This document shows, piece after piece, positions 1 to 64,000 of a DNA stretch of 64,000 nt (position 1 is the first letter of the stretch; every line of letters begins with the position of its first letter). Under the pieces are notes generated by a model, which saw nothing but the letters and a program-made list of their open reading frames with translations, made no database searches and was not told the origin of the DNA. Position numbers and translations under genes: made by a program. The stretch spans positions 3,851,479 to 3,915,478 of the forward strand of contig NZ_JARKMX010000008.1 in NCBI RefSeq assembly GCF_029360705.1, given 5' to 3'. The stretch comes from Paraflavitalea pollutisoli. Lineage in GTDB: Bacteria > Bacteroidota > Bacteroidia > Chitinophagales > Chitinophagaceae.

Positions 1-591
1 GATACATTTGGCAGCAGTGGCCAGTACATTATCGGCCTTATTGAATGCCTCTTTCATTTTCAGGTTACCATATTGATGACGCAACTTATCGTTGCTGATC
101 ACCAGCAGGGTATCCACATATTGCTTCATCACGCGGATACCATCTTCCGCCTGCAATTGACGTTTCTTGCCTTCGTAAGAGAATGGCGTGGTCACGATAC
201 CAACGGTCAGGATGCCGAGGTCGCGGCAGATCTTGGAGATGATGGGCGCACCACCCGTTCCGGTGCCACCACCCATACCAGCCGTAATGAACGCCATCTT
301 GGTGTTCACTTCGAGTATACGCCTGATCTCTTCCAGGCTCTCTTCAGTAGCCTGACGGCCAATATCCGGATTGGCGCCTGCACCCAGCCCTTGGGTAAGG
401 TGCGGCCCCAGTTGTATCTTGTTAGGAACCTGGCTTTGTGCAATGGCCTGCGCGTCCGTATTACAGATAATGAAGTTGACGCCTTCAATATGCTGTGCGA
501 ACATGTGGTTCACTGCATTACTACCACCACCACCAACACCAATGACTTTGATGATGGATGATTTTTCCTTTGGTAAATCAAAATGAATCAT
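1..591 (-). CDS. ftsZ: Cell division protein FtsZ (3' end cut by window edge)
   Basis: Tubulin-like GTPase that forms the cytokinetic Z-ring. The first 197 residues are present and the C-terminal part lies beyond the left edge. The start is ATG at 591, giving MIHFDLPKEKSSIIKVIGVG. The glycine-rich nucleotide-binding loop is at residues 18-24 and the tubulin signature GGGTGTG is at about 107-113. It is the last gene of the dcw cluster seen here, 200 bp downstream of ftsA on the same strand. Identification is secure from the motifs and the position after ftsA. Confidence 0.97.
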   Translation of the reverse strand, partial: MIHFDLPKEKSSIIKVIGVGGGGSNAVNHMFAQHIEGVNFIICNTDAQAIAQSQVPNKIQLGPHLTQGLGAGANPDIGRQATEESLEEIRRILEVNTKMAFITAGMGGGTGTGGAPIISKICRDLGILTVGIVTTPFSYEGKKRQLQAEDGIRVMKQYVDTLLVISNDKLRHQYGNLKMKEAFNKADNVLATAAKCI

Positions 592-791
592 AGCTTTCTA
601 TTTTTGTCTCACCAGGCCTTGCTCTCCCGAAAGCCCATCCAGAGACTTATGAATTTAACAGGTTAGTAAAAAATCAAGGAGTACCGGAACAATAACCACT
701 CCAAATGTTGTTAACGTAGGGGTCGGTTCAGAAATCCTTGCTCAAAGAATCGTTGGCAAAGCTGGTTGACCCAGCTTAACAGCTACGCATC

Positions 792-2186
792 TTACAATGC
801 GTGATCTTCTTCTTCCTTAAACAGGTCGATGATGCCGTCTTTGAATTTGCCCCAGAAATCTTTGATGCCTTTCCTGTTGTTCTTAACCTTTTCTATCCGT
901 GTTTCTTCTTCTGTTGTTACAATGGTTTCTTCTACTTCTACCTCTACCTCGGCAGTCTTGCGCAATCCTTCAGGCACTTCTACCTTACGGAAACGATGTT
1001 CAAACTGCTTGCGGTTGTGCTCATAATCGCTGTATCCCTTCAGGATAAGACCAATACAGGTAGAGTAAGTGGGCTTGGCCAGCTCTTCGATATGACCGGC
1101 TGCCAGGTGCTCCGTCGGGAAACCGATGCGGGCATTGAGACCGGTTACATATTCAGTCAACTGAATCAGGTGACGTAATTGAGAACCACCACCGGTCAAT
1201 ACGATACCGCCATTCAACATGCGGTGATCCAGTCCTACCTGCTTCAGGTGATAGGTTACAAAGTCCATGATCTCACTCATACGAGCCTGGATGATATTGG
1301 CCAGATTCTTCACACTGATCTCTTTGGCAGGCATACCACGCAGGCCAGGGATGGTGATGAAGGCATTGCCGCGGGCCTCATTGGCCAGCGCACTACCAAA
1401 CTGCACCTTCATTTGTTCTGCCTGCGTTTTCAATACACCCAGACCAGTCTTGATATCATTGGTGATATTCTCTCCACCAAACGGGATCACCGCGGTGTGC
1501 TTGAGAATACCTTCGTAGAAAACAGCCAGATCGGTAGTACCACCACCGATATCAACGATGGCTACACCCGCTTCCAGGTCTTCGTGCCCCATAACGGCCG
1601 CGGCAGAAGCCAGAGGCTGCAACACGAGGTCCTTGGTGATCAGGCCACTCTTCTCTACCGAACGGCTGATGTTGCGGATAGCATTCTTATCGCCGGTAAT
1701 GATGTGGAAGTTGGCACCGATCTTCACACCACCATACCCGATCGGGTTGGGGATGTTCTGAAAATTATCTACCGTAAACTCCTGCGGGATCACATCGATG
1801 ATCTGATCACCGGCAGGGATATAAGTTTTGTATTGGTCACCGACCAATTGATCGATCTCCTTTTGCGTAATTTCTTCCTCGGTCTGGTGACGTACGATAT
1901 CACCACGGGTTTGAAGGCTTTTGATGTGATGACCTGCAATACCGACATACACCTCGCTGATCTCCAGGTTGGGGTTGGAAGTATAACAGTTGTCCAAAGC
2001 CATTTGAATGGCCTTGATGGTTTCGTCGATGTTCAATACCTGTCCGTGCTTCACACCATTGGAGTTGGCGCGGCCAAATCCAATGATCTCCAGCTTGCCG
2101 AATTCGTTCTTCCGGCCGGCAATCGCTGCGATCTTCGTCGTCCCGATGTCCAGGCCGACAATGATGGGTTGTTGCTCGTTGTTCAT
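792..2186 (-). CDS. ftsA: Cell division protein FtsA
   Basis: Actin-like ATPase that tethers FtsZ to the inner membrane. The protein is 464 aa. The actin-fold phosphate-1 motif GLDIGTTKIA is at residues 11-20, phosphate-2 (VDIGGGTTDLAVF) lies near 210, and the adenosine motif (GIVLTGGGSQ) lies near 330. After an acidic linker rich in Glu/Val/Thr, the extreme C-terminus carries an amphipathic segment (DFWGKFKDGIIDLFKEE) typical of the membrane-targeting helix. It lies between ftsQ (215 bp upstream) and ftsZ. The 215-bp gap to ftsQ is long for this cluster and contains a perfect palindrome CCGACGTCGG at 2267-2276. Confidence 0.97.
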   Translation of the reverse strand: MNNEQQPIIVGLDIGTTKIAAIAGRKNEFGKLEIIGFGRANSNGVKHGQVLNIDETIKAIQMALDNCYTSNPNLEISEVYVGIAGHHIKSLQTRGDIVRHQTEEEITQKEIDQLVGDQYKTYIPAGDQIIDVIPQEFTVDNFQNIPNPIGYGGVKIGANFHIITGDKNAIRNISRSVEKSGLITKDLVLQPLASAAAVMGHEDLEAGVAIVDIGGGTTDLAVFYEGILKHTAVIPFGGENITNDIKTGLGVLKTQAEQMKVQFGSALANEARGNAFITIPGLRGMPAKEISVKNLANIIQARMSEIMDFVTYHLKQVGLDHRMLNGGIVLTGGGSQLRHLIQLTEYVTGLNARIGFPTEHLAAGHIEELAKPTYSTCIGLILKGYSDYEHNRKQFEHRFRKVEVPEGLRKTAEVEVEVEETIVTTEEETRIEKVKNNRKGIKDFWGKFKDGIIDLFKEEEDHAL

Positions 2187-2401
2187 GCTATCCTGTTTTT
2201 AGTTGTTGGTATATTGATTAGTTGCACTTTCCTGCTGCACACGGGATCCAAGATCCTGCGGGTAACCCGACGTCGGTTTATTACGGGGCTTCCTGTCCAT
2301 ACAGGGAGGGCCTGCCGTTCGGACCCCGGTCGTCGCGGTCCGTTGTTTTCATAGAGTAACCAGGATACTTCCTTTGTTCTTACGCGCTCCTTCAGACTTT
2401 C

Positions 2402-3514
2402 CTACGCCCGCTTCGGCATCACTGCTTTCGCCTGTCTCTTGCCTGCTGCCGGCTTCGCCACATTGTTCTTTTTGGCGCTCTTACTGTTTTCATAGGATCG
2501 GCCTTTCACAGGAGGGGTTTTCGGGGAGTTGTTCGTTCGCTTCGATACGTTCGCTACGGATATGGGTGGTTTTTCAGTCGTCGGACTTTTGGCCGGTGAA
2601 GTATTCACCGATGTCAACATGCCCTGTCCGCTCGTGGGCTGCCGCGCTGCTGAATCACTCATGGCCCGTTGGGCAGAGGTAGCCAGACTCTGAATGGTTC
2701 TGGCGGCCTGGGCCGAATCGATGCGGGCCACATAAGTTCCTTTCCTGATGCACACCACCTGACGGTCAAACTGAACATTCAGGCGATCATATATATCCAT
2801 ACCGGTCTTGCTCAATACCAACTTGTAAAACTGCAGCAATCGGCCAAACTTCTTTTCGTAATCACTGCCATCCCCAAACTCGATGACGTGGCTGCCGACC
2901 ATGGGCATCATCTCGAATCTTTTATCAGGGAGGATATCGGTCTGTGCGATCTGCGCCATCCAGAAAGGATCATGCTGAATGAACAGACTGACCTGTTTGA
3001 TGTGCTGCACCAGTAAACTGTCTGATTTAGCGAACCGCTCTTTGTCGGAAGGAAAACCAGTGAATACCGGCAACCTCGCCGACACCTTATCCGATAACGG
3101 AAGCTTTGCACAGCTGCTGTCTATATAAAAACTGTTCCCGCCAGCAGTAAAGATCCGTGCGATGGGCTCACGTTCGGTGATCTTCACCTGCAATACCTGG
3201 TTATTATCAAAGAACAGTTCCGCATCACGGATCCATACATTCTTCTGCAACTTGTCCTCCATCTTGCGCAGGTCGAAGCGCTCCAGGGCACGACCTTTCA
3301 GGGATACCGAACCGTTATTCGATAGTATCTCTACCACCTCCTTCTTATTCATGAACCACTGACCATCTCCACCCGCCAGCGAGATCTCATATCCGGCACA
3401 TACCTTCTCTTTGCGGTTGCGGATAGCCGCTACCAGCAGCACCAGCACGCCGGCTGCCACGATGGTCCAGCCACCGAAAATCAACATCCTCCTGATATGA
3501 CGCTTCCCTTTCAT
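2402..3514 (-). CDS. ftsQ: Cell division protein FtsQ/DivIB
   Basis: Bitopic divisome protein of 370 aa. A short basic N-terminus (MKGKRHIRRM) precedes one transmembrane helix at about residues 11-31. A periplasmic POTRA-like and beta region follows, including KITEREPIARIF near residue 115. The last ~85 residues are an Ala/Pro/Thr/Lys-rich, strongly basic tail ending KAVMPKRA, which is not needed for the family fold and looks disordered. Sequence conservation in FtsQ is low, so the call rests on size, topology and its place between murC and ftsA. It starts 72 bp after the murC stop. Confidence 0.9.
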   Translation of the reverse strand: MKGKRHIRRMLIFGGWTIVAAGVLVLLVAAIRNRKEKVCAGYEISLAGGDGQWFMNKKEVVEILSNNGSVSLKGRALERFDLRKMEDKLQKNVWIRDAELFFDNNQVLQVKITEREPIARIFTAGGNSFYIDSSCAKLPLSDKVSARLPVFTGFPSDKERFAKSDSLLVQHIKQVSLFIQHDPFWMAQIAQTDILPDKRFEMMPMVGSHVIEFGDGSDYEKKFGRLLQFYKLVLSKTGMDIYDRLNVQFDRQVVCIRKGTYVARIDSAQAARTIQSLATSAQRAMSDSAARQPTSGQGMLTSVNTSPAKSPTTEKPPISVANVSKRTNNSPKTPPVKGRSYENSKSAKKNNVAKPAAGKRQAKAVMPKRA

Positions 3515-3586
3515 ATTCTATTCAAAGTGCCCATCAACAACCAACTGGTCAGGTGATGGGTTCCATTTGTCCCGGCAGTCCCGGGA

Positions 3587-5011
3587 TCAAGACTTTGGTT
3601 CAACGATCTTTTTAATGGGTTGCACCAGGGCATCGATATCACCGGCGCCGGCTGTGATCAACAGCCAACCGCGCTTTCCGCCCGTAGCACCCTGGCCTGC
3701 GTTGCCGCCCGCCAGTTTTGTTTTTATCGTTTCCAACAGCTCCTCTTTGCTGAGCAACTGCTTGTGTTTATTCTTCATCGATCCGAGAATCAGCGCACTG
3801 GTCACTCCTTCCATGGGCAGCTCCCGGGCCGGGTAGATTGGCAACAGGATCACTTCATCTGCCATGTCGAGCGTCGCAGCAAACTCGGTTGCAAAATCTC
3901 TGGTCCGGCTGAACAGGTGCGGTTGAAACACCACCGTACTGTGCATATGCGGAAAAAGATTACGGGCACCAGTGATCAACGCTCTCAGCTCTTCCGGGTG
4001 ATGGGCATAATCGTCTACAAAAACGATCGCCTCGTGATCGGTGGCTTCCGGCGTTTTCACGATGTACTCAAACCGGCGCTTCACACCACGGAAAGAGGCC
4101 ACCGCCGCTTTGATCTTCTCGTCTTCAATGCCGAGCTTGTGCGCGACCGTAATCGCCACGATCACATTCTCGATATTGTGCAGTCCGCCCATATTCAGCA
4201 CGATATCTTTCAACGACCAGTCTTTCATCACTACATCAAACTCATAACTGCCATACTGGTTACGGATATTCGTAGCATACACATCGGCGCGGTCATCTGT
4301 CAAACTATACGAAAGCCGGTTAGCCGTCTTCAGCTCCCCCGAACGCTCCAGGCTGAACTTGTTCAGCAACCAGCCACCTGGCTTTACCTTTCCGCTGAAC
4401 TCGATAAAGGCTTCCTCCATCGCTTCCGGCGTACCATAGATATCGAGGTGATCGGGATCCATAGAAGTGATCACGGCCACATCCGGGCTCAGGCGCAGAA
4501 AACTTCGGTCATACTCATCAGCTTCCACCACACACACGTTTCTTTCGTTGCTCCAGTAGTTGCTGTTGTAGTTCACAGCAATGCCACCGAGGAAAGCATT
4601 ACAACCGTAGCCACTATCGCGCAACACATGGGCCGTCATGGTGCTGACTGTCGTCTTTCCATGCGTACCTGCCACACAAATATTAAAAGAACTATTGGTG
4701 ATCAACCCCAGTACTTCACTGCGTTTCAGCAAGGGGTATTGTTGTTCCTGGTAATAGATCAACTCTTTGTGCGCTTTCGGCACAGCCGGTGTATACACGA
4801 CCAACTGCACATCGGTGGGCGCCTGCGACAGGTCTTCTTCGTAGTGTACGGGAATTCCTTCTTCCACCAGTTTACGGGTCAACGGCGTTTCCGTTTTATC
4901 ATAACCACTCACCGAGCGGCCATGAAACTTGAAATACCTCGCCAGCGCACTCATCCCGATACCGCCAATACCAATGAAATAAACCTTCTGAATATCTTTA
5001 AAGTCGATCAT
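3587..5011 (-). CDS. murC: UDP-N-acetylmuramate--L-alanine ligase MurC
   Basis: Cytoplasmic ATP-dependent ligase that adds L-Ala to UDP-MurNAc. The protein is 474 aa. The N-terminal Rossmann motif GIGGIGMSALA is at residues 14-24, and the Mur-ligase P-loop GTHGKTT is at 115-121. The central domain has the EADEYDRSFL and DPDHLDIYG motifs, and the C-terminal domain has DDYAHHPEE. It lies between murG and ftsQ, with all genes reading leftward. The 70-bp murG-murC gap holds a short purine-rich repeat (see 5051-5100). Confidence 0.97.
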   Translation of the reverse strand: MIDFKDIQKVYFIGIGGIGMSALARYFKFHGRSVSGYDKTETPLTRKLVEEGIPVHYEEDLSQAPTDVQLVVYTPAVPKAHKELIYYQEQQYPLLKRSEVLGLITNSSFNICVAGTHGKTTVSTMTAHVLRDSGYGCNAFLGGIAVNYNSNYWSNERNVCVVEADEYDRSFLRLSPDVAVITSMDPDHLDIYGTPEAMEEAFIEFSGKVKPGGWLLNKFSLERSGELKTANRLSYSLTDDRADVYATNIRNQYGSYEFDVVMKDWSLKDIVLNMGGLHNIENVIVAITVAHKLGIEDEKIKAAVASFRGVKRRFEYIVKTPEATDHEAIVFVDDYAHHPEELRALITGARNLFPHMHSTVVFQPHLFSRTRDFATEFAATLDMADEVILLPIYPARELPMEGVTSALILGSMKNKHKQLLSKEELLETIKTKLAGGNAGQGATGGKRGWLLITAGAGDIDALVQPIKKIVEPKS

Positions 5012-5050
5012 AATTGGCTATCTATAAAAGACCGTTTGCACTTCATTTTT

Positions 5051-5100
5051 CCTTGTTGCCTTTCTTGCTTTTCCTCGCTGCCTAGTTTCCTTGTTGCCTT
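5051..5100 (-). repeat. AAGGCAACAAGG short repeat pair, murG 3' end/murC leader
   Basis: Read on the minus strand, the 12-mer AAGGCAACAAGG occurs at 5100-5089 and again at 5062-5051, with related purine-rich sequence between (GGCAGCGAGGAAAAGCAAG). The upstream copy encodes the last residues of MurG (RQQGN) and runs into the stop codon, so the repeat has become part of the gene. A related stretch lies at 22341-22447. Confidence 0.6.
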
Positions 5101-6197
5101 ATATTCGCCTCCACCACTTTTAGCATCTCCAGGGCAATCACTTCGTCGGCATTGGTAACGGCCAGTTTGCCGATATTTTCCCGCAATACGGCCTGCTGGG
5201 CTTCATTCTTTGCCAGGGCAATCACCGTATTTACCAGTTTATCTTTCGCCTCACTGTCTTTCACCAGGATGGCAGCCTGCTTATCGACCAGGTGCTGTGC
5301 ATTGACCGTCTGATGGTCTTCTGCCGCAAACGGGAAAGGCACCAGCACAACCGGCTTTTTCACCACACACAACTCGGCAATGGCCATGGCGCCAGAGCGT
5401 GAGATCACGACATCGGCCGCTGCATAGGCAAACTCCATTTGGGTAATAAAACTATTGGCCCAGATGTTCCGGTTCTCCACAGCCCGCTCACTCGCCTTTT
5501 CCACAAATGGCTTACCGGTTTGCCAGATCAGCTGAATATCGTTTTTGGCAAAGAGCTCGATCTGCGCGTCCAGTGCTTCATTGATGCCTTTGGCACCGAG
5601 GCTGCCGCCCGTGGCCAACACCGTCTTCTTACTGGCATCCAATCCAAAGAACTCCATGCCTTTCTCCCGTGAAATATTGTTGGCCGCGATCACACTGCGC
5701 ACAGGATTACCCGTGATCAGGAAGCGGTCGGCAGGAAAGAATTTCTCCATACCATCCCCGGCCACAAATACTTTTGTCGCCTTCTTGCCCAGCATCATAT
5801 TCGATTTGCCGGCAAAAGAATTCGACTCATGAATAAAAGTCGGTATACCCCTGGACTGCGCATAACGCAGTACCGGGAAGCTCGAATAGCCCCCCACCCC
5901 CATCACGGCATCGGGCATAAAATCAGCTATGATCTTACGTACCTGGAAAAAACTCTTCAGGAGTTTGAAAGGCAGCCCGATATTCTTCAGCAAAGAACTT
6001 CTGTTGAACCCGGCGATATCCAATCCTTCGATCGGGTAACCAGCCTGCGGCACTTTCTCCATCTCCATCTTACCCTTCGCACCAATAAATAATATCTCGA
6101 TAGCCGGGTCTATTTTCCGTAAGGCATTGGCCACCGCTATCGCGGGGAATATATGCCCGCCGGTACCACCTCCTGCTATAATGATCTTTTTGTTCAA
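5082..6197 (-). CDS. murG: UDP-N-acetylglucosamine--lipid I transferase MurG
   Basis: Peripheral inner-membrane GT-B glycosyltransferase that turns lipid I into lipid II. The protein is 371 aa. The N-terminal G-loop GGGTGGHIFPA is at residues 9-19, a second G-loop (TGGSLGAKGINEA) follows, and SRSGAMAIAELC near residue 265 is the UDP-GlcNAc site. The start is TTG at 6197: no ATG or GTG lies in frame between it and an upstream stop at 6219-6221, and a later start would remove the G-loop. Its last codons overlap the AAGGCAACAAGG repeat. It follows ftsW by 54 bp. Confidence 0.96.
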   Translation of the reverse strand: MNKKIIIAGGGTGGHIFPAIAVANALRKIDPAIEILFIGAKGKMEMEKVPQAGYPIEGLDIAGFNRSSLLKNIGLPFKLLKSFFQVRKIIADFMPDAVMGVGGYSSFPVLRYAQSRGIPTFIHESNSFAGKSNMMLGKKATKVFVAGDGMEKFFPADRFLITGNPVRSVIAANNISREKGMEFFGLDASKKTVLATGGSLGAKGINEALDAQIELFAKNDIQLIWQTGKPFVEKASERAVENRNIWANSFITQMEFAYAAADVVISRSGAMAIAELCVVKKPVVLVPFPFAAEDHQTVNAQHLVDKQAAILVKDSEAKDKLVNTVIALAKNEAQQAVLRENIGKLAVTNADEVIALEMLKVVEANIRQQGN

Positions 6198-6251
6198 TGT
6201 GCTACTATTGTTCAGTGCTCAAAATGATAGTTTGATTAACCAGTACCATAT

Positions 6252-7523
6252 TTATTCCGCAGCCACTTTCGCCTCTGCCATCGCCTTTCCTTCAGCCTGC
6301 TCCACATTCCGCGCCACACTCAGGATGATCCCGATCGACAAACAGGTAAAGAGGAAAGAACTTCCACCCATACTCACCAGCGGCAGCGTGACCCCGGTTA
6401 CCGGAAACAGGTTTACCGTTACCGCCATATTGATCAGCGCCTGGATCACCAGCGTGAAGCTCAGGCCCAACGCCAGAAAGGCCCCGAATGCGTAGGGACA
6501 TTTCCTGAATACCCGGATACTCCTCAACAGGAATAGCAGGTAGATCAATATGATGAAGGCCCCTCCCACTATCCCGTACTCCTCGATGATGATCGCAAAG
6601 ATGAAGTCTGAATAAGGGTGCGGCAGGAAATTTCTCGTTTCACTGTTACCCGGTCCCAGTCCCAGCATACCGCCTTTGGCAATGGCGATCTTGGCTTGGT
6701 TGATCTGGTAGTTATCGTCCTTATCGGCCGATTTGTTATCGTACACAAAGTTCTGCACACGCTTGATCCAGGTAGGGATACGTCCCCCTTCCAGGAAAGC
6801 AGGCAGGTCTTTCATTTTTCCTTCGCTTTTATCGTAATAAGCTACGGCAATGGTAACAAGGAAGACCACCGGAATAGCTACTACGCCAATCGTCATCAAC
6901 AGGTGTTTGGTACTTACCCGGCCAATGAACATCAACAACATACTCGTGGCGCCCACCAGCAATGCCGTCGACAGGTTGGCAGGCGCAATGAGTATACATA
7001 TAATAACAACCGGTAACATCACCGGTATGAATCCTTGCTTGAAATCCTTGATCTTGTCCTGCTTCTTACTCAGCAAGCGGCTCAGGTACATGAACAGCGC
7101 CAGCTTGGCCAGGTCGGAAGTCTGAAAGGTCAGATTGATGATAGGCAGCCTGATCCATCGGCTACCTTCATTCAGTTTTACCCCAAAGAACAGTGTATAC
7201 ACCAGGAGCGGAATGGATATCAGGAACAATATCCTCGCCACCCTCGAGTACAATTGGTAATTCACACGATGCGAGAAGTAGATCACCGCCATGCCCACAA
7301 TGATGAACATGATCTGCTTGAACAGATAGATCTCTGTATTCCCGCGATTGTATTTATAAGCCAGCAGGCCCGTAGAGCTATAGACGACCAGCATCGACAC
7401 CAGTGCCAGCACCAGTACAATGGCCCAGATCGCCTTATCACCCTTCGTCCTGCTCAAAAGACTTCCCGGGCTTCTCCCGATAGAAGCCATCTCGTCAAAC
7501 CTTATATCTTTTGAGTTGCTCAT
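6252..7523 (-). CDS. ftsW: Lipid II polymerase / divisome SEDS protein FtsW
   Basis: Polytopic inner-membrane SEDS glycosyltransferase that polymerises septal peptidoglycan with its partner FtsI, which is encoded in the same cluster. The protein is 423 aa with about ten hydrophobic segments. The conserved motifs GSRWIRLP (near residue 118), FLPHPYSDFIFA and the closing VTGVTLPLVSMGGSS are present. Its place between murD and murG, together with the ftsI-ftsL-ftsQ context, favours FtsW over RodA. The start is ATG. Confidence 0.95.
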   Translation of the reverse strand: MSNSKDIRFDEMASIGRSPGSLLSRTKGDKAIWAIVLVLALVSMLVVYSSTGLLAYKYNRGNTEIYLFKQIMFIIVGMAVIYFSHRVNYQLYSRVARILFLISIPLLVYTLFFGVKLNEGSRWIRLPIINLTFQTSDLAKLALFMYLSRLLSKKQDKIKDFKQGFIPVMLPVVIICILIAPANLSTALLVGATSMLLMFIGRVSTKHLLMTIGVVAIPVVFLVTIAVAYYDKSEGKMKDLPAFLEGGRIPTWIKRVQNFVYDNKSADKDDNYQINQAKIAIAKGGMLGLGPGNSETRNFLPHPYSDFIFAIIIEEYGIVGGAFIILIYLLFLLRSIRVFRKCPYAFGAFLALGLSFTLVIQALINMAVTVNLFPVTGVTLPLVSMGGSSFLFTCLSIGIILSVARNVEQAEGKAMAEAKVAAE

Positions 7524-7672
7524 TTACTTTTTCTCCTGCTTCCGTACAGGATCTTTCCGATCCTGTTATTGTTACACTTGCTTGCTCCACATGGCATCAA
7601 CTCATCTTCCACAATCCACACTGCACTGATATATTCTCCGGACTTAAAAACCCGTATTCACTTTACTATCCA

Positions 7673-9013
7673 CTAAAGTTCTCTAACCGCTGCCTTGAAC
7701 TGGTCGCCCCTGTCTTCGTAGTTCTTGAACAGGTCGAAGCTGGCACAGGCAGGGCTGAGCAATACTACATCTCCTTTGTTGGCCAGGTGGAAAGCAGCCT
7801 GAACAGCTTCCCGGGCGCTGCCGGTATTGACCATCACTTCCACATCATGCTGGAAAGCTTCGTGGATCTTGCGGTTATCGACGCCCATGCAGACGATCGC
7901 TTTTACTTTTTCCTTCACCAGGTCGGTCAGCAAAGTGTAATCATTACCCTTGTCTACCCCACCCAGGATCAGGATTGTTGGCTTCTCCATGCTCTCCAGC
8001 GCATACCAGGTGCTGTTGACATTGGTGGCCTTACTATCGTTGATGAACGTCACCCCACGCACTACCGACACAGACTCCATGCGGTGCTCGAGGCTCTCAA
8101 AAGTTTGTACCGCATCACGGATCTTCTCCTTGCGGATCCCGATCGTTGCGCCCGCTATCCCTGCCGCCATGGTGTTGTATTGATTGTGTTTACCCTTCAG
8201 GGCAAAATCATAAATACTCATCTGGACCTTCTCGTCGCCAGTCGCGACGGTCATTTTGCCGTTTTGAATAAAAGCGCCGCGATTGATTTCTCTGCTCATA
8301 GTGAATGGTAGTGGGTTAGATTTGATAGTAAAATGCCCCAGGTTCTGCATGGTCACAGGGTCATCCTCACAATAAATAAAATAGTCGTTTGCTGTCTGGT
8401 TCTCCACAATCCGGAACTTACTGTTGATATAATTCCGGAACTGGTAATCATATCGGTCCAGATGATCCTCGGTAATATTGGTCAGTATTGCTATATCTGG
8501 TCTGAACGTGTGAATATCGTCCAGTTGAAAACTGCTGATCTCGGCTACATACACAGGCTTGGGATCTACCGCCACCTGTTTGGCAAAAGAGTACCCGATA
8601 TTTCCGACCAGGGCCGCATCCACACCACCTGTTTTACAGATATGATAGGTCAGCGCCGTCGTGGTCGTTTTACCATTGCTGCCCGTGATGCCAATGATCT
8701 TGCTATCGCCTTTGTACCGGTAAGCCAGTTCAATCTCACTGATGATCGGTATACCCTGCTTCCTGATCTTCTTCACCAATTCATTCTTCTCGGGAATACC
8801 CGGGCTTTTCATCACTTCGTCTGCATGCAGGATCAGCGACTCCGTATGCTGCCCTGCCTCAAAAGGTATATGATATGACTCCAGCTCTTCGCGATAATTG
8901 TCTTTAATGGCCTGACCATCGGACACGAAAACGTCGTAACCCCGCTGCTGGCCCAGGATGGCCGCGCCGACTCCACTTTCACCTGCTCCCAGTATTACCA
9001 AACGTTTGCTCAT
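7673..9013 (-). CDS. murD: UDP-N-acetylmuramoylalanine--D-glutamate ligase MurD
   Basis: Cytoplasmic Mur ligase adding D-Glu to UDP-MurNAc-L-Ala. The protein is 446 aa. The N-terminal nucleotide-fold motif LGAGESGVGAA starts at residue 8, and the P-loop GSNGKTT is at 111-117. NITEDHLDRYD and NDSKATN mark the central and C-terminal domains. It sits between mraY (200-bp gap) and ftsW (149-bp gap). These gaps are long for a dcw cluster, so internal promoters are possible, but I see no clear consensus in them. Confidence 0.97.
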   Translation of the reverse strand: MSKRLVILGAGESGVGAAILGQQRGYDVFVSDGQAIKDNYREELESYHIPFEAGQHTESLILHADEVMKSPGIPEKNELVKKIRKQGIPIISEIELAYRYKGDSKIIGITGSNGKTTTTALTYHICKTGGVDAALVGNIGYSFAKQVAVDPKPVYVAEISSFQLDDIHTFRPDIAILTNITEDHLDRYDYQFRNYINSKFRIVENQTANDYFIYCEDDPVTMQNLGHFTIKSNPLPFTMSREINRGAFIQNGKMTVATGDEKVQMSIYDFALKGKHNQYNTMAAGIAGATIGIRKEKIRDAVQTFESLEHRMESVSVVRGVTFINDSKATNVNSTWYALESMEKPTILILGGVDKGNDYTLLTDLVKEKVKAIVCMGVDNRKIHEAFQHDVEVMVNTGSAREAVQAAFHLANKGDVVLLSPACASFDLFKNYEDRGDQFKAAVREL

Positions 9014-9213
9014 GGTTTCGTCCTAAGTCATTTAATAGGCCGCCAGCCGGAATAATACATCCGCCAGCTCATTGGTTTTGTCAACGAATCGGATTAAGGG
9101 GGTTCTTCGGTAGTTTGAACTTTCTCCAACTACACACTATTGGTTGGTTTTTCGTAAGAGGAACTGAATAACAAAAACTGATCAGAGACTAACCATACTA
9201 CTATTATAAACTA

Positions 9214-10491
9214 CTACCTGATCTTCAACGTAACGATCGCAAACACGATACACAGAATGGTTACGATCCAGAACCTCGTCACGATCTTCGCCTCATGGTA
9301 ACCCAATTTCTGGTAGTGATGGTGTAGCGGGCTCATCAGGAATATCCTTCGCCCCTCACCATACTTCTTTTTCGTGTATTTGAAATAACTCACCTGCAGC
9401 GTCACACTCAACACTTCCACCAGGAACACACCGCAGAATATCGGGATCAACAATTCTTTCCGTACTATAATGGCCAGCGCCGCAATGATACCTCCCAGCG
9501 TCAAACTACCTGTATCACCCATGAACACCTGTGCTGGATAAGCATTGTACCAGAGGAAGCCCACACAGGCCCCGATCATGGCACCGATGAAGATCGACAG
9601 CTCGCCCAGGTTGGGGATGTACATGATATTCAGGTATTCCGCAAACCGAAGGTTACCACTCGCATAAGCAAATATGCCGAGACACGCACCAATGATCGCA
9701 CTCACCCCACCTGCCAGTCCATCGATACCATCCGTAATATTCGCTCCATTCGACACGGCCGTAATGATAAAGATCACAATGATCACATACAGCACCCAGG
9801 TAAGCCCACGCATCGCCTCGGGCAACAACTTCGAGTAGTTGAACTCATGCGATTTCACAAAAGGGATCGTGGTAATCGGTTCATTCGCCTCTACGAAATA
9901 CTTTTTCTTTCCGTCCAGCGTTCTTTCAATGATGGAAGAATCGCCTGGCTTCACCACACCGGTATACTCGCGCCACACCTTGGTGTTATCATTGAACATC
10001 AGAACGGTTCCCACCACAATACCCAGTATCACCTGGCCAGCCACTTTGAACCAGCCTGCCAAACCGTCTTTATCTCCTTTCTTATAAGGTATACCTTGTT
10101 TTTGCGCAATCTTCTTGGCACGCAACTTCAGGTAATCATCTACAAAACCAACGATCCCAAGCCATACCGTCGTAAAGATCATCACCCGGATATAGGCTTT
10201 GTGCAGGTCGGCCAGTAACAAGGTAGGTACCAGGATCGCCAGGATGATGATGAGACCACCCATGGTCGGTGTACCTTTCTTTTGCTGTTCGCCGGGCAAG
10301 CCCAGGTCACGCACCGATTCGCCCACCTGCTTCCGCTGCAGGTACTTGATCAACCTTTTACCAAACACGGCCGAGATCACCAGGGAAAGGATCACTGCAA
10401 TCAATACCCTTGAAGTAATGAACTGAAACAGTGCACTACCCGGGAATTTAACCCCCATTTCCTTGAACCACTCGAATAAAGAATACAGCAT
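9214..10491 (-). CDS. mraY: Phospho-N-acetylmuramoyl-pentapeptide-transferase MraY
   Basis: Inner-membrane enzyme forming lipid I from UDP-MurNAc-pentapeptide and undecaprenyl phosphate. I chose ATG 10491 (MLYSLFEWFKEMG, 425 aa). The frame also opens at a TTG 18 bp upstream, but MraY proteins usually begin at this methionine. Motifs are KKGTPTMGG, GFVDDYLKLR (metal-binding Asp pair), NGANITDGIDGLAGG, MGDTGSLTLGG and SPLHHHYQKLGYHE. About 60 extra residues between the second and third motif blocks make it longer than the ~360-aa enterobacterial enzyme, as is usual in Bacteroidota. Confidence 0.96.
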   Translation of the reverse strand: MLYSLFEWFKEMGVKFPGSALFQFITSRVLIAVILSLVISAVFGKRLIKYLQRKQVGESVRDLGLPGEQQKKGTPTMGGLIIILAILVPTLLLADLHKAYIRVMIFTTVWLGIVGFVDDYLKLRAKKIAQKQGIPYKKGDKDGLAGWFKVAGQVILGIVVGTVLMFNDNTKVWREYTGVVKPGDSSIIERTLDGKKKYFVEANEPITTIPFVKSHEFNYSKLLPEAMRGLTWVLYVIIVIFIITAVSNGANITDGIDGLAGGVSAIIGACLGIFAYASGNLRFAEYLNIMYIPNLGELSIFIGAMIGACVGFLWYNAYPAQVFMGDTGSLTLGGIIAALAIIVRKELLIPIFCGVFLVEVLSVTLQVSYFKYTKKKYGEGRRIFLMSPLHHHYQKLGYHEAKIVTRFWIVTILCIVFAIVTLKIR

Positions 10492-10661
10492 GTTGGTTTG
10501 TTTGACCAAGAGTAAAGAGCAGAAAAAGAAAAGAGAGGTAAGCTTCTTTCGTTCAGGGTTTCAAATTGGTCTAATCTTACGATCAACATCTTCATTGGTC
10601 TGCTCCAATCTTCCCCTACTCTTTTTTACTCCTGGTTTTATAGTGAACCGTCCGTGATAAT

Positions 10662-12155
10662 CTATTTTTCAAAAAGCTGGAACATCTCTGCCAGCACTTG
10701 CTTGTCGTCGAAGGGATGTTTAACCCCCTTGATCTCCTGGTACTTCTCGTGACCTTTACCCGCAATCAGCAGGATATCGCCGGGAGCTGCCATACTGATG
10801 GCCGCCTTGATGGCTTCTTTCCTGTCGATGATCGCGATGTATTTCCGTTTCGCCGCCGTATTCAATCCCACTTCCATATCACGTAAGATCTGTTCGGGAT
10901 CTTCGCTGCGTGGATTATCGGACGTAAAGATTACCCGGTCGCTGTACTCACAGGCCACTTCCGCCATTTCAGGGCGTTTGGTTTTGTCACGATCTCCCCC
11001 ACAACCTACTACCGAAATGATCTGCTCATGTCCTTTGCGCAAACCTTTGATGGTGGCCAGCACATTCAGCAACGCATCCGGGGTGTGGGCGTAGTCAACG
11101 ATCCCGATCACCTTGTCGTTGGGAGATACGATATAATCAAAGCGGCCTTCTGCACCTGTCAGTTCACTCAGCACCCGCAATACTTCAAATTTGTCTTCCC
11201 CCAGGCAAACCGCTGCGCCATATACGGCCAGCAGGTTATAAGCATTGAATTCTCCGATCAGGCGGAAATGCACTTCCTGGTCGTTGACGGTCATCACCAG
11301 GCCGGTCAGTCCGTTCTCCAGTATCTTGCCTTTGAACTCCGCCATGGTACGCAGGCTATAGAAGTACTTGTGTGCGGCAGTATTCTGCAACATCACCGCT
11401 CCCCGCTTGTCGTCGGCATTGGAGATCGCATAGGCATCAGCCGACAGTCCATCGAAGAAAGCCTTCTTCACCCGGATGTACTCGTCGAACGTTTTGTGGT
11501 AATCCAGGTGGTCATGGGTAATATTGCTGAACAATCCTGCCGCATACTTCAAACCAGCAATACGGTGTTGATGGATCGCGTGTGAACTCGTTTCCATGAA
11601 TACGTGCGTACAACCCGCTTCCACCATCTTATGCAACAACTCATTCAGACTGATCGCGTCGGGCGTGGTATGGGTAGCCGGTATCACCTGGTCACCAATA
11701 TGATTCTCTACCGTACTCAGCAATCCACATGTATAGCCAAGACCACTAAACAATTTGAACAACAGGGTGGCAATGGTCGTTTTGCCATTGGTGCCGGTCA
11801 CTCCTACCAGCTTCACTTTTTCGGAAGGCTGGCCGTAGAAGTTGTGGGCAATCAAACCAGCCGCTTCTCCACTGTTTTCTACCTGCACATAGGCTACTCC
11901 TTCTTTCAGCGTAGCAGGCATCACTTCGCAGACTATCGCTACCGCTCCATTTTCAATCACCGTATCGATATACTGATGGCCATCTGCTGCTACCCCTTTG
12001 ATTGCAATGAACAGATCACCTGCACCCACTTTACGGGAATCTATCCGGAGGCCGCTCACTGGTACATCGGTACTACCCTGTACAGCGCGCATCCTTACCT
12101 TATATAATATATCCTGTAAAACTGCCATATCGTTTTGCCCTTTATACAGGGCCAT
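10662..12155 (-). CDS. murE: UDP-MurNAc-tripeptide ligase MurE (meso-DAP type)
   Basis: Mur ligase adding the third stem residue, 497 aa from ATG 12155. A second ATG at 12128 (MAVLQDILYKVRM) is equally credible as the start. The P-loop GTNGKTT is at residues 121-127, and HDHLDYH lies in the central domain. The DNPR motif (residues 413-416) is the established signature of meso-diaminopimelate selectivity, so the wall is predicted to be DAP-type. It starts 15 bp after the ftsI stop, which suggests coupled expression. Confidence 0.96.
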   Translation of the reverse strand: MALYKGQNDMAVLQDILYKVRMRAVQGSTDVPVSGLRIDSRKVGAGDLFIAIKGVAADGHQYIDTVIENGAVAIVCEVMPATLKEGVAYVQVENSGEAAGLIAHNFYGQPSEKVKLVGVTGTNGKTTIATLLFKLFSGLGYTCGLLSTVENHIGDQVIPATHTTPDAISLNELLHKMVEAGCTHVFMETSSHAIHQHRIAGLKYAAGLFSNITHDHLDYHKTFDEYIRVKKAFFDGLSADAYAISNADDKRGAVMLQNTAAHKYFYSLRTMAEFKGKILENGLTGLVMTVNDQEVHFRLIGEFNAYNLLAVYGAAVCLGEDKFEVLRVLSELTGAEGRFDYIVSPNDKVIGIVDYAHTPDALLNVLATIKGLRKGHEQIISVVGCGGDRDKTKRPEMAEVACEYSDRVIFTSDNPRSEDPEQILRDMEVGLNTAAKRKYIAIIDRKEAIKAAISMAAPGDILLIAGKGHEKYQEIKGVKHPFDDKQVLAEMFQLFEK

Positions 12156-12170
12156 CCTGTTTATTGCTGA

Positions 12171-14309
12171 TTAATTCAGATCGATCGTAATTACCTGGTT
12201 CTTCACAAAAGCAGTTCCGGGTTCCACACTCTGGTTCTTTACTTTACCCCTTCCCCTCACCACCACTTTCGCCTGCATGTTTTCGAGCAGATACAAAGCA
12301 TCCTTCAATCCCATCCCCCGCACATCGGGCACCATCTTTTTCGACACCGGCTGCCCATCGAGTACCGGACTGTAATTCACCGCATACATCCGGGTCCATT
12401 CATAGGTCCCCACCGAATCCTGGTATTTCCAGTCAAGTGTTTTCATCACCTGCTGCATGTCTTCGGAGGCACCTGCATATAAATAAGAAGAACTGTCTTT
12501 TTTGATAACACCGTTGGGATTGTTCTTTTTATCCTTGTCGGCATTGACGGCGTACAGCTTATCAGCCAATTCCTTAAACACCGGACCAGCAATCCTGGCA
12601 CCATAGTACACCGGTGCAAAAGGCTTGTTCCTCACCACCACAATACAGCTATACTGTGGGTTATCGGCGGGAAAGTATCCGGCAAAAGACGACTGATAGA
12701 TATGATCGGCATAACCACGGTTTCCATTCGCCATCAAAGAAGTACCCGTTTTACCCGAAACGGAATAAGGGGCTCCTTTGAAAAGGCTGAATCCGGTACC
12801 ATGCGGATCATTACAGACGCCTTTCAACAATTCCTGCAACAATGTCAACGTTTGCGGACTGCAAACAGCTTGCTCCAACACCTCCGGTTGATTCTCCTTT
12901 ACCACCAGGCCATTCTCTTTAATGGCGTTGACCAGGTAAGGTTTCATCATCTTTCCATCGTTGGCGATGGCATTATACAGCATCAGGGTTTGTAGGGGAC
13001 TTACCAGCACTTCATATCCAAAACTCATCCAGGGCAATGATGTGGCGCTCCAGGTTCTGTCTTTCGGCACTTTGATGATCGGTGTTGTTTCGCCGAGCAG
13101 GTCCACCCCCGAGTACTTGTGAAAGCGCATGCGCTTTAAATGATCCACAAACTGGGTGGGCTTCTTGCTGTAGTGGGTCATCACCATTTTGGCCATACCC
13201 ACATTCGAGCTCATCTCAAAAGCCTCTTTTATCGTAACGTCATAACCGTGGTTCTCACTATCGTATACTGTTCTTCCGTTCACCGTCCAGGCACCTCCCT
13301 CGAGGTTCACGTGTTGGTTGAGGTTGATCATTTTATCTTCGAGCAAGGCCAGCATGGTGGCCAGCTTGAAAGTTGATCCCGGTTCAGAGGCACGGATCGC
13401 GTAGTTCATGTCTTCCCAATACGTGCCATCACTTCTGCGTCCGAGATTGGCGATCGCTTTGATCTTACCGGTCTTCACTTCCATCACCAGGGCCGTTCCG
13501 TATTCACATTCGTTCGCCACCAGTGTCTTCATCAGTGCATTCTCGGCGATATCCTGGATATTCACATCGATCGTGGTGATGATGTCCTTACCATTCTGTG
13601 GCTCTATCTCCGACCCATCGACCGGTGCAAACACACCAGCTGCCACTTTGCGCATCAGGCGCTTTCCACTCGCTCCTTTCAGGATCGTATCGTAGGTCTT
13701 TTCCAATCCTACATTGGTATTCCTGATCTTTCCTTCACTATCTACATACTCACGCGACAATCCGATCGTTCTGTTGGCCAGTAAGCCGAAAGGGTTCAGG
13801 CGCTTGTCTTTTACTTCATAAATGAACCCGCTCTTGTCGCGACCCTGTTTTACGAGGGGCATCGAACGCAAGGCTTTGAACTGTTGAAAGGAGATATTCC
13901 TTTTGAAGAGGAAATACCTGTCTTTCTTCCGGTAGCCGTTCTGCAACAGTTGCCGGTATTCGGCAGCTGTTTTGTCTTTGAACTGGTCGGCCAGTGCAAT
14001 CGACAGGGAATCGACGTTATTCCGGAAACGCTTTCCATCTTTTTCACGAAGCCCTTCGGCCATGAAATCGATGTATATGTTAAAGAACGGTATGGAAGTG
14101 CTGAGCATGCTTCCATCTTCACTGTAGATCGTACCGCGTTCGGCGTCGATCTCTTCAAACCGCTGCTCCTGGGCCTTGGCCTGCGCCAGCCAATAGGTGC
14201 CTTGCACCTGCTGGATATACACTGCACGTCCCAGGATCACCACACTGAATACAACTATGCCGATAAAGCATAGGTACACTCTCCATAATATGTCGCGTTT
14301 GACTTCCAA
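12171..14309 (-). CDS. ftsI: Septal transpeptidase FtsI (PBP3 class) with C-terminal PASTA domain
   Basis: Class B penicillin-binding protein of 712 aa that cross-links septal peptidoglycan. One N-terminal transmembrane helix (about 10-30) is followed by a pedestal domain. The transpeptidase has the SxxK motif at S312-K315, SSN at 367-369 and KTG at 520-522. Residues ~657-712 form a single PASTA domain, which is common in Gram-positive PBPs and less so in Gram-negative ones. The only workable start is TTG 14309: a stop lies five codons upstream and the next methionine falls beyond the TM helix. It is followed directly by murE. Confidence 0.95.
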   Translation of the reverse strand: MEVKRDILWRVYLCFIGIVVFSVVILGRAVYIQQVQGTYWLAQAKAQEQRFEEIDAERGTIYSEDGSMLSTSIPFFNIYIDFMAEGLREKDGKRFRNNVDSLSIALADQFKDKTAAEYRQLLQNGYRKKDRYFLFKRNISFQQFKALRSMPLVKQGRDKSGFIYEVKDKRLNPFGLLANRTIGLSREYVDSEGKIRNTNVGLEKTYDTILKGASGKRLMRKVAAGVFAPVDGSEIEPQNGKDIITTIDVNIQDIAENALMKTLVANECEYGTALVMEVKTGKIKAIANLGRRSDGTYWEDMNYAIRASEPGSTFKLATMLALLEDKMINLNQHVNLEGGAWTVNGRTVYDSENHGYDVTIKEAFEMSSNVGMAKMVMTHYSKKPTQFVDHLKRMRFHKYSGVDLLGETTPIIKVPKDRTWSATSLPWMSFGYEVLVSPLQTLMLYNAIANDGKMMKPYLVNAIKENGLVVKENQPEVLEQAVCSPQTLTLLQELLKGVCNDPHGTGFSLFKGAPYSVSGKTGTSLMANGNRGYADHIYQSSFAGYFPADNPQYSCIVVVRNKPFAPVYYGARIAGPVFKELADKLYAVNADKDKKNNPNGVIKKDSSSYLYAGASEDMQQVMKTLDWKYQDSVGTYEWTRMYAVNYSPVLDGQPVSKKMVPDVRGMGLKDALYLLENMQAKVVVRGRGKVKNQSVEPGTAFVKNQVITIDLN

Positions 14310-14395
14310 GAGACAGGCTGTCTATATAGTTTGCGATTGTTTTAATACTTGTCGTTTAAATGAGCTCGGTGCTTTACCCGTTTCTCATCACCGCC

Positions 14396-14755
14396 TTACT
14401 CTTCCTTTTTGTTTCCCGCCGTATCGCTCAGGATGACAGGTGGTGTGATCAACTCCTTCAAACCCAAAGGCTCTACTGCTTTGGCCATCTCGCTCTGCTT
14501 GCTGCGGTACATCACTTCACTCTTCAGGGTCTTGAACTCGTACTGCAATTCTTTCAACTCCCGGCTTACTTTGTTGATGTCCCGGATCGTTTTATCTGCA
14601 TAGTGACCATTATAGATATACACCACTGCCAATGCCGAAAGAAAAAGGAAGAACGGGATATTCTTGACGATCCAGCGATAGCTGAACAATCTTTTCCGTT
14701 CACGCTTTTGCTCTTGCTCCTTACCTGCCGCTTCTTGTTCTTTTTCTTCGCTCAT
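14396..14755 (-). CDS. ftsL: FtsL-like divisome protein
   Basis: Small bitopic protein of 119 aa. A charged Lys/Glu cytoplasmic head precedes one transmembrane helix (FFLFLSALAVVYIYNG, about residues 34-52) and a periplasmic coiled-coil-like segment (VSRELKELQYEFKTLKSEVMY). Topology, size and position between rsmH and ftsI are those of FtsL, the partner of FtsQ and FtsB. Sequence identity in the family is very low, so the call rests mainly on context. Confidence 0.85.
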   Translation of the reverse strand: MSEEKEQEAAGKEQEQKRERKRLFSYRWIVKNIPFFLFLSALAVVYIYNGHYADKTIRDINKVSRELKELQYEFKTLKSEVMYRSKQSEMAKAVEPLGLKELITPPVILSDTAGNKKEE

Positions 14756-14902
14756 GGTGGTTAAGATCAGCGGCTGAGCAGTTACTCACCACTCAACCGC
14801 TAATAAGATTGCTGAATGTTCTACGCGGTTCACACATAGACATTGGAAATTATACCCTTTATATTGATGATAAGAACTACAACATTGACGGTACCAATAC
14901 AC

Positions 14903-15859
14903 TTATGCCTTTTCCGCTACCCGTAGTTTCGCGCTGCGTGAACGCGGGTTGCGTTTCAGTTCGTCCTGACCAGCAGTGATTGGTTTTTTGGTGATGACTT
15001 TCAGTGGCGCTTCCGGAACATTGCGCCCAAACGGATCGGCCTCGGCAGCCTCTTCCGTATCACCCTTTCGGAAATAGTTTTTTACGATCCTGTCTTCCAG
15101 TGAATGAAAGGTGATAATGGCCGCACGGCCACCAGGAGCTAATAGTGAAGGAATTTGTTGCAGCATGTCTTTCAAAGCCCCCAATTCATCATTCACCTCA
15201 ATGCGCAAAGCCTGAAATACCTGAGCAAAGTACTTGTTGGGATTCCCTTTCACCACCGAATGCAGGGCCTGCTTAAAATTGGAGATTGTTTTGAGCGATA
15301 CGTGTTTTCGTACCTGCACAATGGTCTTTGCCAGGGTTTTGGAGTTGGTGACTTCGCCGTACTGCTCAAACAATTTGTGCAGCCTTTGCTCGTCGTAAGT
15401 ATCCACCACTTCGTAAGCCGTAAGTTCCTGCCGCATATCCATTCGCATATCCATATCACCTTCAAAACGAATAGAAAAGCCGCGATCAGCTTCGTCAAAC
15501 TGGTGGCTACTTACGCCGAGATCAGCCAAAATTCCATTTACCTGTGTTATTTTATGAACCCGCAAAAACCTTTGCAGATGCCGGAAATTATGCGGCACAA
15601 ATACCAGGCGTCCATCATCTGGTAAATTACGCTTCGCATCCGCATCCTGATCGAATCCAAATAATCGTCCATTAGGTCCAAGCCTTTTCAGTATCTCGCG
15701 GGAATGTCCGCCACCACCGAATGTGCAATCCACATAAATGCCATCCGGCAGAACGTTTAATCCATCTACTGTTTCCTGCAACAATACCGGTACATGATAG
15801 CCGGCATCGTTACCTGATGCAGCAGAAAGATCAGCACTATGGTTGTCCTGGTCACTCAT
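14903..15859 (-). CDS. rsmH: 16S rRNA m4C1402 methyltransferase RsmH (MraW)
   Basis: SAM-dependent methyltransferase that modifies C1402 of 16S rRNA. I chose ATG 15859 (MSDQDNHSADLSAASG, 318 aa), four bases after the mraZ stop. The frame also opens at GTG 15886, which would overlap mraZ by 23 bp. The SAM motif VDCTFGGGGHSREIL follows the family hallmark YHVPVLLQETVDGL. Further motifs are LGVSSHQFDEADRGFS and the C-terminal ITFHSLEDRIVKNYFR. The close spacing suggests translational coupling to mraZ. Confidence 0.96.
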   Translation of the reverse strand: MSDQDNHSADLSAASGNDAGYHVPVLLQETVDGLNVLPDGIYVDCTFGGGGHSREILKRLGPNGRLFGFDQDADAKRNLPDDGRLVFVPHNFRHLQRFLRVHKITQVNGILADLGVSSHQFDEADRGFSIRFEGDMDMRMDMRQELTAYEVVDTYDEQRLHKLFEQYGEVTNSKTLAKTIVQVRKHVSLKTISNFKQALHSVVKGNPNKYFAQVFQALRIEVNDELGALKDMLQQIPSLLAPGGRAAIITFHSLEDRIVKNYFRKGDTEEAAEADPFGRNVPEAPLKVITKKPITAGQDELKRNPRSRSAKLRVAEKA

Positions 15860-15863
15860 CTTG

Positions 15864-16334
15864 TTACAGTTGAATTGCCGGACCACTTCCAGGCGACATT
15901 ACCTGTTGCGCGATCGTACTGAAAGCCTCGGGTGAAAAAGATTCAAAGAACTTTTGGTACTTATCCTTATCCCAAATTTCAATTTTGTTCATAGCCGCCA
16001 CCAACACAATGTCTTTCTCCAGTCCGGCATGTTCTTTCAAATTGGAGGGCACCAATAACCTTCCCGCACTATCCAACTCCAAAACCGTCGCCCCATTCAT
16101 GAAGTATCTCCTGAATTCCCGAACTTTGGGGTCAAAATCATTCAACTTTCCTAATTCAGCGAATATGGGCTCCCAACTTTTCATGGGGTACAGCGTAAGG
16201 CACTTTTCAAACCCTCTGTTGATAACAAACTGGTTCCCGGCCTCTTCCGACAGCTGCTTTTTAAAGCCTGCCGGTAAAAGGAAGCGACCTTTTGAGTCCA
16301 AAGTAGCTTCGTATTCGCCGATAAAACCATTCAT
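15864..16334 (-). CDS. mraZ: Transcriptional regulator MraZ
   Basis: Protein of 156 aa with two AbrB/MazE-like (SpoVT-AbrB) DNA-binding repeats. The first starts at MNGFIGEYEATLDSKGRFLLP and the second near residue 80 (LELDSAGRLLVPSNLKEHA). MraZ is known in other bacteria as a ring-shaped repressor of its own dcw operon. Here it is the first gene of the cluster, and three 10-bp-spaced boxes of the known MraZ type precede it (16369-16395), so autoregulation is likely. Confidence 0.96.
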   Translation of the reverse strand: MNGFIGEYEATLDSKGRFLLPAGFKKQLSEEAGNQFVINRGFEKCLTLYPMKSWEPIFAELGKLNDFDPKVREFRRYFMNGATVLELDSAGRLLVPSNLKEHAGLEKDIVLVAAMNKIEIWDKDKYQKFFESFSPEAFSTIAQQVMSPGSGPAIQL

Positions 16335-16368
16335 TTCTAATCACTTAACTCATATCCGCTTCTAATTA

Positions 16369-16395
16369 CCACAAAATAACACTTTTTCCCACTTT
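16369..16395 (-). promoter_or_regulatory. Three MraZ-type operator boxes upstream of mraZ
   Basis: On the minus strand three hexamer-like boxes follow each other with an exact 10-bp period: AAAGTGG (16395-16389), AAAGTGT (16385-16379) and TTTGTGG (16375-16369). The established MraZ target in other phyla is AAAGTG[G/T] repeats separated by 3 nt, which is this arrangement. The last box ends 34 bp before the mraZ ATG, so bound MraZ would cover the promoter region. Confidence 0.75.
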
Positions 16396-16790
16396 TAAAC
16401 GAGGATTTGGAAAGTTTATTTTTTCCACAGGTCTTGATTTTATTACAATTAGCCATAGCACTTCATTTCAGAGGCAACAGCTATAGTGGGAGCCTTTACG
16501 GGTGTGCATTACCTGTGAATTTACCCGTAAAACCTGTGCATAAAGTCCTACCAGGTGTGCACAGCCAATTTTCCTGGTGGCATATCCTTTCTATTTTCCA
16601 TTTTCCTGGCAGGCAGACTACATCGCAGGAGCATATTATAAAGCAATTTTGACTAAAAAGCCCTATAAGAAGTATTGAAGATGTCTCGTTTGGGTGCTCG
16701 TGGGGTAAAGGCGTCCTGAAATCGGGGTAAAAGGCCCAAAATGGTGGTAAAAAGTGGGGGAAGTTTAGGCGCCCGCGGGCGACCGGAGCA

Positions 16791-16823
16791 TTTGGGTGGA
16801 ATAAACAATGGCCAGTACCTTTG
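16791..16823 (+). promoter_or_regulatory. Bacteroidota-type promoter of the DUF3052 gene
   Basis: TTTG at 16791-16794 and TACCTTTG at 16816-16823 match the phylum's -33 TTTG / -7 TAnnTTTG consensus with a 21-bp spacer. Transcription would begin near 16830, about 30 nt before the ATG at 16861. It may also drive queA, 32 bp downstream of the DUF3052 gene. Confidence 0.7.
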
Positions 16824-16860
16824 TCAAAACCGGATTTCCTTCCACTAAATCCCACTTTCG

Positions 16861-17271
16861 ATGGCAACTGCAGGATATTCAGGAACCCCGCTTTTGAAAA
16901 AACTGGGCATTCAGGAACACATGAAGGTGCTGCTGATCCATCCGCCAGACAACTATGCAGCATTACTATCATACGACCTGGGCCCGCAATTGGTAAACAA
17001 AAATGAGATTCCTAACCTTATACACCTGTTTGTTGCCAATAAAAAACAATTACTGACGGAAATGCAACAGTTGAAAGAGGTATATCGAAGCAACTCATCC
17101 GTTATTACCTGGGTCAGCTGGTACAAGAAAAGCGCTGGTATCCCTACAGATGTCACGGAAGACATCATCCGGGACTACGCTTTAAAAAATGACCTGGTCG
17201 ATGTAAAGGTTTGTGCGGTGAGCGAGCAATGGAGTGGATTGAAACTGGTAGTACCCAAAGCAAAGCGATAA
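16861..17271 (+). CDS. DUF3052-family protein
   Basis: Protein of 136 aa. The N-terminus (MATAGYSGTPLLKKLGIQEH) and the following MKVLLIHPPDNY block match the DUF3052 family, a small cytoplasmic protein of unknown function. A later methionine (16921) would cut off this conserved start, so I keep ATG 16861, which a good promoter also supports. WVSWYKKSAG and the DITEDIIRDYAL-like region are other landmarks. It reads in the same direction as queA, 32 bp away, and probably shares its transcript. Confidence 0.75.
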   Translation: MATAGYSGTPLLKKLGIQEHMKVLLIHPPDNYAALLSYDLGPQLVNKNEIPNLIHLFVANKKQLLTEMQQLKEVYRSNSSVITWVSWYKKSAGIPTDVTEDIIRDYALKNDLVDVKVCAVSEQWSGLKLVVPKAKR

Positions 17272-17303
17272 TTTAAAAATAACGGCTGTAAGCCGTACCC
17301 ATT

Positions 17304-18545
17304 ATGCACCCCAAGAGTTTAGCCATTAAAGATTTCACGTACGACCTCCCGGATGAACGCATCGCCCATTACCCCCTGCCCGAAAGGGATGGATCCAAAC
17401 TGATGATCTACCAGCAGGGAAACATTACAGAAGATGTTTACCGCCACATCGATCAATACCTACCCACCGACTCACTCCTGATATTTAATAATACCCGGGT
17501 AGTAGCAGCGCGCCTGCTATTTCAGAAACCCACCGGCGCTTCCATCGAGATCTTTTGCCTTGAACCACACGCCACCTACGCTGATATTACCACCGCCATG
17601 TCGCAAAAAGGAAAAGTAACCTGGATGTGCCTGGTAGGCGGGTTCTCCAAATGGAAAGCTGGACAGCTGCTTGAAAAACACCTGCCTTATGGCGACGGCA
17701 AGCTGTTGCTGCAGGCCCGGTACGTAGAAAAGATTCAGGACAGCTTTGCGATAGAACTATCATGGTCAGCTGCGGAGCTCAGTTTTGCCGAAGTATTGCA
17801 CATCGCCGGCATGATCCCCCTGCCACCTTATATAAAAAGGAAAGCCGACCAGGAAGATTCCGAACGTTACCAGACCATCTATGCAGCAGCCGAAGGTTCC
17901 GTGGCAGCTCCTACTGCCGGATTACACTTTACCGACAGCCTGTTCCAACGGTTGCAGGCCCGTAACATACAGCGTGCCTATGTCACCCTGCACGTAGGCG
18001 CCGGCACCTTCCAGCCCGTAAAAAGCGATACCATGGAAGAACATCCCATGCACGCCGAGTTCATCGACGTACCCCAATCGCTCATCCAACAACTAATCGA
18101 TTATTCGGAGAAACATATTACCGTAGTGGGCACCACCTCCATGCGTACAGTCGAAAGCCTCTACTGGCTGGGTGTAAAAACCATGCTCCATCCCGGCATT
18201 CAACCGGAACAACTCGATGTACAACAATGGGATGCTTATGAATTGAAAGCAGATCAAATAACCGTGAAAGAATCGCTTACCGCACTCCTGCACTATATGC
18301 AGGCACAGGACTGGGAACGACTGATAACCAAAACACGCCTCCTAATCACCCCCGGGTATACCATTCGCATACCCCGCGCCCTGGTCACCAATTTTCACCA
18401 ACCGCAATCAACGCTGTTGTTGCTGGTGGCCGCCTTTGTGGGGCCGCAATGGAAAAGCTTATACCAGTATGCACTGGACCATGAATTCCGGTTCCTTAGC
18501 TATGGAGATGGGTGTCTGTTGTTTCGGCAACAGGCTGGTTCTTGA
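17304..18545 (+). CDS. queA: S-adenosylmethionine:tRNA ribosyltransferase-isomerase QueA
   Basis: Enzyme of queuosine biosynthesis that transfers and isomerises the ribosyl moiety of SAM onto preQ1 in tRNA. The protein is 413 aa, slightly longer than the usual ~350. Motifs are FTYDLPDERIAHYPLPERD, LIFNNTRVVAARL, PLPPYIKR, AAPTAGLHFT, YVTLHVGAGTFQPV and the terminal TNFHQPQSTLLLLVAAFVG. Insertions lie around residues 80-130 and 290-340. Its last 50 bp overlap the 3' end of the convergent histidine kinase gene. Confidence 0.95.
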   Translation: MHPKSLAIKDFTYDLPDERIAHYPLPERDGSKLMIYQQGNITEDVYRHIDQYLPTDSLLIFNNTRVVAARLLFQKPTGASIEIFCLEPHATYADITTAMSQKGKVTWMCLVGGFSKWKAGQLLEKHLPYGDGKLLLQARYVEKIQDSFAIELSWSAAELSFAEVLHIAGMIPLPPYIKRKADQEDSERYQTIYAAAEGSVAAPTAGLHFTDSLFQRLQARNIQRAYVTLHVGAGTFQPVKSDTMEEHPMHAEFIDVPQSLIQQLIDYSEKHITVVGTTSMRTVESLYWLGVKTMLHPGIQPEQLDVQQWDAYELKADQITVKESLTALLHYMQAQDWERLITKTRLLITPGYTIRIPRALVTNFHQPQSTLLLLVAAFVGPQWKSLYQYALDHEFRFLSYGDGCLLFRQQAGS

Positions 18546-19920
18546 GTAGCGGCAACTCGAGCGTAAAGGCCGAGCCCTTACCCAATACGCTTTCTACTTT
18601 GATCTTACCATGGTGGGCGTCGACGATGGTTTTCACATAACTGAGCCCCAGGCCAAAGCCTTTTACATTGTGGATGTTGCCGGTATGTGCCCGGTAGAAT
18701 TTTTCAAAGATGCGGCGCACCGTTTCCTTGCTCATACCGATGCCATTATCCTCTATGCGGATCACAAGGTTCTTGCTGGTACTGTGCGTAGTGATCTTGA
18801 GAATCAGATTCTCCTTGGAGTATTTCACCGCGTTGTCGATCAGGTTGGAGATCAGGTTGCGGAAATGCACCGGATCGGCCTCGATCGCATCCTGGCGGGC
18901 ACTCAGGTTCAGGTCGGCCTCGCCGTTCTTATCTGCCAGTTGCAGAATATAATTGTCGATGATCTCATGAATGAGGTCATGCACATGAATAGGCTGCTTG
19001 TTCAGCTGCAACTCCTGCCGGTCCATCACCGCGGCCTGCAGAATCGTCTCCACGTGTTTGTTCATCCGCTTGTTCTCTTCCTTGATGATACCACTGAAGT
19101 AGTCCATCTTGGTGCGGTCCTGCAACACCTTATCGTTGCGTAGTGCATCCACCGCCAACGATATCGTCGCCAGGGGCGTTTTGAACTCGTGCGTCATGTT
19201 GTTGATAAAATCATTCTTGATCTCACTCAGCTTTTTCTGACGCAACAATGCCGCCACGGTAATATAGAAAGCCGCAATGATCATGATGGTAAAGAATACC
19301 GCTCCTACGATCATCCACTGCATCTGCTGCAGGATGATCTTGCGGATGTCTGGCACAATAACGATCATATTTTCCTCCGGCACCAGGTTCTCGAGGTCAC
19401 TGCCACTGGGGGGAGAGAAATAATAGACGAATACCAGGTTTTTGCCGGTGGCTGTATCGATGTCTTCTGCTGCCTTCATAAAGCCCCTCGACTTCAGCTC
19501 GTACGACATGAGGTTCACATTGGAGTTGACGGCAAATTCAAACTTTAGCTTATTCAGTTGCTGGGCATCGAATGCTTTGCGCAACTTCTCTTCTACTTCA
19601 AATTCTGTAAACTTTTGAGCGATGGTAGGCGGCTTCATCAGCTCCATCTGGAATTGCTCGGAAGGCCAGTTGAAATTGGGCTTGGTGCGGTAGTTCTTCA
19701 AGGAAGGCAAGGTGCCTTTCTGCTCCATCAAGGTTTTACCCACGGCATCCATAGCCCGGGTCATTTTATACTTGAAATCTTCCTGCTTGTCGACAAGCAT
19801 GGTGTTCAGCCAGTTGTATTGAACATAAATGGTCCCGATCAGCGACAGACTGATCAGTACAATGATGATGGGAAATATTTTCCGTAGTTGCAACTGATAT
19901 GATTTTAACGCCACGTCCAT
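18496..19920 (-). CDS. Sensor histidine kinase (orphan)
   Basis: Membrane sensor kinase of 474 aa. Transmembrane helix 1 is at about 14-33, a periplasmic domain (34-200) has no recognised fold, and transmembrane helix 2 is at about 201-225. The HisKA box NNMTHEFKTPL has phospho-acceptor H244. The HATPase domain has the N-box (NLISNLIDNAVKYS), G1 (EDNGIGMS) and G2 (GFGLGLSYVK). No response regulator gene lies nearby, so the partner is unknown. It converges on queA with a 50-bp coding overlap. Confidence 0.93.
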   Translation of the reverse strand: MDVALKSYQLQLRKIFPIIIVLISLSLIGTIYVQYNWLNTMLVDKQEDFKYKMTRAMDAVGKTLMEQKGTLPSLKNYRTKPNFNWPSEQFQMELMKPPTIAQKFTEFEVEEKLRKAFDAQQLNKLKFEFAVNSNVNLMSYELKSRGFMKAAEDIDTATGKNLVFVYYFSPPSGSDLENLVPEENMIVIVPDIRKIILQQMQWMIVGAVFFTIMIIAAFYITVAALLRQKKLSEIKNDFINNMTHEFKTPLATISLAVDALRNDKVLQDRTKMDYFSGIIKEENKRMNKHVETILQAAVMDRQELQLNKQPIHVHDLIHEIIDNYILQLADKNGEADLNLSARQDAIEADPVHFRNLISNLIDNAVKYSKENLILKITTHSTSKNLVIRIEDNGIGMSKETVRRIFEKFYRAHTGNIHNVKGFGLGLSYVKTIVDAHHGKIKVESVLGKGSAFTLELPLLKNQPVAETTDTHLHS

Positions 19921-20193
19921 TACCTGCCTATTCCTCGAGAGCCGTCGTTAATCGTCAATTTTCTCAGCAGACAATTTTCAATCGGCAAATGTACTAAACA
20001 GGCTACAGAACCACTGCCAGTAAGGGTTCGGGCGTTTGTATTTAACTAACTTTTATCAAGATCCGAGGTATAATTCCCCGATTCATCCGTCGGCTTCGTG
20101 CCGCCGGGCTGCTAACTTATGAAGTTTTGTGTAACGATTCCCTTTTTTTGAACAATCATTTTGCCAGCAGCAAATAAGTCTTAATTTAGGAAT

Positions 20194-20745
20194 ATGATAA
20201 AACCGGGACCTGGAACGTTGTTGATCGCAGAGCCTTTTTTGAAAGACCCCAACTTCATGCGCACGGTGGTTTTTCTCTGCGACCACCAGGAGGAAGGCAG
20301 TTTCGGCTTTGTCATCAACCGCGCTTACGAGCACACGCTGAACGAGTTAATGAACAACCTGGATGAACTGAAGTTGCCCGTTTTCTATGGTGGTCCTGTA
20401 CAGATGGACACCATTCATTTCCTTCACCAATACCCTACGCTCATTCCTGGTAGCTTCGAAGTGCAGGATGGTATTTACTGGGGAGGCGATTTTGAAACCG
20501 CCATCCAACACATCCGGGAAGGTTCCATCGATACCAGCAAGATCCGCTTTTTCATCGGCTATTCCGGCTGGGGCAGCGGCCAGCTCAATGATGAGCTCAA
20601 GGAGAATTCCTGGCTTACGGCAGAAGCCAACCAGAAGCTGGTCTTCCACCGCAATACGGCCGAGATCTGGAAAGACGCCCTCAAACTGCTCGGAGGCGAT
20701 TATGAAATGATGGCCAATTTCCCCATCGATCCACAATTGAATTAA
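20194..20745 (+). CDS. YqgE/AlgH family protein (DUF179)
   Basis: Protein of 183 aa. The family pattern is clear: PGTLLIAEPFLKDPNFMRTV near the start, then FLCDHQEEGSFGFVINR, FYGGPVQMDTIHFLH and FFIGYSGWGSGQLNDEL. The biochemical role of this family is not established. It stands alone, between the histidine kinase (divergent) and a strong terminator 32 bp downstream. Confidence 0.93.
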   Translation: MIKPGPGTLLIAEPFLKDPNFMRTVVFLCDHQEEGSFGFVINRAYEHTLNELMNNLDELKLPVFYGGPVQMDTIHFLHQYPTLIPGSFEVQDGIYWGGDFETAIQHIREGSIDTSKIRFFIGYSGWGSGQLNDELKENSWLTAEANQKLVFHRNTAEIWKDALKLLGGDYEMMANFPIDPQLN

Positions 20746-20776
20746 TGCTGGCCTGATCACCAGCTCTCAGATACCC

Positions 20777-20813
20777 AAAGCGGTTGTATCGATGCGATAC
20801 AATCGCTTTTTAT
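20777..20813 (+). terminator. Rho-independent terminator after the YqgE gene
   Basis: AAAGCGGTTGTATCG, a 3-nt loop ATG, then CGATACAATCGCTTT form a 15-bp stem with one G-U pair, followed by TTA. The A/T ends make it usable in both directions. Confidence 0.85.
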
Positions 20814-20873
20814 TTGGTGCCATGGTAGAAACACGTGACTGAATTTACCAGACTGCCAGTTGCTGCCTTTTTC

Positions 20874-20905
20874 AAAAAACGAGGCCCCGCCACCAGGGCG
20901 AGGCC
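20874..20905 (-). terminator. Rho-independent terminator after the beta-barrel gene
   Basis: On the minus strand GGCCTCGCC, loop CTGGT and GGCGGGGCC form a 9-bp GC-rich stem followed by TCGTTTTTT. It lies about 36 bp past the stop of the gene at 20942. Confidence 0.85.
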
Positions 20906-20941
20906 TTCTCTCATCAAACTTTCAGCACCAGAAAAATATTG

Positions 20942-21562
20942 TTACTGCAGGGGAAATTTGACACCCACACCGGCGCCCCAGTTGCTCACGCCTTGCAGTT
21001 CGTTGTAGTCGATCGGCATATAGTTGTAGTCGGCCCGTACAGTAATACCTGCCGGTCCGCCTTTTCGGAACGGAATAAATACCCCCGCTTCGGGACGCGC
21101 CGCAAAACCAAACTTGGTGGCGCTGCTGCCAAACTCGCCGAGGTATTGGCGATACAGGATGAGGTTACCACCCACACCCACACCGACATAGGGTTGCACC
21201 ACCGCACCAGGCGTAAAATTGTATTGTGCCTGCGCCAGGATTGGAATAGTTTGTACCGAATTGGTCAACACTGCCGAGATATCACCACCATCTTCCAGTT
21301 TGTATACCTGACGGGGATATTTTTGATAGAAGTCCTGGAAACCTGTTCCCAGGCCCACGGAGATCTTATCGTTGATACCATAAAGCAGGCTGGCGGCCCA
21401 GGAGCGATAGGACGTTTTATTGACCACATCCTTGAAATCACCTACCGGCGTATTGATCGAATAATTGATGTTGAGGTTCAAGCGACCGTATTGAGCGCTG
21501 GCAGTACCGGCAGCTAATAAACCCACCACGAGTACCGCAAATATCTTATAAGAGGTTTTCAT
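20942..21562 (-). CDS. Outer-membrane beta-barrel protein
   Basis: Exported protein of 206 aa. A signal peptide (residues 1-23, cleaved after TASA) precedes alternating short beta strands such as GRLNLNINYS, WAASLLYGIN and VVQPYVGVGVGG, ending in GAGVGVKFPLQ. The pattern and size fit an eight-stranded OmpW/OmpA-type porin-like barrel. The ligand is unknown. It follows the DUF4136 lipoprotein gene by 26 bp and is probably co-transcribed with it, ending at the terminator 20874-20905. Confidence 0.82.
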   Translation of the reverse strand: MKTSYKIFAVLVVGLLAAGTASAQYGRLNLNINYSINTPVGDFKDVVNKTSYRSWAASLLYGINDKISVGLGTGFQDFYQKYPRQVYKLEDGGDISAVLTNSVQTIPILAQAQYNFTPGAVVQPYVGVGVGGNLILYRQYLGEFGSSATKFGFAARPEAGVFIPFRKGGPAGITVRADYNYMPIDYNELQGVSNWGAGVGVKFPLQ

Positions 21563-21588
21563 TGTTGATAGCGTTTAGTGTGCAGGAA

Positions 21589-22224
21589 TTATTGATTCGT
21601 CTTGAAGTAACCTGATTGGTCAAACAGCGTGTTGACCTGCCCCGGCGCATTCGCAGCACGGAATACCCCCGACCCACGCACCAGGCCCATCCATACACCT
21701 TCGATCTTTTTGTCGGCACCCGCATCTTTCAGGTCCAGCGCATCGATCGACAGAGCACCTTCCGTAACGGAGTAAGTGCCATAGTACGACGGGAATCCAT
21801 AACCAATGCCGGGATAGCCCCAATAAAAGGGATCATAAAAACCATAATAGCTGCCCCAATAATCCGGATAACTAATGACACCGGTCGAGGTGTTGTAAAT
21901 ACGGCTGACGTTGATACCGAGATCGGGTTGCTGACTTTTGTTCACCAGCGTATAGCCCTGTTGCTGCAGCCTGCTTTTCAACGCAGCGATGATAGCTATA
22001 TCATAATCGGACACTGCTTTTCCTTCGAGGCGGTTATTGGAAATCACCGCTACCGAATCTACGATGCTGAAGGTTTTATAACTGGCAAAAGAAGCAGTAC
22101 TATCATAGTTGGTGATATAAATCCTGCTCTCTCCTTCCGTAAGATTATTCAAAGGTTCTTTGGTACAACTACCCAACAATCCAAGCGAGGCAACTGCACT
22201 GATCGTTAATAGGACGTTTTTCAT
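21589..22224 (-). CDS. DUF4136 lipoprotein
   Basis: Exported lipoprotein of 211 aa with a lipobox LLGSC at residues 16-20. The DUF4136 pattern is visible: FASYKTFSIVDS, a stretch ending AALKSRLQQQGYT, a Tyr/Gly/Pro-rich middle (SYYGFYDPFYWGYPG) and GALSIDALDLKDAG. Function is unknown. It is the first gene of a two-gene unit with the outer-membrane barrel protein. GAGGAG lies about 18 nt before the ATG. Confidence 0.85.
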   Translation of the reverse strand: MKNVLLTISAVASLGLLGSCTKEPLNNLTEGESRIYITNYDSTASFASYKTFSIVDSVAVISNNRLEGKAVSDYDIAIIAALKSRLQQQGYTLVNKSQQPDLGINVSRIYNTSTGVISYPDYWGSYYGFYDPFYWGYPGIGYGFPSYYGTYSVTEGALSIDALDLKDAGADKKIEGVWMGLVRGSGVFRAANAPGQVNTLFDQSGYFKTNQ

Positions 22225-22340
22225 TGTGTTGATGTTTACTCCTCTATTGACGAAAAATAAGGTGCCACGGTTGAGTAGGGGAACATACTTAACACCGCTA
22301 TAACATTCATTAAAAGGCGGTTAAAAAGGCGATGCAATTG

Positions 22341-22447
22341 GGGAAAGAAGGCAACAAGACAGCAAGGGATGAAAGGCAAATGGGCAATAAGGCATCGAGG
22401 CGAGGGAAGAGAGTCAATAAAGCAGCGAAGAAAACAAGGATAAAGGC
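22341..22447 (+). repeat. Purine-rich GGCAA/GCAACAAG low-complexity stretch
   Basis: The region downstream of the MFS gene is almost pure A/G with regularly spaced C. It contains AAGGCAACAAG at 22348-22358 and variants such as AAGGCAAATGGGCAATAAGG and AAGCAGCGAAG. The same 11-mer, in a 12-mer form, appears twice at 5051-5100. It has no coding or RNA-gene signature. Confidence 0.5.
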
Positions 22448-22452
22448 AAGCG

Positions 22453-23589
22453 TTACGATTTAACTTTCCTACACAAAAAGAGGATCACCAGCCCCAGCAA
22501 CGACAACAGCAGCAACGCGATCCGCAAGCCGGTTTGATGGGCAATAAAACCGATCATTGGCGGGCCCACCAGGAAACCCGAGAAACCCACCGTACTCACC
22601 GCCGCGAGCGCAGCACTGGTACTCATTGTAGTCGTTTTGGCACTTAACGTATACACGATCGGGATCACCGTGGCCACACCAAAACCAATCAGCCCAAAAC
22701 CGATGATCACCGATGCCGGGTACGACAGCAAGGTGGCTACCAGCAAACCGATCGTGATCAACACACCATCCAGCAGCAAAGCTCCTTTATATCCCAACCG
22801 CCCAATGACCAGGTCGCCGATCAGCCGTGCCAACGCCATCATACACGCGAAGATCATATACCCTGTCGTGCTGACTTTTTGCACATCATTCAACACCTGC
22901 TTATAATACAGCGAACTCCAGTCGGCCATCGCCCCTTCGCAAATGGCACAACAAAAGCAAATAGCGCCCAGCAACCAAAGTGTTTTATCGGGCAATGCAA
23001 AGATCTTCTGACTACCAGCCGGCTTGCCTTTGCGGATCAGGTAAAAGACCGCAACGGTCGTCACTACGGCAACAATAATAGTCACCATACCGAAATGCTG
23101 TTGGGTGCTCGCCCCGGTCTTCATCGTATAACCGCCCAGCGCAGCACCCGACATGGCCCCTACACTCCATAAACCATGAAAGAAAGACAACAGAGACTTA
23201 TCATACAACTCTTCCTGCACCAGCAAGGCCTGTGTATTCATAGAGATGTTGAGCACATTACCACAAAAGCCGAAGAGAAACAAGGCTACCGACAAGGACA
23301 CCACAGAGTTGCTGTAGCCTATAAACAACAATACCGCAGCATACAAGATGGCAGAGAGATAGTTGATCAACCGGCTACCCACCACGGTCACGGCCCATCC
23401 TGCCAGCGGCAATCCCACCAGAGAGCCCAGGGGCAACATGAACAATACCGCCCCCAGCTCCGCCTCATTGAGGTGAAACTGCTCCTTCACGGCCGGTATA
23501 CGCGATGCCCAGGTCGCAAAAATAAACCCGCATACAAAGAAGAAGCAGGAAGCCGCCACGCGGTGCGTTAAGGGTTTATGATTGCTCAT
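22453..23589 (-). CDS. Major facilitator superfamily transporter (YbjJ-like)
   Basis: Inner-membrane carrier of 378 aa with about 12 hydrophobic segments. I start it at ATG 23589 (MSNHKPLTHR); the frame opens 9 bp upstream at a TTG. FIFATWASRIPAVKEQFHL in TM1 and SFFHGLWSVGAMSGAALG resemble the YbjJ-type MFS subgroup. The substrate cannot be told from sequence. It is a single gene, with a purine-rich repeat directly downstream. Confidence 0.88.
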   Translation of the reverse strand: MSNHKPLTHRVAASCFFFVCGFIFATWASRIPAVKEQFHLNEAELGAVLFMLPLGSLVGLPLAGWAVTVVGSRLINYLSAILYAAVLLFIGYSNSVVSLSVALFLFGFCGNVLNISMNTQALLVQEELYDKSLLSFFHGLWSVGAMSGAALGGYTMKTGASTQQHFGMVTIIVAVVTTVAVFYLIRKGKPAGSQKIFALPDKTLWLLGAICFCCAICEGAMADWSSLYYKQVLNDVQKVSTTGYMIFACMMALARLIGDLVIGRLGYKGALLLDGVLITIGLLVATLLSYPASVIIGFGLIGFGVATVIPIVYTLSAKTTTMSTSAALAAVSTVGFSGFLVGPPMIGFIAHQTGLRIALLLLSLLGLVILFLCRKVKS

Positions 23590-24061
23590 GTAGCGCAAAG
23601 ATAGATCGCCTGGCGATGAGATCGACGAATTGTTGCTGATACCCGGTCCTTGCTATGGAACAAGCGGCCGGCTAGAAAGCCTCCAATATTGTTGCCGCGA
23701 CCCGCTCCCTGCAAAGAAACAGGCTGACGACCAAATATCCGCCAGTATGGCCATGATGCCCGATGGCCTCCAGCTCTATAGCTTTCCCATCATCCCATGG
23801 CCCATCCACCTTTTACGATCACCTGCTGCAGTATTCCCGGTTCATAGATCTACCACCGCTTTCATAGGGATTCTACGACAGCCCTGCAAAACCACTCGAT
23901 TTTGCAGGTATCCGGCAATGATACCCCCCGAAAACGGCATATGGTATAGTAATTGCGAATTTTCAGGCACGTCCCTGATCATCCGTACCGGGATCACCAT
24001 GCAGGTGAAGGCACAGCATGGCAATAATAATCCTGGCTTTTTGACCCAAAAAAGAACCACT
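23590..24061. other. Intergenic region before the secreted hydrolase
   Basis: 472 bp. A plus-strand frame continues upstream of the hydrolase ATG to 23630, but its translation (Cys/Pro-rich, no domain) does not look like protein and it would bury the signal peptide. I see no RNA gene, repeat or consensus promoter here. Confidence 0.5.
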
Positions 24062-25972
24062 ATGAAAACCAGTTTACTCATGGTCTGCCTCTTCGTGTGC
24101 CTATACGCCACAGCACAGCAAGTAGAAAAAAGTCTTATCGCGGCCAACGGCCAACGTATCGGATTTCTGCAGTACACACCCACTGATTACAATCCCCGCG
24201 GTCCCAAATACCCATTGATCATCTTCCTGCATGGAAGAGGACAAATCGGTAACGGCACCACCCAACTCGCCAAGGTAAAAGAAGAGAGTATCCCCAGGTA
24301 CATCAGTGAGGGTCTTACCATGCGCTTTTACTGGAATGGTAAATGGCAAACATTTCTCGTCCTCTCACCCCAACTGAGCAACAGCAGTTTCTGGTATAAT
24401 TTCTATACGGAAGAAATGATCAAATACGCCAAAGCCAACCTGAATGTCGATACCAACCGTATCTCCCTGATGGGCCTTAGCCAGGGTGGTGGCGGTGTGT
24501 GGGACTTTGCCGCCGGCTCCGTGACCAATGGCAGGATGCTCAACGCCATTGCGACCAGCGCTCCTACCTGTCAGTCGAACGATTACTGTAAGGTGGCCAA
24601 TGCCGATCTCCCCCTTTGGGCTTCGCATGCCAAAGGAGATCCGGTGACACAAGCCAATTGTACAGAAGCCATTGTCAACAGCATCAACGGTAGTTGTGGT
24701 GGCGCCGTAAAAGCTTATATGAGCATGTATACGGGCAGCGCACACAATGCCTGGAACAAGGCTTTCAGCTACGACAATAGCCAGCACAACCCCAACGTAT
24801 ACGAATGGCTGTTGGGACAGGATAGAAGCAAACCCATCAACATACGCCCACGGGCCGTTGCCGGCAGCAATATCACCATCTCCAGCAGCACCGGTTATGC
24901 TTTCCTCAGTGGCGCCCGGTCTTCAGACCCGGACGGTCATATTGAAAGATATGTCTGGAAACAAATTGCAGGCCCCATCACCAGCACCGTTGTAACACCG
25001 GTATCCACCCATGGCAACACGCGTATCAACCGTCTTACTACCGCGGGTACCTATACCTACGAACTGACGGCGATCGACGACCGCGCCGATTGGGTCACGG
25101 CTACCGTCAACATCAATGTGGTAGCCGGCACTACGCCCAATATCCCTCCCATTACCGAGGCAGGCGACAACCAGACCATCGAATATGGCAGCGCCACCCT
25201 CCATGGCGGCGACTCGTACGACCCCGACGGCACCACCCTCAGTTATAAATGGACGAAATTGTCGGGACCAGCCACCATCACCTTCTCCAATGATGCAGTC
25301 GCTAATCCCGATATTACCAACCTGCTGGTAGGTACGTATCAATTGCAATTGGAAACTACCGATGCCCTGGGGGCCAAAACCACCGACTTCGTATCGATCA
25401 ATTCATCGGCCGTTCTATTGCCGACACAACTCAGCTTCTTTAAAGGCACTGCCGGCAATGGTCATACCTTACTGACCTGGGCCACGGCGCAGGAGGAAGA
25501 CAACGATCATTTCGATATCGAGCGCAGCCTGGATGGTAAGCAGTATACGACTATCGGTAAAATACCAGGTGCCGGTCGCAGCAGCACCCTGCAACCCTAT
25601 AGCTTCAGCGATCAGCAATCGCCTGTTACCACCACCTATTATCGACTCAAACTGGTGAATGCGCAGGGCGTCACCAGGCAATATTCCGCGGTGATCAGGA
25701 TTGCCGCGACACCAACCAGCACCGTACTGGAATACTACCCCAACCCGGTAAAAGACCAACTGACCCTGCAACTCAACCATGCGGGTAAGGGCCAATTACA
25801 GGTCAGGGTATTGAGCCTCGATGGACGGCTCATTCGCCAGCAACAACAGTACCGTAAGGAAGGATTGAGCACGCTACAATTGGAAACAAAATCACTGAAG
25901 CCCGGCATCTACCTGCTGGAGGTATCGATGGGCGATCAGTTGCATGAGATCAGGAAGTTTGTGAAGCAATAA
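24062..25972 (+). CDS. Secreted alpha/beta-hydrolase with PKD-like domains and T9SS tail
   Basis: Protein of 636 aa starting at ATG 24062, where a signal peptide begins (MKTSLLMVCLFVCLYATAQQ). Residues ~25-250 are an esterase/feruloyl- or PHB-depolymerase-like hydrolase: LIIFLHGRGQ, nucleophile elbow GLSQGG, and a likely catalytic His in GSAHNAW. Two PKD-like beta domains follow (about 260-460, each with SxDPDG). Then comes a domain with LPTQLSFFKG...TWATAQEEDNDHFDIERS. The C-terminal type-A T9SS sorting domain contains EYYPNPVKDQLTLQL. It is predicted to be exported to the cell surface or medium. The true substrate is unknown. Confidence 0.85.
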   Translation: MKTSLLMVCLFVCLYATAQQVEKSLIAANGQRIGFLQYTPTDYNPRGPKYPLIIFLHGRGQIGNGTTQLAKVKEESIPRYISEGLTMRFYWNGKWQTFLVLSPQLSNSSFWYNFYTEEMIKYAKANLNVDTNRISLMGLSQGGGGVWDFAAGSVTNGRMLNAIATSAPTCQSNDYCKVANADLPLWASHAKGDPVTQANCTEAIVNSINGSCGGAVKAYMSMYTGSAHNAWNKAFSYDNSQHNPNVYEWLLGQDRSKPINIRPRAVAGSNITISSSTGYAFLSGARSSDPDGHIERYVWKQIAGPITSTVVTPVSTHGNTRINRLTTAGTYTYELTAIDDRADWVTATVNINVVAGTTPNIPPITEAGDNQTIEYGSATLHGGDSYDPDGTTLSYKWTKLSGPATITFSNDAVANPDITNLLVGTYQLQLETTDALGAKTTDFVSINSSAVLLPTQLSFFKGTAGNGHTLLTWATAQEEDNDHFDIERSLDGKQYTTIGKIPGAGRSSTLQPYSFSDQQSPVTTTYYRLKLVNAQGVTRQYSAVIRIAATPTSTVLEYYPNPVKDQLTLQLNHAGKGQLQVRVLSLDGRLIRQQQQYRKEGLSTLQLETKSLKPGIYLLEVSMGDQLHEIRKFVKQ

Positions 25973-26056
25973 AACAAAAGCCCGGTAAGCAGTGCTTCCC
26001 GGGCCTATACATAAAGTACTTTTTAGATCAATGACATCTCCATGAATGTTGAAATC

Positions 26057-26088
26057 GCCGGGCCGCTTCGAGCGGCCTGGCCTGTTTT
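26057..26088 (+). terminator. Terminator between convergent hydrolase and membrane-protein genes
   Basis: GCCGGGCCGCT, loop TCG and AGCGGCCTGGC form an 11-bp stem with one G-U pair, followed by CTGTTTTAT. It shares the 11-mer ATCGCCGGGCC with the terminator at 32907. Confidence 0.75.
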
Positions 26089-26110
26089 ATGACCAGCCGC
26101 AGGCTCCCTG

Positions 26111-27253
26111 TTATGTGGTGGCCAACCGCTTCTCCGACCGGTTGATCATTTCAAACACCATCGGTATCAATACCAGGATCAACGTCACCAGGTAATAACG
26201 GCTTTCGCCGGCCTGGGTACTCACAAAATGCAGTCCGATCCAGCAAGGCAGCAACAACACCGACCAAACCCGCAACAACATCGAGAGATGGCGGAAGCAG
26301 AACAACCATGCCAGTGGCAGAAAACCCAACACACCATACATCTCGATGATGGTTTGCACACCGTACCGTCCTGTAGTATTGAATTTGATTAGGTCCCAGC
26401 CAAAATGCATACCGGTCTCTTCCACCATGCCCGTAGGCCTGAATCCGTAGTGCATACGGATCGCGATGAAGATCGCAAAGAACGCCACCAGTGATACCGC
26501 CGTAATGACCCAGGTGCGCACGGCGGGAGTATGTAACCAGGATATACCCAGCAGCCCTTTTTTATTGGCAGGATATACGGCCGCCGCCACGAAATACAGG
26601 CCAGGAATCAACAACGCCGTTTCGCGGTTGAGTATGCCGATGATCGTGATCGGCAATATCCACCAGGCATTGCCCTTGTACAAAACCAGGCAAGCCATCC
26701 ATAAGAATAGTGTCAGATCGACGTAGGTATTGAGTGAGAGATCAGCATTGTACACCCCATTGCCCATCGCCAGCGATACCAGGAAAATGCCGAGCATATT
26801 GAGCCATTTGTTGCGGGTATAGTACGCAAAAATGCAAAAGGCAAACAGGTAAATGAATATATTGAACAACACGCGGTACCCCGCATAGATCATGGTGGTG
26901 ATCAATCCATCCTTACTGGAAGTCACTTCCTTGAATGCATCGGAAGGCCCTTCTATGGTGGCATGGCTTTCCAGGTGAAGAACAGACTCCAGGGGAATCA
27001 CTTTGTCGACCGTATGATCGTACACCCACCTGGTGCCTTCGACCAGATAGGGGCAAAACACGCGGTATTGCCAGGGGTTGAAAAATGGCGATTTACCATC
27101 CATGAAAGCTTCATGGCGGGAGTATTGAAACATGCCCAAACCATGGTCGAAGTTGCGGTGCACCGGAAACACGGATGCTATGAGTATACTGACAATCAGC
27201 ACCAGCTTCTTGTACCAGGGGCCACGCCAGACAGCCAATAAGGGTTGAAACAT
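26111..27253 (-). CDS. Polytopic membrane protein, possible glycosyltransferase
   Basis: Protein of 380 aa with about nine hydrophobic segments and no export signal beyond the first helix. The first outside loop (RNFDHGLGMFQYSRHEAFMDGKS) carries Asp, His and Arg residues followed by NPWQYRVFCPYL. This layout resembles polyprenyl-phosphate-dependent (GT-C-like) transferases, but I cannot assign a family with confidence. It lies 166 bp downstream of the HAD/SDR/DprE1/UbiA unit on the same strand, so a role as acceptor transferase for that pathway is an inference from context. Confidence 0.6.
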   Translation of the reverse strand: MFQPLLAVWRGPWYKKLVLIVSILIASVFPVHRNFDHGLGMFQYSRHEAFMDGKSPFFNPWQYRVFCPYLVEGTRWVYDHTVDKVIPLESVLHLESHATIEGPSDAFKEVTSSKDGLITTMIYAGYRVLFNIFIYLFAFCIFAYYTRNKWLNMLGIFLVSLAMGNGVYNADLSLNTYVDLTLFLWMACLVLYKGNAWWILPITIIGILNRETALLIPGLYFVAAAVYPANKKGLLGISWLHTPAVRTWVITAVSLVAFFAIFIAIRMHYGFRPTGMVEETGMHFGWDLIKFNTTGRYGVQTIIEMYGVLGFLPLAWLFCFRHLSMLLRVWSVLLLPCWIGLHFVSTQAGESRYYLVTLILVLIPMVFEMINRSEKRLATT

Positions 27254-27419
27254 ATTTACGGTTGTTTTAATCCGGTAATATGGCTTTCAGGGAGGAAAAT
27301 GGACTGGGATAAATGATAATGACTGCAGTGCCCTTAGGTTCAGTCAGGATGCTTGAACCAGCACTCGTTACTGTGTAGATCCTTCCGTACAAGCTGTGCA
27401 CCACCAACCGCCGGTTGCC

Positions 27420-28013
27420 TTAACGAAAGGGCTGGTAAAATGCATGATCGGCCAATGCCAGCATGGGCTTGTCGCCACTGGTATCGCCATAACAATAGAT
27501 GCCTTTGTACTGGGAGAGGTCGTATACTTCCCGGATACGACGCACCTTTTCTTCCCCGTGGCAGTTGGTACCGTTGATCCTGCCGGTTACCTTTCCGTTT
27601 ACGACCTCCAGGCGCGTACCCATCAGCCCTACCTGCATCTTTTCGCACCAGGGGCGCAGCCAGTCTTCGGCAGAAGCAGATACCACGACGATCTCGGCAC
27701 CTGACTGCTTCAGCTTGTCGATCTCCGTCAGTGCCTTGGGGCGAATCAGCGCAGGCAGCGCCTCTGCCGCAAACTGCTCACAGTAGGTTTTGAAGTCTTC
27801 TACCTTCATACCGCCAAAGAACCATTGCCAAATCTTCTGTTTGGCCGCCTGGTTCGACATGAGCCCCAGTTTCATCATCACCAGGTAAGGGCTGTGCAAC
27901 AGAAAGCCCATGTAGAACTTAGCATTCCCATGCCGGAATTTGATGATCTCCAGCAGGGTATCCTTGGTGGTAATGGTACCATCGAAATCGAAAAAGGCGA
28001 TAGGCTTACTCAA
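27420..28013 (-). CDS. HAD-superfamily IB phosphatase
   Basis: Protein of 197 aa. HAD motif I is FFDFDGT (D9, D11), motif II is VVSAS, and motif IV is GDTSGDKP (D177, D181). The helical cap is that of the SerB-like subfamily IB. The start is TTG 28013, whose last two bases form the TGA stop of the SDR gene (TTGA), a classic coupled arrangement. In the neighbouring pathway the expected job is removal of the 5-phosphate from a polyprenyl-phosphoryl-ribose 5-phosphate; this is inference. Phosphoserine phosphatase-like activity is the alternative. Confidence 0.85.
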   Translation of the reverse strand: MSKPIAFFDFDGTITTKDTLLEIIKFRHGNAKFYMGFLLHSPYLVMMKLGLMSNQAAKQKIWQWFFGGMKVEDFKTYCEQFAAEALPALIRPKALTEIDKLKQSGAEIVVVSASAEDWLRPWCEKMQVGLMGTRLEVVNGKVTGRINGTNCHGEEKVRRIREVYDLSQYKGIYCYGDTSGDKPMLALADHAFYQPFR

Positions 28014-28741
28014 AGCTTCAGTTTTTTGAACAGGAATTCGGGGATCGACTTAATGATCAGCATGATCCATCGCCAGAACCATTTCACATACACCACGTTC
28101 TTTTTCTTATCCACTGCCTTGAACACCGTATTGGCCACTGCTTCGGGCTGCGCCGTCAGCAAGGGTGGCAGGGTCAAATTTTCTGTCATACGGGTGTACA
28201 CGAAACCCGGCTGCACCGTCACTACATGTACCTGCTCGTGAAACATACGGTTGCGCAGGCCCGATAAGTAGGCGGTAAAACCTGCTTTGGCGCTGCCGTA
28301 GATATAATTGCTTTGACGTCCCCGTTCTCCGGCTACAGAACTAATGCCTGCGATCACTCCTTTCTTTTGGGCAGCATAGTAGTTGCTCACCACGTTGAGG
28401 ATCGATACAGCGCCGGTATAATTGGTGTGGATGATCTTTTCGCTTTCGGACCAGTTGGCACGGGCCGTTTCGTTTTCGCCCAGGTAGCCAAATACACAGA
28501 TGGTGATATCGGGCTTTACAGGCAGGCTATCGAAGAAAGCCTGGTGACTGGTAAACTGCAGGGCATCGAACTCATAGGCCGTGCAGGTGGTATTGTAGCG
28601 GATAGCGATATCCGATTCGAGGGCTTTCAGCCTTTGTACGTTGCGGGCAGCCAGTTGTATCGCATGCCCTGCTGAAGCATACTTTTTAGCGATGGCCACA
28701 GCCATATCCGACGCAGCGCCTAAGATCAATACGGTCGACAT
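28010..28741 (-). CDS. SDR oxidoreductase, DprE2-like
   Basis: Short-chain dehydrogenase of 243 aa. The N-terminal cofactor motif is LILGAASDMA (residues 5-14), a TGxxxGxG variant. The catalytic Ser lies in GISSVAGERG (134/135), and the YxxxK pair is Y148/K152. In the mycobacterial pathway DprE2 reduces the 2'-keto intermediate made by DprE1 to the arabinose configuration. Here the gene starts 10 bp after the DprE1-like gene and overlaps the HAD gene by 4 bp, so the same partnership is likely. Assignment to DprE2 rather than generic SDR depends on this context. Confidence 0.85.
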   Translation of the reverse strand: MSTVLILGAASDMAVAIAKKYASAGHAIQLAARNVQRLKALESDIAIRYNTTCTAYEFDALQFTSHQAFFDSLPVKPDITICVFGYLGENETARANWSESEKIIHTNYTGAVSILNVVSNYYAAQKKGVIAGISSVAGERGRQSNYIYGSAKAGFTAYLSGLRNRMFHEQVHVVTVQPGFVYTRMTENLTLPPLLTAQPEAVANTVFKAVDKKKNVVYVKWFWRWIMLIIKSIPEFLFKKLKL

Positions 28742-28751
28742 TCGATACGTT

Positions 28752-30089
28752 TCAATTGTTGGTGGTCAATAATAAGCGATCCGATTGGGTAGAACGTATC
28801 TTACCGTCCGGGTTATATTTCTTTACGATCTCTTTAAAAGCAGACAACCTGGGGTAGCCGGCTTCCAGCACCCCGGGCTTCATACGGGCATCTTTACTCA
28901 TGTACAAACGACCGCCATGCTGCAGCACGATCTGGTCCAGCTCGTCGAGGAATTCGAAGAGCCCTTGGCGTACCGGTATGTCCAGGGCCAGCGTGTATCC
29001 TTCTTCGGGGAAGGAGATCAGGCTGTCCTGTTCACCAAACACTTTGAGTACCGCCAGGAAGGAACCGATGCCCTTGTCGCTGATGCGCTGCAGGATCTCG
29101 ATCAGTCCCTGCTTGGCATGCATCGGCACTACAAACTGGTATTGAATAAAGCCCTTCTTACCATAACCCCGGTTCCAGTGCAGGATGGCGTCGAGCGGGT
29201 AAAAGAAAGGTTCGTACCCTACTACGTTGTTGATCTCCTTTTTGAAGTTCTTACCGTAGTACAGGAAGTTGAAGGCTTTTACCGTGAAGGTGTTCAACAC
29301 CCAGGAGGGCAGGTTGAAGGGAAAGGTGATCTGCTTCTTTTTGGGCAACTTCAGCGGTTCCCGCTCCTGCAGGGCATCGAGGTCGGTTACTTTGGCGTGC
29401 TCACCCAGGATCAGGATGCTGCGGCCAAAGCCCTTGCCTTTCTTAAGGCAATCGATCCAGGCTACGGAGTAAGTATAGTGTTTGTACTCCTCAAACAATT
29501 GCAGCACGTGCTCGAGGTTATCGGCTTTGATCTGCTTTTGTTTGATGTACGAGGTTTCAATTTTCTTGAGGCGGAACTTCACGCGACTGATTAGGCCGGT
29601 CAATCCCATACCACCGCAGGTAGCCTCAAACAGGTCGCCGTATTGGGTGGGCGAGCAGGTGAGCATCCGTCCATCCGACAGTACTACATCCATGTCGACG
29701 ATGTGGTTGGAGAAAGAGCCATCTACATGGTGGTTTTTGCCATGTACATCGCTGCCCACGGCGCCGCCTACGGTGATGAATTTGGTGCCCGGTGTTACAG
29801 GCAGGAACCAACCTTTGGGCACAATGACCTCCAGTATCTTGTCCAGCATCAGGCCGCTCTGGCATTCAAACACACCGGCCTGCGTATCGAAAGAAAGGAT
29901 CTTGTCGTATTTGAGGGTGGAAATAGTTTGCCCTCCGAGGGAAGCATCGCCATAACAACGGCCATTGCCCCGGGGGATAAAGTGGGCGGCCTCTTTTACC
30001 ATTTGCTGCAACTGATCATCGAAGCTGAACTGTTGTTCATTGCTTTCCATGACCGGGTAATTTCCCCAGTTGGCGATTTCTTTTTTCAT
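28752..30089 (-). CDS. FAD-linked oxidase, DprE1-like (polyprenylphosphoryl-ribose 2'-oxidase)
   Basis: Vanillyl-alcohol-oxidase-fold flavoenzyme of 445 aa. The FAD part has RGNGRCYGDASLGG (40-53), PGTKFITVGGAVGSDVHGKN (100-119) and then GSFSNH, which match DprE1 closely. The C-terminal active site keeps Lys399 (GGRLYMSKDAR), equivalent to the catalytic Lys418 of the M. tuberculosis enzyme. The Cys387 that benzothiazinones attack is Ala368 here (GYTLALDIPV). The predicted reaction is oxidation of the 2'-OH of a polyprenyl-phosphoryl ribofuranose. It lies between the UbiA gene (15 bp) and the SDR gene (10 bp). Confidence 0.9.
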   Translation of the reverse strand: MKKEIANWGNYPVMESNEQQFSFDDQLQQMVKEAAHFIPRGNGRCYGDASLGGQTISTLKYDKILSFDTQAGVFECQSGLMLDKILEVIVPKGWFLPVTPGTKFITVGGAVGSDVHGKNHHVDGSFSNHIVDMDVVLSDGRMLTCSPTQYGDLFEATCGGMGLTGLISRVKFRLKKIETSYIKQKQIKADNLEHVLQLFEEYKHYTYSVAWIDCLKKGKGFGRSILILGEHAKVTDLDALQEREPLKLPKKKQITFPFNLPSWVLNTFTVKAFNFLYYGKNFKKEINNVVGYEPFFYPLDAILHWNRGYGKKGFIQYQFVVPMHAKQGLIEILQRISDKGIGSFLAVLKVFGEQDSLISFPEEGYTLALDIPVRQGLFEFLDELDQIVLQHGGRLYMSKDARMKPGVLEAGYPRLSAFKEIVKKYNPDGKIRSTQSDRLLLTTNN

Positions 30090-30104
30090 GCGAACAGACC
30101 TTTT

Positions 30105-31007
30105 TTATTTGAACACCGTGATATCCTTCATATAAAGGATAAAATAAAAACTGGCCATCCATAGAACGAGGGTAAGCTGAATAAAACGGTCTTTGTAAAG
30201 GATTTCGGTAGGTGACCCGGCCTGGTTCATCACAAAAGTGATCTGCAAATAACGCATGATGCCGGCGATCACGAATAGGGAGGTATAATATAAACGGTGA
30301 CCAAACTGCTTGTACAGGTCGCCGGATACGGTATAATTAATATAAGCTACGATCAGGATCGCACAGAACAACCCGAGCAGGGTATTGAGAAATTCGAGGC
30401 TGTAGCCCTTGATCGATTTGCGCATGTCGGCGCCGGTAGCCACTTTCAGCATAACATCATCGCGGCGCTTTGCGATGGCCATGAACAGGGCGAGCAGGAA
30501 GGTCATGATGATCAGCCACTCGGAGGTATGGATACCGCCCAGGATGGCGCCACCCTTTACCCGCAGTACAAAACCCGTGGAAACCAGGATGATATCCAGG
30601 ATGGAGATGTTCTTGAGGCCAAAACAATACCCCAGGTTGATCACATAATAAATACCGGTGATCAGCAAGAACTTACAGGTAGGGTCGAGCAAATAGCTGA
30701 GCCCCAGGCCAGCGATGGCCAGGAAGATGCAAATAGTCAGTCCGACTTCTTTCTTTACTTTGCCGGAAGCCATAGGCCGCTTGCACTTTTTGGGATGCTT
30801 GCGGTCATCTTCGATGTCCCTGTAATCGTTAAGAATATAGATACTACTGGCAAGGAAGCTAAAAGCGGCGAATCCGCCGATCAGCAATAAGAATTGCTCT
30901 TGAAGCTCCAGGGGGTCAAACAGTTTACCTGCAAAGAAAGAGGGGATGAACAGGAAAGCGTTTTTTGCCCAATCTTTCGGTCGTAATAGTTTAATATAAT
31001 CCCGCAT
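30105..31007 (-). CDS. UbiA-family prenyltransferase, polyprenyl-phosphate phosphoribosyltransferase-like
   Basis: Integral membrane protein of 300 aa with about 8-9 helices. The first Asp-rich motif NDYRDIEDDRKHPKKCKRP (60-78) has the NDxxDxxxDRxHPxKxxRP form typical of decaprenyl-phosphate phosphoribosyltransferase (Rv3806c type), not of quinone or heme prenyltransferases. The second motif region contains DMRKSIKGYSLEFL. It would couple PRPP to a polyprenyl phosphate. It is the first gene of the minus-strand unit UbiA-DprE1-SDR-HAD, divergent from the membrane protein gene at 31260. Confidence 0.88.
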   Translation of the reverse strand: MRDYIKLLRPKDWAKNAFLFIPSFFAGKLFDPLELQEQFLLLIGGFAAFSFLASSIYILNDYRDIEDDRKHPKKCKRPMASGKVKKEVGLTICIFLAIAGLGLSYLLDPTCKFLLITGIYYVINLGYCFGLKNISILDIILVSTGFVLRVKGGAILGGIHTSEWLIIMTFLLALFMAIAKRRDDVMLKVATGADMRKSIKGYSLEFLNTLLGLFCAILIVAYINYTVSGDLYKQFGHRLYYTSLFVIAGIMRYLQITFVMNQAGSPTEILYKDRFIQLTLVLWMASFYFILYMKDITVFK

Positions 31008-31259
31008 TGATAGTCAATTCCGGGCACAAGATACTGCACAAAAACCTGTCATGCAAGCCCCGTCCCTATTCCGGGCCTATGATTTATCGATTAATTCATT
31101 TGCCTGGGCTGATTTTTACCCAATCTCCCTTAGCAACACGCTAACAATCGCTTATACGCAAAAACAAAGTACAATTACTTTGCAAGTTAGTGGGGCATGG
31201 GCTACTTTCGCAGAACCTTAACCCGGCCTGCCGGTAACGCCTCAATATATTCTACCGAC

Positions 31260-32882
31260 ATGAAAAGACTTTTATCCACTGGAGAGATCCTGATCATCGT
31301 CATTGTTGCCCTGATCCCCATTTTCGCCAGTTTCCCCTACCGTATCAACATCTTTTTATCCTGGGAGGGTGCTTACCGCCTCTACCTGGGGCAAACGCCT
31401 TTCAAGGATTTCGGGATGCCCGTGGGGTATATGTATTGGGTGATCCCGGCCATGTTCTTTAAGATTTTTGGGCCGCAGATGATCACCCTGATCAAAGCGC
31501 AGGCCTTTATCAATATCTGTTCGGGCCTGGCCGTTCGCTCCATTTTCAAGAGCATGGGCGTGCAGCCCGCGGTGCGGTTTTCGGCGGTACTGGTATTCTG
31601 TCTCTCTTATACCTTCTTCAATTACTGGCCCTGGTACAACAATACCGTGATCATGTATGAGCTGGTAGGCCTCGCCTTCCTGATGAAATACATTTTCTCG
31701 AACGCAGCCGGCAAGTGGAAATACTTACTGCTGGTGGCGTCGGGCTTCTTTATCTTCTGCTCTTTCTTTACCAAGCAGGATGGAGGCGCCCTGGGCTTCC
31801 TGATCGCTACGGCCCTGCTGGGTTACCTGGCCCTGGCCCAAAAGCAATGGATGCCCTTGATGATCTTCCTCGGTTCGGTGCTGGTGACGGGCCTGGCGCT
31901 CATACTCCCTGTAACCGGCAGCTTCGGCTATTGGTTCAACCATGGCCAGCCGCCGCATAGCTCCCGTATGTCGATGGGCGATATCCTGGGCGATTTTCTC
32001 GGCGCTTCGCAATGGATCAAGTTTTACATTCTGTTGATCGTGTTGCTGCTGATGGTTGGCATCAAGAACTGGAAAGAATTTTGGCTCGATAAGCAAAAAA
32101 TGATCTTCACCCTGCTGACCTTCGGTATGCTGGCCCAGGCCACCATCTTCCAGGTGACGAGCTATGTTCCGGTCGACAACAATATCTTCTTCCACAGCTT
32201 TGCTTTTGCCTTCTTACTGTCCTTGCTGGCCATGCTGCTGCCGATTTCCTTCGATACCTGGAAACCGGTGCTCATCACGACGGCTGTGGTATTGTTGTGG
32301 TGGAGCCATGTGTACTGGCGTTATATCGACCGCTTCATTTTGAAGTCGGGCGGAGAGACGTATACTACCATGACCCACGAAGGCCTGGTGTATGCCAATG
32401 TGGTGAACCGTAATACGTATATGATCCACCAGGATTCTACGGATATTCCCCTCGATCAGTGGCGGGTACCCAAACTGAAATCTTTCGAAAGGATCATGAT
32501 GCCCAACCCAACGGTAGATGGCATCGAACGGTTGATGAATATGGACCTGGTCAAGAACAACAAGAACCTGAAGGTGCTGAACATGTCGGAGCTGACACCG
32601 CTGGCTGCCGAGATACCTTTTGCGTTGGAAACCGGCCCCGAGTACCCGCTTTGGTTCCATAAAGGCGTGGGCATGTTTGACAAGGAAACGGACATGTTCG
32701 TAAAGCGTATCCAGGACAAGCATTATGACCTGGTGTTGTTTGAATACATTCCTTACCTCAACAATTTCTATCCCTTCAAAGTGCGGGAAGCCTTGCAGGC
32801 CAATTACCGGAAAGTGGATTCTTTTACAGCGCCACGCAAGCCAAGCTCCAGCGCCTGGGTAGAGGTCTACGTTAAACCCTGA
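31260..32882 (+). CDS. Polytopic membrane protein, GT-C glycosyltransferase-like
   Basis: Protein of 540 aa from ATG 31260 (MKRLLSTGEILIIVIVALIP). The frame opens 63 bp earlier at another ATG, but the hydrophobic N-terminus fits the later start. About eleven transmembrane segments occupy residues 8-375. The first outer loop SWEGAYRLYLGQTPFKDF followed by PVGYMYW is typical of GT-C enzymes that use polyprenyl-phosphate sugars. A ~165-residue soluble C-terminal domain follows. It is divergent from the UbiA gene across 252 bp and is a good candidate for the transferase that spends the pentofuranose donor; this is inference. Confidence 0.7.
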   Translation: MKRLLSTGEILIIVIVALIPIFASFPYRINIFLSWEGAYRLYLGQTPFKDFGMPVGYMYWVIPAMFFKIFGPQMITLIKAQAFINICSGLAVRSIFKSMGVQPAVRFSAVLVFCLSYTFFNYWPWYNNTVIMYELVGLAFLMKYIFSNAAGKWKYLLLVASGFFIFCSFFTKQDGGALGFLIATALLGYLALAQKQWMPLMIFLGSVLVTGLALILPVTGSFGYWFNHGQPPHSSRMSMGDILGDFLGASQWIKFYILLIVLLLMVGIKNWKEFWLDKQKMIFTLLTFGMLAQATIFQVTSYVPVDNNIFFHSFAFAFLLSLLAMLLPISFDTWKPVLITTAVVLLWWSHVYWRYIDRFILKSGGETYTTMTHEGLVYANVVNRNTYMIHQDSTDIPLDQWRVPKLKSFERIMMPNPTVDGIERLMNMDLVKNNKNLKVLNMSELTPLAAEIPFALETGPEYPLWFHKGVGMFDKETDMFVKRIQDKHYDLVLFEYIPYLNNFYPFKVREALQANYRKVDSFTAPRKPSSSAWVEVYVKP

Positions 32883-32906
32883 TTAAAATAAGTGTATCGT
32901 TCAATA

Positions 32907-32942
32907 CGAATCGCCGGGCCATGGCCCGGCGATTCGCGTTTT
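32907..32942 (+). terminator. Long perfect-palindrome terminator
   Basis: Positions 32907-32936 are a perfect 30-bp palindrome centred on CCATGG, preceded by AATA and followed by CGTTTTA. It lies 25 bp past the stop of the GT-C-like gene. It shares ATCGCCGGGCC with the terminator at 26057. Confidence 0.8.
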
Positions 32943-33138
32943 ACGGCGCTATTGACAGGTACCGGGCGAGCGGCCACCAACTGGTGCCGGCGGACGATTA
33001 CAGGCCGGAAACCGGTGCCCCGTCGGCATTTCTGGATCCCGGGCCCTTTGATCCACCTGCTACCCGTTTTATATTTCAGAGCAAGTGTGGTTTCCACCGC
33101 CCCCGATATATTTCGTATATTTATTACAAACGCACTCA

Positions 33139-34581
33139 ATGAAGTACCTGTTCTCAGCCTGTATCCTGCTGCTCCTACTGTGCAGCCTTCCCGCCACTGC
33201 GCAAAATCCCGAACAGGAACGGCTGGACCTGCCGGGCGACAACCTCAACCTGTATGCGGTACTGAAGCTTTTCCAGGAATCGCCCACCCTCGAGCAATTT
33301 GAGCGCGCGTTGAACTCCGATTCGGCCAATATCAACAACCTCGATCTCGATGGTGATGAGAAGATCGATTACATCCAGGTAGTCGATAGCCTGGAAGGCG
33401 ATATCCACAACATCATCCTGAAGGTGTATGTGAGCGAGACGGAGGAACAGAACGTTGCCGTGATTATTGTGGAGCGTGACCGCAATGGCGAGGCCAAAGT
33501 GCAGATCGTGGGTGATGAAGACCTGTATGGCAAAGATTATATTGTAGAACCCAATTACTCCAGCGACAATCATCCCGGCGAAACACCCAACCCGGGTTAC
33601 GCGGGTCAGCAGGCGCGGGCCGATGCGCAACCGACCACTACTACCGTCGACCAGCAAGCTGTCAATATTCAATACACCACGACTTACCAGGTAGCAGCCT
33701 GGCCCATCGTATCCTTCATGTATGCACCCGGGTATATGATGTACCGTTCGCCCTGGCATTGGGGATACTATCCACCCTACTGGCGTCCCTGGGCGCCGGT
33801 ATTCTGGCACCAGTACTATGGCTATCATTACTACTGGGATTTCTATTATTTCGGTCATTTTCGCCGGTGGAACTACTACCGGTTTCCGGGATGGCATCAT
33901 TGGTATTATCGTCCAGGCCCGGGTGGGCCCCGCTTCCGGGCTCCGATCGTACATGTTCATATTTCGCGCGGCTATTACAACCGCAGCTATAGTCGTCCCG
34001 ACCTGGCCGGCGCCGGCAGGGACCGGTTCCGGAGAGACAATCCCAAGGCCCCCTCTTTCAACAACCGGCCTCCTTCTTTCGACAACAATGGTCGTCCGCA
34101 GATCACCCGGCCGGCCAGGCCTGGTGGTACCACGCGCCCCATCACCCGACCCGGTGGTGGCAGTACCAGACCCGGCGGCAATGCACGCCCCGGCACCAGG
34201 CCGGTCAATCCTGGCGGCACTACCGCACCCCGTCCCGGTACTACACGGCCGGTCAATCCGGGTGACGGCAATAACCCGGGTACGACAAGACCGGGTACCC
34301 GCCCGGTAAACCCCGGTGGCACAACGCGCCCTGTGAATCCCGGCGGTGGCAGCAATCCAGGCACACCGCGACCAGGAACCACCCGGCCGGTCAATCCCGG
34401 TGGAACGACCCGCCCCGGCACTACGCGACCCGTGAACCCCGGTGGTGGCAGCAACCCGTCTACCCGTCCTTCCACGCGACCAGCCCAGCCTTCCACCCGG
34501 CCGGCGCAACCCAGCACCCGCCCCTCGTCACCGGCCCAGCGGCCTGCTACTTCGCGCCCCACAAGGCCTGGCGGAAAATAG
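33139..34581 (+). CDS. Exported Tyr/Trp/His-rich protein with TRPVNPGG repeats
   Basis: Protein of 480 aa from ATG 33139, where a signal peptide starts (MKYLFSACILLLLLCSLPATA). Residues ~25-160 form a folded, acidic region (LYAVLKLFQESPTLEQFERA, then LDGDEKIDYIQVVDS). Residues ~185-275 are dense in Tyr, Trp, His, Phe and Pro (SPWHWGYYPPYWRPWAPVFW). The last ~150 residues are Arg/Pro/Gly/Thr repeats around TRPVNPGG. I know this kind of protein only as hypothetical in Bacteroidota. The basic, proline-rich tail suggests a periplasmic or surface role, but no function can be assigned. Confidence 0.75.
   Translation: MKYLFSACILLLLLCSLPATAQNPEQERLDLPGDNLNLYAVLKLFQESPTLEQFERALNSDSANINNLDLDGDEKIDYIQVVDSLEGDIHNIILKVYVSETEEQNVAVIIVERDRNGEAKVQIVGDEDLYGKDYIVEPNYSSDNHPGETPNPGYAGQQARADAQPTTTTVDQQAVNIQYTTTYQVAAWPIVSFMYAPGYMMYRSPWHWGYYPPYWRPWAPVFWHQYYGYHYYWDFYYFGHFRRWNYYRFPGWHHWYYRPGPGGPRFRAPIVHVHISRGYYNRSYSRPDLAGAGRDRFRRDNPKAPSFNNRPPSFDNNGRPQITRPARPGGTTRPITRPGGGSTRPGGNARPGTRPVNPGGTTAPRPGTTRPVNPGDGNNPGTTRPGTRPVNPGGTTRPVNPGGGSNPGTPRPGTTRPVNPGGTTRPGTTRPVNPGGGSNPSTRPSTRPAQPSTRPAQPSTRPSSPAQRPATSRPTRPGGK
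34126..34578 (+). repeat. In-frame TRPVNPGG-type coding repeats
   Basis: A run of irregular repeats, consensus (G)TTRPVNPGGG(S/N)NPGTxRPGTRP, degrading at the end to STRPAQP units. At DNA level the unit CGGCCGGTCAATCC and its variants recur. Such arrays vary in copy number between strains by slippage. Confidence 0.75.
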
Positions 34582-35046
34582 GCGAACAGGCCGTGCGAAG
34601 CCCGCCCGCTGGTCGTCGACTGGACGGCAACCGGGCACCAACAGCTATTTCCGACCGCATTTACTGTCCCGTCCTGAAATCGCTTTACAGTATTGGGTAG
34701 GCTGTATATACAATTAAATTTACCCAATCATGCATGTAAAGAAGAAAGGCCCTGATAATAGCCCTGCCGGGTCATAACAACTGCCTAAGGGTCTGTAGGG
34801 GCAGCATGGCGGCAACCCCTTACCTGTCAACTATTTCCAGGGGCAAACACTTATGAAAATGCGCCTTTACTACGGGAGCGGTACGGGAGCGCTATGGGAG
34901 CGGCCTTATAGCGGTAACGGCGCCGTACGGGAACGAGCCGTCAAAAATGCTTCATCCGCCCAGGTCCCTGCAACCTTTCCGGCCCTCAACCGTCTATCTC
35001 CCGACACACGCCCGGAAATTCCCGTCCGGACGCTTATTTTTGCGCT
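34582..35046. other. Intergenic region before recG with 11-bp tandem repeat
   Basis: 465 bp lacking a convincing gene. At 34870-34902 three near-identical 11-mers follow each other: CTACGGGAGCG, GTACGGGAGCG and CTATGGGAGCG. A frame at 34853-35107 crosses this repeat, but its composition is not protein-like. The 3' end holds a TAnnTTTG element ahead of recG. Confidence 0.5.
35035..35042 (+). promoter_or_regulatory. Possible recG -7 element
   Basis: TATTTTTG matches the TAnnTTTG consensus exactly, but I see no TTTG at the -33 spacing, so the call is weak. If used, transcription would start near 35050, before the recG coding frame is needed. Confidence 0.35.
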
Positions 35047-35133
35047 AAAGAATTTATTATCAGCAGCCGAGGCACCCATATACTGGCCAACCCCATCGAA
35101 TACCTGAAAGGCGTAGGCCCCCAGCGGGCAGAA

Positions 35134-37176
35134 ATGCTGCAGAAAGAACTGAGCATCTACACCTTTAAGGACCTGCTGGAGCATTTCCCCTATCGTCATA
35201 TCGACAAAACCAAGATCAACCAGGTACGCGATATCAACCCGGCGACTGACTTTATCCAGCTGGCGGGCCGCATTACCAGTATGGGCATCATGGGCGAAAA
35301 ACGCAGCAAAAGGCTGGTCGCCGAACTCCGGGACCGCTCGGGTACGGTAGAACTGACCTGGTTTCAGGGTATTCCCTGGATACAAAAAATGCTGGTGGTG
35401 GGCCAGGCCTACCAGGTATATGGTAAAGTGAACTTTTTTCAGGGTACGCCCCAGCTCACCCACCCCGAGATCGAGTCGCTGACGGAAGAAAACCCGGCGG
35501 CCGCCCGCAACTTCCTGGAGCCGGTGTATTCCACCACCGAAAAGCTGAAAGCCCGCGGCCTTGGCGCCCGGCAGATCGCCAACCTCACCAAAGCGCTTTT
35601 TCTGCAGGTGAAAGAGAAAGACCTGCCGGAAAACCTGCCCGAGTATGTCACCAAACCCCTGCAACTGGTACCCCGGTTCCAGGCCTTGACCCATATCCAT
35701 TTCCCGCCTTCCGTAGAAGCCTGGGAACAGGCCATGAACCGCCTGAAATTTGAAGAGTTCTTCATCGCCCAGTTAAGGATGCACCTGGTGAAAGCCAAAC
35801 GCCACCGCTATTCCCAGGGAGTGGTATTTCGACAGGTGGGCGAGATCTTCAATACGTTTTACGAGAAACACCTGCCCTTCGAGCTCACCGGGGCTCAAAA
35901 GCGGGTGATCAAAGAGATCCGGAAAGATACCGGCAGCGGCCGCCAGATGAACCGCCTGCTGCAGGGCGATGTAGGTAGCGGCAAGACCATTGTGGCGCTA
36001 CTTGTGATGCTGCTGGCGGCAGACAACGGCTACCAGAGCTGCCTGATGGCGCCTACCGAGATCCTTGCCCGCCAACACTTTGCGGGTTTACAGCAATTGT
36101 TGGATGGACTGCCTGTCAACATCCGCATCCTGACCGGTACCACCAAAGCCGCCGAACGGCGCGACATCTTTAAAAAACTCGCCTCCGGCGAGATACAGAT
36201 CATCGTAGGCACCCATGCCCTGCTGGAAGACCCCGTGGTTTTCAATAACCTGGGGCTATCCATCGTCGATGAGCAACACCGTTTTGGGGTGGCACAACGG
36301 GCCAAATTGTGGGCCAAAGCCACCATACCACCGCACAACCTGGTGATGACCGCCACCCCCATCCCGCGTACACTGGCCATGACGGCCTACGGCGACCTGG
36401 ATTACAGTGTGATGGACGAATTACCGCCCAACCGTAAACCTATTTTAACCGTACATCGTTATGACACCGCACGCAGTCAGGTGATGGGTTTTATCAAGGC
36501 AGAGATCGAGCTGGGACGGCAGTGTTATATCGTATTTCCACTCATTGAAGAATCGGAGAAGCTCGATTATGAGAACCTGATGAAAGGATACGAAAATGTG
36601 CAGGCCTATTTTCCCGAGCCTAAATACTGGATCAGCATGGTGCATGGCCGCCAACCCACGGATGTCAAGAATACCAACATGCAACGATTTGTGGCCAACG
36701 ACACTCAGATCATGGTCGCCACCACGGTGATCGAAGTGGGGGTAAATGTGCCGAATGCCAGTGTGATGGTGATCGAAAACGCCGAGAAATTTGGTCTCTC
36801 TCAGTTGCACCAGTTGCGTGGCCGGGTAGGCCGGGGAGCCGAAAAGAGCTTTTGCATATTGTTAACAAGCACGAAACTCAATAACGACGCGAAGGAACGG
36901 ATCAAGACGATGTGCGAAACGACCGATGGTTTCAAAGTGGCGGAAAAAGACTTAGCATTGCGGGGACCAGGCGACATAGAAGGAACGAGACAAAGTGGTA
37001 TGCTGAACTTTAAACTGGCCAGCATTGTAGAAGACCGGGAGTGGCTTGAAGCAGCCAGGGCCGTTGCGGAAAAGATCGCCGACAACGACCCAGAACTGGA
37101 AGCACCGGAAAATGCCATACTCAAAGAGTACCTGCAATCGCTGCGCGGCAAAACAGCCTGGAGCAAAATTTCGTAA
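35134..37176 (+). CDS. recG: ATP-dependent DNA helicase RecG (true start lies upstream)
   Basis: Branch-migration helicase that processes stalled forks and Holliday junctions. From its first ATG it has 680 aa. Motifs are Walker A QGDVGSGKT, DEQHRFGVAQRAKL (motif II), TATPIPRTLA (III), and the C-terminal QLRGRVGRG. The conserved wedge-domain start, PIEYLKGVGPQRAEML, is encoded in frame upstream (35092-35139), so the ATG at 35134 is too late. No ATG, GTG or TTG lies in that frame back to a stop at 34915-34917. The real start is probably a rare codon such as ATT 35056. Confidence 0.92.
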   Translation: MLQKELSIYTFKDLLEHFPYRHIDKTKINQVRDINPATDFIQLAGRITSMGIMGEKRSKRLVAELRDRSGTVELTWFQGIPWIQKMLVVGQAYQVYGKVNFFQGTPQLTHPEIESLTEENPAAARNFLEPVYSTTEKLKARGLGARQIANLTKALFLQVKEKDLPENLPEYVTKPLQLVPRFQALTHIHFPPSVEAWEQAMNRLKFEEFFIAQLRMHLVKAKRHRYSQGVVFRQVGEIFNTFYEKHLPFELTGAQKRVIKEIRKDTGSGRQMNRLLQGDVGSGKTIVALLVMLLAADNGYQSCLMAPTEILARQHFAGLQQLLDGLPVNIRILTGTTKAAERRDIFKKLASGEIQIIVGTHALLEDPVVFNNLGLSIVDEQHRFGVAQRAKLWAKATIPPHNLVMTATPIPRTLAMTAYGDLDYSVMDELPPNRKPILTVHRYDTARSQVMGFIKAEIELGRQCYIVFPLIEESEKLDYENLMKGYENVQAYFPEPKYWISMVHGRQPTDVKNTNMQRFVANDTQIMVATTVIEVGVNVPNASVMVIENAEKFGLSQLHQLRGRVGRGAEKSFCILLTSTKLNNDAKERIKTMCETTDGFKVAEKDLALRGPGDIEGTRQSGMLNFKLASIVEDREWLEAARAVAEKIADNDPELEAPENAILKEYLQSLRGKTAWSKIS

Positions 37177-37356
37177 ATTACCGGCAGGGCACCATCAATA
37201 ACCGACGACCAATATTCCATGAAAAACGGCTACTCTTTAACACAGCCCACCGATCAACCGATCACACTGCTTAAAATGGTATTATAATCATGCACACGGC
37301 CATCATGGACCGGCAGGCTATGATATTATATTCAGTAATTTGTAAAAAATAATTCT

Positions 37357-40300
37357 TTGGGTAGGAAAAGTTTGATAGTTACCGTGCTTTTGTTGGCTGC
37401 CACCCTCCGGACCTTTGCACAGGATGGCAACGAGGCGTTCGACTTCACGGAAAATAAAGGACAGTGGGACAAACAGGTTCGGTACAGAGGCGACGTACCC
37501 GCGGGTGCCTTCTATCTCCACAACAACGGCTTTACCGTAGTACAGCACAATGGCGATGACCTCGACAATTTCTTCCATCGCCATCACCTGTTTACCCCCG
37601 TCGACGGCAGCGGTAAACCGGGCCGCCCCGACCGCGGTCCCAACAAGCCGGGCAAACCTGGCGAGCCAGGCACCCCACCTACCATCCCCCCACCTACCCC
37701 CATTCGCTCCCATGCTTACCGGGTGTACTTTGTAGGGGCCAATGAGAACAGCCAGTTTCAACCCGATAAACAGGTACAAACCACCACGAGTTATTTCATC
37801 GGCAACGATCCGTCCAAATGGGCCGTCAATGTACCCGTTTTTCAGGCAGTCCTGTACAAAGACATTTACCCCAATATCGATATCCGTTACTACTCGGCGT
37901 ATGGACGTCTCAAGTATGATATCATCGTGCACCCCGGCGGTGACCCCAGCAAGATCGTGATGCGGTATGAAGGGGCAGAAAAATTGTCGATCAAAAAGAA
38001 CGAGCTGATCATCAAAACATCGGTCGGTGATCTCAAGGAAATGTATCCTTATTCGTACACCTTCGACATGACCAATGGCAAAAAAGAGATTCCCTGCGAG
38101 TATGTACTCGATGGCAATACCGTACGGTTTAAACTGACCAGCTATTCCAAAACGGCTACGCTGGTGATCGACCCTACCCTGGTGTTCTGTTCCTTTACCG
38201 GCAGTGCTGCCAACCAATATGGGTATACAGCCACGCCAGGCCCCGATGGTTCGCTCTATTCCGGCGGTATTGTATTTGGTCAGGGATTTCCTACTACCCC
38301 GGGCGCCTATCAATCTGGCTTCGGTGGCGGCGACAACATCTCCGAGTTGGGCGGAATCGATATGGGCATCTTCAAGTTTACTCCGAATGGCCGGCGTGCC
38401 TACGCCACCTACCTGGGTGGCAACCGCAACGACTATCCACACAGTCTTATCTGCGACCCCCAGGGTAACCTGGTGGTGATGGGTAAAACCTATAGCACCA
38501 ACTTCATGGGCAGTGTAGTAGGTCCTGGTGGCGGATCTGATATTGCGTTGGTCAAGCTGAACGCCACCGGTACCAATATCATCGGAGCCCTGCGCATCGG
38601 TGGTACCGGCAATGATGGTATCAACATCGGCGATCAGATACAGGGTAACGTGAGCCGGGGAGCTACCTTTCGTTTTTATGGCGATGATTCGCGCAGCGAA
38701 GTGATCCTCGACGGCGCCAACAATATTTACGTGGCAGCCCAAACCCAGTCTACCGGCAGCGCCGGCGGCTTCCCCGTAACTACCGGTGCGTTCCAGACCA
38801 ATCCCGGCGGCGCGCAAGATGGTGTGGTCATGAAGATCAACCCCAACTGTAACAACGTACTGTGGGCGAGCTTCCTGGGTGGTAGCGGTGACGACGGTGC
38901 TTTTGTGCTGTCGCTGAATCCTGTCAACAACGAATTGTATGTGGGCGGTGCTACGACCAGCACTAATTTTCCACCGGCGAATAAACCAGGCGTTTACCAG
39001 AGCGGCTTCCAGGGTGGTATCGCCGATGGCTTCATCTCCCGCATCTCCAATAACGGCAGTACACTGCTCAACACGACTTACCTGGGCACCGGTTCATTCG
39101 ATGCCGTATACGGACTGAAATTCGACCGGGCTGGTAACCCTTATGCGATGGGCGTTACAGAAGGCGCGTGGCCGGTACAGAACGCCGCTTACAGCATTGC
39201 CAACTCCAAACAGTTTATTGTAAAAATGCGTCCCGACCTTTCGGGCCTCACGTATTCTACCGTCTTTGGCAATGGATCTGCCACGCCCAATATTTCGCCG
39301 GTCGCCTTCCTGGTAGACCGTTGTGAGAATGTCTATATCTCCGGATGGGGTGGATGGATACAAGCCGGCCAGGATCCCTTTCAGATGGGCGGCCTGGGCA
39401 ATATGCCCCTCTCGACCGATGCCATCAAAAAAACAACCGATAACCGCGATTTCTATTTCATTGTTATCAAGCGGGATGCTTCCGAGTTGATGTATGCCAC
39501 CTATTTTGGCCAAAGCGGCGGAGAAGGTGAGCACGTGGACGGTGGTACCAGCCGGTACGATGAACAAGGGGTAATCTACCAGGCCATCTGCGCCAATTGC
39601 TTTGGCGCCCGCGCCGGCAATATCACCCAATCTTTTCCTACTACACCAGGCGTGTGGGCCGAAAGGAATGGCAGCCGGGATTGTAACCTGGCCGCCGTGA
39701 AGATCGCTTTCAACTTTGCCGGTGTGGCCTCGGGCCCCAGGGCTTATTTCAACAACCGGTTGGATACCGTAGGTTGTGCCCCGTTTACCGTCGACTTCCG
39801 CGATACGGTACGTAATGCCGTCAAATACGAGTGGGATTTTGACGGGGACGGCAATACCGACCTCACCACCGATACTTACAACGCCTCCTATACCTTCAAC
39901 AATATCGGCAATTACCGTGTACGCCTGATTGCGATCGACGAAAGCACCTGTAACCAGCGCGATACCGCTTATGTCACCATCCGTGTACGGAATGACGAAG
40001 CCAAGATCGCCTTCGATGCGGTGAAGGATGGTCCCTGCGAATCGCTTGGCTTCCGGTTCATCAACCACTCCACCGCACCTGCTTCCAAACCTTTTGGCCC
40101 CACACCATTTGCCTGGGATTTTGGCGATGGCAGTCCGCAGGTGATCACCGGTACCGATCCGGTTACCCACCTGTTCCCGGCTCCTGGTTCTTACCCCATC
40201 AAACTCATACTGCTCGATACGAACTATTGCAATGGCGGCGACTGGGAAGAAATAAAGCTGGGCGTAGTGGCCAATGTAGAAGCACGGGTTGAAACACCGG

Positions 40301-41049
40301 CACAGGGTTGTGCCCCCTATGATGCCTTCTTCAACAACACCTCGCTGGGTGGGCATGATTATTTATGGGATTTTGGTGATAACAGTCCCAAATCACCTGA
40401 AATGAGCCCTATTCACCGATACGACCAGGTAGGTGATTACAATGTACGGTTGATCGTATGGGATTCCAATACGTGTAACAAGGTGGACACATTCGACTTC
40501 TCCATTTCGGTGCGACAAAAGCCCACCGCGCTGTTCAGTTTCACCCCGGCAACACCCGAGGTCAACAAGCCTACCACCTTTATCAATAATTCATCGATCG
40601 ATGCCAACCTGTTTCGCTGGGATTTTGGTGATGGCGATACGCTGATCAACCGCAACCGGCTGGATAATGTACAGCATCAGTTCAACGCAACCGGTGAGTT
40701 CAAGGTATTGCTGATCGCCTATAATGCGGATGGCTGTTCCGATACGGCACGAGCCACGGTACAATCGCTCATCGACCCGTTGCTCGATGTGCCCAATGCC
40801 TTTACACCGGGTAGGGGCAACCGTACGAGTATCGTAAAAGTACTCGGCTTCGGTATCGAAAAGATGACCTGGCGCATTTATAACCGTTGGGGACAAAAGG
40901 TATTCGAGACCACGGACCGGCGTGCCGGCTGGGATGGTTTTTACCAGGGTAAGCTGCAGCCAATGGATGTGTACAGCTATACACTCGATGTGGTATTCAC
41001 CGATGGCAGACCGCTGCGCAAAACCGGTGACATCACTTTGATCAGGTAA
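37357..41049 (+). CDS. Giant T9SS type-B surface protein with SBBP and PKD repeats (copy 1)
   Basis: Protein of 1,230 aa. The start is TTG 37357, which opens a signal peptide (KSLIVTVLLLAATLRTFAQ); no ATG or GTG lies between it and an upstream stop. Residues ~27-280 are a DUF7948-type domain (FDFTENKGQWDKQVRY). A Gly/Pro/Lys linker is inside it (near 90-115). Beta-propeller-like SBBP repeats cover ~290-780. Four PKD domains follow (WDFDGDG, WDFGDGS, WDFGDNS, WDFGDGD). Residues ~1138-1230 are the gliding-motility type-B sorting domain (DVPNAFTPGRGNRTS, WRIYNRWGQKVFET). It is predicted to be T9SS-secreted. Its paralog lies at 42367, with a PorP/SprF gene between. Confidence 0.9.
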   Translation: MGRKSLIVTVLLLAATLRTFAQDGNEAFDFTENKGQWDKQVRYRGDVPAGAFYLHNNGFTVVQHNGDDLDNFFHRHHLFTPVDGSGKPGRPDRGPNKPGKPGEPGTPPTIPPPTPIRSHAYRVYFVGANENSQFQPDKQVQTTTSYFIGNDPSKWAVNVPVFQAVLYKDIYPNIDIRYYSAYGRLKYDIIVHPGGDPSKIVMRYEGAEKLSIKKNELIIKTSVGDLKEMYPYSYTFDMTNGKKEIPCEYVLDGNTVRFKLTSYSKTATLVIDPTLVFCSFTGSAANQYGYTATPGPDGSLYSGGIVFGQGFPTTPGAYQSGFGGGDNISELGGIDMGIFKFTPNGRRAYATYLGGNRNDYPHSLICDPQGNLVVMGKTYSTNFMGSVVGPGGGSDIALVKLNATGTNIIGALRIGGTGNDGINIGDQIQGNVSRGATFRFYGDDSRSEVILDGANNIYVAAQTQSTGSAGGFPVTTGAFQTNPGGAQDGVVMKINPNCNNVLWASFLGGSGDDGAFVLSLNPVNNELYVGGATTSTNFPPANKPGVYQSGFQGGIADGFISRISNNGSTLLNTTYLGTGSFDAVYGLKFDRAGNPYAMGVTEGAWPVQNAAYSIANSKQFIVKMRPDLSGLTYSTVFGNGSATPNISPVAFLVDRCENVYISGWGGWIQAGQDPFQMGGLGNMPLSTDAIKKTTDNRDFYFIVIKRDASELMYATYFGQSGGEGEHVDGGTSRYDEQGVIYQAICANCFGARAGNITQSFPTTPGVWAERNGSRDCNLAAVKIAFNFAGVASGPRAYFNNRLDTVGCAPFTVDFRDTVRNAVKYEWDFDGDGNTDLTTDTYNASYTFNNIGNYRVRLIAIDESTCNQRDTAYVTIRVRNDEAKIAFDAVKDGPCESLGFRFINHSTAPASKPFGPTPFAWDFGDGSPQVITGTDPVTHLFPAPGSYPIKLILLDTNYCNGGDWEEIKLGVVANVEARVETPAQGCAPYDAFFNNTSLGGHDYLWDFGDNSPKSPEMSPIHRYDQVGDYNVRLIVWDSNTCNKVDTFDFSISVRQKPTALFSFTPATPEVNKPTTFINNSSIDANLFRWDFGDGDTLINRNRLDNVQHQFNATGEFKVLLIAYNADGCSDTARATVQSLIDPLLDVPNAFTPGRGNRTSIVKVLGFGIEKMTWRIYNRWGQKVFETTDRRAGWDGFYQGKLQPMDVYSYTLDVVFTDGRPLRKTGDITLIR

Positions 41050-41162
41050 ACAAAAACAGGCAATAAAACGTAGGTAAGCCAACCGCGACCGCCGATAAAA
41101 ACGTATATTAGATAACAGCCTTCGCCCAGCTATCAGGGATTCGATATATAAAAATTACGACT

Positions 41163-42257
41163 ATGTGTGACCAATGTGAGATGCACCAGGAAGTAGCGGA
41201 GAAATCTGCCGGGGCTCCTTCATTTTATTTACGGACTGCCCTGCTTTTTGTGTTGTGCGGGTTAAGTTTTGCCCGAACGGCACACGGACAGGATTTGCAC
41301 TTCTCACAATGGTTCAATACCCCATTGCTGACCAATCCGGCCAATACCGGGTTTATTCCGGATGCCGACTACCGCCTGGGCGCCAATTACCGTAACCAGT
41401 GGTCTACTGTGATGACGGTACCTTATAAAACGATGAGCATTTGGGGCGATGCCCAGGTATTCCGCGACCGCATCGAAAGTGGCTGGCTGGGCTTGGGAGG
41501 TGTCATTTTGCGTGATGTTGCCGGCTCCAGCCAGTTGACCTCAACCAAGATCTATGCTTCGGCAGCTTATCACCAGATGCTCGGTATTGCACATTTGATC
41601 TCCGCCGGCTTCAATGTGGGCTGGGCCAACAAACGCATCAATGTGGCTGCGCTCAAGTTTCCCGATCAGTTTGACGGTAAATTCTTCGACTCCAACTTCC
41701 CGTCGGACGGGATACCGGAAGCTACCAATATTAATTACTTCGATGTACAGTTGGGGGTGAACTATGCGTTCTTCCCTTCCGACAAGATCTATATCAATGG
41801 TGGGCTCAGTGCCATGCACATCAACCGCCCACGTGAATCTTTTTTCAATACCGACCCTACGGGTTATGACTCCAGGATCTCTCCCCGCTACAATGGCTTT
41901 GTCAATGCCAGCCTGAAGGTAACAGACGATGTGATCATCAATCCCATGGCTTATTACAGCATGCAGGCCAAGTCCAACGAACTGGTGGCAGGCGGCTATG
42001 CTCAATACAATTTGTCGGGCGAAGGTGGTGCCATGCAGGTATTGGGCGGGCTGTATTACCGGGCCGGAGATGCCTTTGTTCCGATGATCGGCTTTGAATA
42101 CAAAAATATTCGGCTTACATTCACTTACGATGCAACTACTTCCTCTCTAAAACAATATAATGGCAGCCGGGGTGCGTATGAATTTGCGCTGACACACCGG
42201 GGCTTTTATGATGAATACAATGGCGACAAGCGTCAATCGCTTTGTCCCACGTTCTAA
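41163..42257 (+). CDS. PorP/SprF-family outer-membrane protein
   Basis: Protein of 364 aa of the type IX secretion-associated PorP/SprF family: DLHFSQWFNTPLLTNPANTGF at about 44-64 is the family signature. A beta-barrel follows to the end. Family members accompany type-B T9SS substrates and are thought to help anchor or export them, and here the gene lies between two such substrates. The N-terminus is unusual: about 22 residues including MCDQCEMHQ precede the hydrophobic signal core (TALLFVLCGLSFARTAHG). Confidence 0.9.
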   Translation: MCDQCEMHQEVAEKSAGAPSFYLRTALLFVLCGLSFARTAHGQDLHFSQWFNTPLLTNPANTGFIPDADYRLGANYRNQWSTVMTVPYKTMSIWGDAQVFRDRIESGWLGLGGVILRDVAGSSQLTSTKIYASAAYHQMLGIAHLISAGFNVGWANKRINVAALKFPDQFDGKFFDSNFPSDGIPEATNINYFDVQLGVNYAFFPSDKIYINGGLSAMHINRPRESFFNTDPTGYDSRISPRYNGFVNASLKVTDDVIINPMAYYSMQAKSNELVAGGYAQYNLSGEGGAMQVLGGLYYRAGDAFVPMIGFEYKNIRLTFTYDATTSSLKQYNGSRGAYEFALTHRGFYDEYNGDKRQSLCPTF

Positions 42258-42366
42258 CGGATCGTACACAACATTCGGCGTTTCAGGATCTATCCAAATA
42301 GTTTGATCAACGGCTGGTAGCACCCGCCATTGGTTATTCTTTTGTGTACTATTAAAGCATTGCCAC

Positions 42367-45300
42367 TTGGACTGGAAAAAGCTTATAGTGATTCCCATCC
42401 TTCTCGCTACCCTGCAACTGATGGCGCAGGGCGGTGCGGCTTCCTTTGAGTTTACGGAAAACAAAGGACAGTGGGAGCCACAGGTACGCTTCAAGAGTAC
42501 GCTTTCGACCGGCGCTTTTTTCCTGCAGCAGAATGGCTTTACCGTGGTACAACACAATGGCGATGATCTTTCCTTTTTCTTCGACCGCAACCACGTAGGA
42601 GAAGACGCCGCCCATGGCCGCGGACGCCCCGACCGGGGGCCCAACAGCCGGCCCACGCCTCCACCGGCCAACCCCACTGCTATCCGGTCGCATGCCTACC
42701 GGGTACAATTCCTGGGTGCCAATGAACAGGCCCTGGCCATTCCTGAAAAACAGGTACCCACCCAGGTCAGCTATTTTATTGGCAATGATCCCGCACAATG
42801 GGCCACCAACGTACCGGTATACCAGGCAGTGGTCTATAAAGACATTTATCCCCATATCGATATCCGTTATTACTCCGACAACGGGCAGCTGAAGTACGAC
42901 CTGGTGGTACGTCCCGGGGGCGATCCATCACAAATCGCCATGAACTATGAAGGCGTAGACAAGCTGCTGGTAAAAAATGAGGAACTGATCATCCGCACCT
43001 CTGTAGGCGACCTGAAAGAACTGTATCCCTATTCTTATTCGTTCAGTATGGAAGAAGGGAAGAAAGAAGTAGCCTGTGCGTACCGGCTATCCGGCAACAC
43101 CATCCGCTTTCAGGTAGGTGCTTATGCGAAGAACAGCACACTGGTCATCGACCCCACACTGGTCTTCTGCTCTTTTACCGGCAGTGCCGCTGACCAGTAT
43201 GGTTATACGGCCACACCTGGTCCAGATGGCTCCCTCTTCTCTGGCGGCATCGTATTCGACAAAGGCTTTCCTGTTACCACGGGTGCTTACCAGGTGGATT
43301 TCCAGGGTGGCTCGGGCAGCGGTAAAGGCGTGGATATGGGCATCTTCAAATTCTCGCCCAATGGCCAACGCATGTACGCCACCTACCTGGGTGGCAATGG
43401 AAACGACTATCCCCATAGCCTGATGTGTGATCCACAAGGCAACCTGGTCATTATGGGCAAAACTTTTTCCAGCAACTACCCGGGCACCCTGAAAGGCAAA
43501 GGGGGCGGATCGGATATTGCCGTTACCAAGCTCAATGCTGGCGGTACCGCCCTGATCGGTTCGCTGCGCATTGGTGGCACTGGTAATGATGGCGTCAATA
43601 TCAAAGACCAGCTGGGTGCCTCGATGTCGCCCAATGCCACTTTTCGCTTTTACGGTGATGATTCGCGTAGTGAAGTGATCCTCGACAGAGCCAATAACAT
43701 TTATGTAGCGGCACAATCCCAATCGTCGGGCACGAATGATGGCATGCCGGTTACCACGGGTGCATTTCAGATCAACAACCGCGGCGGGCAGGATGGCACG
43801 ATCATCAAGATCAACCCCAGCTGTACGGATATCACCTGGTGCAGTTACCTGGGCGGCAGTGGTACGGATGGCGCTTTTGTGATTGCCATCAACCCGGCCA
43901 ACGAGGACATCTATGTAGGCGGCGCTACTACGAGCGAAGACCTGCTGCCGGCCAACAAGCCCGGTGTATACCAGGCTGCTTTCCAAAAAGGGGGTACCGA
44001 TGGTTTTGTATCGCGCATCTCCAATGATGGTACTACGCTCATCAACACGACTTATATGGGTACCGGTTCGTTTGATGCGGTGTATGGGCTAAAATTCGAC
44101 CGGCACAATATTCCTTATATCATGGGCGTCACGGAAGGTGCCTGGCCCGTGATCAATGCCAATTATAAAATCGCCAATTCAAAACAGTTCATCGCGAAGC
44201 TGCAGCCTGATCTGTCGGGCTTCATCTATTCTACTGTATTTGGCAATGGATCGGCCAAGCCCAATATTTCGCCCGTAGCCTTCCTTGTAGACCGTTGCGA
44301 AAACGTGTATATATCCGGATGGGGCGGCTGGCTGGTACCCAACCCCAACAGTGCCAATATGGATGGCATTGCCAATATGCCCATCACCCCGGATGCCATC
44401 AAGAAAACGACCGACAACCGTGACTTCTATTTCATCGTGATCAAGAAAGATGCAGAGGGTTTACTGTATGGAAGTTATTTTGGACAGACGGGTGGATTTG
44501 GAGAGCACGTCGATGGTGGTACCAGCCGTTATGATGAGCAGGGAGCGATATATCAGGCGGTGTGCGCCAACTGCGGCGGATCGCGCGATTACAATATCAG
44601 CCAATCCTTCCCGACTACACCGGGCGTATGGGGCCCCGTCAATGGCAGCCGGGAATGTAACCTGGCCGCCATCAAGATCGCTTTCAACTTTGCCGGTGTG
44701 GCCTCGGGCCCCAAGTCTTATTTCAATAACCTGCCCGACACGATGGGCTGTGTGCCTTTCACCGTTCAATTCAAAGACACGGTACGCAATGCCACTTCGT
44801 ACGAATGGGATTTCAACGGAGATGGTGTCAACGACCTCAACACGGCCACCTTCGATGCCAGCTATACCTTCGGCGCAGTAGGCACATACCGGGTAAGGTT
44901 GATCGCCATCGATCCCAGCACCTGCAATGAGCGGGATACGGCGTATGTAACCATCCGTGTGCGGGATGATCCTGCGCATATCGACTTCACGGCCTTGAAG
45001 GATGGTCCGTGTGAATCGCTGGCCTTCCTGTTTACCAATACTTCCACGCATCCGCCGCCACCGGGTAAACCTTTTGGCCCCAACAGCTTTGCCTGGGATT
45101 TTGGCGACAATACGCCCATTACCCCCACGGGCACGGCACCGGTTACACACCAATACCTGGCGCCCGGTACTTACCCGGTACGCCTGATCCTGCTGGATAC
45201 GAACTACTGCAACCAGGGCGACTGGAAGCCACTCAAACTGGGTGTAGTGGCCAATGTAGAAGCCAGGGTGGAGACGCCACGCATGGGTTGCGCTCCCTAT

Positions 45301-46023
45301 GATGCCTATTTCAACAATACCTCACTCGGCGGGCATGACTATACCTGGGATTTTGGTGATGGAACCACTTCGCACGAGATGAGCCCTACGCATCTCTATA
45401 CTGCCATCCGCAGTTACAATATCCGGCTCATCGTAGAGGATTCGAATACCTGTAACAAACGCGACACCTTCGACTTTACGATCGTCGTGAACCCCAAGCC
45501 TACGGCTGGCTTTACCGCCACTCCCAAAATACCGGAGACCAACAAACCAACCTCTTTCTTCAACACCTCGCAAAATGCGGTGAAGTACAAATGGATCTTT
45601 GGCGATGGGGATATGCTGGTGACCAACGACAGGCTGACGACTGTACAACATCAGTACAATGCTACCGGCCACTATACCGTACACCTGGTCGCCTTCAACG
45701 AATATGATTGTACCGATACGGCTACCCTCGTGGTAGAGGCACTCATCGATCCATTGCTCGATGTGCCCAATGCCTTTACCCCAGGCAGGGGCAACCGCTC
45801 CAGCATCGTGAAGGTCGCTGGCTTCGGCATCGACAAAATGACCTGGCGTATCTTCAACCGGTGGGGTCAGAAGGTATTTGAGACGGCCAACCGCAGTAGC
45901 GGCTGGGACGGTACTTTCCAGGGCAAACTACAACCCATGGATGTATACTCCTATACCCTGGAAGTGGTCTTCACGGATGGCAAGCACCTCAAGCGAACCG
46001 GCGACATCACGCTGATACGGTAA
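42367..46023 (+). CDS. Giant T9SS type-B surface protein with SBBP and PKD repeats (copy 2)
   Basis: Protein of 1,218 aa, collinear with the one at 37357 throughout, with long identical blocks (for example VIDPTLVFCSFTGSAA and DPLLDVPNAFTPGRGNR). It also starts at TTG (42367), with signal peptide DWKKLIVIPILLATLQLMAQ. Domain order is the same: DUF7948-type domain, SBBP repeats, four PKD domains and the type-B sorting domain (last ~93 residues). The third and fourth PKD domains differ most from copy 1. The pair arose by tandem duplication around or with the PorP/SprF gene. Confidence 0.9.
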   Translation: MDWKKLIVIPILLATLQLMAQGGAASFEFTENKGQWEPQVRFKSTLSTGAFFLQQNGFTVVQHNGDDLSFFFDRNHVGEDAAHGRGRPDRGPNSRPTPPPANPTAIRSHAYRVQFLGANEQALAIPEKQVPTQVSYFIGNDPAQWATNVPVYQAVVYKDIYPHIDIRYYSDNGQLKYDLVVRPGGDPSQIAMNYEGVDKLLVKNEELIIRTSVGDLKELYPYSYSFSMEEGKKEVACAYRLSGNTIRFQVGAYAKNSTLVIDPTLVFCSFTGSAADQYGYTATPGPDGSLFSGGIVFDKGFPVTTGAYQVDFQGGSGSGKGVDMGIFKFSPNGQRMYATYLGGNGNDYPHSLMCDPQGNLVIMGKTFSSNYPGTLKGKGGGSDIAVTKLNAGGTALIGSLRIGGTGNDGVNIKDQLGASMSPNATFRFYGDDSRSEVILDRANNIYVAAQSQSSGTNDGMPVTTGAFQINNRGGQDGTIIKINPSCTDITWCSYLGGSGTDGAFVIAINPANEDIYVGGATTSEDLLPANKPGVYQAAFQKGGTDGFVSRISNDGTTLINTTYMGTGSFDAVYGLKFDRHNIPYIMGVTEGAWPVINANYKIANSKQFIAKLQPDLSGFIYSTVFGNGSAKPNISPVAFLVDRCENVYISGWGGWLVPNPNSANMDGIANMPITPDAIKKTTDNRDFYFIVIKKDAEGLLYGSYFGQTGGFGEHVDGGTSRYDEQGAIYQAVCANCGGSRDYNISQSFPTTPGVWGPVNGSRECNLAAIKIAFNFAGVASGPKSYFNNLPDTMGCVPFTVQFKDTVRNATSYEWDFNGDGVNDLNTATFDASYTFGAVGTYRVRLIAIDPSTCNERDTAYVTIRVRDDPAHIDFTALKDGPCESLAFLFTNTSTHPPPPGKPFGPNSFAWDFGDNTPITPTGTAPVTHQYLAPGTYPVRLILLDTNYCNQGDWKPLKLGVVANVEARVETPRMGCAPYDAYFNNTSLGGHDYTWDFGDGTTSHEMSPTHLYTAIRSYNIRLIVEDSNTCNKRDTFDFTIVVNPKPTAGFTATPKIPETNKPTSFFNTSQNAVKYKWIFGDGDMLVTNDRLTTVQHQYNATGHYTVHLVAFNEYDCTDTATLVVEALIDPLLDVPNAFTPGRGNRSSIVKVAGFGIDKMTWRIFNRWGQKVFETANRSSGWDGTFQGKLQPMDVYSYTLEVVFTDGKHLKRTGDITLIR

Positions 46024-46126
46024 ACTGCTGCAGCGGGGAAGTGCACACTGGCCCGCTATCCACCGTATTTGACCAATGGCAACTCCCTGCTCCTGAATTT
46101 GGCTTACATTGTAGTAAATACCAACT

Positions 46127-47500
46127 ATGAGATCCTTACTGATCGTTTGCCTGCTCGTTGCCGCCTGGCCTGCCTGGGCGCAGCCCCTGCCCGACTCCCG
46201 CCAACAGGAGATCGTTATCCGGAATGTGACGATCATCCCGATGGACAAAGAACAGGTGTTGCCCAACCAGACGGTGGTGGTAAAAGATGGCAAGATCAGT
46301 TTAGTGGGTGATGCCCGCACGATACGCTACAGCGCCAATGCTACGGTGATCGATGGCACTGGCAAATTCCTGCTGCCCGGCCTCACGGAAATGCACGCCC
46401 ACGTGCCGCCGATCGACGATATTGCACCGATGAAAAAGGTGGTATTGCTGTTTGCCCTGAAAGGGGTAACAACGATCCGTGGTATGCTGGGCCACCCGCG
46501 TCACCTGGAGTTACGCAGCAAACTGCAAAGTGGCGAGATCATCGGGCCACGCCTGTATACTTCTGGCCCGTCCATCAACGGGCAAACCGCCGCCGACCCG
46601 GCCACGGCTGCACGCATGGTGCGGGAACAACAAGCTGCCGGGTACGACTTCCTGAAACTACATCCCGGCCTTACGCTGGAGAACTTCAATATCATTGTAA
46701 AAACGGCGCGTGAAGTGAAGATCCCTTTCGCGGGTCACGTATCGTATGGGGTGGGCGTATGGCGCGCCATCGAAGCGGGTTATGCGTCGATCGATCATAT
46801 GGATGGATTTGTGGAAGGGCTGGTACCGGGCATCGAAAACATATCTGAAAAAGAGGTGGGTCTGTTTGGTGTGTTCATTGCCAAGAAGGCCGACACGACG
46901 AAGCTACCGCGGCTAACCAAAGCACTGCGGGAAAAACGAGTATGGGTGGTACCCACCCAATCATTGGCAGAAAGATGGATATCGCCCGCACAAACACCCG
47001 AAGCACTTGGCCGGGAACCGGAGATGGTCTATATGCAGCCCAATACATTGACTGGCTGGATCAATGCCAAGAAGAGCTTACAAAAAGACCCGCGTTATGT
47101 AGCCGCAGAAGTAGAACAGTATGTGGCTTTGCGCCGCCAACTCATCAAGGCCTGCCAGCAGCAGGGCGTTGGTTTGCTACTGGGTTCGGATGCGCCTCAG
47201 ATCTTCGATGTGCCGGGATTCTCCCTGCATCATGAGCTCAGCTTTATGGTGAAAGCGGGTCTTACGCCGTATGAAGCATTGCGTACCGGTACCGTAAACC
47301 CTGCCCGTTTTTTCCAGGACAACAATGCGGGTGTGATCAAACCTGGTGCGCGGGCCGATCTGTTGTTGCTCAACAGCAATCCTTTGCAACGGATCGAGGC
47401 CAGCCAGGATATTGCCGGTGTCGTACTGGCGGGTCGCTGGCTCAGCCAATCTTATATCGATACGGAACTTGCGCGCCTGGCGACAGAAAAAACAAACTAG
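46127..47500 (+). CDS. Exported amidohydrolase (imidazolonepropionase-like)
   Basis: Metal-dependent hydrolase of 457 aa with signal peptide (MRSLLIVCLLVAAWPAWAQ). The amidohydrolase metal motif is LPGLTEMHAHV. A Lys in DFLKLHPG is the likely carboxylated bridge, with His residues in FAGHVSYG and SIDHMDGF, and Asp in LLGSDAPQIF. Family members cleave cyclic amides or dipeptides. The substrate here is unknown. It ends just before a strong bidirectional terminator. Confidence 0.88.
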   Translation: MRSLLIVCLLVAAWPAWAQPLPDSRQQEIVIRNVTIIPMDKEQVLPNQTVVVKDGKISLVGDARTIRYSANATVIDGTGKFLLPGLTEMHAHVPPIDDIAPMKKVVLLFALKGVTTIRGMLGHPRHLELRSKLQSGEIIGPRLYTSGPSINGQTAADPATAARMVREQQAAGYDFLKLHPGLTLENFNIIVKTAREVKIPFAGHVSYGVGVWRAIEAGYASIDHMDGFVEGLVPGIENISEKEVGLFGVFIAKKADTTKLPRLTKALREKRVWVVPTQSLAERWISPAQTPEALGREPEMVYMQPNTLTGWINAKKSLQKDPRYVAAEVEQYVALRRQLIKACQQQGVGLLLGSDAPQIFDVPGFSLHHELSFMVKAGLTPYEALRTGTVNPARFFQDNNAGVIKPGARADLLLLNSNPLQRIEASQDIAGVVLAGRWLSQSYIDTELARLATEKTN

Positions 47501-47515
47501 TACTTTATAATCTAC

Positions 47516-47555
47516 AAGCGGGTGTATCAACAGTTCGTTGGTACACCCGCTTTCT
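47516..47555. terminator. Bidirectional terminator between amidohydrolase and aldo/keto reductase
   Basis: AAGCGGGTGTA at 47516-47526 pairs perfectly with TACACCCGCTT at 47542-47552. An inner CAAC/GTTG stem surrounds the loop AGTTC. T and A runs flank both sides, so it can serve both convergent genes. Confidence 0.85.
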
Positions 47556-47610
47556 ATTGTGCATGCCCGGGGATATCCGGTGTGCCCCGGGCCGCGCTGT
47601 ATCATCCTGC

Positions 47611-48507
47611 CTACCGGTGCTGGTCATAGGTATTGGCCGGTATCGCCGCGCGCAATACCTCCAGTTCTTCCACCGACAGAATAGGGGATTCGATGGTCTT
47701 GATGGCTTCCTCCAACTGCTCCTGGGTACGGATGCCCACCACGGCTGCGGTAACACCGGGTTGTTGCAATACAAAACGCAAGGCTACCTGTGTGGCGCCG
47801 CGCAAGGGTGTGGTGACCGATTGTACAGCCTGGGCTGCCCGGGCGACTTCTGCAGCGGAATAGTTGAGATAAGCAGAAGCCGGTTTATCGATCAGCAATC
47901 CTTTGGCGACACTGCCTCTGGCCAGTACACTCACCTCGTTGTTTTTGAGCATGGTTAAGCTGTCTTCTTCGGGCCTGCGGTCGAGCAGGCTGTATTGCAT
48001 CATGACACTGGCGATGTTGGATCGCTCCACATACTCCCGGATCACATTGGGCCTGATGGAAGAAATACCGTAGTAGCGGATCTTACCTTGCTGCTGCAAC
48101 AGCTCGAACGCTTCGATGGTCTCGTCGATATTGTCTTCGATGGTACCGCCGTGCAACTGGTACAGGTCGATGAAATCGGTACCCAGGCGTTGCAGGCTGG
48201 CCTCGCAAGCGGCCAGGATATGTTCTTTGGTCGGATTCCAGTCGAAGCCTTTGCCGTCCGGCCGCACTACATTGCCTGCTTTGGTTGCGATCAGCACATC
48301 TTTTCTTTTACCGGCGATCGCTTTACCCAAAGTGGATTCATTGTATCCATTTTGGTACACATCGGCGGTATCGAAATAATTGATGCCTGCCTCGATGGCG
48401 CGGTGGATCAAGGAAGCGTTGACATCGTCATCGGTGCCCAGCGACATGGCTCCAAACGCAATAGCACTGACTTCCAGCGTAGACTTTCCCAGTATATGAT
48501 AGTTCAT
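47611..48507 (-). CDS. Aldo/keto reductase
   Basis: NAD(P)H-dependent TIM-barrel oxidoreductase of 298 aa. The catalytic tetrad is visible: Asp in NYFDTADVYQNG, Tyr in the same block, Lys in LIATKAGNV, and His in DLYQLHGG. The C-terminal cofactor-binding region contains VVGIRTQEQLEEAI. The physiological substrate is unknown. It is a single gene, convergent with the amidohydrolase. Confidence 0.92.
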   Translation of the reverse strand: MNYHILGKSTLEVSAIAFGAMSLGTDDDVNASLIHRAIEAGINYFDTADVYQNGYNESTLGKAIAGKRKDVLIATKAGNVVRPDGKGFDWNPTKEHILAACEASLQRLGTDFIDLYQLHGGTIEDNIDETIEAFELLQQQGKIRYYGISSIRPNVIREYVERSNIASVMMQYSLLDRRPEEDSLTMLKNNEVSVLARGSVAKGLLIDKPASAYLNYSAAEVARAAQAVQSVTTPLRGATQVALRFVLQQPGVTAAVVGIRTQEQLEEAIKTIESPILSVEELEVLRAAIPANTYDQHR

Positions 48508-48634
48508 GGTAGAAATAGTTTTAACTCGTTGATAACAACCGACATTATGATTTCATTAGTAAACGACATGCCTTGCTGGTGGTCTTAACTATACAAAACA
48601 GCGAACAGCATCCAAAAACATTAAATATACAATT

Positions 48635-48817
48635 ATGAAAACGCTTTTAACCATCCTGATGCCTTTCATAGCTATCGTTGCCGGATTTTTCGGTTATCAT
48701 CTGTTTAGCATCGGTCAACATTATCCATCGGCGATCTTTACCGTAGTGGCGTTTCTGTCGGCCAGTGCCGCGGTCTACTTTGCCACTACCCATCATAAAA
48801 AACTGGCTTATCAATAA
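48635..48817 (+). CDS. Two-TM miniprotein
   Basis: Protein of 60 aa: a hydrophobic helix at about 5-25 (LTILMPFIAIVAGFFGYHLF), a short loop with HYPS, a second helix (FTVVAFLSASAAVYFATT) and a charged tail HHKKLAYQ. The start ATG has an A-rich leader, and a terminator follows 45 bp after the stop. The clean gene boundaries favour a real gene. Function is unknown. Confidence 0.65.
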   Translation: MKTLLTILMPFIAIVAGFFGYHLFSIGQHYPSAIFTVVAFLSASAAVYFATTHHKKLAYQ

Positions 48818-48861
48818 GCACTTTGGTTTACACAGGGTTTATTAGGGTTATTTCAGGTGTT

Positions 48862-48902
48862 ATCGGGATCGGGGTACCAGGTAGTATCCCGATCTTATTT
48901 TT
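48862..48902 (+). terminator. Terminator after the two-TM miniprotein
   Basis: ATCGGGAT (48862-48869) and ATCCCGAT (48886-48893) form a perfect 8-bp stem around a 16-nt loop, followed by CTTATTTTTG. It ends 16 bp before the ATG of the VOC gene. Confidence 0.7.
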
Positions 48903-48917
48903 GTAGTATCTTGAAGC

Positions 48918-49376
48918 ATGAAAAAGATCATTACGACCAGCCTGCTTGCTATGCTGCTCCTCACCGCCACCACCGGTATGGTAGCAGCCCAAACCCGCAA
49001 ACCTACCCTGAACCACCTGGCACTATCCGTAAAAAACCTTGCCAGGAGTACGGATTTCTACAGTAAGATCATTCAACTGGATACGATTCCCGAGCCTTTT
49101 CATGACGGAAAGCATACCTGGTTCAGCATTGCCGCCCATAGCCACCTGCACCTCATTCAATACGATGACGGTATCATCATACCCGCGAAGGGCACGCATC
49201 TCTGCTTTAGTGTGCCCAGTATCGAGGATGTCATAGAGCGGCTCAACAAGGCAAAAGTAGCCTGGGGTAACTGGAACGGTGAACCCAAAACCGTTACCAA
49301 CCGGGTAGATGGTGTAAAGCAGATCTATTTTCAGGATCCGGACGGATATTGGATCGAGATCAACAATGATAAGTGA
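48918..49376 (+). CDS. Periplasmic VOC/glyoxalase-superfamily protein
   Basis: Protein of 152 aa. A signal peptide (MKKIITTSLLAMLLLTATTG, cleaved near VAAQ) precedes one VOC domain. The start is LNHLALSVKNLARSTDFYSK, the middle strand is WFSIAAHSHLHLIQY, and the end is YFQDPDGYWIEINN. Metal-binding candidates are His in LNHLA, His in SHLHLI and the terminal Glu. Most VOC enzymes are cytoplasmic, so export is uncommon. The substrate is unknown. Confidence 0.88.
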   Translation: MKKIITTSLLAMLLLTATTGMVAAQTRKPTLNHLALSVKNLARSTDFYSKIIQLDTIPEPFHDGKHTWFSIAAHSHLHLIQYDDGIIIPAKGTHLCFSVPSIEDVIERLNKAKVAWGNWNGEPKTVTNRVDGVKQIYFQDPDGYWIEINNDK

Positions 49377-49545
49377 AAACTTGTAGGTATAACCCTATCG
49401 GACAGCCTTAAAAAATTGATCTAGGACAAAAAACAACTAACTACAAGCGCTTCGTGAAAAAATAAGTAATACTACGGAACGTTACCAGTCGGGTAGCCGG
49501 TAAATTAGGAGCACTGTTTAAATGTATAACCTAAGCTGACTACCT

Positions 49546-50229
49546 ATGCCCGAGAAAAAGTATCATTATCAGAATAAGTCCATAAAAAACCTGAAAAACG
49601 AAGTTTGGAAAGACATCCCCGGCTTTGAAGGCATCTACCAGGCCTCCAGCTATGGACGTATCAAATCACTCGACCGCACGATTATCCATGCCCGCCTTGG
49701 CCAGCAATACGTAAGCGGCAGGATCCTCAGCCAGTCGATCGCCGAAAACAACAATATCAAGACCGGCGACCCGATGATCGACCTGCGGGTATCGCTCAGC
49801 CTGGATGGAGTACAACACTACTTCAATACCCGCCGCCTGATCTATATGACATTCGTCAATAAAAAGATCAATTACCAGAAAGACGGCCTGTATGTGATCA
49901 ATAAGGATGGCAATGGTTACAACAATAAAGTAACCAACCTGCAACTCGTCACCAAGAGCGAAAAGCAAAAACGCGTATTTACCCGCGACCGCCAGGACAG
50001 CTACCTGAAGATCGCCGACCGCTCCAAATGGCCGAAGACCTATGGCGGCTATACTCGTCGCAAGCCGATCAAGCAATACACCAACCGCGGCAAACTGATC
50101 GCCAAGTACGAGAGTGTCAGTGAGGCTTCCCGCCAAACCGGCATCGGCGAAAAGGAGATCATCCAGGTAGCCAAGGGAGTCTATTCACAGTGGAACGGCT
50201 TCAAATGGAAGTATGTAAATCAAGCCTAG
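49546..50229 (+). CDS. NUMOD4/NUMOD1 protein with degenerate HNH core
   Basis: Protein of 227 aa. Residues ~19-63 are a NUMOD4 domain (EVWKDIPGFEGIYQASSYGR, then IKSL). Residues ~90-140 match the HNH_3 homing-endonuclease core (DGNGYNNKVTNLQLVTKSE), but the His just before KDGN is Asn119, and no other His replaces it. Residues ~173-222 are a NUMOD1 DNA-binding helix region (KPIKQYTNRGKLIAKYESVS). Without the catalytic His it is probably a DNA-binding protein, not a nuclease. It stands alone, with a strong terminator after it and no intron or intein around it. Confidence 0.82.
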   Translation: MPEKKYHYQNKSIKNLKNEVWKDIPGFEGIYQASSYGRIKSLDRTIIHARLGQQYVSGRILSQSIAENNNIKTGDPMIDLRVSLSLDGVQHYFNTRRLIYMTFVNKKINYQKDGLYVINKDGNGYNNKVTNLQLVTKSEKQKRVFTRDRQDSYLKIADRSKWPKTYGGYTRRKPIKQYTNRGKLIAKYESVSEASRQTGIGEKEIIQVAKGVYSQWNGFKWKYVNQA

Positions 50230-50252
50230 ACAACGCATCACCCCTGCATACA

Positions 50253-50280
50253 AAAGGGCGTCCGCATGGACGCCCTTTCT
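50253..50280. terminator. Bidirectional terminator between NUMOD4 and phytase genes
   Basis: AAAGGGCGTCC, loop GCAT and GGACGCCCTTT form a perfect 11-bp stem with A and T ends. It separates two convergent genes, 24 bp from one and 27 bp from the other. Confidence 0.9.
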
Positions 50281-50304
50281 ATTGAGTAGCAAGAAGAACC
50301 CGGT

Positions 50305-51360
50305 TTACGGCATCAGGTCTTCCCAGCGATAGTAATGGAAGGTTTTATCGGTACTCATCGCCACAAATAGTCCCTTTTTAAAGGTTGCATTGAGCGGCAC
50401 CGCCACCACGTCCGAACCATCGCTTTCGAGCGTTGCCAGGTGTACCTGCTTCACGAAGGCATGCTGGTGCGGATTGCCGGCGCTCCCTTCCCGGGTGAAC
50501 AGGTGGAAGTGGTTCCGTTGCTGGTCCGATACCAGGATGTATCCGGTGGAATCGGAAGTAGGATAGATGGAAATACCTTCATGGTCCTGGCGGAATCCTT
50601 TGCGGGCAAAACTGGCCAGCTCTTCGTTGCCTTTGGCCGGGTCGGCGTAGTACTTGCGTACACCGTATCTTTCGTCGGAGTAGTAGACGTAACCGAGGGC
50701 GTCATCCACGACGATCGACTCGATCTCCTTTTTACCACTAAAAATACCAAACTTACGTACGAGCGTAGCCTTTACCACCCCGCGCCCATCGTCTTCCAGC
50801 AGGTACTGCCAGAGATAGGATCCGTTGGTAGGCCCGGTCTTTCTGCCCACGATAGCATAGATCTTTCCGGCTTTGTCTTTGTACAGCGCAATGCCCATCA
50901 GGTCGCGGTATTCAGGTTTTGTTTCGCCTTCAAATACAGGCAGTCCGCCCCCATCTACCGGCCGCATATCGGGCACCGAATAGATCCGCAGCTTATGCGT
51001 GAAGCGCTCCGTCACCACGGCGATATCGGTCGGTTTGCCTTGTAATACCAGTCCGTACTCAACATCCACGTTATTGGGTCGTTGCAGGTTGCGCACCACT
51101 TTATCTTTTATTATCCTGCCTTGCAGGTCAAACACATACAAAGCGCCATCCTGGTCTTTATCCGTACCCAGCACGAGGCTTTCGGCCGGGTTGGCGGGAT
51201 TGACCCAGATTGCCGGATCATCGGTGTCGTGTTGCGTGGTATCGGTAATGATGACCGGCTTGATGATATCAGCGGTTGACTGCTGTCCGCGACCGGGTCC
51301 GGAGCAGGCAGTATAGGTCATGTATACACTCAATAAAACAATCGTAGCCAAAATGCGCAT
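50305..51360 (-). CDS. Beta-propeller phytase (3-phytase) lipoprotein
   Basis: Protein of 351 aa that should release phosphate from inositol hexakisphosphate in the periplasm or on the surface. The lipobox is TYTAC (Cys19). Family motifs are DTDDPAIWVNP (near 44), GTDKDQDGALYVFDLQG, RPNNVDVEYG, EIESIVVDDALGYVYYSDE and DHEGISIY, which supply the Ca-binding acidic residues. It is the last gene of a minus-strand set with an acidic lipoprotein and a TonB-dependent receptor, suggesting capture and breakdown of phytate or similar phosphate esters. Confidence 0.92.
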   Translation of the reverse strand: MRILATIVLLSVYMTYTACSGPGRGQQSTADIIKPVIITDTTQHDTDDPAIWVNPANPAESLVLGTDKDQDGALYVFDLQGRIIKDKVVRNLQRPNNVDVEYGLVLQGKPTDIAVVTERFTHKLRIYSVPDMRPVDGGGLPVFEGETKPEYRDLMGIALYKDKAGKIYAIVGRKTGPTNGSYLWQYLLEDDGRGVVKATLVRKFGIFSGKKEIESIVVDDALGYVYYSDERYGVRKYYADPAKGNEELASFARKGFRQDHEGISIYPTSDSTGYILVSDQQRNHFHLFTREGSAGNPHQHAFVKQVHLATLESDGSDVVAVPLNATFKKGLFVAMSTDKTFHYYRWEDLMP

Positions 51361-51384
51361 GTCTGTAAAGTAATGTTTAGATAA

Positions 51385-52419
51385 TTATTTTTCAAGTGTG
51401 AGGGTGACTTTGGAGGTCTCTTCGTCGTCGAGCTCCCCTTTCAGAACGATAACCAGTTTTTTACCGGTGACCTTGAAAGTGCCCTTGTAGACAAACTCGG
51501 CGATGGAGCTATTGTCCAGTTCAAGTTTTTCACCAAACTCCACATCGCCTTCCAGCTCGTCATCTGTCAGGTCTTCAATCGATGCTTCGATCTCGATCTC
51601 CTTGTTCTTCCTTTCCACGGAACCACACTCCTCTACGTCTTCTTCTTCAACAAGTTTGACCACTACCTTCACTTCGCCATATTCAAACTCTACCGCGATC
51701 TCATCCACCTCCGATGCCTGCAGGTTTTTGATGTCCTCATTCACCAGGCCGAAGAGCGCCTTGAAGCGGGCGAATTCTGCTGCATTCTTATGGTCTACTT
51801 CCCATTCACCATAAATGCCTTCATCATCCTGAATGGAGTAATTAAATGCCGCTGTTTTATTGGCCTGCACCTGCGTATTGTTGCCGGTAATACCAGTCAG
51901 CTGGAAAGTCAGCTCCCGCTTTTTGGTGTTGAACAACTTGTCGTCGAACAGGTCTTCATCTACTTCAAACTCCACTTCTACCTCTTCTACGCCGGCCGGA
52001 AAACTAACCGATCCGATTCCGGTGGTGACATCAAACTGTACCGGTACATCGATGCCTTTGTCTTCTGAAGTGGTACAATCATCGATTTCGTACAAGGCCT
52101 TTACGGCTTTGATATAGTCGGCTATCTTGCTGAAACCTTGGAAATCGATTACCTTGAAGTTGACAGTCACTGCTTCTTTCAGCGGAATGATCCTGCCTGC
52201 CGGTTCTTTGCCGGTGCTGTCGTTGCGGTCGAGCAGGGTGAGCTTGAAACTGAATGCATCTTCATCTTCCAGTCCACCATCGCCTTCATCATCGAACACC
52301 ACTATCTGGGGAAATGCATTGGCCGACAAGGGTGTCACCAGGTCATCATTTTCTTTATCACAGGCTGGCGCGAAGAATGCGGCCAGCATGATGTATAACC
52401 ATGATCTTTTCATCATCAT
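51385..52419 (-). CDS. Highly acidic lipoprotein of unknown function
   Basis: Protein of 344 aa with a signal peptide and lipobox FFAPAC (Cys20). The mature part is unusually rich in Asp, Glu and Val, with stretches such as DDEGDGGLEDEDAF and VKLVEEEDVEECG, and ends in beta-like sequence (KVTGKKLVIVLKGEL). I do not recognise a family. It lies 24 bp upstream of the phytase gene and 33 bp downstream of the receptor gene. An acidic surface could bind Ca, which beta-propeller phytases need; this is a guess from context. Three consecutive ATGs (52419, 52416, 52413) make the exact start uncertain. Confidence 0.75.
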   Translation of the reverse strand: MMMKRSWLYIMLAAFFAPACDKENDDLVTPLSANAFPQIVVFDDEGDGGLEDEDAFSFKLTLLDRNDSTGKEPAGRIIPLKEAVTVNFKVIDFQGFSKIADYIKAVKALYEIDDCTTSEDKGIDVPVQFDVTTGIGSVSFPAGVEEVEVEFEVDEDLFDDKLFNTKKRELTFQLTGITGNNTQVQANKTAAFNYSIQDDEGIYGEWEVDHKNAAEFARFKALFGLVNEDIKNLQASEVDEIAVEFEYGEVKVVVKLVEEEDVEECGSVERKNKEIEIEASIEDLTDDELEGDVEFGEKLELDNSSIAEFVYKGTFKVTGKKLVIVLKGELDDEETSKVTLTLEK

Positions 52420-52452
52420 AATTTGTAAGGGTAATAAGAATGAGGCTTGCTG

Positions 52453-55161
52453 TTACCAATCGAATTTGACACCAAAGCGGCCCCATTGACGGTAGTACTC
52501 GCGCTGGATCAATTGATCTTTGTTGGCCATATACCTTTCAAATGGCTGGTTGGTGAGGTTCATCACCTCGGCAAATACGCGCCAGTGTGTGTTGATCGCG
52601 TAACCAGCGCTGAAGTCGGTCTGGATCCTGTTCTTGACGAAGATGTCATCATCACTCGTACCACCTACTTCACTCAGGTATTCACCATTGAAGTTGAAGG
52701 ATACGCGTGCGTTGAACTTCTTTCTTTCAAACGCGAGGGAGATATTGCCCACATGCGCTGCCTGGCCAGGAAGACGCAGCTTGTCCACCGCATTGGGGTT
52801 GCTTTCTGTAGCGGTACGGCTTTGCAGGGTAGCTGTAGAGTGCGCGTAGGTATAGTTAGCGTAGAGGCTCAGGTATTTGAACGCCCCGGGCAAAAAGCTG
52901 AGGTTGTTTTGGAAGGCCACTTCAAACCCGGCTACATTGGCCTTGTTGCCATTCTGGGCCTGCACCACATCGATCTCATCGATCATGGGGGTACCGGTCA
53001 GGGGATAAGGGCTGTTGAACAATACACGGCGATAGATGAAGTTGTTGAGGCGCTTGTAGAAGAACCCACCCGACAATACGCCTACATTACCAAAGTAATG
53101 CTCAGCCAGCAGGTCGAGGTTGAAAGCGCCTACAGGTTTCAGGTCGGGGTTACCCGCTGTAGCCACCTTGTCTTCCTGGTTGATCTCCTGGGCAGGAATG
53201 ATCTCGCTGAAGTTGGGACGGGCATACGAGAAGGTAGCAGCAGCGCGCAGGTTGGTATAGCGGCTGAGCTGGTAACGTACGCTTGCCTGTGGCAGGAAGA
53301 ATTCGTAGGAAGAGCCATCTGATACCGGCACGATGCCTTCGAGGTCGCCTTCGCCATTGATCACTACGTCTTTGGAGTTGTAGGTCACTTTCGTCCGCTC
53401 ATAACGTACACCGGCCAGTACCATCAGTTTATTGAATTGCTGCCTTGCCATCGCGAAGGCTGCATATACATTTTCTTCTGCGTCATACGCCTCGAGTGCT
53501 TCGTCGATGGCTTTGTCTTCGGGAGAAGATTCAAACTCCGACGGGTTCGCATTGAAGTACCTGATAAAGGAACTTACATTCAACGGCTTACCCAGGTTGT
53601 AGCGACCACCCAGAAAGGATTTCTTGATGGGATCTTCTTCAAATGCATCGAGTGTAGGTACATCTGCAATTGGAGAATAATAGTCTTGCGTAATACCATA
53701 GCTCTTTTTCTTGCTGCGCAGCTTACCACCCAGCTTGATGAGGCCGCTGTTGTTACTCCATTTATAAGGAATACCGATCTCGAACTTGGCGGTCAGGTTG
53801 CGGTCTTTGGCCAGGGTATGACCAAAACCGGCTTCATCCAATTCATACTCCTTGTTATCGGTGAAGTTGGTGGCGGTGATATCGGGATACTTGGGATTGT
53901 TGTAACCCAGGGTGGAAGGGATGCCTGCTACGAAAGTCACTTCATTGTCGTAGGGCGTATTCTGCCGGCCACTGGAATACTGCGCTTCATAATTGAGGTA
54001 GAAAGCACGGAAATTATGTTTGGCACCCAGGTTGATCGTTGTAATCGATTGGGCTTCGAAACGATCCTTGGTGCCTTTCTCGATCTCCTCTTCTTCCGGT
54101 TTGAACACGTACCGTCTTCTCCATTCGCGATCGGTAAAGCGGCTGTACAAACCACGCAGGTAGATCTCGTGGCGAGGATTGAATTTGTAATCGAGCGTGG
54201 TACTGAGGCCGAGGCGCGTGCGGGTGAGCTGATAATCGCGCAGTTCTACTTCATTGTCTTGCGGAGAACGCTCGAGGTTATCGGAACCCAGGTCGTTGTG
54301 GTAGTAGCTACTGTTGAAGAGCATACCAAATTTTTCCTGCTTGCCCAGGCGCTGGCCGTATTGCAGCTGGCCCTGGATATTGCCTTTGCGCATGAGGTCG
54401 TTGTATCCCCCGGCTACGGAGGCATTGATGCGCGGCCTGCTTGACTGCGCCGTACGGGTGATCAGGTTGACCGATCCACCCACGGCATCACCGTCCATAT
54501 CGGGTGTCAGCGATTTACTGACTTCAATAGAGGCCAATTGGTCGGCTGGGATGGCGTCGAGCGCCACGAAGCGCACATCAGCTTCGGGCGAGGGGATCTG
54601 TTCGCCGTTCACACTGACGTTGGTGAACTGGGGAGCGAGGCCCCGAACAAATACATAGCGACCTTCGCCCTGGTCACGTTCGATGTTGACGCCGGGCACC
54701 CGTTGCAGGGCTTCTGCCGCATTGGGATCGGGAAAACGACCGATCTGGTCGGAGGCGACAATGTTCTTGATATTGTCGGCATTCTTTTGCTGGTTGAGGG
54801 CTTTGGCCTGTCCCTGCAATGCCCCCATCACGAGTACGCTACTCAGCCGGGCATAGCTGCTCAACAGCTCGATGCGGAGTACGCGGGATTCGTTGGGTTT
54901 AAGGTCGAGGCTAATGGTCGTGTCGCGATAGCCCAGGTAGCGCACCACCAGTTGCCGTTCGCCGGTACCGGCATACAGCAGGAATTCTCCATTGACGTCG
55001 GTGGCTGTCACATTGTTGGTACCCTTGAGGCTGATAGTGGCACCTGTGAGTACTTCATTATTGACGGCATCTCTGATGCTTCCTTTTACAATAGCCTGCT
55101 GTGCCCAGGCAAATCCTGGAAGTAAAAACAGTAAGCAGCAGGCGATCCATTTGGTTGTCAT
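52453..55161 (-). CDS. TonB-dependent receptor (Xanthomonas/Caulobacter-type)
   Basis: Outer-membrane active transporter of 902 aa. A signal peptide (MTTKWIACCLLFLLPGFAWA) precedes a carboxypeptidase-regulatory-like domain (about 22-105, IVKGSIRDAVNNEVLTGATI). The plug has IGRFPDPNAAEALQRVPGV and VFVRGLAPQFTNVSVNGEQI, the pattern of the TIGR01782-type receptors and not of SusC. The barrel runs to the C-terminus, ending in aromatic QWGRFGVKFDW. It lies 33 bp upstream of the acidic lipoprotein and phytase genes, so phytate or its products are plausible ligands. Confidence 0.92.
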   Translation of the reverse strand: MTTKWIACCLLFLLPGFAWAQQAIVKGSIRDAVNNEVLTGATISLKGTNNVTATDVNGEFLLYAGTGERQLVVRYLGYRDTTISLDLKPNESRVLRIELLSSYARLSSVLVMGALQGQAKALNQQKNADNIKNIVASDQIGRFPDPNAAEALQRVPGVNIERDQGEGRYVFVRGLAPQFTNVSVNGEQIPSPEADVRFVALDAIPADQLASIEVSKSLTPDMDGDAVGGSVNLITRTAQSSRPRINASVAGGYNDLMRKGNIQGQLQYGQRLGKQEKFGMLFNSSYYHNDLGSDNLERSPQDNEVELRDYQLTRTRLGLSTTLDYKFNPRHEIYLRGLYSRFTDREWRRRYVFKPEEEEIEKGTKDRFEAQSITTINLGAKHNFRAFYLNYEAQYSSGRQNTPYDNEVTFVAGIPSTLGYNNPKYPDITATNFTDNKEYELDEAGFGHTLAKDRNLTAKFEIGIPYKWSNNSGLIKLGGKLRSKKKSYGITQDYYSPIADVPTLDAFEEDPIKKSFLGGRYNLGKPLNVSSFIRYFNANPSEFESSPEDKAIDEALEAYDAEENVYAAFAMARQQFNKLMVLAGVRYERTKVTYNSKDVVINGEGDLEGIVPVSDGSSYEFFLPQASVRYQLSRYTNLRAAATFSYARPNFSEIIPAQEINQEDKVATAGNPDLKPVGAFNLDLLAEHYFGNVGVLSGGFFYKRLNNFIYRRVLFNSPYPLTGTPMIDEIDVVQAQNGNKANVAGFEVAFQNNLSFLPGAFKYLSLYANYTYAHSTATLQSRTATESNPNAVDKLRLPGQAAHVGNISLAFERKKFNARVSFNFNGEYLSEVGGTSDDDIFVKNRIQTDFSAGYAINTHWRVFAEVMNLTNQPFERYMANKDQLIQREYYRQWGRFGVKFDW

Positions 55162-55402
55162 AAATTGATTTTTGTTCGATGCGCAAATTTGATCGCTGAC
55201 CGGCCCGAATGGAAAAAACCGGCGTGAACAAAACGGCTACAAGCCTTCAAACCGCGTGAACAAAGGGGCAACAACACCGTTACACCGCCCCTTAAATATA
55301 TCATCTTCAATAAGTTGAACACTCACTAAACAGCCATTAAGGAATTGTTACCCCAGTATTACCACCATGTTATGCCCGGATATTACCGGCTGCAAGCTGC
55401 TC

Positions 55403-57067
55403 TTACAATCCCTGAATAAATGCGGTGAGCGACTCGCCTTCACCCAGATTCAGTTTCTTCTTGAGGCGATAACGGGCAACTCGTAAACTATCCTGCGAGA
55501 TGCCCAACAGGGTGGCTATATCACCCGAACTGAGGTTCATCCGCAGCAGGGCCACCAACCTCAATTCGGCGGGGGTGAGGTTGTCGGCATGTTGCTTCAG
55601 GTTGGTAAAAAAGGTCTGGTGTACCTGGTCGAAAATGGCGCGAAAATCATCCCAATAATTATCCTGACTGAAATTGAGGCTGATCTTCTGGACCAGTTGC
55701 CGGATCTGTTTTTTCTGGTCTCTCTTTTCGTCGTCGACGATCTCCTGCAGTTTGCTGCGCAATTCTTCGAGTAACTGGTTCTTCTGTACCAGGTGTAGGG
55801 TATGGGCCGAGAGTTCGTTGCTACGCACCTCCAGGGTCGTTTTCAGCTTTTCTTCTTCCAGCTGCTTGTTCTTCAGCTCCGCCTGCATCAGCTCCCGGCT
55901 CTTTTCATAGATATCTTTGTTTTGCTCATTGAGCGCTTTTTCATTGTGGATACGCAGACGCTGCCGGCTGATCACGACTACGCCCAACACCACCAACAGG
56001 GCCACCACGAGCGCCGCCGCGATGGCCAGGATCACATTGATCCGCTTTTGCGAGGTCAGGCTGACCAGTTCACTGTTCTTCTTCTCCACTTCAAAGACCG
56101 TTTCCAGGAACGCGATCTGCTGGTTGTTGGCCGCTGCATAGATCTTTTCGATCAGGCTGCGTGACTGTTCATTATATATATAGGCGCTATCGAATTGCTG
56201 GAGGAGCTCAAAGCCACGGGCCATGTCCCGGCAGGCACTGGCCAGCTGGTATTGCGATTGGGTTTGCGCGGCCAGTTGCAAAGCCTGGCGGGTCAGCACC
56301 AATCCTTCCCGGTAGTGCCCCGTTTTGCGATCTACGTCGCCCAGGTTGTTGAGGATCTCGATCTGTGCAATGGAGTTGTTGCTTTGGCGATTGATGGACA
56401 GAGCCTTTTCAAAACAAAGGCGGGCAGAGTCATAGCGGGCCCTGTCTTCCAGGATACTGCCCATGTTCTCGAAAATCTTGGCCATCCCGGCGCTATCGCT
56501 CAACTGGTGATAGAGCCCCAGTGCCTTCTGCTGGTATTGATAAGCCGTATCGTACAGCAGTTTTTTCTCGTACCAGTGCCCCATATTGCCATAGGTCAGG
56601 CCCTGGCCTTTGATATCCTTCCGTTCTATATTGATCTGCAGTGCTTCGGCAAATTGCTGGCCTGCCAATGCTACCTGTTTGTTGGAATAGTACACGGTAC
56701 CCAGGTAATTCAGCGTGGTGGCCAGCCGGTTCAGTTCGTTGATGGAACGGAATATCTTTTCAGCTTGCAGCAGGTGGTCGACCGACTGAGCGAAATTACT
56801 GTAATTATAAAAAACCTGGCCGATCTGCTGCAGACAAATCCCTTCCACGAGCGGATCGTTCTTTTCGCGAGCTAGTACTACCAGGTCTTTGAGCACGATG
56901 TACGCAGAGTCGGGTTGACGACTGGCTAATTGCTGTGTATGTTCCAACGTAAACAACCATTGTTGCTGTTGTGCTTTCAACGGCAGTACGCCCATCAATA
57001 ACATCACTGTCGACAGTAAGGGAGGGAGCACCGGGCGATAAATACGGGCAGCATACATAGTCACCAT
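55403..57067 (-). CDS. TPR membrane regulator with C-terminal HTH
   Basis: Protein of 554 aa. A signal/TM segment at about 13-30 is followed by TPR repeats from ~55 to ~310. A transmembrane helix is at 343-366 (VILAIAAALVVALLVVLGVV), then a coiled coil (~380-455). A C-terminal LuxR-like HTH contains SSGDIATLLGISQDSLRVAR (~510-535). Such proteins sense in the periplasm and bind DNA from the membrane. It lies 241 bp upstream of the receptor/phytase genes on the same strand and may control them; this is inference. A second ATG at 57058 is also possible. Confidence 0.85.
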   Translation of the reverse strand: MVTMYAARIYRPVLPPLLSTVMLLMGVLPLKAQQQQWLFTLEHTQQLASRQPDSAYIVLKDLVVLAREKNDPLVEGICLQQIGQVFYNYSNFAQSVDHLLQAEKIFRSINELNRLATTLNYLGTVYYSNKQVALAGQQFAEALQINIERKDIKGQGLTYGNMGHWYEKKLLYDTAYQYQQKALGLYHQLSDSAGMAKIFENMGSILEDRARYDSARLCFEKALSINRQSNNSIAQIEILNNLGDVDRKTGHYREGLVLTRQALQLAAQTQSQYQLASACRDMARGFELLQQFDSAYIYNEQSRSLIEKIYAAANNQQIAFLETVFEVEKKNSELVSLTSQKRINVILAIAAALVVALLVVLGVVVISRQRLRIHNEKALNEQNKDIYEKSRELMQAELKNKQLEEEKLKTTLEVRSNELSAHTLHLVQKNQLLEELRSKLQEIVDDEKRDQKKQIRQLVQKISLNFSQDNYWDDFRAIFDQVHQTFFTNLKQHADNLTPAELRLVALLRMNLSSGDIATLLGISQDSLRVARYRLKKKLNLGEGESLTAFIQGL

Positions 57068-57302
57068 ACAATTCAGGGCGCTAAAGTAAGCCCGGCTATG
57101 CAGCTTTACGATTCCTTAACACAAAGATAATACCCTGTACACGGGGCTGCATGAACGACGAGGTCATCCCGGCATATACCTCCTGTCGGTGATGCGTACG
57201 CATTCATTCCGTGAAATGTACCCGGAGTTGGCATCGGTGAAAAGTCGTTTACTGGTGCTATTAGTTTGCCTGTTGTGCGTCAACACCTACACCGGAGAAT
57301 GG

Positions 57303-58760
57303 TTACTGTGGTTTCTTTCTGAAAAGGCCCCATAGCTGATCGTGCCAGGAGATCAGGCTACCGATGAGGAAGTTCTCTTTGAGATTGTTCTTGATGCTGC
57401 TGCGCATGATGCGTACCACCACATCCCTTTCCACCTCCCCTACCTCTTTTACACGCAGCAGGAACTCGAGTGAGATAAAGGCTAGCACGGCGCCAATAAG
57501 GAACAGGAAGTTCATATCATGGAGTGACACGAGGTGCAATATTTTTTCGGACCGGGGGCCTGTCCATTCGGCGTTGATGATCAAGGCACGATCACCAAAA
57601 TAATCGGCGAGGATACCACCCACCAACGGCGCCAGCGAGGAGAATACGGCCGTGATGATATTTTTGGTCGACAGGTAGATGATGGAATGTTCCCGAGGCG
57701 CCAGTTTGAGCCCAATATTGGTCAGCGACAAGTTGATGCCGGCTGTAGCGATACCCGTGAAAATATGAATGAGTACCAGCAGCCCGAGGTTAACGGCAAA
57801 CCGCGAATAGATACCCACGAAGCACCAGCCGATGATACAGAGAATATATACCGGTGCGGCAATAGCGAGAATGGTCTTGTTGCTGTACCTGTCCGAAAAA
57901 CGGCCCCACATCCGGATCGTGAGTATACTGGCGAGCTGGCTCACGACTGTCAGTCCGATGACGTAAGTCATTGACAGGTTGAGGTGCTTGAGCATGTACA
58001 CTGTAAAAAACGGGATCGCAATGTTCAGGGCAAATACCCAGGCCGAGTTGAAGAGCAGCAGCTTGCGGAAATTACCATCCTGCAAGGGGCGCTTGAACAT
58101 GCGAAAGATATTTTCGCGTGGCATGAAGAAGGTAGGTTCCGGTACTTTGGACAGCACAAACGCACCAAAGATGCCCATGCACCCCGCGATGATAAACATC
58201 ACCGAATAGGTGGTGAGCTCATAAAACGGGTAGTTATCTTTTATATAGTCGATGAGAAAGGCCAGGCAAAGGCTCAGTACGACATTCAATATTTGCATGT
58301 TGCCGCTGCGCCGGGAGAAATAAGTACCCAATTGCTTTTCGGGAACCAGGTCTTTCATCCATGAGTTCCAGCTAAGCCCGGCAATGGAAGCAAAAAAATA
58401 GTAGAAGAAAAGAAAAATGATGAGCAACCGGATCGACCCTTCGGCAAAAAACGGTAATACCCCTACTATGACGAGGGGAAAGCGGGCGAGCAGGGAGCAG
58501 GTGACGCTGATGGCGCGCCGGTTATTGTACCGCTGTACCAACCAGATGGAAAACAACTGGAAGATATTGGTAAAGGTGGGTAGGGCAGCTAATATACCGA
58601 TCTGCAGGTTATTGGCTCCCAGCAACAGGGCCATGGCTACCAGAAAGGCACCGCCGATCAGGGTAGTCATCGATTCGGTGGCCAACCCTTCGGTCATTCC
58701 CAATTTTAAACCGGCTTGTACTTCCTGCTCGGTCAATTCGTTCTTCGGCCTTACATCCAT
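57303..58760 (-). CDS. MFS transporter
   Basis: Inner-membrane carrier of 485 aa with about 12 hydrophobic segments. An unusually polar N-terminus (MDVRPKNELTEQEVQAGLKL) precedes TM1. The MFS loop motif is degenerate (WLVQRYNNRRAISV), and a second occurs as MWGRFSDRYSNKTILA. The C-terminus is a ~50-residue cytoplasmic tail. The substrate is unknown. It is divergent from the sigma factor gene over 336 bp. Confidence 0.85.
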   Translation of the reverse strand: MDVRPKNELTEQEVQAGLKLGMTEGLATESMTTLIGGAFLVAMALLLGANNLQIGILAALPTFTNIFQLFSIWLVQRYNNRRAISVTCSLLARFPLVIVGVLPFFAEGSIRLLIIFLFFYYFFASIAGLSWNSWMKDLVPEKQLGTYFSRRSGNMQILNVVLSLCLAFLIDYIKDNYPFYELTTYSVMFIIAGCMGIFGAFVLSKVPEPTFFMPRENIFRMFKRPLQDGNFRKLLLFNSAWVFALNIAIPFFTVYMLKHLNLSMTYVIGLTVVSQLASILTIRMWGRFSDRYSNKTILAIAAPVYILCIIGWCFVGIYSRFAVNLGLLVLIHIFTGIATAGINLSLTNIGLKLAPREHSIIYLSTKNIITAVFSSLAPLVGGILADYFGDRALIINAEWTGPRSEKILHLVSLHDMNFLFLIGAVLAFISLEFLLRVKEVGEVERDVVVRIMRSSIKNNLKENFLIGSLISWHDQLWGLFRKKPQ

Positions 58761-59096
58761 AGCGATTATCCGTTCTATACAATGACCAAAAATACAACAA
58801 CGCGTCCGTACGCTGTTTAAACACAGACGCTTTTCATGGGCAAGCAGCCTGACAAGCCACCAGGGCTGCCACTTCGTAATGCAAAATAAGTGCCTGCCTT
58901 TTTCAGACAGTCATTTATTGGATCCGGCTGCCAGCGGCCAGCCATGCGCAGCATAAATCTGTACAACTTATGCAAACGTATGCATATGCGGATAACTGGT
59001 CCGTTAGTAGTGGGCGACTAAAACGGTTCTTGGTTATTTTCATTTTTTTCATTTACCTTGTACATACGATTCGAAACTACTGCATTGCCCAACCAT
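58761..59096. other. Divergent intergenic region, MFS / ECF sigma
   Basis: 336 bp with no gene seen. It holds an inverted repeat GCATAA (58951-58956), 11-nt spacer, TTATGC (58968-58973), followed by TATGCATATGC, a possible operator. AT-rich sequence before the sigma gene (TTTACCTTG at 59051-59059) may carry its promoter, but it does not match the consensus exactly. Confidence 0.5.
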
Positions 59097-59699
59097 ATGG
59101 ATTACAAAGTTTTTGACGACGAGCTGCTGCTTAAATTGCTTAAGACAGGTGACGGAGTCGCCCTGGAAGAGATTTATAAGCGGCATAGTGAGTCGGTTTA
59201 CCTCGCAGCCTTCCGCAAAGTGCGTTCGAAAGAAGTGGCGGAAGAGCTGGTACAGAATATCTTCATCAGCCTTTGGGCCAAACGGGAACAGGCTCAAATC
59301 GGCAAACTGGACGCCTATCTGCATACTGCCGTCCGCTACCAGGTCATTGATTATATACGCTCCAAAATATTGCGCGAACGCTATTCGCAGTTTATCAGGG
59401 ACCAGCTACAGGTAGACGAAAGCGCTTCTGAATCAAAGCTTTTGTTACAGGAATTGAGTGTTGCCATCGACAACACCATCAAAAAACTTCCACAAAAAAC
59501 ACAGGAGATCTTCCGCCTCAGCCGCTATGAACACCGTTCGGTGAAGGAGATCGCCCAATCGATGAACCTTTCCGAAAAAGCGGTTCAATACCATGTAACT
59601 CAGTCTCTTAAATTTATGCGCCTGCACCTGCGGGACTTCATCCTGCTCAATACGGCCATCGGGGCTTTTACACGTTTTCTGCTGGACGCGCACTCCTGA
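59097..59699 (+). CDS. ECF RNA polymerase sigma-70 factor (Bacteroidetes FecI-like)
   Basis: Protein of 200 aa from ATG 59097 (MDYKVFDDELLLKLL). The frame also opens at TTG 59058. Region 2 contains EIYKRHSESVYLAAFRKVRS then VAEELVQNIFISLW, and region 4 contains LPQKTQEIFRLSRYEHRSVK then EIAQSMNLSEKAVQYHV. The gene order sigma, FecR-type anti-sigma, STN-bearing SusC is the classic trans-envelope signalling module, so it should respond to the SusC ligand. Confidence 0.94.
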   Translation: MDYKVFDDELLLKLLKTGDGVALEEIYKRHSESVYLAAFRKVRSKEVAEELVQNIFISLWAKREQAQIGKLDAYLHTAVRYQVIDYIRSKILRERYSQFIRDQLQVDESASESKLLLQELSVAIDNTIKKLPQKTQEIFRLSRYEHRSVKEIAQSMNLSEKAVQYHVTQSLKFMRLHLRDFILLNTAIGAFTRFLLDAHS

Positions 59700-59819
59700 G
59701 CCCCCGTATAATCCCCCACTGCCCCGCCATTATTTTTTCAAAGATTGTTTTAGGGTAGCAGGTTGCTTCACCGACAAATAGTTAGGTCATTCACCAGACG
59801 ACTGATTTAACTATTTCCC

Positions 59820-60875
59820 ATGAACCGAAGAGCTTTTTATCATCTACTGCAACGGTATTCAGACGGCACCTGTACGGAGGAAGAAAGAACACTTGTTGAA
59901 CAATGGTACGAGTTGCTCGATGATGATCATGACCCTGCCGTGAGTGAGGAAGAAGTGAAATCGATCGTCGACCGGTTATGGCCTGTCATCAAAGAGAAAA
60001 CACTGCCACTACCTGCAGATGCACCGGCACCCCGGGTATGGAAAATGCCAGCCCTGGTAAGATGGTCTGCCGCAGCCGCCGCCATTGTCGTGATCGGCTT
60101 GAGCCTATACTGGTTGATGCAGCCCGGCAAAGGACTTCAATCCGGAGAAGATGGCACCCTGACCCCACAACTATCCCGTAAGGTCAATACCCGGTCGATT
60201 CCAGACACGGTATTACTCGCCGACCGCAGCCGCGTCATTCTCGAGCCGGGCGCCAGGTTATACTATCCCGATAGCTTTTCGGTGGGTAAAAGAGAAGTCT
60301 ACCTCGAAGGCAATGCCTTCTTCGAGGTAACCAAGAACCCGCAGGCTCCCTTTTATGTATACAGCAACAACATTGTGACACAGGTATTGGGTACGAGCTT
60401 CTTTGTAAAGACGGATGCCGCCACCAACAATGTAGAAGTATCGGTAAGGACGGGTAAAGTCGCCGTGTATGAAAAGGAATTGCCCACTGGTGATCGTATT
60501 CAGCCTTCCCCTGCCGGCGTCATTCTGAAGCCCAACCAGAAAGTGATCTACACCCGCAACAACGGTCATTTCCGCACCATGCTGGTCGATCTGCCACTGC
60601 CGGTGAGCCTGGCCAACCAACAGGAAGAGACGGTGACGGAACTGAACTTCGTATTCGAAGAAACGGCCCTGTCACGGGTACTGGCGCAACTGGAATCAGC
60701 CTATCATATAGAGATCATTACCGAAAACGAGGCGCTGGGAAAAGCCCTGTTCTCGGGCGATATAAAAGGACAAAACCTATTCGATCAACTGGAAATCGTT
60801 TGCCAGGCCGTACAGGCTACCTATGAAGTACGCGGTACCCGCATACTGGTTAAGGGAGATTCAGACAACAATTGA
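59820..60875 (+). CDS. FecR-family anti-sigma factor
   Basis: Inner-membrane regulator of 351 aa. A cytoplasmic anti-sigma region (1-78, HLLQRYSDGTCTEEERTLVE) is followed by a transmembrane helix at about 82-100 (WSAAAAAIVVIGLSLYWLM). The FecR domain spans ~125-235 (DTVLLADRSRVILEPGARL, VYLEGNAFFEV), and a C-terminal DUF4974-type domain spans ~275-345 (ELNFVFEETALSRVLAQLE). It would hold the upstream sigma factor and sense the STN domain of the downstream SusC receptor. Confidence 0.94.
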   Translation: MNRRAFYHLLQRYSDGTCTEEERTLVEQWYELLDDDHDPAVSEEEVKSIVDRLWPVIKEKTLPLPADAPAPRVWKMPALVRWSAAAAAIVVIGLSLYWLMQPGKGLQSGEDGTLTPQLSRKVNTRSIPDTVLLADRSRVILEPGARLYYPDSFSVGKREVYLEGNAFFEVTKNPQAPFYVYSNNIVTQVLGTSFFVKTDAATNNVEVSVRTGKVAVYEKELPTGDRIQPSPAGVILKPNQKVIYTRNNGHFRTMLVDLPLPVSLANQQEETVTELNFVFEETALSRVLAQLESAYHIEIITENEALGKALFSGDIKGQNLFDQLEIVCQAVQATYEVRGTRILVKGDSDNN

Positions 60876-60920
60876 TAACAGCTAATATAAACACCATCCA
60901 CTAACCAAAACTAAGCGTAT

Positions 60921-61023
60921 ATGAAACTCTCCAATTACAGCACTTAACCGCGCACAGCCATAAAAAAATAAAAGCTGACAATGCTACCAACATTGCCAGC
61001 CGGGCATCCGCCAGGAGGCGGAT
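60921..61023 (+). promoter_or_regulatory. Structured susC leader with mini-ORF and two hairpins
   Basis: Between fecR and susC lies an 8-codon frame (60921-60947, MKLSNYST). It is followed by hairpin 1 (60974-60983 with 60991-61000, GCTGACAATG/CATTGCCAGC, one mismatch) and hairpin 2 (61006-61012 with 61017-61023, ATCCGCC/GGCGGAT, loop AGGA). Neither hairpin has a T-run, so they are not standard terminators. They may set susC mRNA stability or translation. Confidence 0.4.
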
Positions 61024-61071
61024 ACATTATTGTCGTGCCTTGAAATTCAGCGAACAATAACAATCAAATTT

Positions 61072-64000
61072 ATGAAAAAACAACGACTTGTTGCCTTAAC
61101 TGCCATTGCAATGAGAATAGCATTCATACAGGTTTTCCTGGTCTTTTTTCTGACTTCCATGGCTTACGATCATCACGCTGATGCACAAGGAGTAATGGAC
61201 AGAGTAGTGACCCTTTCTGTAGATAAAGGACAACTGAAAGATGTATTCAACACTTTGAGATACCAGACAGGAGCACGTTTTGTGTTCAGCTCCAGGACCA
61301 TCGAAGCCAACCAGATCGTCACCATCAAAGCCAGGGACAAAAAACTGGGAGAAGTGCTCGAAGAGCTGCTGCTCCCCTTCGGCGTCAGTTTTAAGATCGT
61401 CAAAGACCGCATCGTCCTCTTCAGGCCCCGGGGGGCCAATGAATTCTCGGGTAACCTCACCGATGAGAATGAACCATTGGAGGTGCTGGAAGGTCTCGAA
61501 AAAGAGATCAAGGGTACCATCATCGACGACAAAGGCGTAGCCCTGTCGGGCGTCAGTGTTGTCGTAAAAGGAACCATCCAGGGCGTCAATACCGATGCCA
61601 ATGGGGCCTTTACGATCAAGGTACCAGACGACGCTACTACACTGGTCATTTCTTACATTGGCTATCAACAACTGGAGGTGGATATTTCCGGTAAAACCAG
61701 CGTATCGGTCACCATGACGCCTATCGCCGGCCAACTCAGTGATGTGGTGGTGGTGGGTTATGGTACCCAAAAGCGGGTTACCGTAACCGGTGCCGTAGCA
61801 CAGGTAAAGGGGTCGGACCTGGCCAAGGCGCCAACCGTCAACCTGTCCAACGCACTCGCTGGCCGCCTGCCAGGTGTTACCGCGATTCAGGCTACCGGTG
61901 AACCAGGGTATGATGGATCTACCATCCGCATCCGCGGTTCCAATACGCCCAACAACAGTGGCGCCCTTATCGTTATCGACGGGGTACCCGACCGTGCGGG
62001 TGGTTTGGAAAGGTTGAACCCGTCAGACATTGAAAGTATGTCTATCCTGAAAGATGCTGCCGCTGCTATCTACGGATCGCGCGGGGGTAATGGTGTGATC
62101 CTGATCACCACCAAACGTGGTAAAACGGGCAAACCGCTGCTCTCGTACGACTTCAACCAGGGTTGGTCACAGGCTACCCGTCTTCCTAAAATGTCGGATG
62201 CCGTTGAATATACTACCATCATCAATGAGCTGCTGTTATTCGATGCCGGCCTGCCCTCCAATCTCTGGAAAGATGCCTGGACAGCGCTGAAAACAACGGG
62301 TTCCTACACCAAACCCGATGGCAGCAAGCTCACCGCTACCTACCAACCCGATGTGATTCAGAAGCATGCTGATGGATCGGATATCTGGCGTTATCCCAAT
62401 ACCGACTGGTTTGGTACTACACTCAAGAACTGGTCGCCCCAATCACGGCACAACCTGCAGATATCCGGTGGTTCTGAAACGGTGAAATACCTGGCCTCGC
62501 TCGGGTACAACAACCAGGATGGCTACTACAAGAATTCGGCTACCGGTTACAAGCAATTCGATATGCGGCTCAACCTCGATGCCAAGGTCAACAAGTATAT
62601 CTCGACCAGCATTGGATTGACAGCCCGCGAGGAATCACGCTTCTTCCCCACCAAGGGAGCACAGCCCATTTTCCGGATGCTGATGCGCGGCAAGCCCATC
62701 GAACCGGAAGTATGGCCCAATGGCTTGCCCGGACCTGATATCGAGAATGGAGAGAACCCCATCGTGATCACCACCAACGCTACCGGATACGATAAAGACA
62801 AACGCGATTACATTCAAACCAATGGCCGCGTGGAGATATTGATACCCGGTGTGCAGGGCCTGAAACTGACCGGTTTCGCTTCCCTGGATAAATACACCCG
62901 CCGTACCAAGCGTTGGGAAACGCCCTGGTACCTGTACAACTGGGATAAGAAATCGTACGAGGCGGATGGTGTCACTCCTAAACTGGACAAATACCTGCGT
63001 TCTACCTTTACTGATCCACGCCTGACCGAGTCGCAGGAAGATCAGCTCAACATCACACTGAACGCCTTCCTCAACTACGACCGCACGTTTGGCGATCACA
63101 CCATCAACCTGCTGGCCGCCATCACGCGCGAGACGATCGAGAACCAGAACTTCAATGCGTTCCGTCGCAACTACATCTCTCCTTCAATCGACCAGTTGTT
63201 TGCCGGTGGTGATGATGCACAAAAGAACAACAATGGTGGCGCCTTCGAACGTGCCCGTTTGAGTTATTTTGGCCGCGTCAACTACAACTACCAGGAGAAA
63301 TACATTGCAGAATTCCTCTGGCGTTATGATGGTTCTTATATGTTCCCCAAAGCCGACCGCTGGGGTTTCTTCCCGGGTATCCTCGTAGGCTGGCGCCTGT
63401 CGGAAGAGGGTTTCATGAAGCCCCTCACTTTTGTCGACAACCTAAAACTGCGGGCTTCCTGGGGTCAGATGGGTAATGACAATATCCTGTTCAACGGCGT
63501 ATTACAGGAATACCGTTTCCTGTCCTTGTATGACTTCGGTTCGTACGTAGCCGGCAACAGCGTATTGAAGACATTGCGTGAAAGCAGTGTACCCAACCCC
63601 TTGTATACCTGGGAGGTGGCCAACAATGCCAACGTAGGATTAGAAGCCGGATTCCTGCAAAACAAACTGAACCTCGAGTTTGATTATTTCTTAAACGTGC
63701 GTTCCAATATCCTGATGGCCAACGAGGCCCAGGTACCTGCTTCTGCCGGTATGGAGTTGCCGCCGCAAAATCTGGGCAAGGTCAAGAACAAGGGTTTTGA
63801 ATTTCAACTCAGCTATAGCGACCGTATTGGCAAAGACTTCAAATACACCGTGAGCGTAAACGGTGGTTATGCCAAGAACGAGGTGGTCAAGTTACCCGAA
63901 ACACCGGGCCTCAAGCCACACCAGCTATCGACAGGTCATACCTTCGGTACCAATGGCGTTGCTTACCTCGTGTATGAGTACGATGGCGTATTCGTAGATC
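61072..64000 (+). CDS. SusC/RagA-type TonB-dependent receptor with STN domain (3' end cut)
   Basis: Outer-membrane transporter; the first 976 residues are present and the end lies beyond the window. The start is ATG 61072. An extended N-terminus with a hydrophobic core (AFIQVFLVFFLTSMA) ends near residue 38. The STN signalling domain spans ~46-112, a carboxypeptidase-regulatory-like domain ~145-222, the SusC-type DVVVVGYGTQ block starts at 224, and the plug has AAAIYGSRGGNGVILITTKR. The barrel follows. With the sigma and FecR genes upstream it forms a signalling receptor. A SusD partner would be expected past the right edge. The substrate is unknown. Confidence 0.94.
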   Translation, partial: MKKQRLVALTAIAMRIAFIQVFLVFFLTSMAYDHHADAQGVMDRVVTLSVDKGQLKDVFNTLRYQTGARFVFSSRTIEANQIVTIKARDKKLGEVLEELLLPFGVSFKIVKDRIVLFRPRGANEFSGNLTDENEPLEVLEGLEKEIKGTIIDDKGVALSGVSVVVKGTIQGVNTDANGAFTIKVPDDATTLVISYIGYQQLEVDISGKTSVSVTMTPIAGQLSDVVVVGYGTQKRVTVTGAVAQVKGSDLAKAPTVNLSNALAGRLPGVTAIQATGEPGYDGSTIRIRGSNTPNNSGALIVIDGVPDRAGGLERLNPSDIESMSILKDAAAAIYGSRGGNGVILITTKRGKTGKPLLSYDFNQGWSQATRLPKMSDAVEYTTIINELLLFDAGLPSNLWKDAWTALKTTGSYTKPDGSKLTATYQPDVIQKHADGSDIWRYPNTDWFGTTLKNWSPQSRHNLQISGGSETVKYLASLGYNNQDGYYKNSATGYKQFDMRLNLDAKVNKYISTSIGLTAREESRFFPTKGAQPIFRMLMRGKPIEPEVWPNGLPGPDIENGENPIVITTNATGYDKDKRDYIQTNGRVEILIPGVQGLKLTGFASLDKYTRRTKRWETPWYLYNWDKKSYEADGVTPKLDKYLRSTFTDPRLTESQEDQLNITLNAFLNYDRTFGDHTINLLAAITRETIENQNFNAFRRNYISPSIDQLFAGGDDAQKNNNGGAFERARLSYFGRVNYNYQEKYIAEFLWRYDGSYMFPKADRWGFFPGILVGWRLSEEGFMKPLTFVDNLKLRASWGQMGNDNILFNGVLQEYRFLSLYDFGSYVAGNSVLKTLRESSVPNPLYTWEVANNANVGLEAGFLQNKLNLEFDYFLNVRSNILMANEAQVPASAGMELPPQNLGKVKNKGFEFQLSYSDRIGKDFKYTVSVNGGYAKNEVVKLPETPGLKPHQLSTGHTFGTNGVAYLVYEYDGVFVD

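Follow-up and report, generated by a model that had tools for sequence, protein, structure and literature searches.

In Flavobacterium johnsoniae, the SprB-SprF pair resembles the locus described here in several respects, since in excerpts of three reports (PMC12618676, PMC12635249, PMC9143113) it comprises a type-B cargo, the shuttle gene lies directly 3' of the first cargo gene, a PorE-like neighbour is absent and the shuttle's periplasmic tail contains cysteine. However, SprB is far bigger than either of our proteins and repetitive (669 kDa; excerpt of PMC9143113). Moreover, the SprF tail carries a twin Cys-X-Cys where the PorP described here has one cysteine and no twin motif, and SprB-SprF has one cargo rather than two, the heads here consisting of DUF7948 plus a propeller. 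In the part of PMC12635249 consulted, both SprF and PorG form disulfides to GldK. PorG of Porphyromonas gingivalis, like the PorP here, is an outer-membrane barrel with a lone tail cysteine, which in PorG is needed for type 9 export; unlike it, PorG is a T9SS component with 8 predicted strands and not a cargo shuttle (same excerpt). The PorP-PorE-PG1035 system of P. gingivalis likewise joins a PorP-type barrel to a type-B cargo but is tied to the cell wall via PorE (excerpt of PMC9143113), whereas a PorE-like neighbour was found beside 0/111 PorPs of loci related to ours, with none in the window and some loci lying near contig ends. In excerpts of PMC12618676, several related sorting domains (>44% identical) go with one shuttle, Fjoh_1677, as here; its three orphan cargo genes are unlinked to the shuttle gene, whereas both of our giants flank PorP. 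In the literature searched we found no mention of DUF7948, and the titles and abstract openings on SBBP held nothing on this locus.

The window, i.e., the whole 64,000-nucleotide stretch of Paraflavitalea pollutisoli DNA that was analysed, contains two giant proteins, A (1,230 aa) and B (1,218 aa), which bracket a single PorP_SprF ORF, all on the + strand. The first-pass annotation described them as collinear giants with DUF7948, SBBP, four PKD domains and a type-B sorting domain around one PorP/SprF gene, and both the ORF listing and Pfam agree. As such, there is nothing unusual about the locus, a T9SS cargo-shuttle module of a known type. We consider it about an even chance (probability ~0.5) that A and B are T9SS surface proteins sharing the one PorP, that is, two heads on one carrier, whose single tail cysteine may tie it to the gliding track. 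The features are as follows:

35134..37176, + strand: recG, ATP-dependent DNA helicase (RecG_wedge and RecG_dom3_C above cut-off)
37335..37349, + strand: short element GTAAWTTGTAAAAAA before A's TTG (comparison of upstreams)
37357..41049, + strand: giant A, T9SS type-B cargo, 1,230 aa, TTG start (ORF, Pfam, TIGR profiles)
37444..38178, + strand: A DUF7948, residues 30-274 (Pfam 241.5 bits)
38179..39741, + strand: A beta-propeller head, residues 275-795 (AlphaFold2 model, mean pLDDT 84.9)
39742..40770, + strand: A stalk of four PKD domains, residues 796-1138 (four PKD_4 stretches)
40771..41046, + strand: A CHU_C / type-B sorting domain, residues 1139-1230 (CHU_C 37.1 bits)
41163..42257, + strand: PorP/SprF-family shuttle, 364 aa (PF11751, TIGR03519, barrel model)
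42243..42245, + strand: codon of Cys361, the single C-tail cysteine, protein end SLCPTF (PorP translation)
42367..46023, + strand: giant B, T9SS type-B cargo, 1,218 aa, TTG start (ORF, Pfam, TIGR profiles)
42427..44721, + strand: B DUF7948 plus propeller head, residues 21-785 (alignment to A, Pfam)
44722..45744, + strand: B four PKD domains (four PKD_4 stretches)
45745..46020, + strand: B CHU_C / type-B sorting domain (CHU_C 42.7 bits)
46127..47500, + strand: amidohydrolase-family gene (a neighbour shared with the genus's 4 other genomes)

The recG gene lies 5' of a giant in 107/119 tabulated loci and is probably a conserved neighbour outside the function of the locus. The amidohydrolase-family gene has no known link to the giants or to PorP.

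Both CHU_C scores exceed the Pfam cut-off of 27, and against TIGR04131 (NCBI cut-off 35) B scored above (37.4 bits) and A slightly below (33.7 bits). A has its own matching stretch for SBBP, and B passes by whole-protein score only. PorP matched PF11751 at 127.8 bits (cut-off 22.3) and TIGR03519 at 159.7 bits (cut-off 90.55), and its model is a 14-strand barrel (mean pLDDT 78.8) that fits a FadL-type outer-membrane barrel. Among the first five Foldseek matches of this model, at a TM of ~0.5, were FadL (2r88) and chain F of the T9SS complexes 8gl6 and 6h3i, which we take to be PorV. The top structural match of the A head was CylK, a cyanobacterial alkylating enzyme (7fh6-8, 7ron) with a propeller of the same kind (VIA-align 2 Z 34.3 over 390 residues, rmsd 2.5; sequence-profile match E 6.4e-14). 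The structural match list spans model residues 245-766 and gave no fold for DUF7948. The CylK alignment is confined to the propeller (VIA-align 2), and the next matches are other propellers with Z of 28.9 or less, so an enzymatic head was dropped as a candidate.

In the proposed mechanism, A and B would each be synthesised with a signal peptide, their hydrophobic N-termini ending, as judged by eye, in ..FAQ (A) and ..MAQ (B), and would pass the outer membrane through the T9SS translocon. By analogy with SprB-SprF and the crosstalk work (both seen in excerpt), the type-B sorting domain would then be handed to the intervening PorP barrel and held at the surface. The predicted periplasmic tail of PorP ends in a lone cysteine, in a barrel that is otherwise almost cysteine-free. 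This residue is invariant in 35/35 aligned PorPs. Exactly one C-tail cysteine was present in 99/99 distinct and complete PorPs of related loci, a set that excludes the window PorP, whose tail was read separately, and 91 of these 99 have no further cysteine after residue 45. What is new here is this near-universal single tail cysteine in related-locus PorPs lacking a PorE neighbour, a combination that, by analogy with the SprF-GldK disulfide, would resemble track-riding shuttles. As for a partner, the genome's own GldK scored 584.9 bits, above its cut-off, and its GC[LF]L cysteine aligns with that of PorK in 9ots/9mzu; from spacing and conservation, we infer that it is the Cys343 equivalent. 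A GldJ-like protein scored 351 bits, below the GldJ cut-off of 458. By the same analogy, PorP's tail cysteine may tie the shuttle to the gliding track.

The rival explanation that survives best is static display, in which the tail cysteine has another role, e.g., in barrel assembly; we hold this to be a real possibility, if a doubtful one. Static type-B cargo has precedents in excerpts of PMC12618676, namely Fjoh_3952 and foci carrying the Fjoh_1123 sorting domain, which were mostly static and helical in 3% of cells with no PorE linked. The absence of PorE therefore does not guarantee movement. Furthermore, 9/13 Chitinophagaceae PorPs beside PorE-like genes carry the tail cysteine too. Nevertheless, the PorE-like neighbour is missing throughout the related loci, and the cysteine has been kept in all 99 PorPs while the remaining mature chain is nearly free of cysteine, both of which argue against static display. 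With the same profile, a PorE-like neighbour was detected beside 56/145 other PorPs used as a control, of which 48 had the cysteine only, 38 PorE only, 18 both and 41 neither (Fisher p 0.011, the rows not being independent). In family f12, tail cysteine and PorE occurred together in 0/31, and no association was seen in the other three of the four groups tested. A general rule of "tail cysteine or PorE, never both" was therefore rejected, its signal coming from family f12 alone. Since the cysteine-or-PorE pattern held in one of four groups, track attachment is something that we infer. At least three PorPs with neither feature (L211, L273, L277) have an end resembling an OmpA domain, which makes them possible PorP-OmpA fusions.

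Relatives with a single copy do exist: recG-giant-PorP was the commonest order among related loci (78/119). Both copies are present and free of stops in 5/5 genomes of the genus, and genome-wide matches in the window's genome were 2 for DUF7948 and 5 for PorP. Two unrelated copies at this place, which would have spoken against a duplication, do not occur in the genus, where all five pairs are related, although L087 and L125 have a second protein nearby that is 28-30% identical. The duplication had been thought to include the 5' ends, and this is true as far as the signal peptide. TTG stands at the start of 8/8 A or single-copy genes compared (five of the genus plus G029, G002 and G102). In 5/5 B genes it occupies the homologous position, two of these genes having an in-frame ATG farther upstream; when the earliest possible start is taken for each of 134 giants, 90 have TTG, 36 ATG and 8 GTG. 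Over the 60 bases before the start, A and B are only 35.7% alike (31.9% for shuffled B), and across the genus these upstreams are 69.7% alike for A and 44.0% for B. When 8 upstreams of A or single-copy genes were compared with 5 of B genes, GTAAWTTGTAAAAAA was not seen before B. Since the upstreams are unlike, the copy takes in the signal peptide and not, recognisably, the promoter.

A second copy was gained repeatedly, across many genera. In the Niastella/Longitalea clade, B likewise lies between PorP and an aldo/keto-reductase gene, but a single old duplication shared with that clade was rejected, with AU p 9.4e-5 for all A heads together and 4.2e-5 for all B heads. All two-copy rows as one clade were not rejected (p 0.098); these head tests used 24/34 aligned rows, Pinibacter_B and nine more distant rows being left out. 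Both two duplications and one duplication with early homogenisation remain as histories.

The alignment of A with B spans 1,216 residues at 70.1% identity, a likeness that is not due to chance. The last two PKD domains had been named as the most diverged parts and as the likely seat of different surface partners. The first claim stood for PKD4, which had the lowest identity of any domain in the window pair (51.7%), and failed for PKD3, which at 74.7% is above the protein mean. The second did not hold. PKD4 is loose everywhere (60.3% identity among A orthologues, 66.3% among B orthologues and 63.4% for within-genome A-B pairs), there are no fixed A/B differences in PKD1-4, and of the 63 sites that set every A apart from every B, 6 fall in PKD1-4 and 42 in the propeller, an excess over the propeller's share of length (p 1.7e-4). 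The PKD domains were thus ruled out as the site of a functional split by divergence, separating-site counts and a re-pairing test. In that test, over five genomes and uncorrected for the number of regions tried, the observed pairing ranked 1/120 for DUF7948, 1/120 for PKD1-4 and 3/120 for the sorting domain, and 53/120 for the propeller, which gave no sign of homogenisation; without G117, the sorting domain stood at 3/24, which is not telling. Mean likeness in DUF7948, the PKD stalk and the sorting domain was higher within than between genomes, and in relatives gene conversion has probably mixed these parts between the copies. With A as one clade, AU tests did not reject for stalk+CTD (p 0.163) or the PKDs (0.235) and did reject for the CTD (0.031). 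Little homogenisation is seen in the window's own pair: its DUF7948 domains are 64.8% identical vs 72.6% for cross-genome A-B pairs, its sorting domains 83.7% vs 86.1%, and in the lone candidate tract (residues 751-805) 32/40 codons match vs 30/40 between window B and G119 B.

These patterns bear on the possibility that B is simply an extra copy of A, giving more of one surface protein, with head differences as neutral drift. Such a dosage effect, which we think unlikely, would fit the repeated second copies in many genera, the mixing of stalk and sorting domain in relatives and the low whole-gene dN/dS (~0.13). On the other hand, the consistent A/B differences gather in the propeller, and it alone showed no sign of homogenisation over the five genomes. 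Since whole-gene dS (1.8) is near saturation, with pS by domain of 0.56-0.79 in the window pair, domain-wise omega was set aside and no weight is placed on such ratios. The copies would thus be kept distinct mainly in the propeller head, with DUF7948, stalk and sorting domain mixed between them, and since the propeller stands apart from the mixed remainder, the pair most likely represents two different heads on one carrier.

A shared anchor, also proposed in the first-pass annotation, is plausible. PorP lies between the giants, 80 of the last 100 residues are identical between A and B, and shuttle crosstalk is reported at 68% sorting-domain identity (excerpt of PMC12618676); taken together, these observations suggest that PorP is likely shared by both. 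By comparison, the A and B sorting domains are 32-37% identical to two other type-B sorting domains of the same genome. That B is an orphan client of another genome-encoded shuttle, as Fjoh_1123, _1720 and _4934 are orphan type-B cargos using one distant shuttle (excerpt of PMC12618676), is very improbable, given that its sorting domain has 80% identity with that of A against 34-37% with those two others, and that B begins 109 bases past the end of PorP.

If two heads do share the one carrier, a wider reading may be ventured for the recG-linked PorP of Chitinophagaceae, although as a whole it is tentative and somewhat unlikely: one invariant tail thiol would lock PorP to the moving GldK track, several lineages would carry two giants through repeated cargo duplication, and stalk and sorting signal would be mixed by gene conversion with only the propeller heads kept apart. 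If true, the locus would encode a track-driven system with two heads, serving as an adhesin or for sampling, in which the SprF linkage takes a one-cysteine form. The literature surveyed, as far as its excerpts go, leaves unsettled how type-B cargo is routed either onto the gliding track or to a fixed site, and the locus offers a compact test of whether a single thiol is enough to link a shuttle to the track. Its two natural cargos, with sorting domains ~20/100 residues apart, provide a test of the residues read by the shuttle, and the consistent head-only difference suggests a way to give one carrier more than one surface partner.

The duplication of collinear T9SS type-B giants around a PorP/SprF gene, as proposed in the first-pass annotation, was confirmed: in pairwise alignment giants A and B were 70.1% identical, and they have the same domain order. 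The genes concerned, all in the window (G000:C15:3851479-3915478), are as follows.

recG, + strand, upstream of giant A
37357-41049, + strand, giant A: signal peptide (by eye), DUF7948, beta-propeller, four PKD domains, CHU_C sorting domain
41163-42257, + strand, PorP/SprF gene (PF11751 and TIGR03519 both passed)
42367-46023, + strand, giant B: domain order of giant A, signal peptide by eye
amidohydrolase gene, + strand, downstream of giant B

The locus is an ordinary T9SS type-B cargo-shuttle module. Profile searches of the source genome returned two DUF7948 matches, namely A and B, along with five PorP/SprF matches and 17 CHU_C matches above the cut-off. Shortly 5' of recG lies an ORF (33085-34581) with a long, repetitive C-terminus of RPGGTTRPVNPGG type. 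Among solved structures, the giants' profile (window 39742-41046) matched GhpA, the Aureispira grappling-hook protein (9flp; E 2.9e-22, whole chain), in four stretches, the best of them in the sorting domain.

One-copy relatives were sought in 119 tabulated loci, comprising 40 picked by hand (two-copy genomes favoured) and 79 contigs of named genomes, the best of 593 confirmed matches, some entered twice (e.g., L041 and L078 are the same locus). Results showed that recG-giant-PorP was the commonest order (78/119) and that ten loci had recG-giant-PorP-giant; giant-giant-PorP, giant-PorP-giant-PorP and giant-recG-giant-PorP also occurred. The second protein is just 30% identical in L087, one of these ten, and 28% in L125; both large proteins (L087 13159-15942, L125 15212-17818) lie close to B's place in Paraflavitalea. 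In L054, a locus of genome G055, the entire giant-PorP unit is doubled (recG-giant-PorP-giant-PorP). The window's genus was represented by five genomes, each with both copies. A quick tree of 54 proteins placed the copies as nearest kin in 10 of its 12 two-copy lineages (SH-aLRT 99-100; genus counted once), the exceptions being genomes G013 and G035, and in a later tree the stalk joined A and B of a clade of G071, Longitalea and Niastella (100/98), for which the head gave no resolution. From the copy orders across the tabulated loci and the tree placement of copies, we infer that a single giant-PorP pair was conserved and that further giants were gained next to it on many occasions. Across the phylum, 16 of 198 genomes matched at E 1e-100 or better: eight of the family along the full length or the greater part of it (the G014 match being split into pieces) and eight from outside it mainly in the head. 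The family limit is not sharp, as a few MAGs are named for other groups (loci L112, L145).

The duplication was also said to have included the 5' ends, and this held for the coding end: all eight A or single-copy genes in the comparison begin with TTG, as do 5/5 B genes at the equivalent position, and the copy therefore includes the coding start. Among the upstreams compared, a GTAAWTTGTAAAAAA element was conserved before A and was not seen before B, and A-B upstream likeness was 35.7% vs 31.9% for shuffled letters. A and B may be under separate control.

The first-pass annotation had located the split between the copies in the last two PKDs, naming them as the most diverged parts. In the window pair, PKD4 is indeed lowest (51.7%), but PKD3, at 74.7%, is not (PKD1 73.2%, PKD2 68.0%); identity elsewhere was 64.8% in DUF7948 (proline-rich linker left out), 73.8% in the propeller and 83.7% in the sorting domain. 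PKD4 is loose in every comparison: identity is 60.3% among A orthologues, 66.3% among B orthologues and 63.4% for A-B pairs of one genome. Separating sites were defined as positions where no residue of the five A proteins of the genus recurs in its five B proteins; there were 63, of which the propeller holds 42, DUF7948 and linker 10, the PKDs six and the signal peptide five. The sorting domain has none. The consistent differences are thus located in the propeller, not in the stalk or the anchor. In a head model (mean pLDDT 84.9), the propeller's best structural match was CylK (Z 34.3, rmsd 2.5, 390 residues, 22% identity), followed by other propellers at Z 28.9 and below, and CylK was also found by sequence with the head profile (E 6.4e-14); the structural match list hardly reached the DUF7948 part. 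The likeness to CylK identifies the fold and assigns no function.

An undisturbed old duplication predicts that A is no closer to its own-genome B than to other Bs. When pairs from five genomes were re-paired, the propeller fitted this prediction (observed value reached in 53/120 re-pairings), whereas it was reached in 1/120 for DUF7948 and linker, 1/120 for PKD1-4, 3/120 for the sorting domain and 3/120 for the whole head; without G117, a genome of the same genus, counts were 11/24 (propeller), 1/24 (DUF7948), 1/24 (PKD) and 3/24 (sorting domain). In G117, 40-codon runs of A and B reached up to 97% synonymous identity, vs a whole-gene value of 52-58% with the best orthologue. Trees agreed in part: A formed a clade in the head (99/99) and not in the stalk, and A as a clade was not rejected by the AU test for stalk (p 0.163) and PKDs (0.235) and was rejected for the sorting domain (0.031). 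Because of these counts, codon runs and trees, our reading is that stalk and ends were probably gene-converted in the relatives while the propeller was left to diverge. Little homogenisation is visible in the pair from the window itself, with DUF7948 (64.8) and sorting domain (83.7) below across-genome A-B means (72.6 and 86.1); its sole candidate tract (residues 751-805, 32/40 codons) is little above window B against B of G119, a congener (30/40). The giants of L039, the G117 locus, carry near-identical codon tracts, e.g., around residues 771-890, resembling recent gene conversion.

The A and B sorting domains agree at 80 of their last 100 residues, vs 32-37 for the two other type-B sorting domains of the genome compared. 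According to PMC12618676, in F. johnsoniae the Fjoh_3952 sorting domain was taken by a shuttle whose own cargo shares 68% identity with it in that domain, shuttles with cargos at 43 or 26% did not take it, and one shuttle is common to three cargos. A single PorP therefore likely serves both giants. At a second place in the source genome (L243, G000:C15:4015500-4026500, and G000:C15:4011466-4020404), two adjacent large CHU_C frames (1,637 and 1,471 aa) precede a PorP ending in MLCPRF, which has no PorE-like neighbour; this is perhaps another two-cargo shuttle.

The PorP model has 14 strands followed by a 17-residue low-confidence tail. Exactly one Cys lies in the last 16 residues of each of the 99 distinct complete PorPs from related loci, 91 of which have no other after residue 45 (Cys frequency from residue 61 to the tail, 0.0002), and a Cys-Pro pair is invariant in a 35-row alignment. 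A profile search found a PorE-like neighbour beside 0/111 PorPs of related loci (partial PorPs included, some near contig ends) and, as a control, beside 56/145 other PorPs. According to PMC12618676, the F. johnsoniae cargos that move, SprB and Fjoh_4750, lack a PorE gene in their operons and static Fjoh_3952 has one, a split proposed in PMC9143113, although Fjoh_1123 sorting-domain foci were mostly static without PorE (PMC12618676). In GldK of the source genome, a cysteine aligns with the PorK cysteine. Because the tail Cys is kept, PorE neighbours are missing as in those mobile cargos and GldK has this cysteine, our best guess is that PorP would be attached to the moving track.

The tail Cys is not proof of such attachment. 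Among the 145 comparison PorPs (147 from 140 hand-picked regions, two duplicates dropped), 66 tails had Cys, against about 4% expected by chance for a 16-residue stretch. 'Tail Cys or PorE' failed as a general rule: the two were mutually exclusive in one family-level group, f12 (Cys only 11, of which nine have Cys-X-Cys; PorE only 17; both 0; neither 3), and not in Chitinophagaceae (18, 4, 9 and 4, respectively) or in other families of the order (12, 8, 6, 19) or class (7, 9, 3, 15). Four Chitinophagaceae loci (L245, L290, L292, L296) hold PorP-PorE-PorP triples with tail cysteines in both PorPs, unlike f12, in CPRNVW-type and VCPRL-type ends. The strongest PorP match of the source genome (L241, G000:C15:2014000-2025000) ends in SPRNVW, its serine standing in place of the cysteine in the CPRNVW or CPKNVW end of several relatives. 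Of all these features, the single tail thiol most deserves a bench test.
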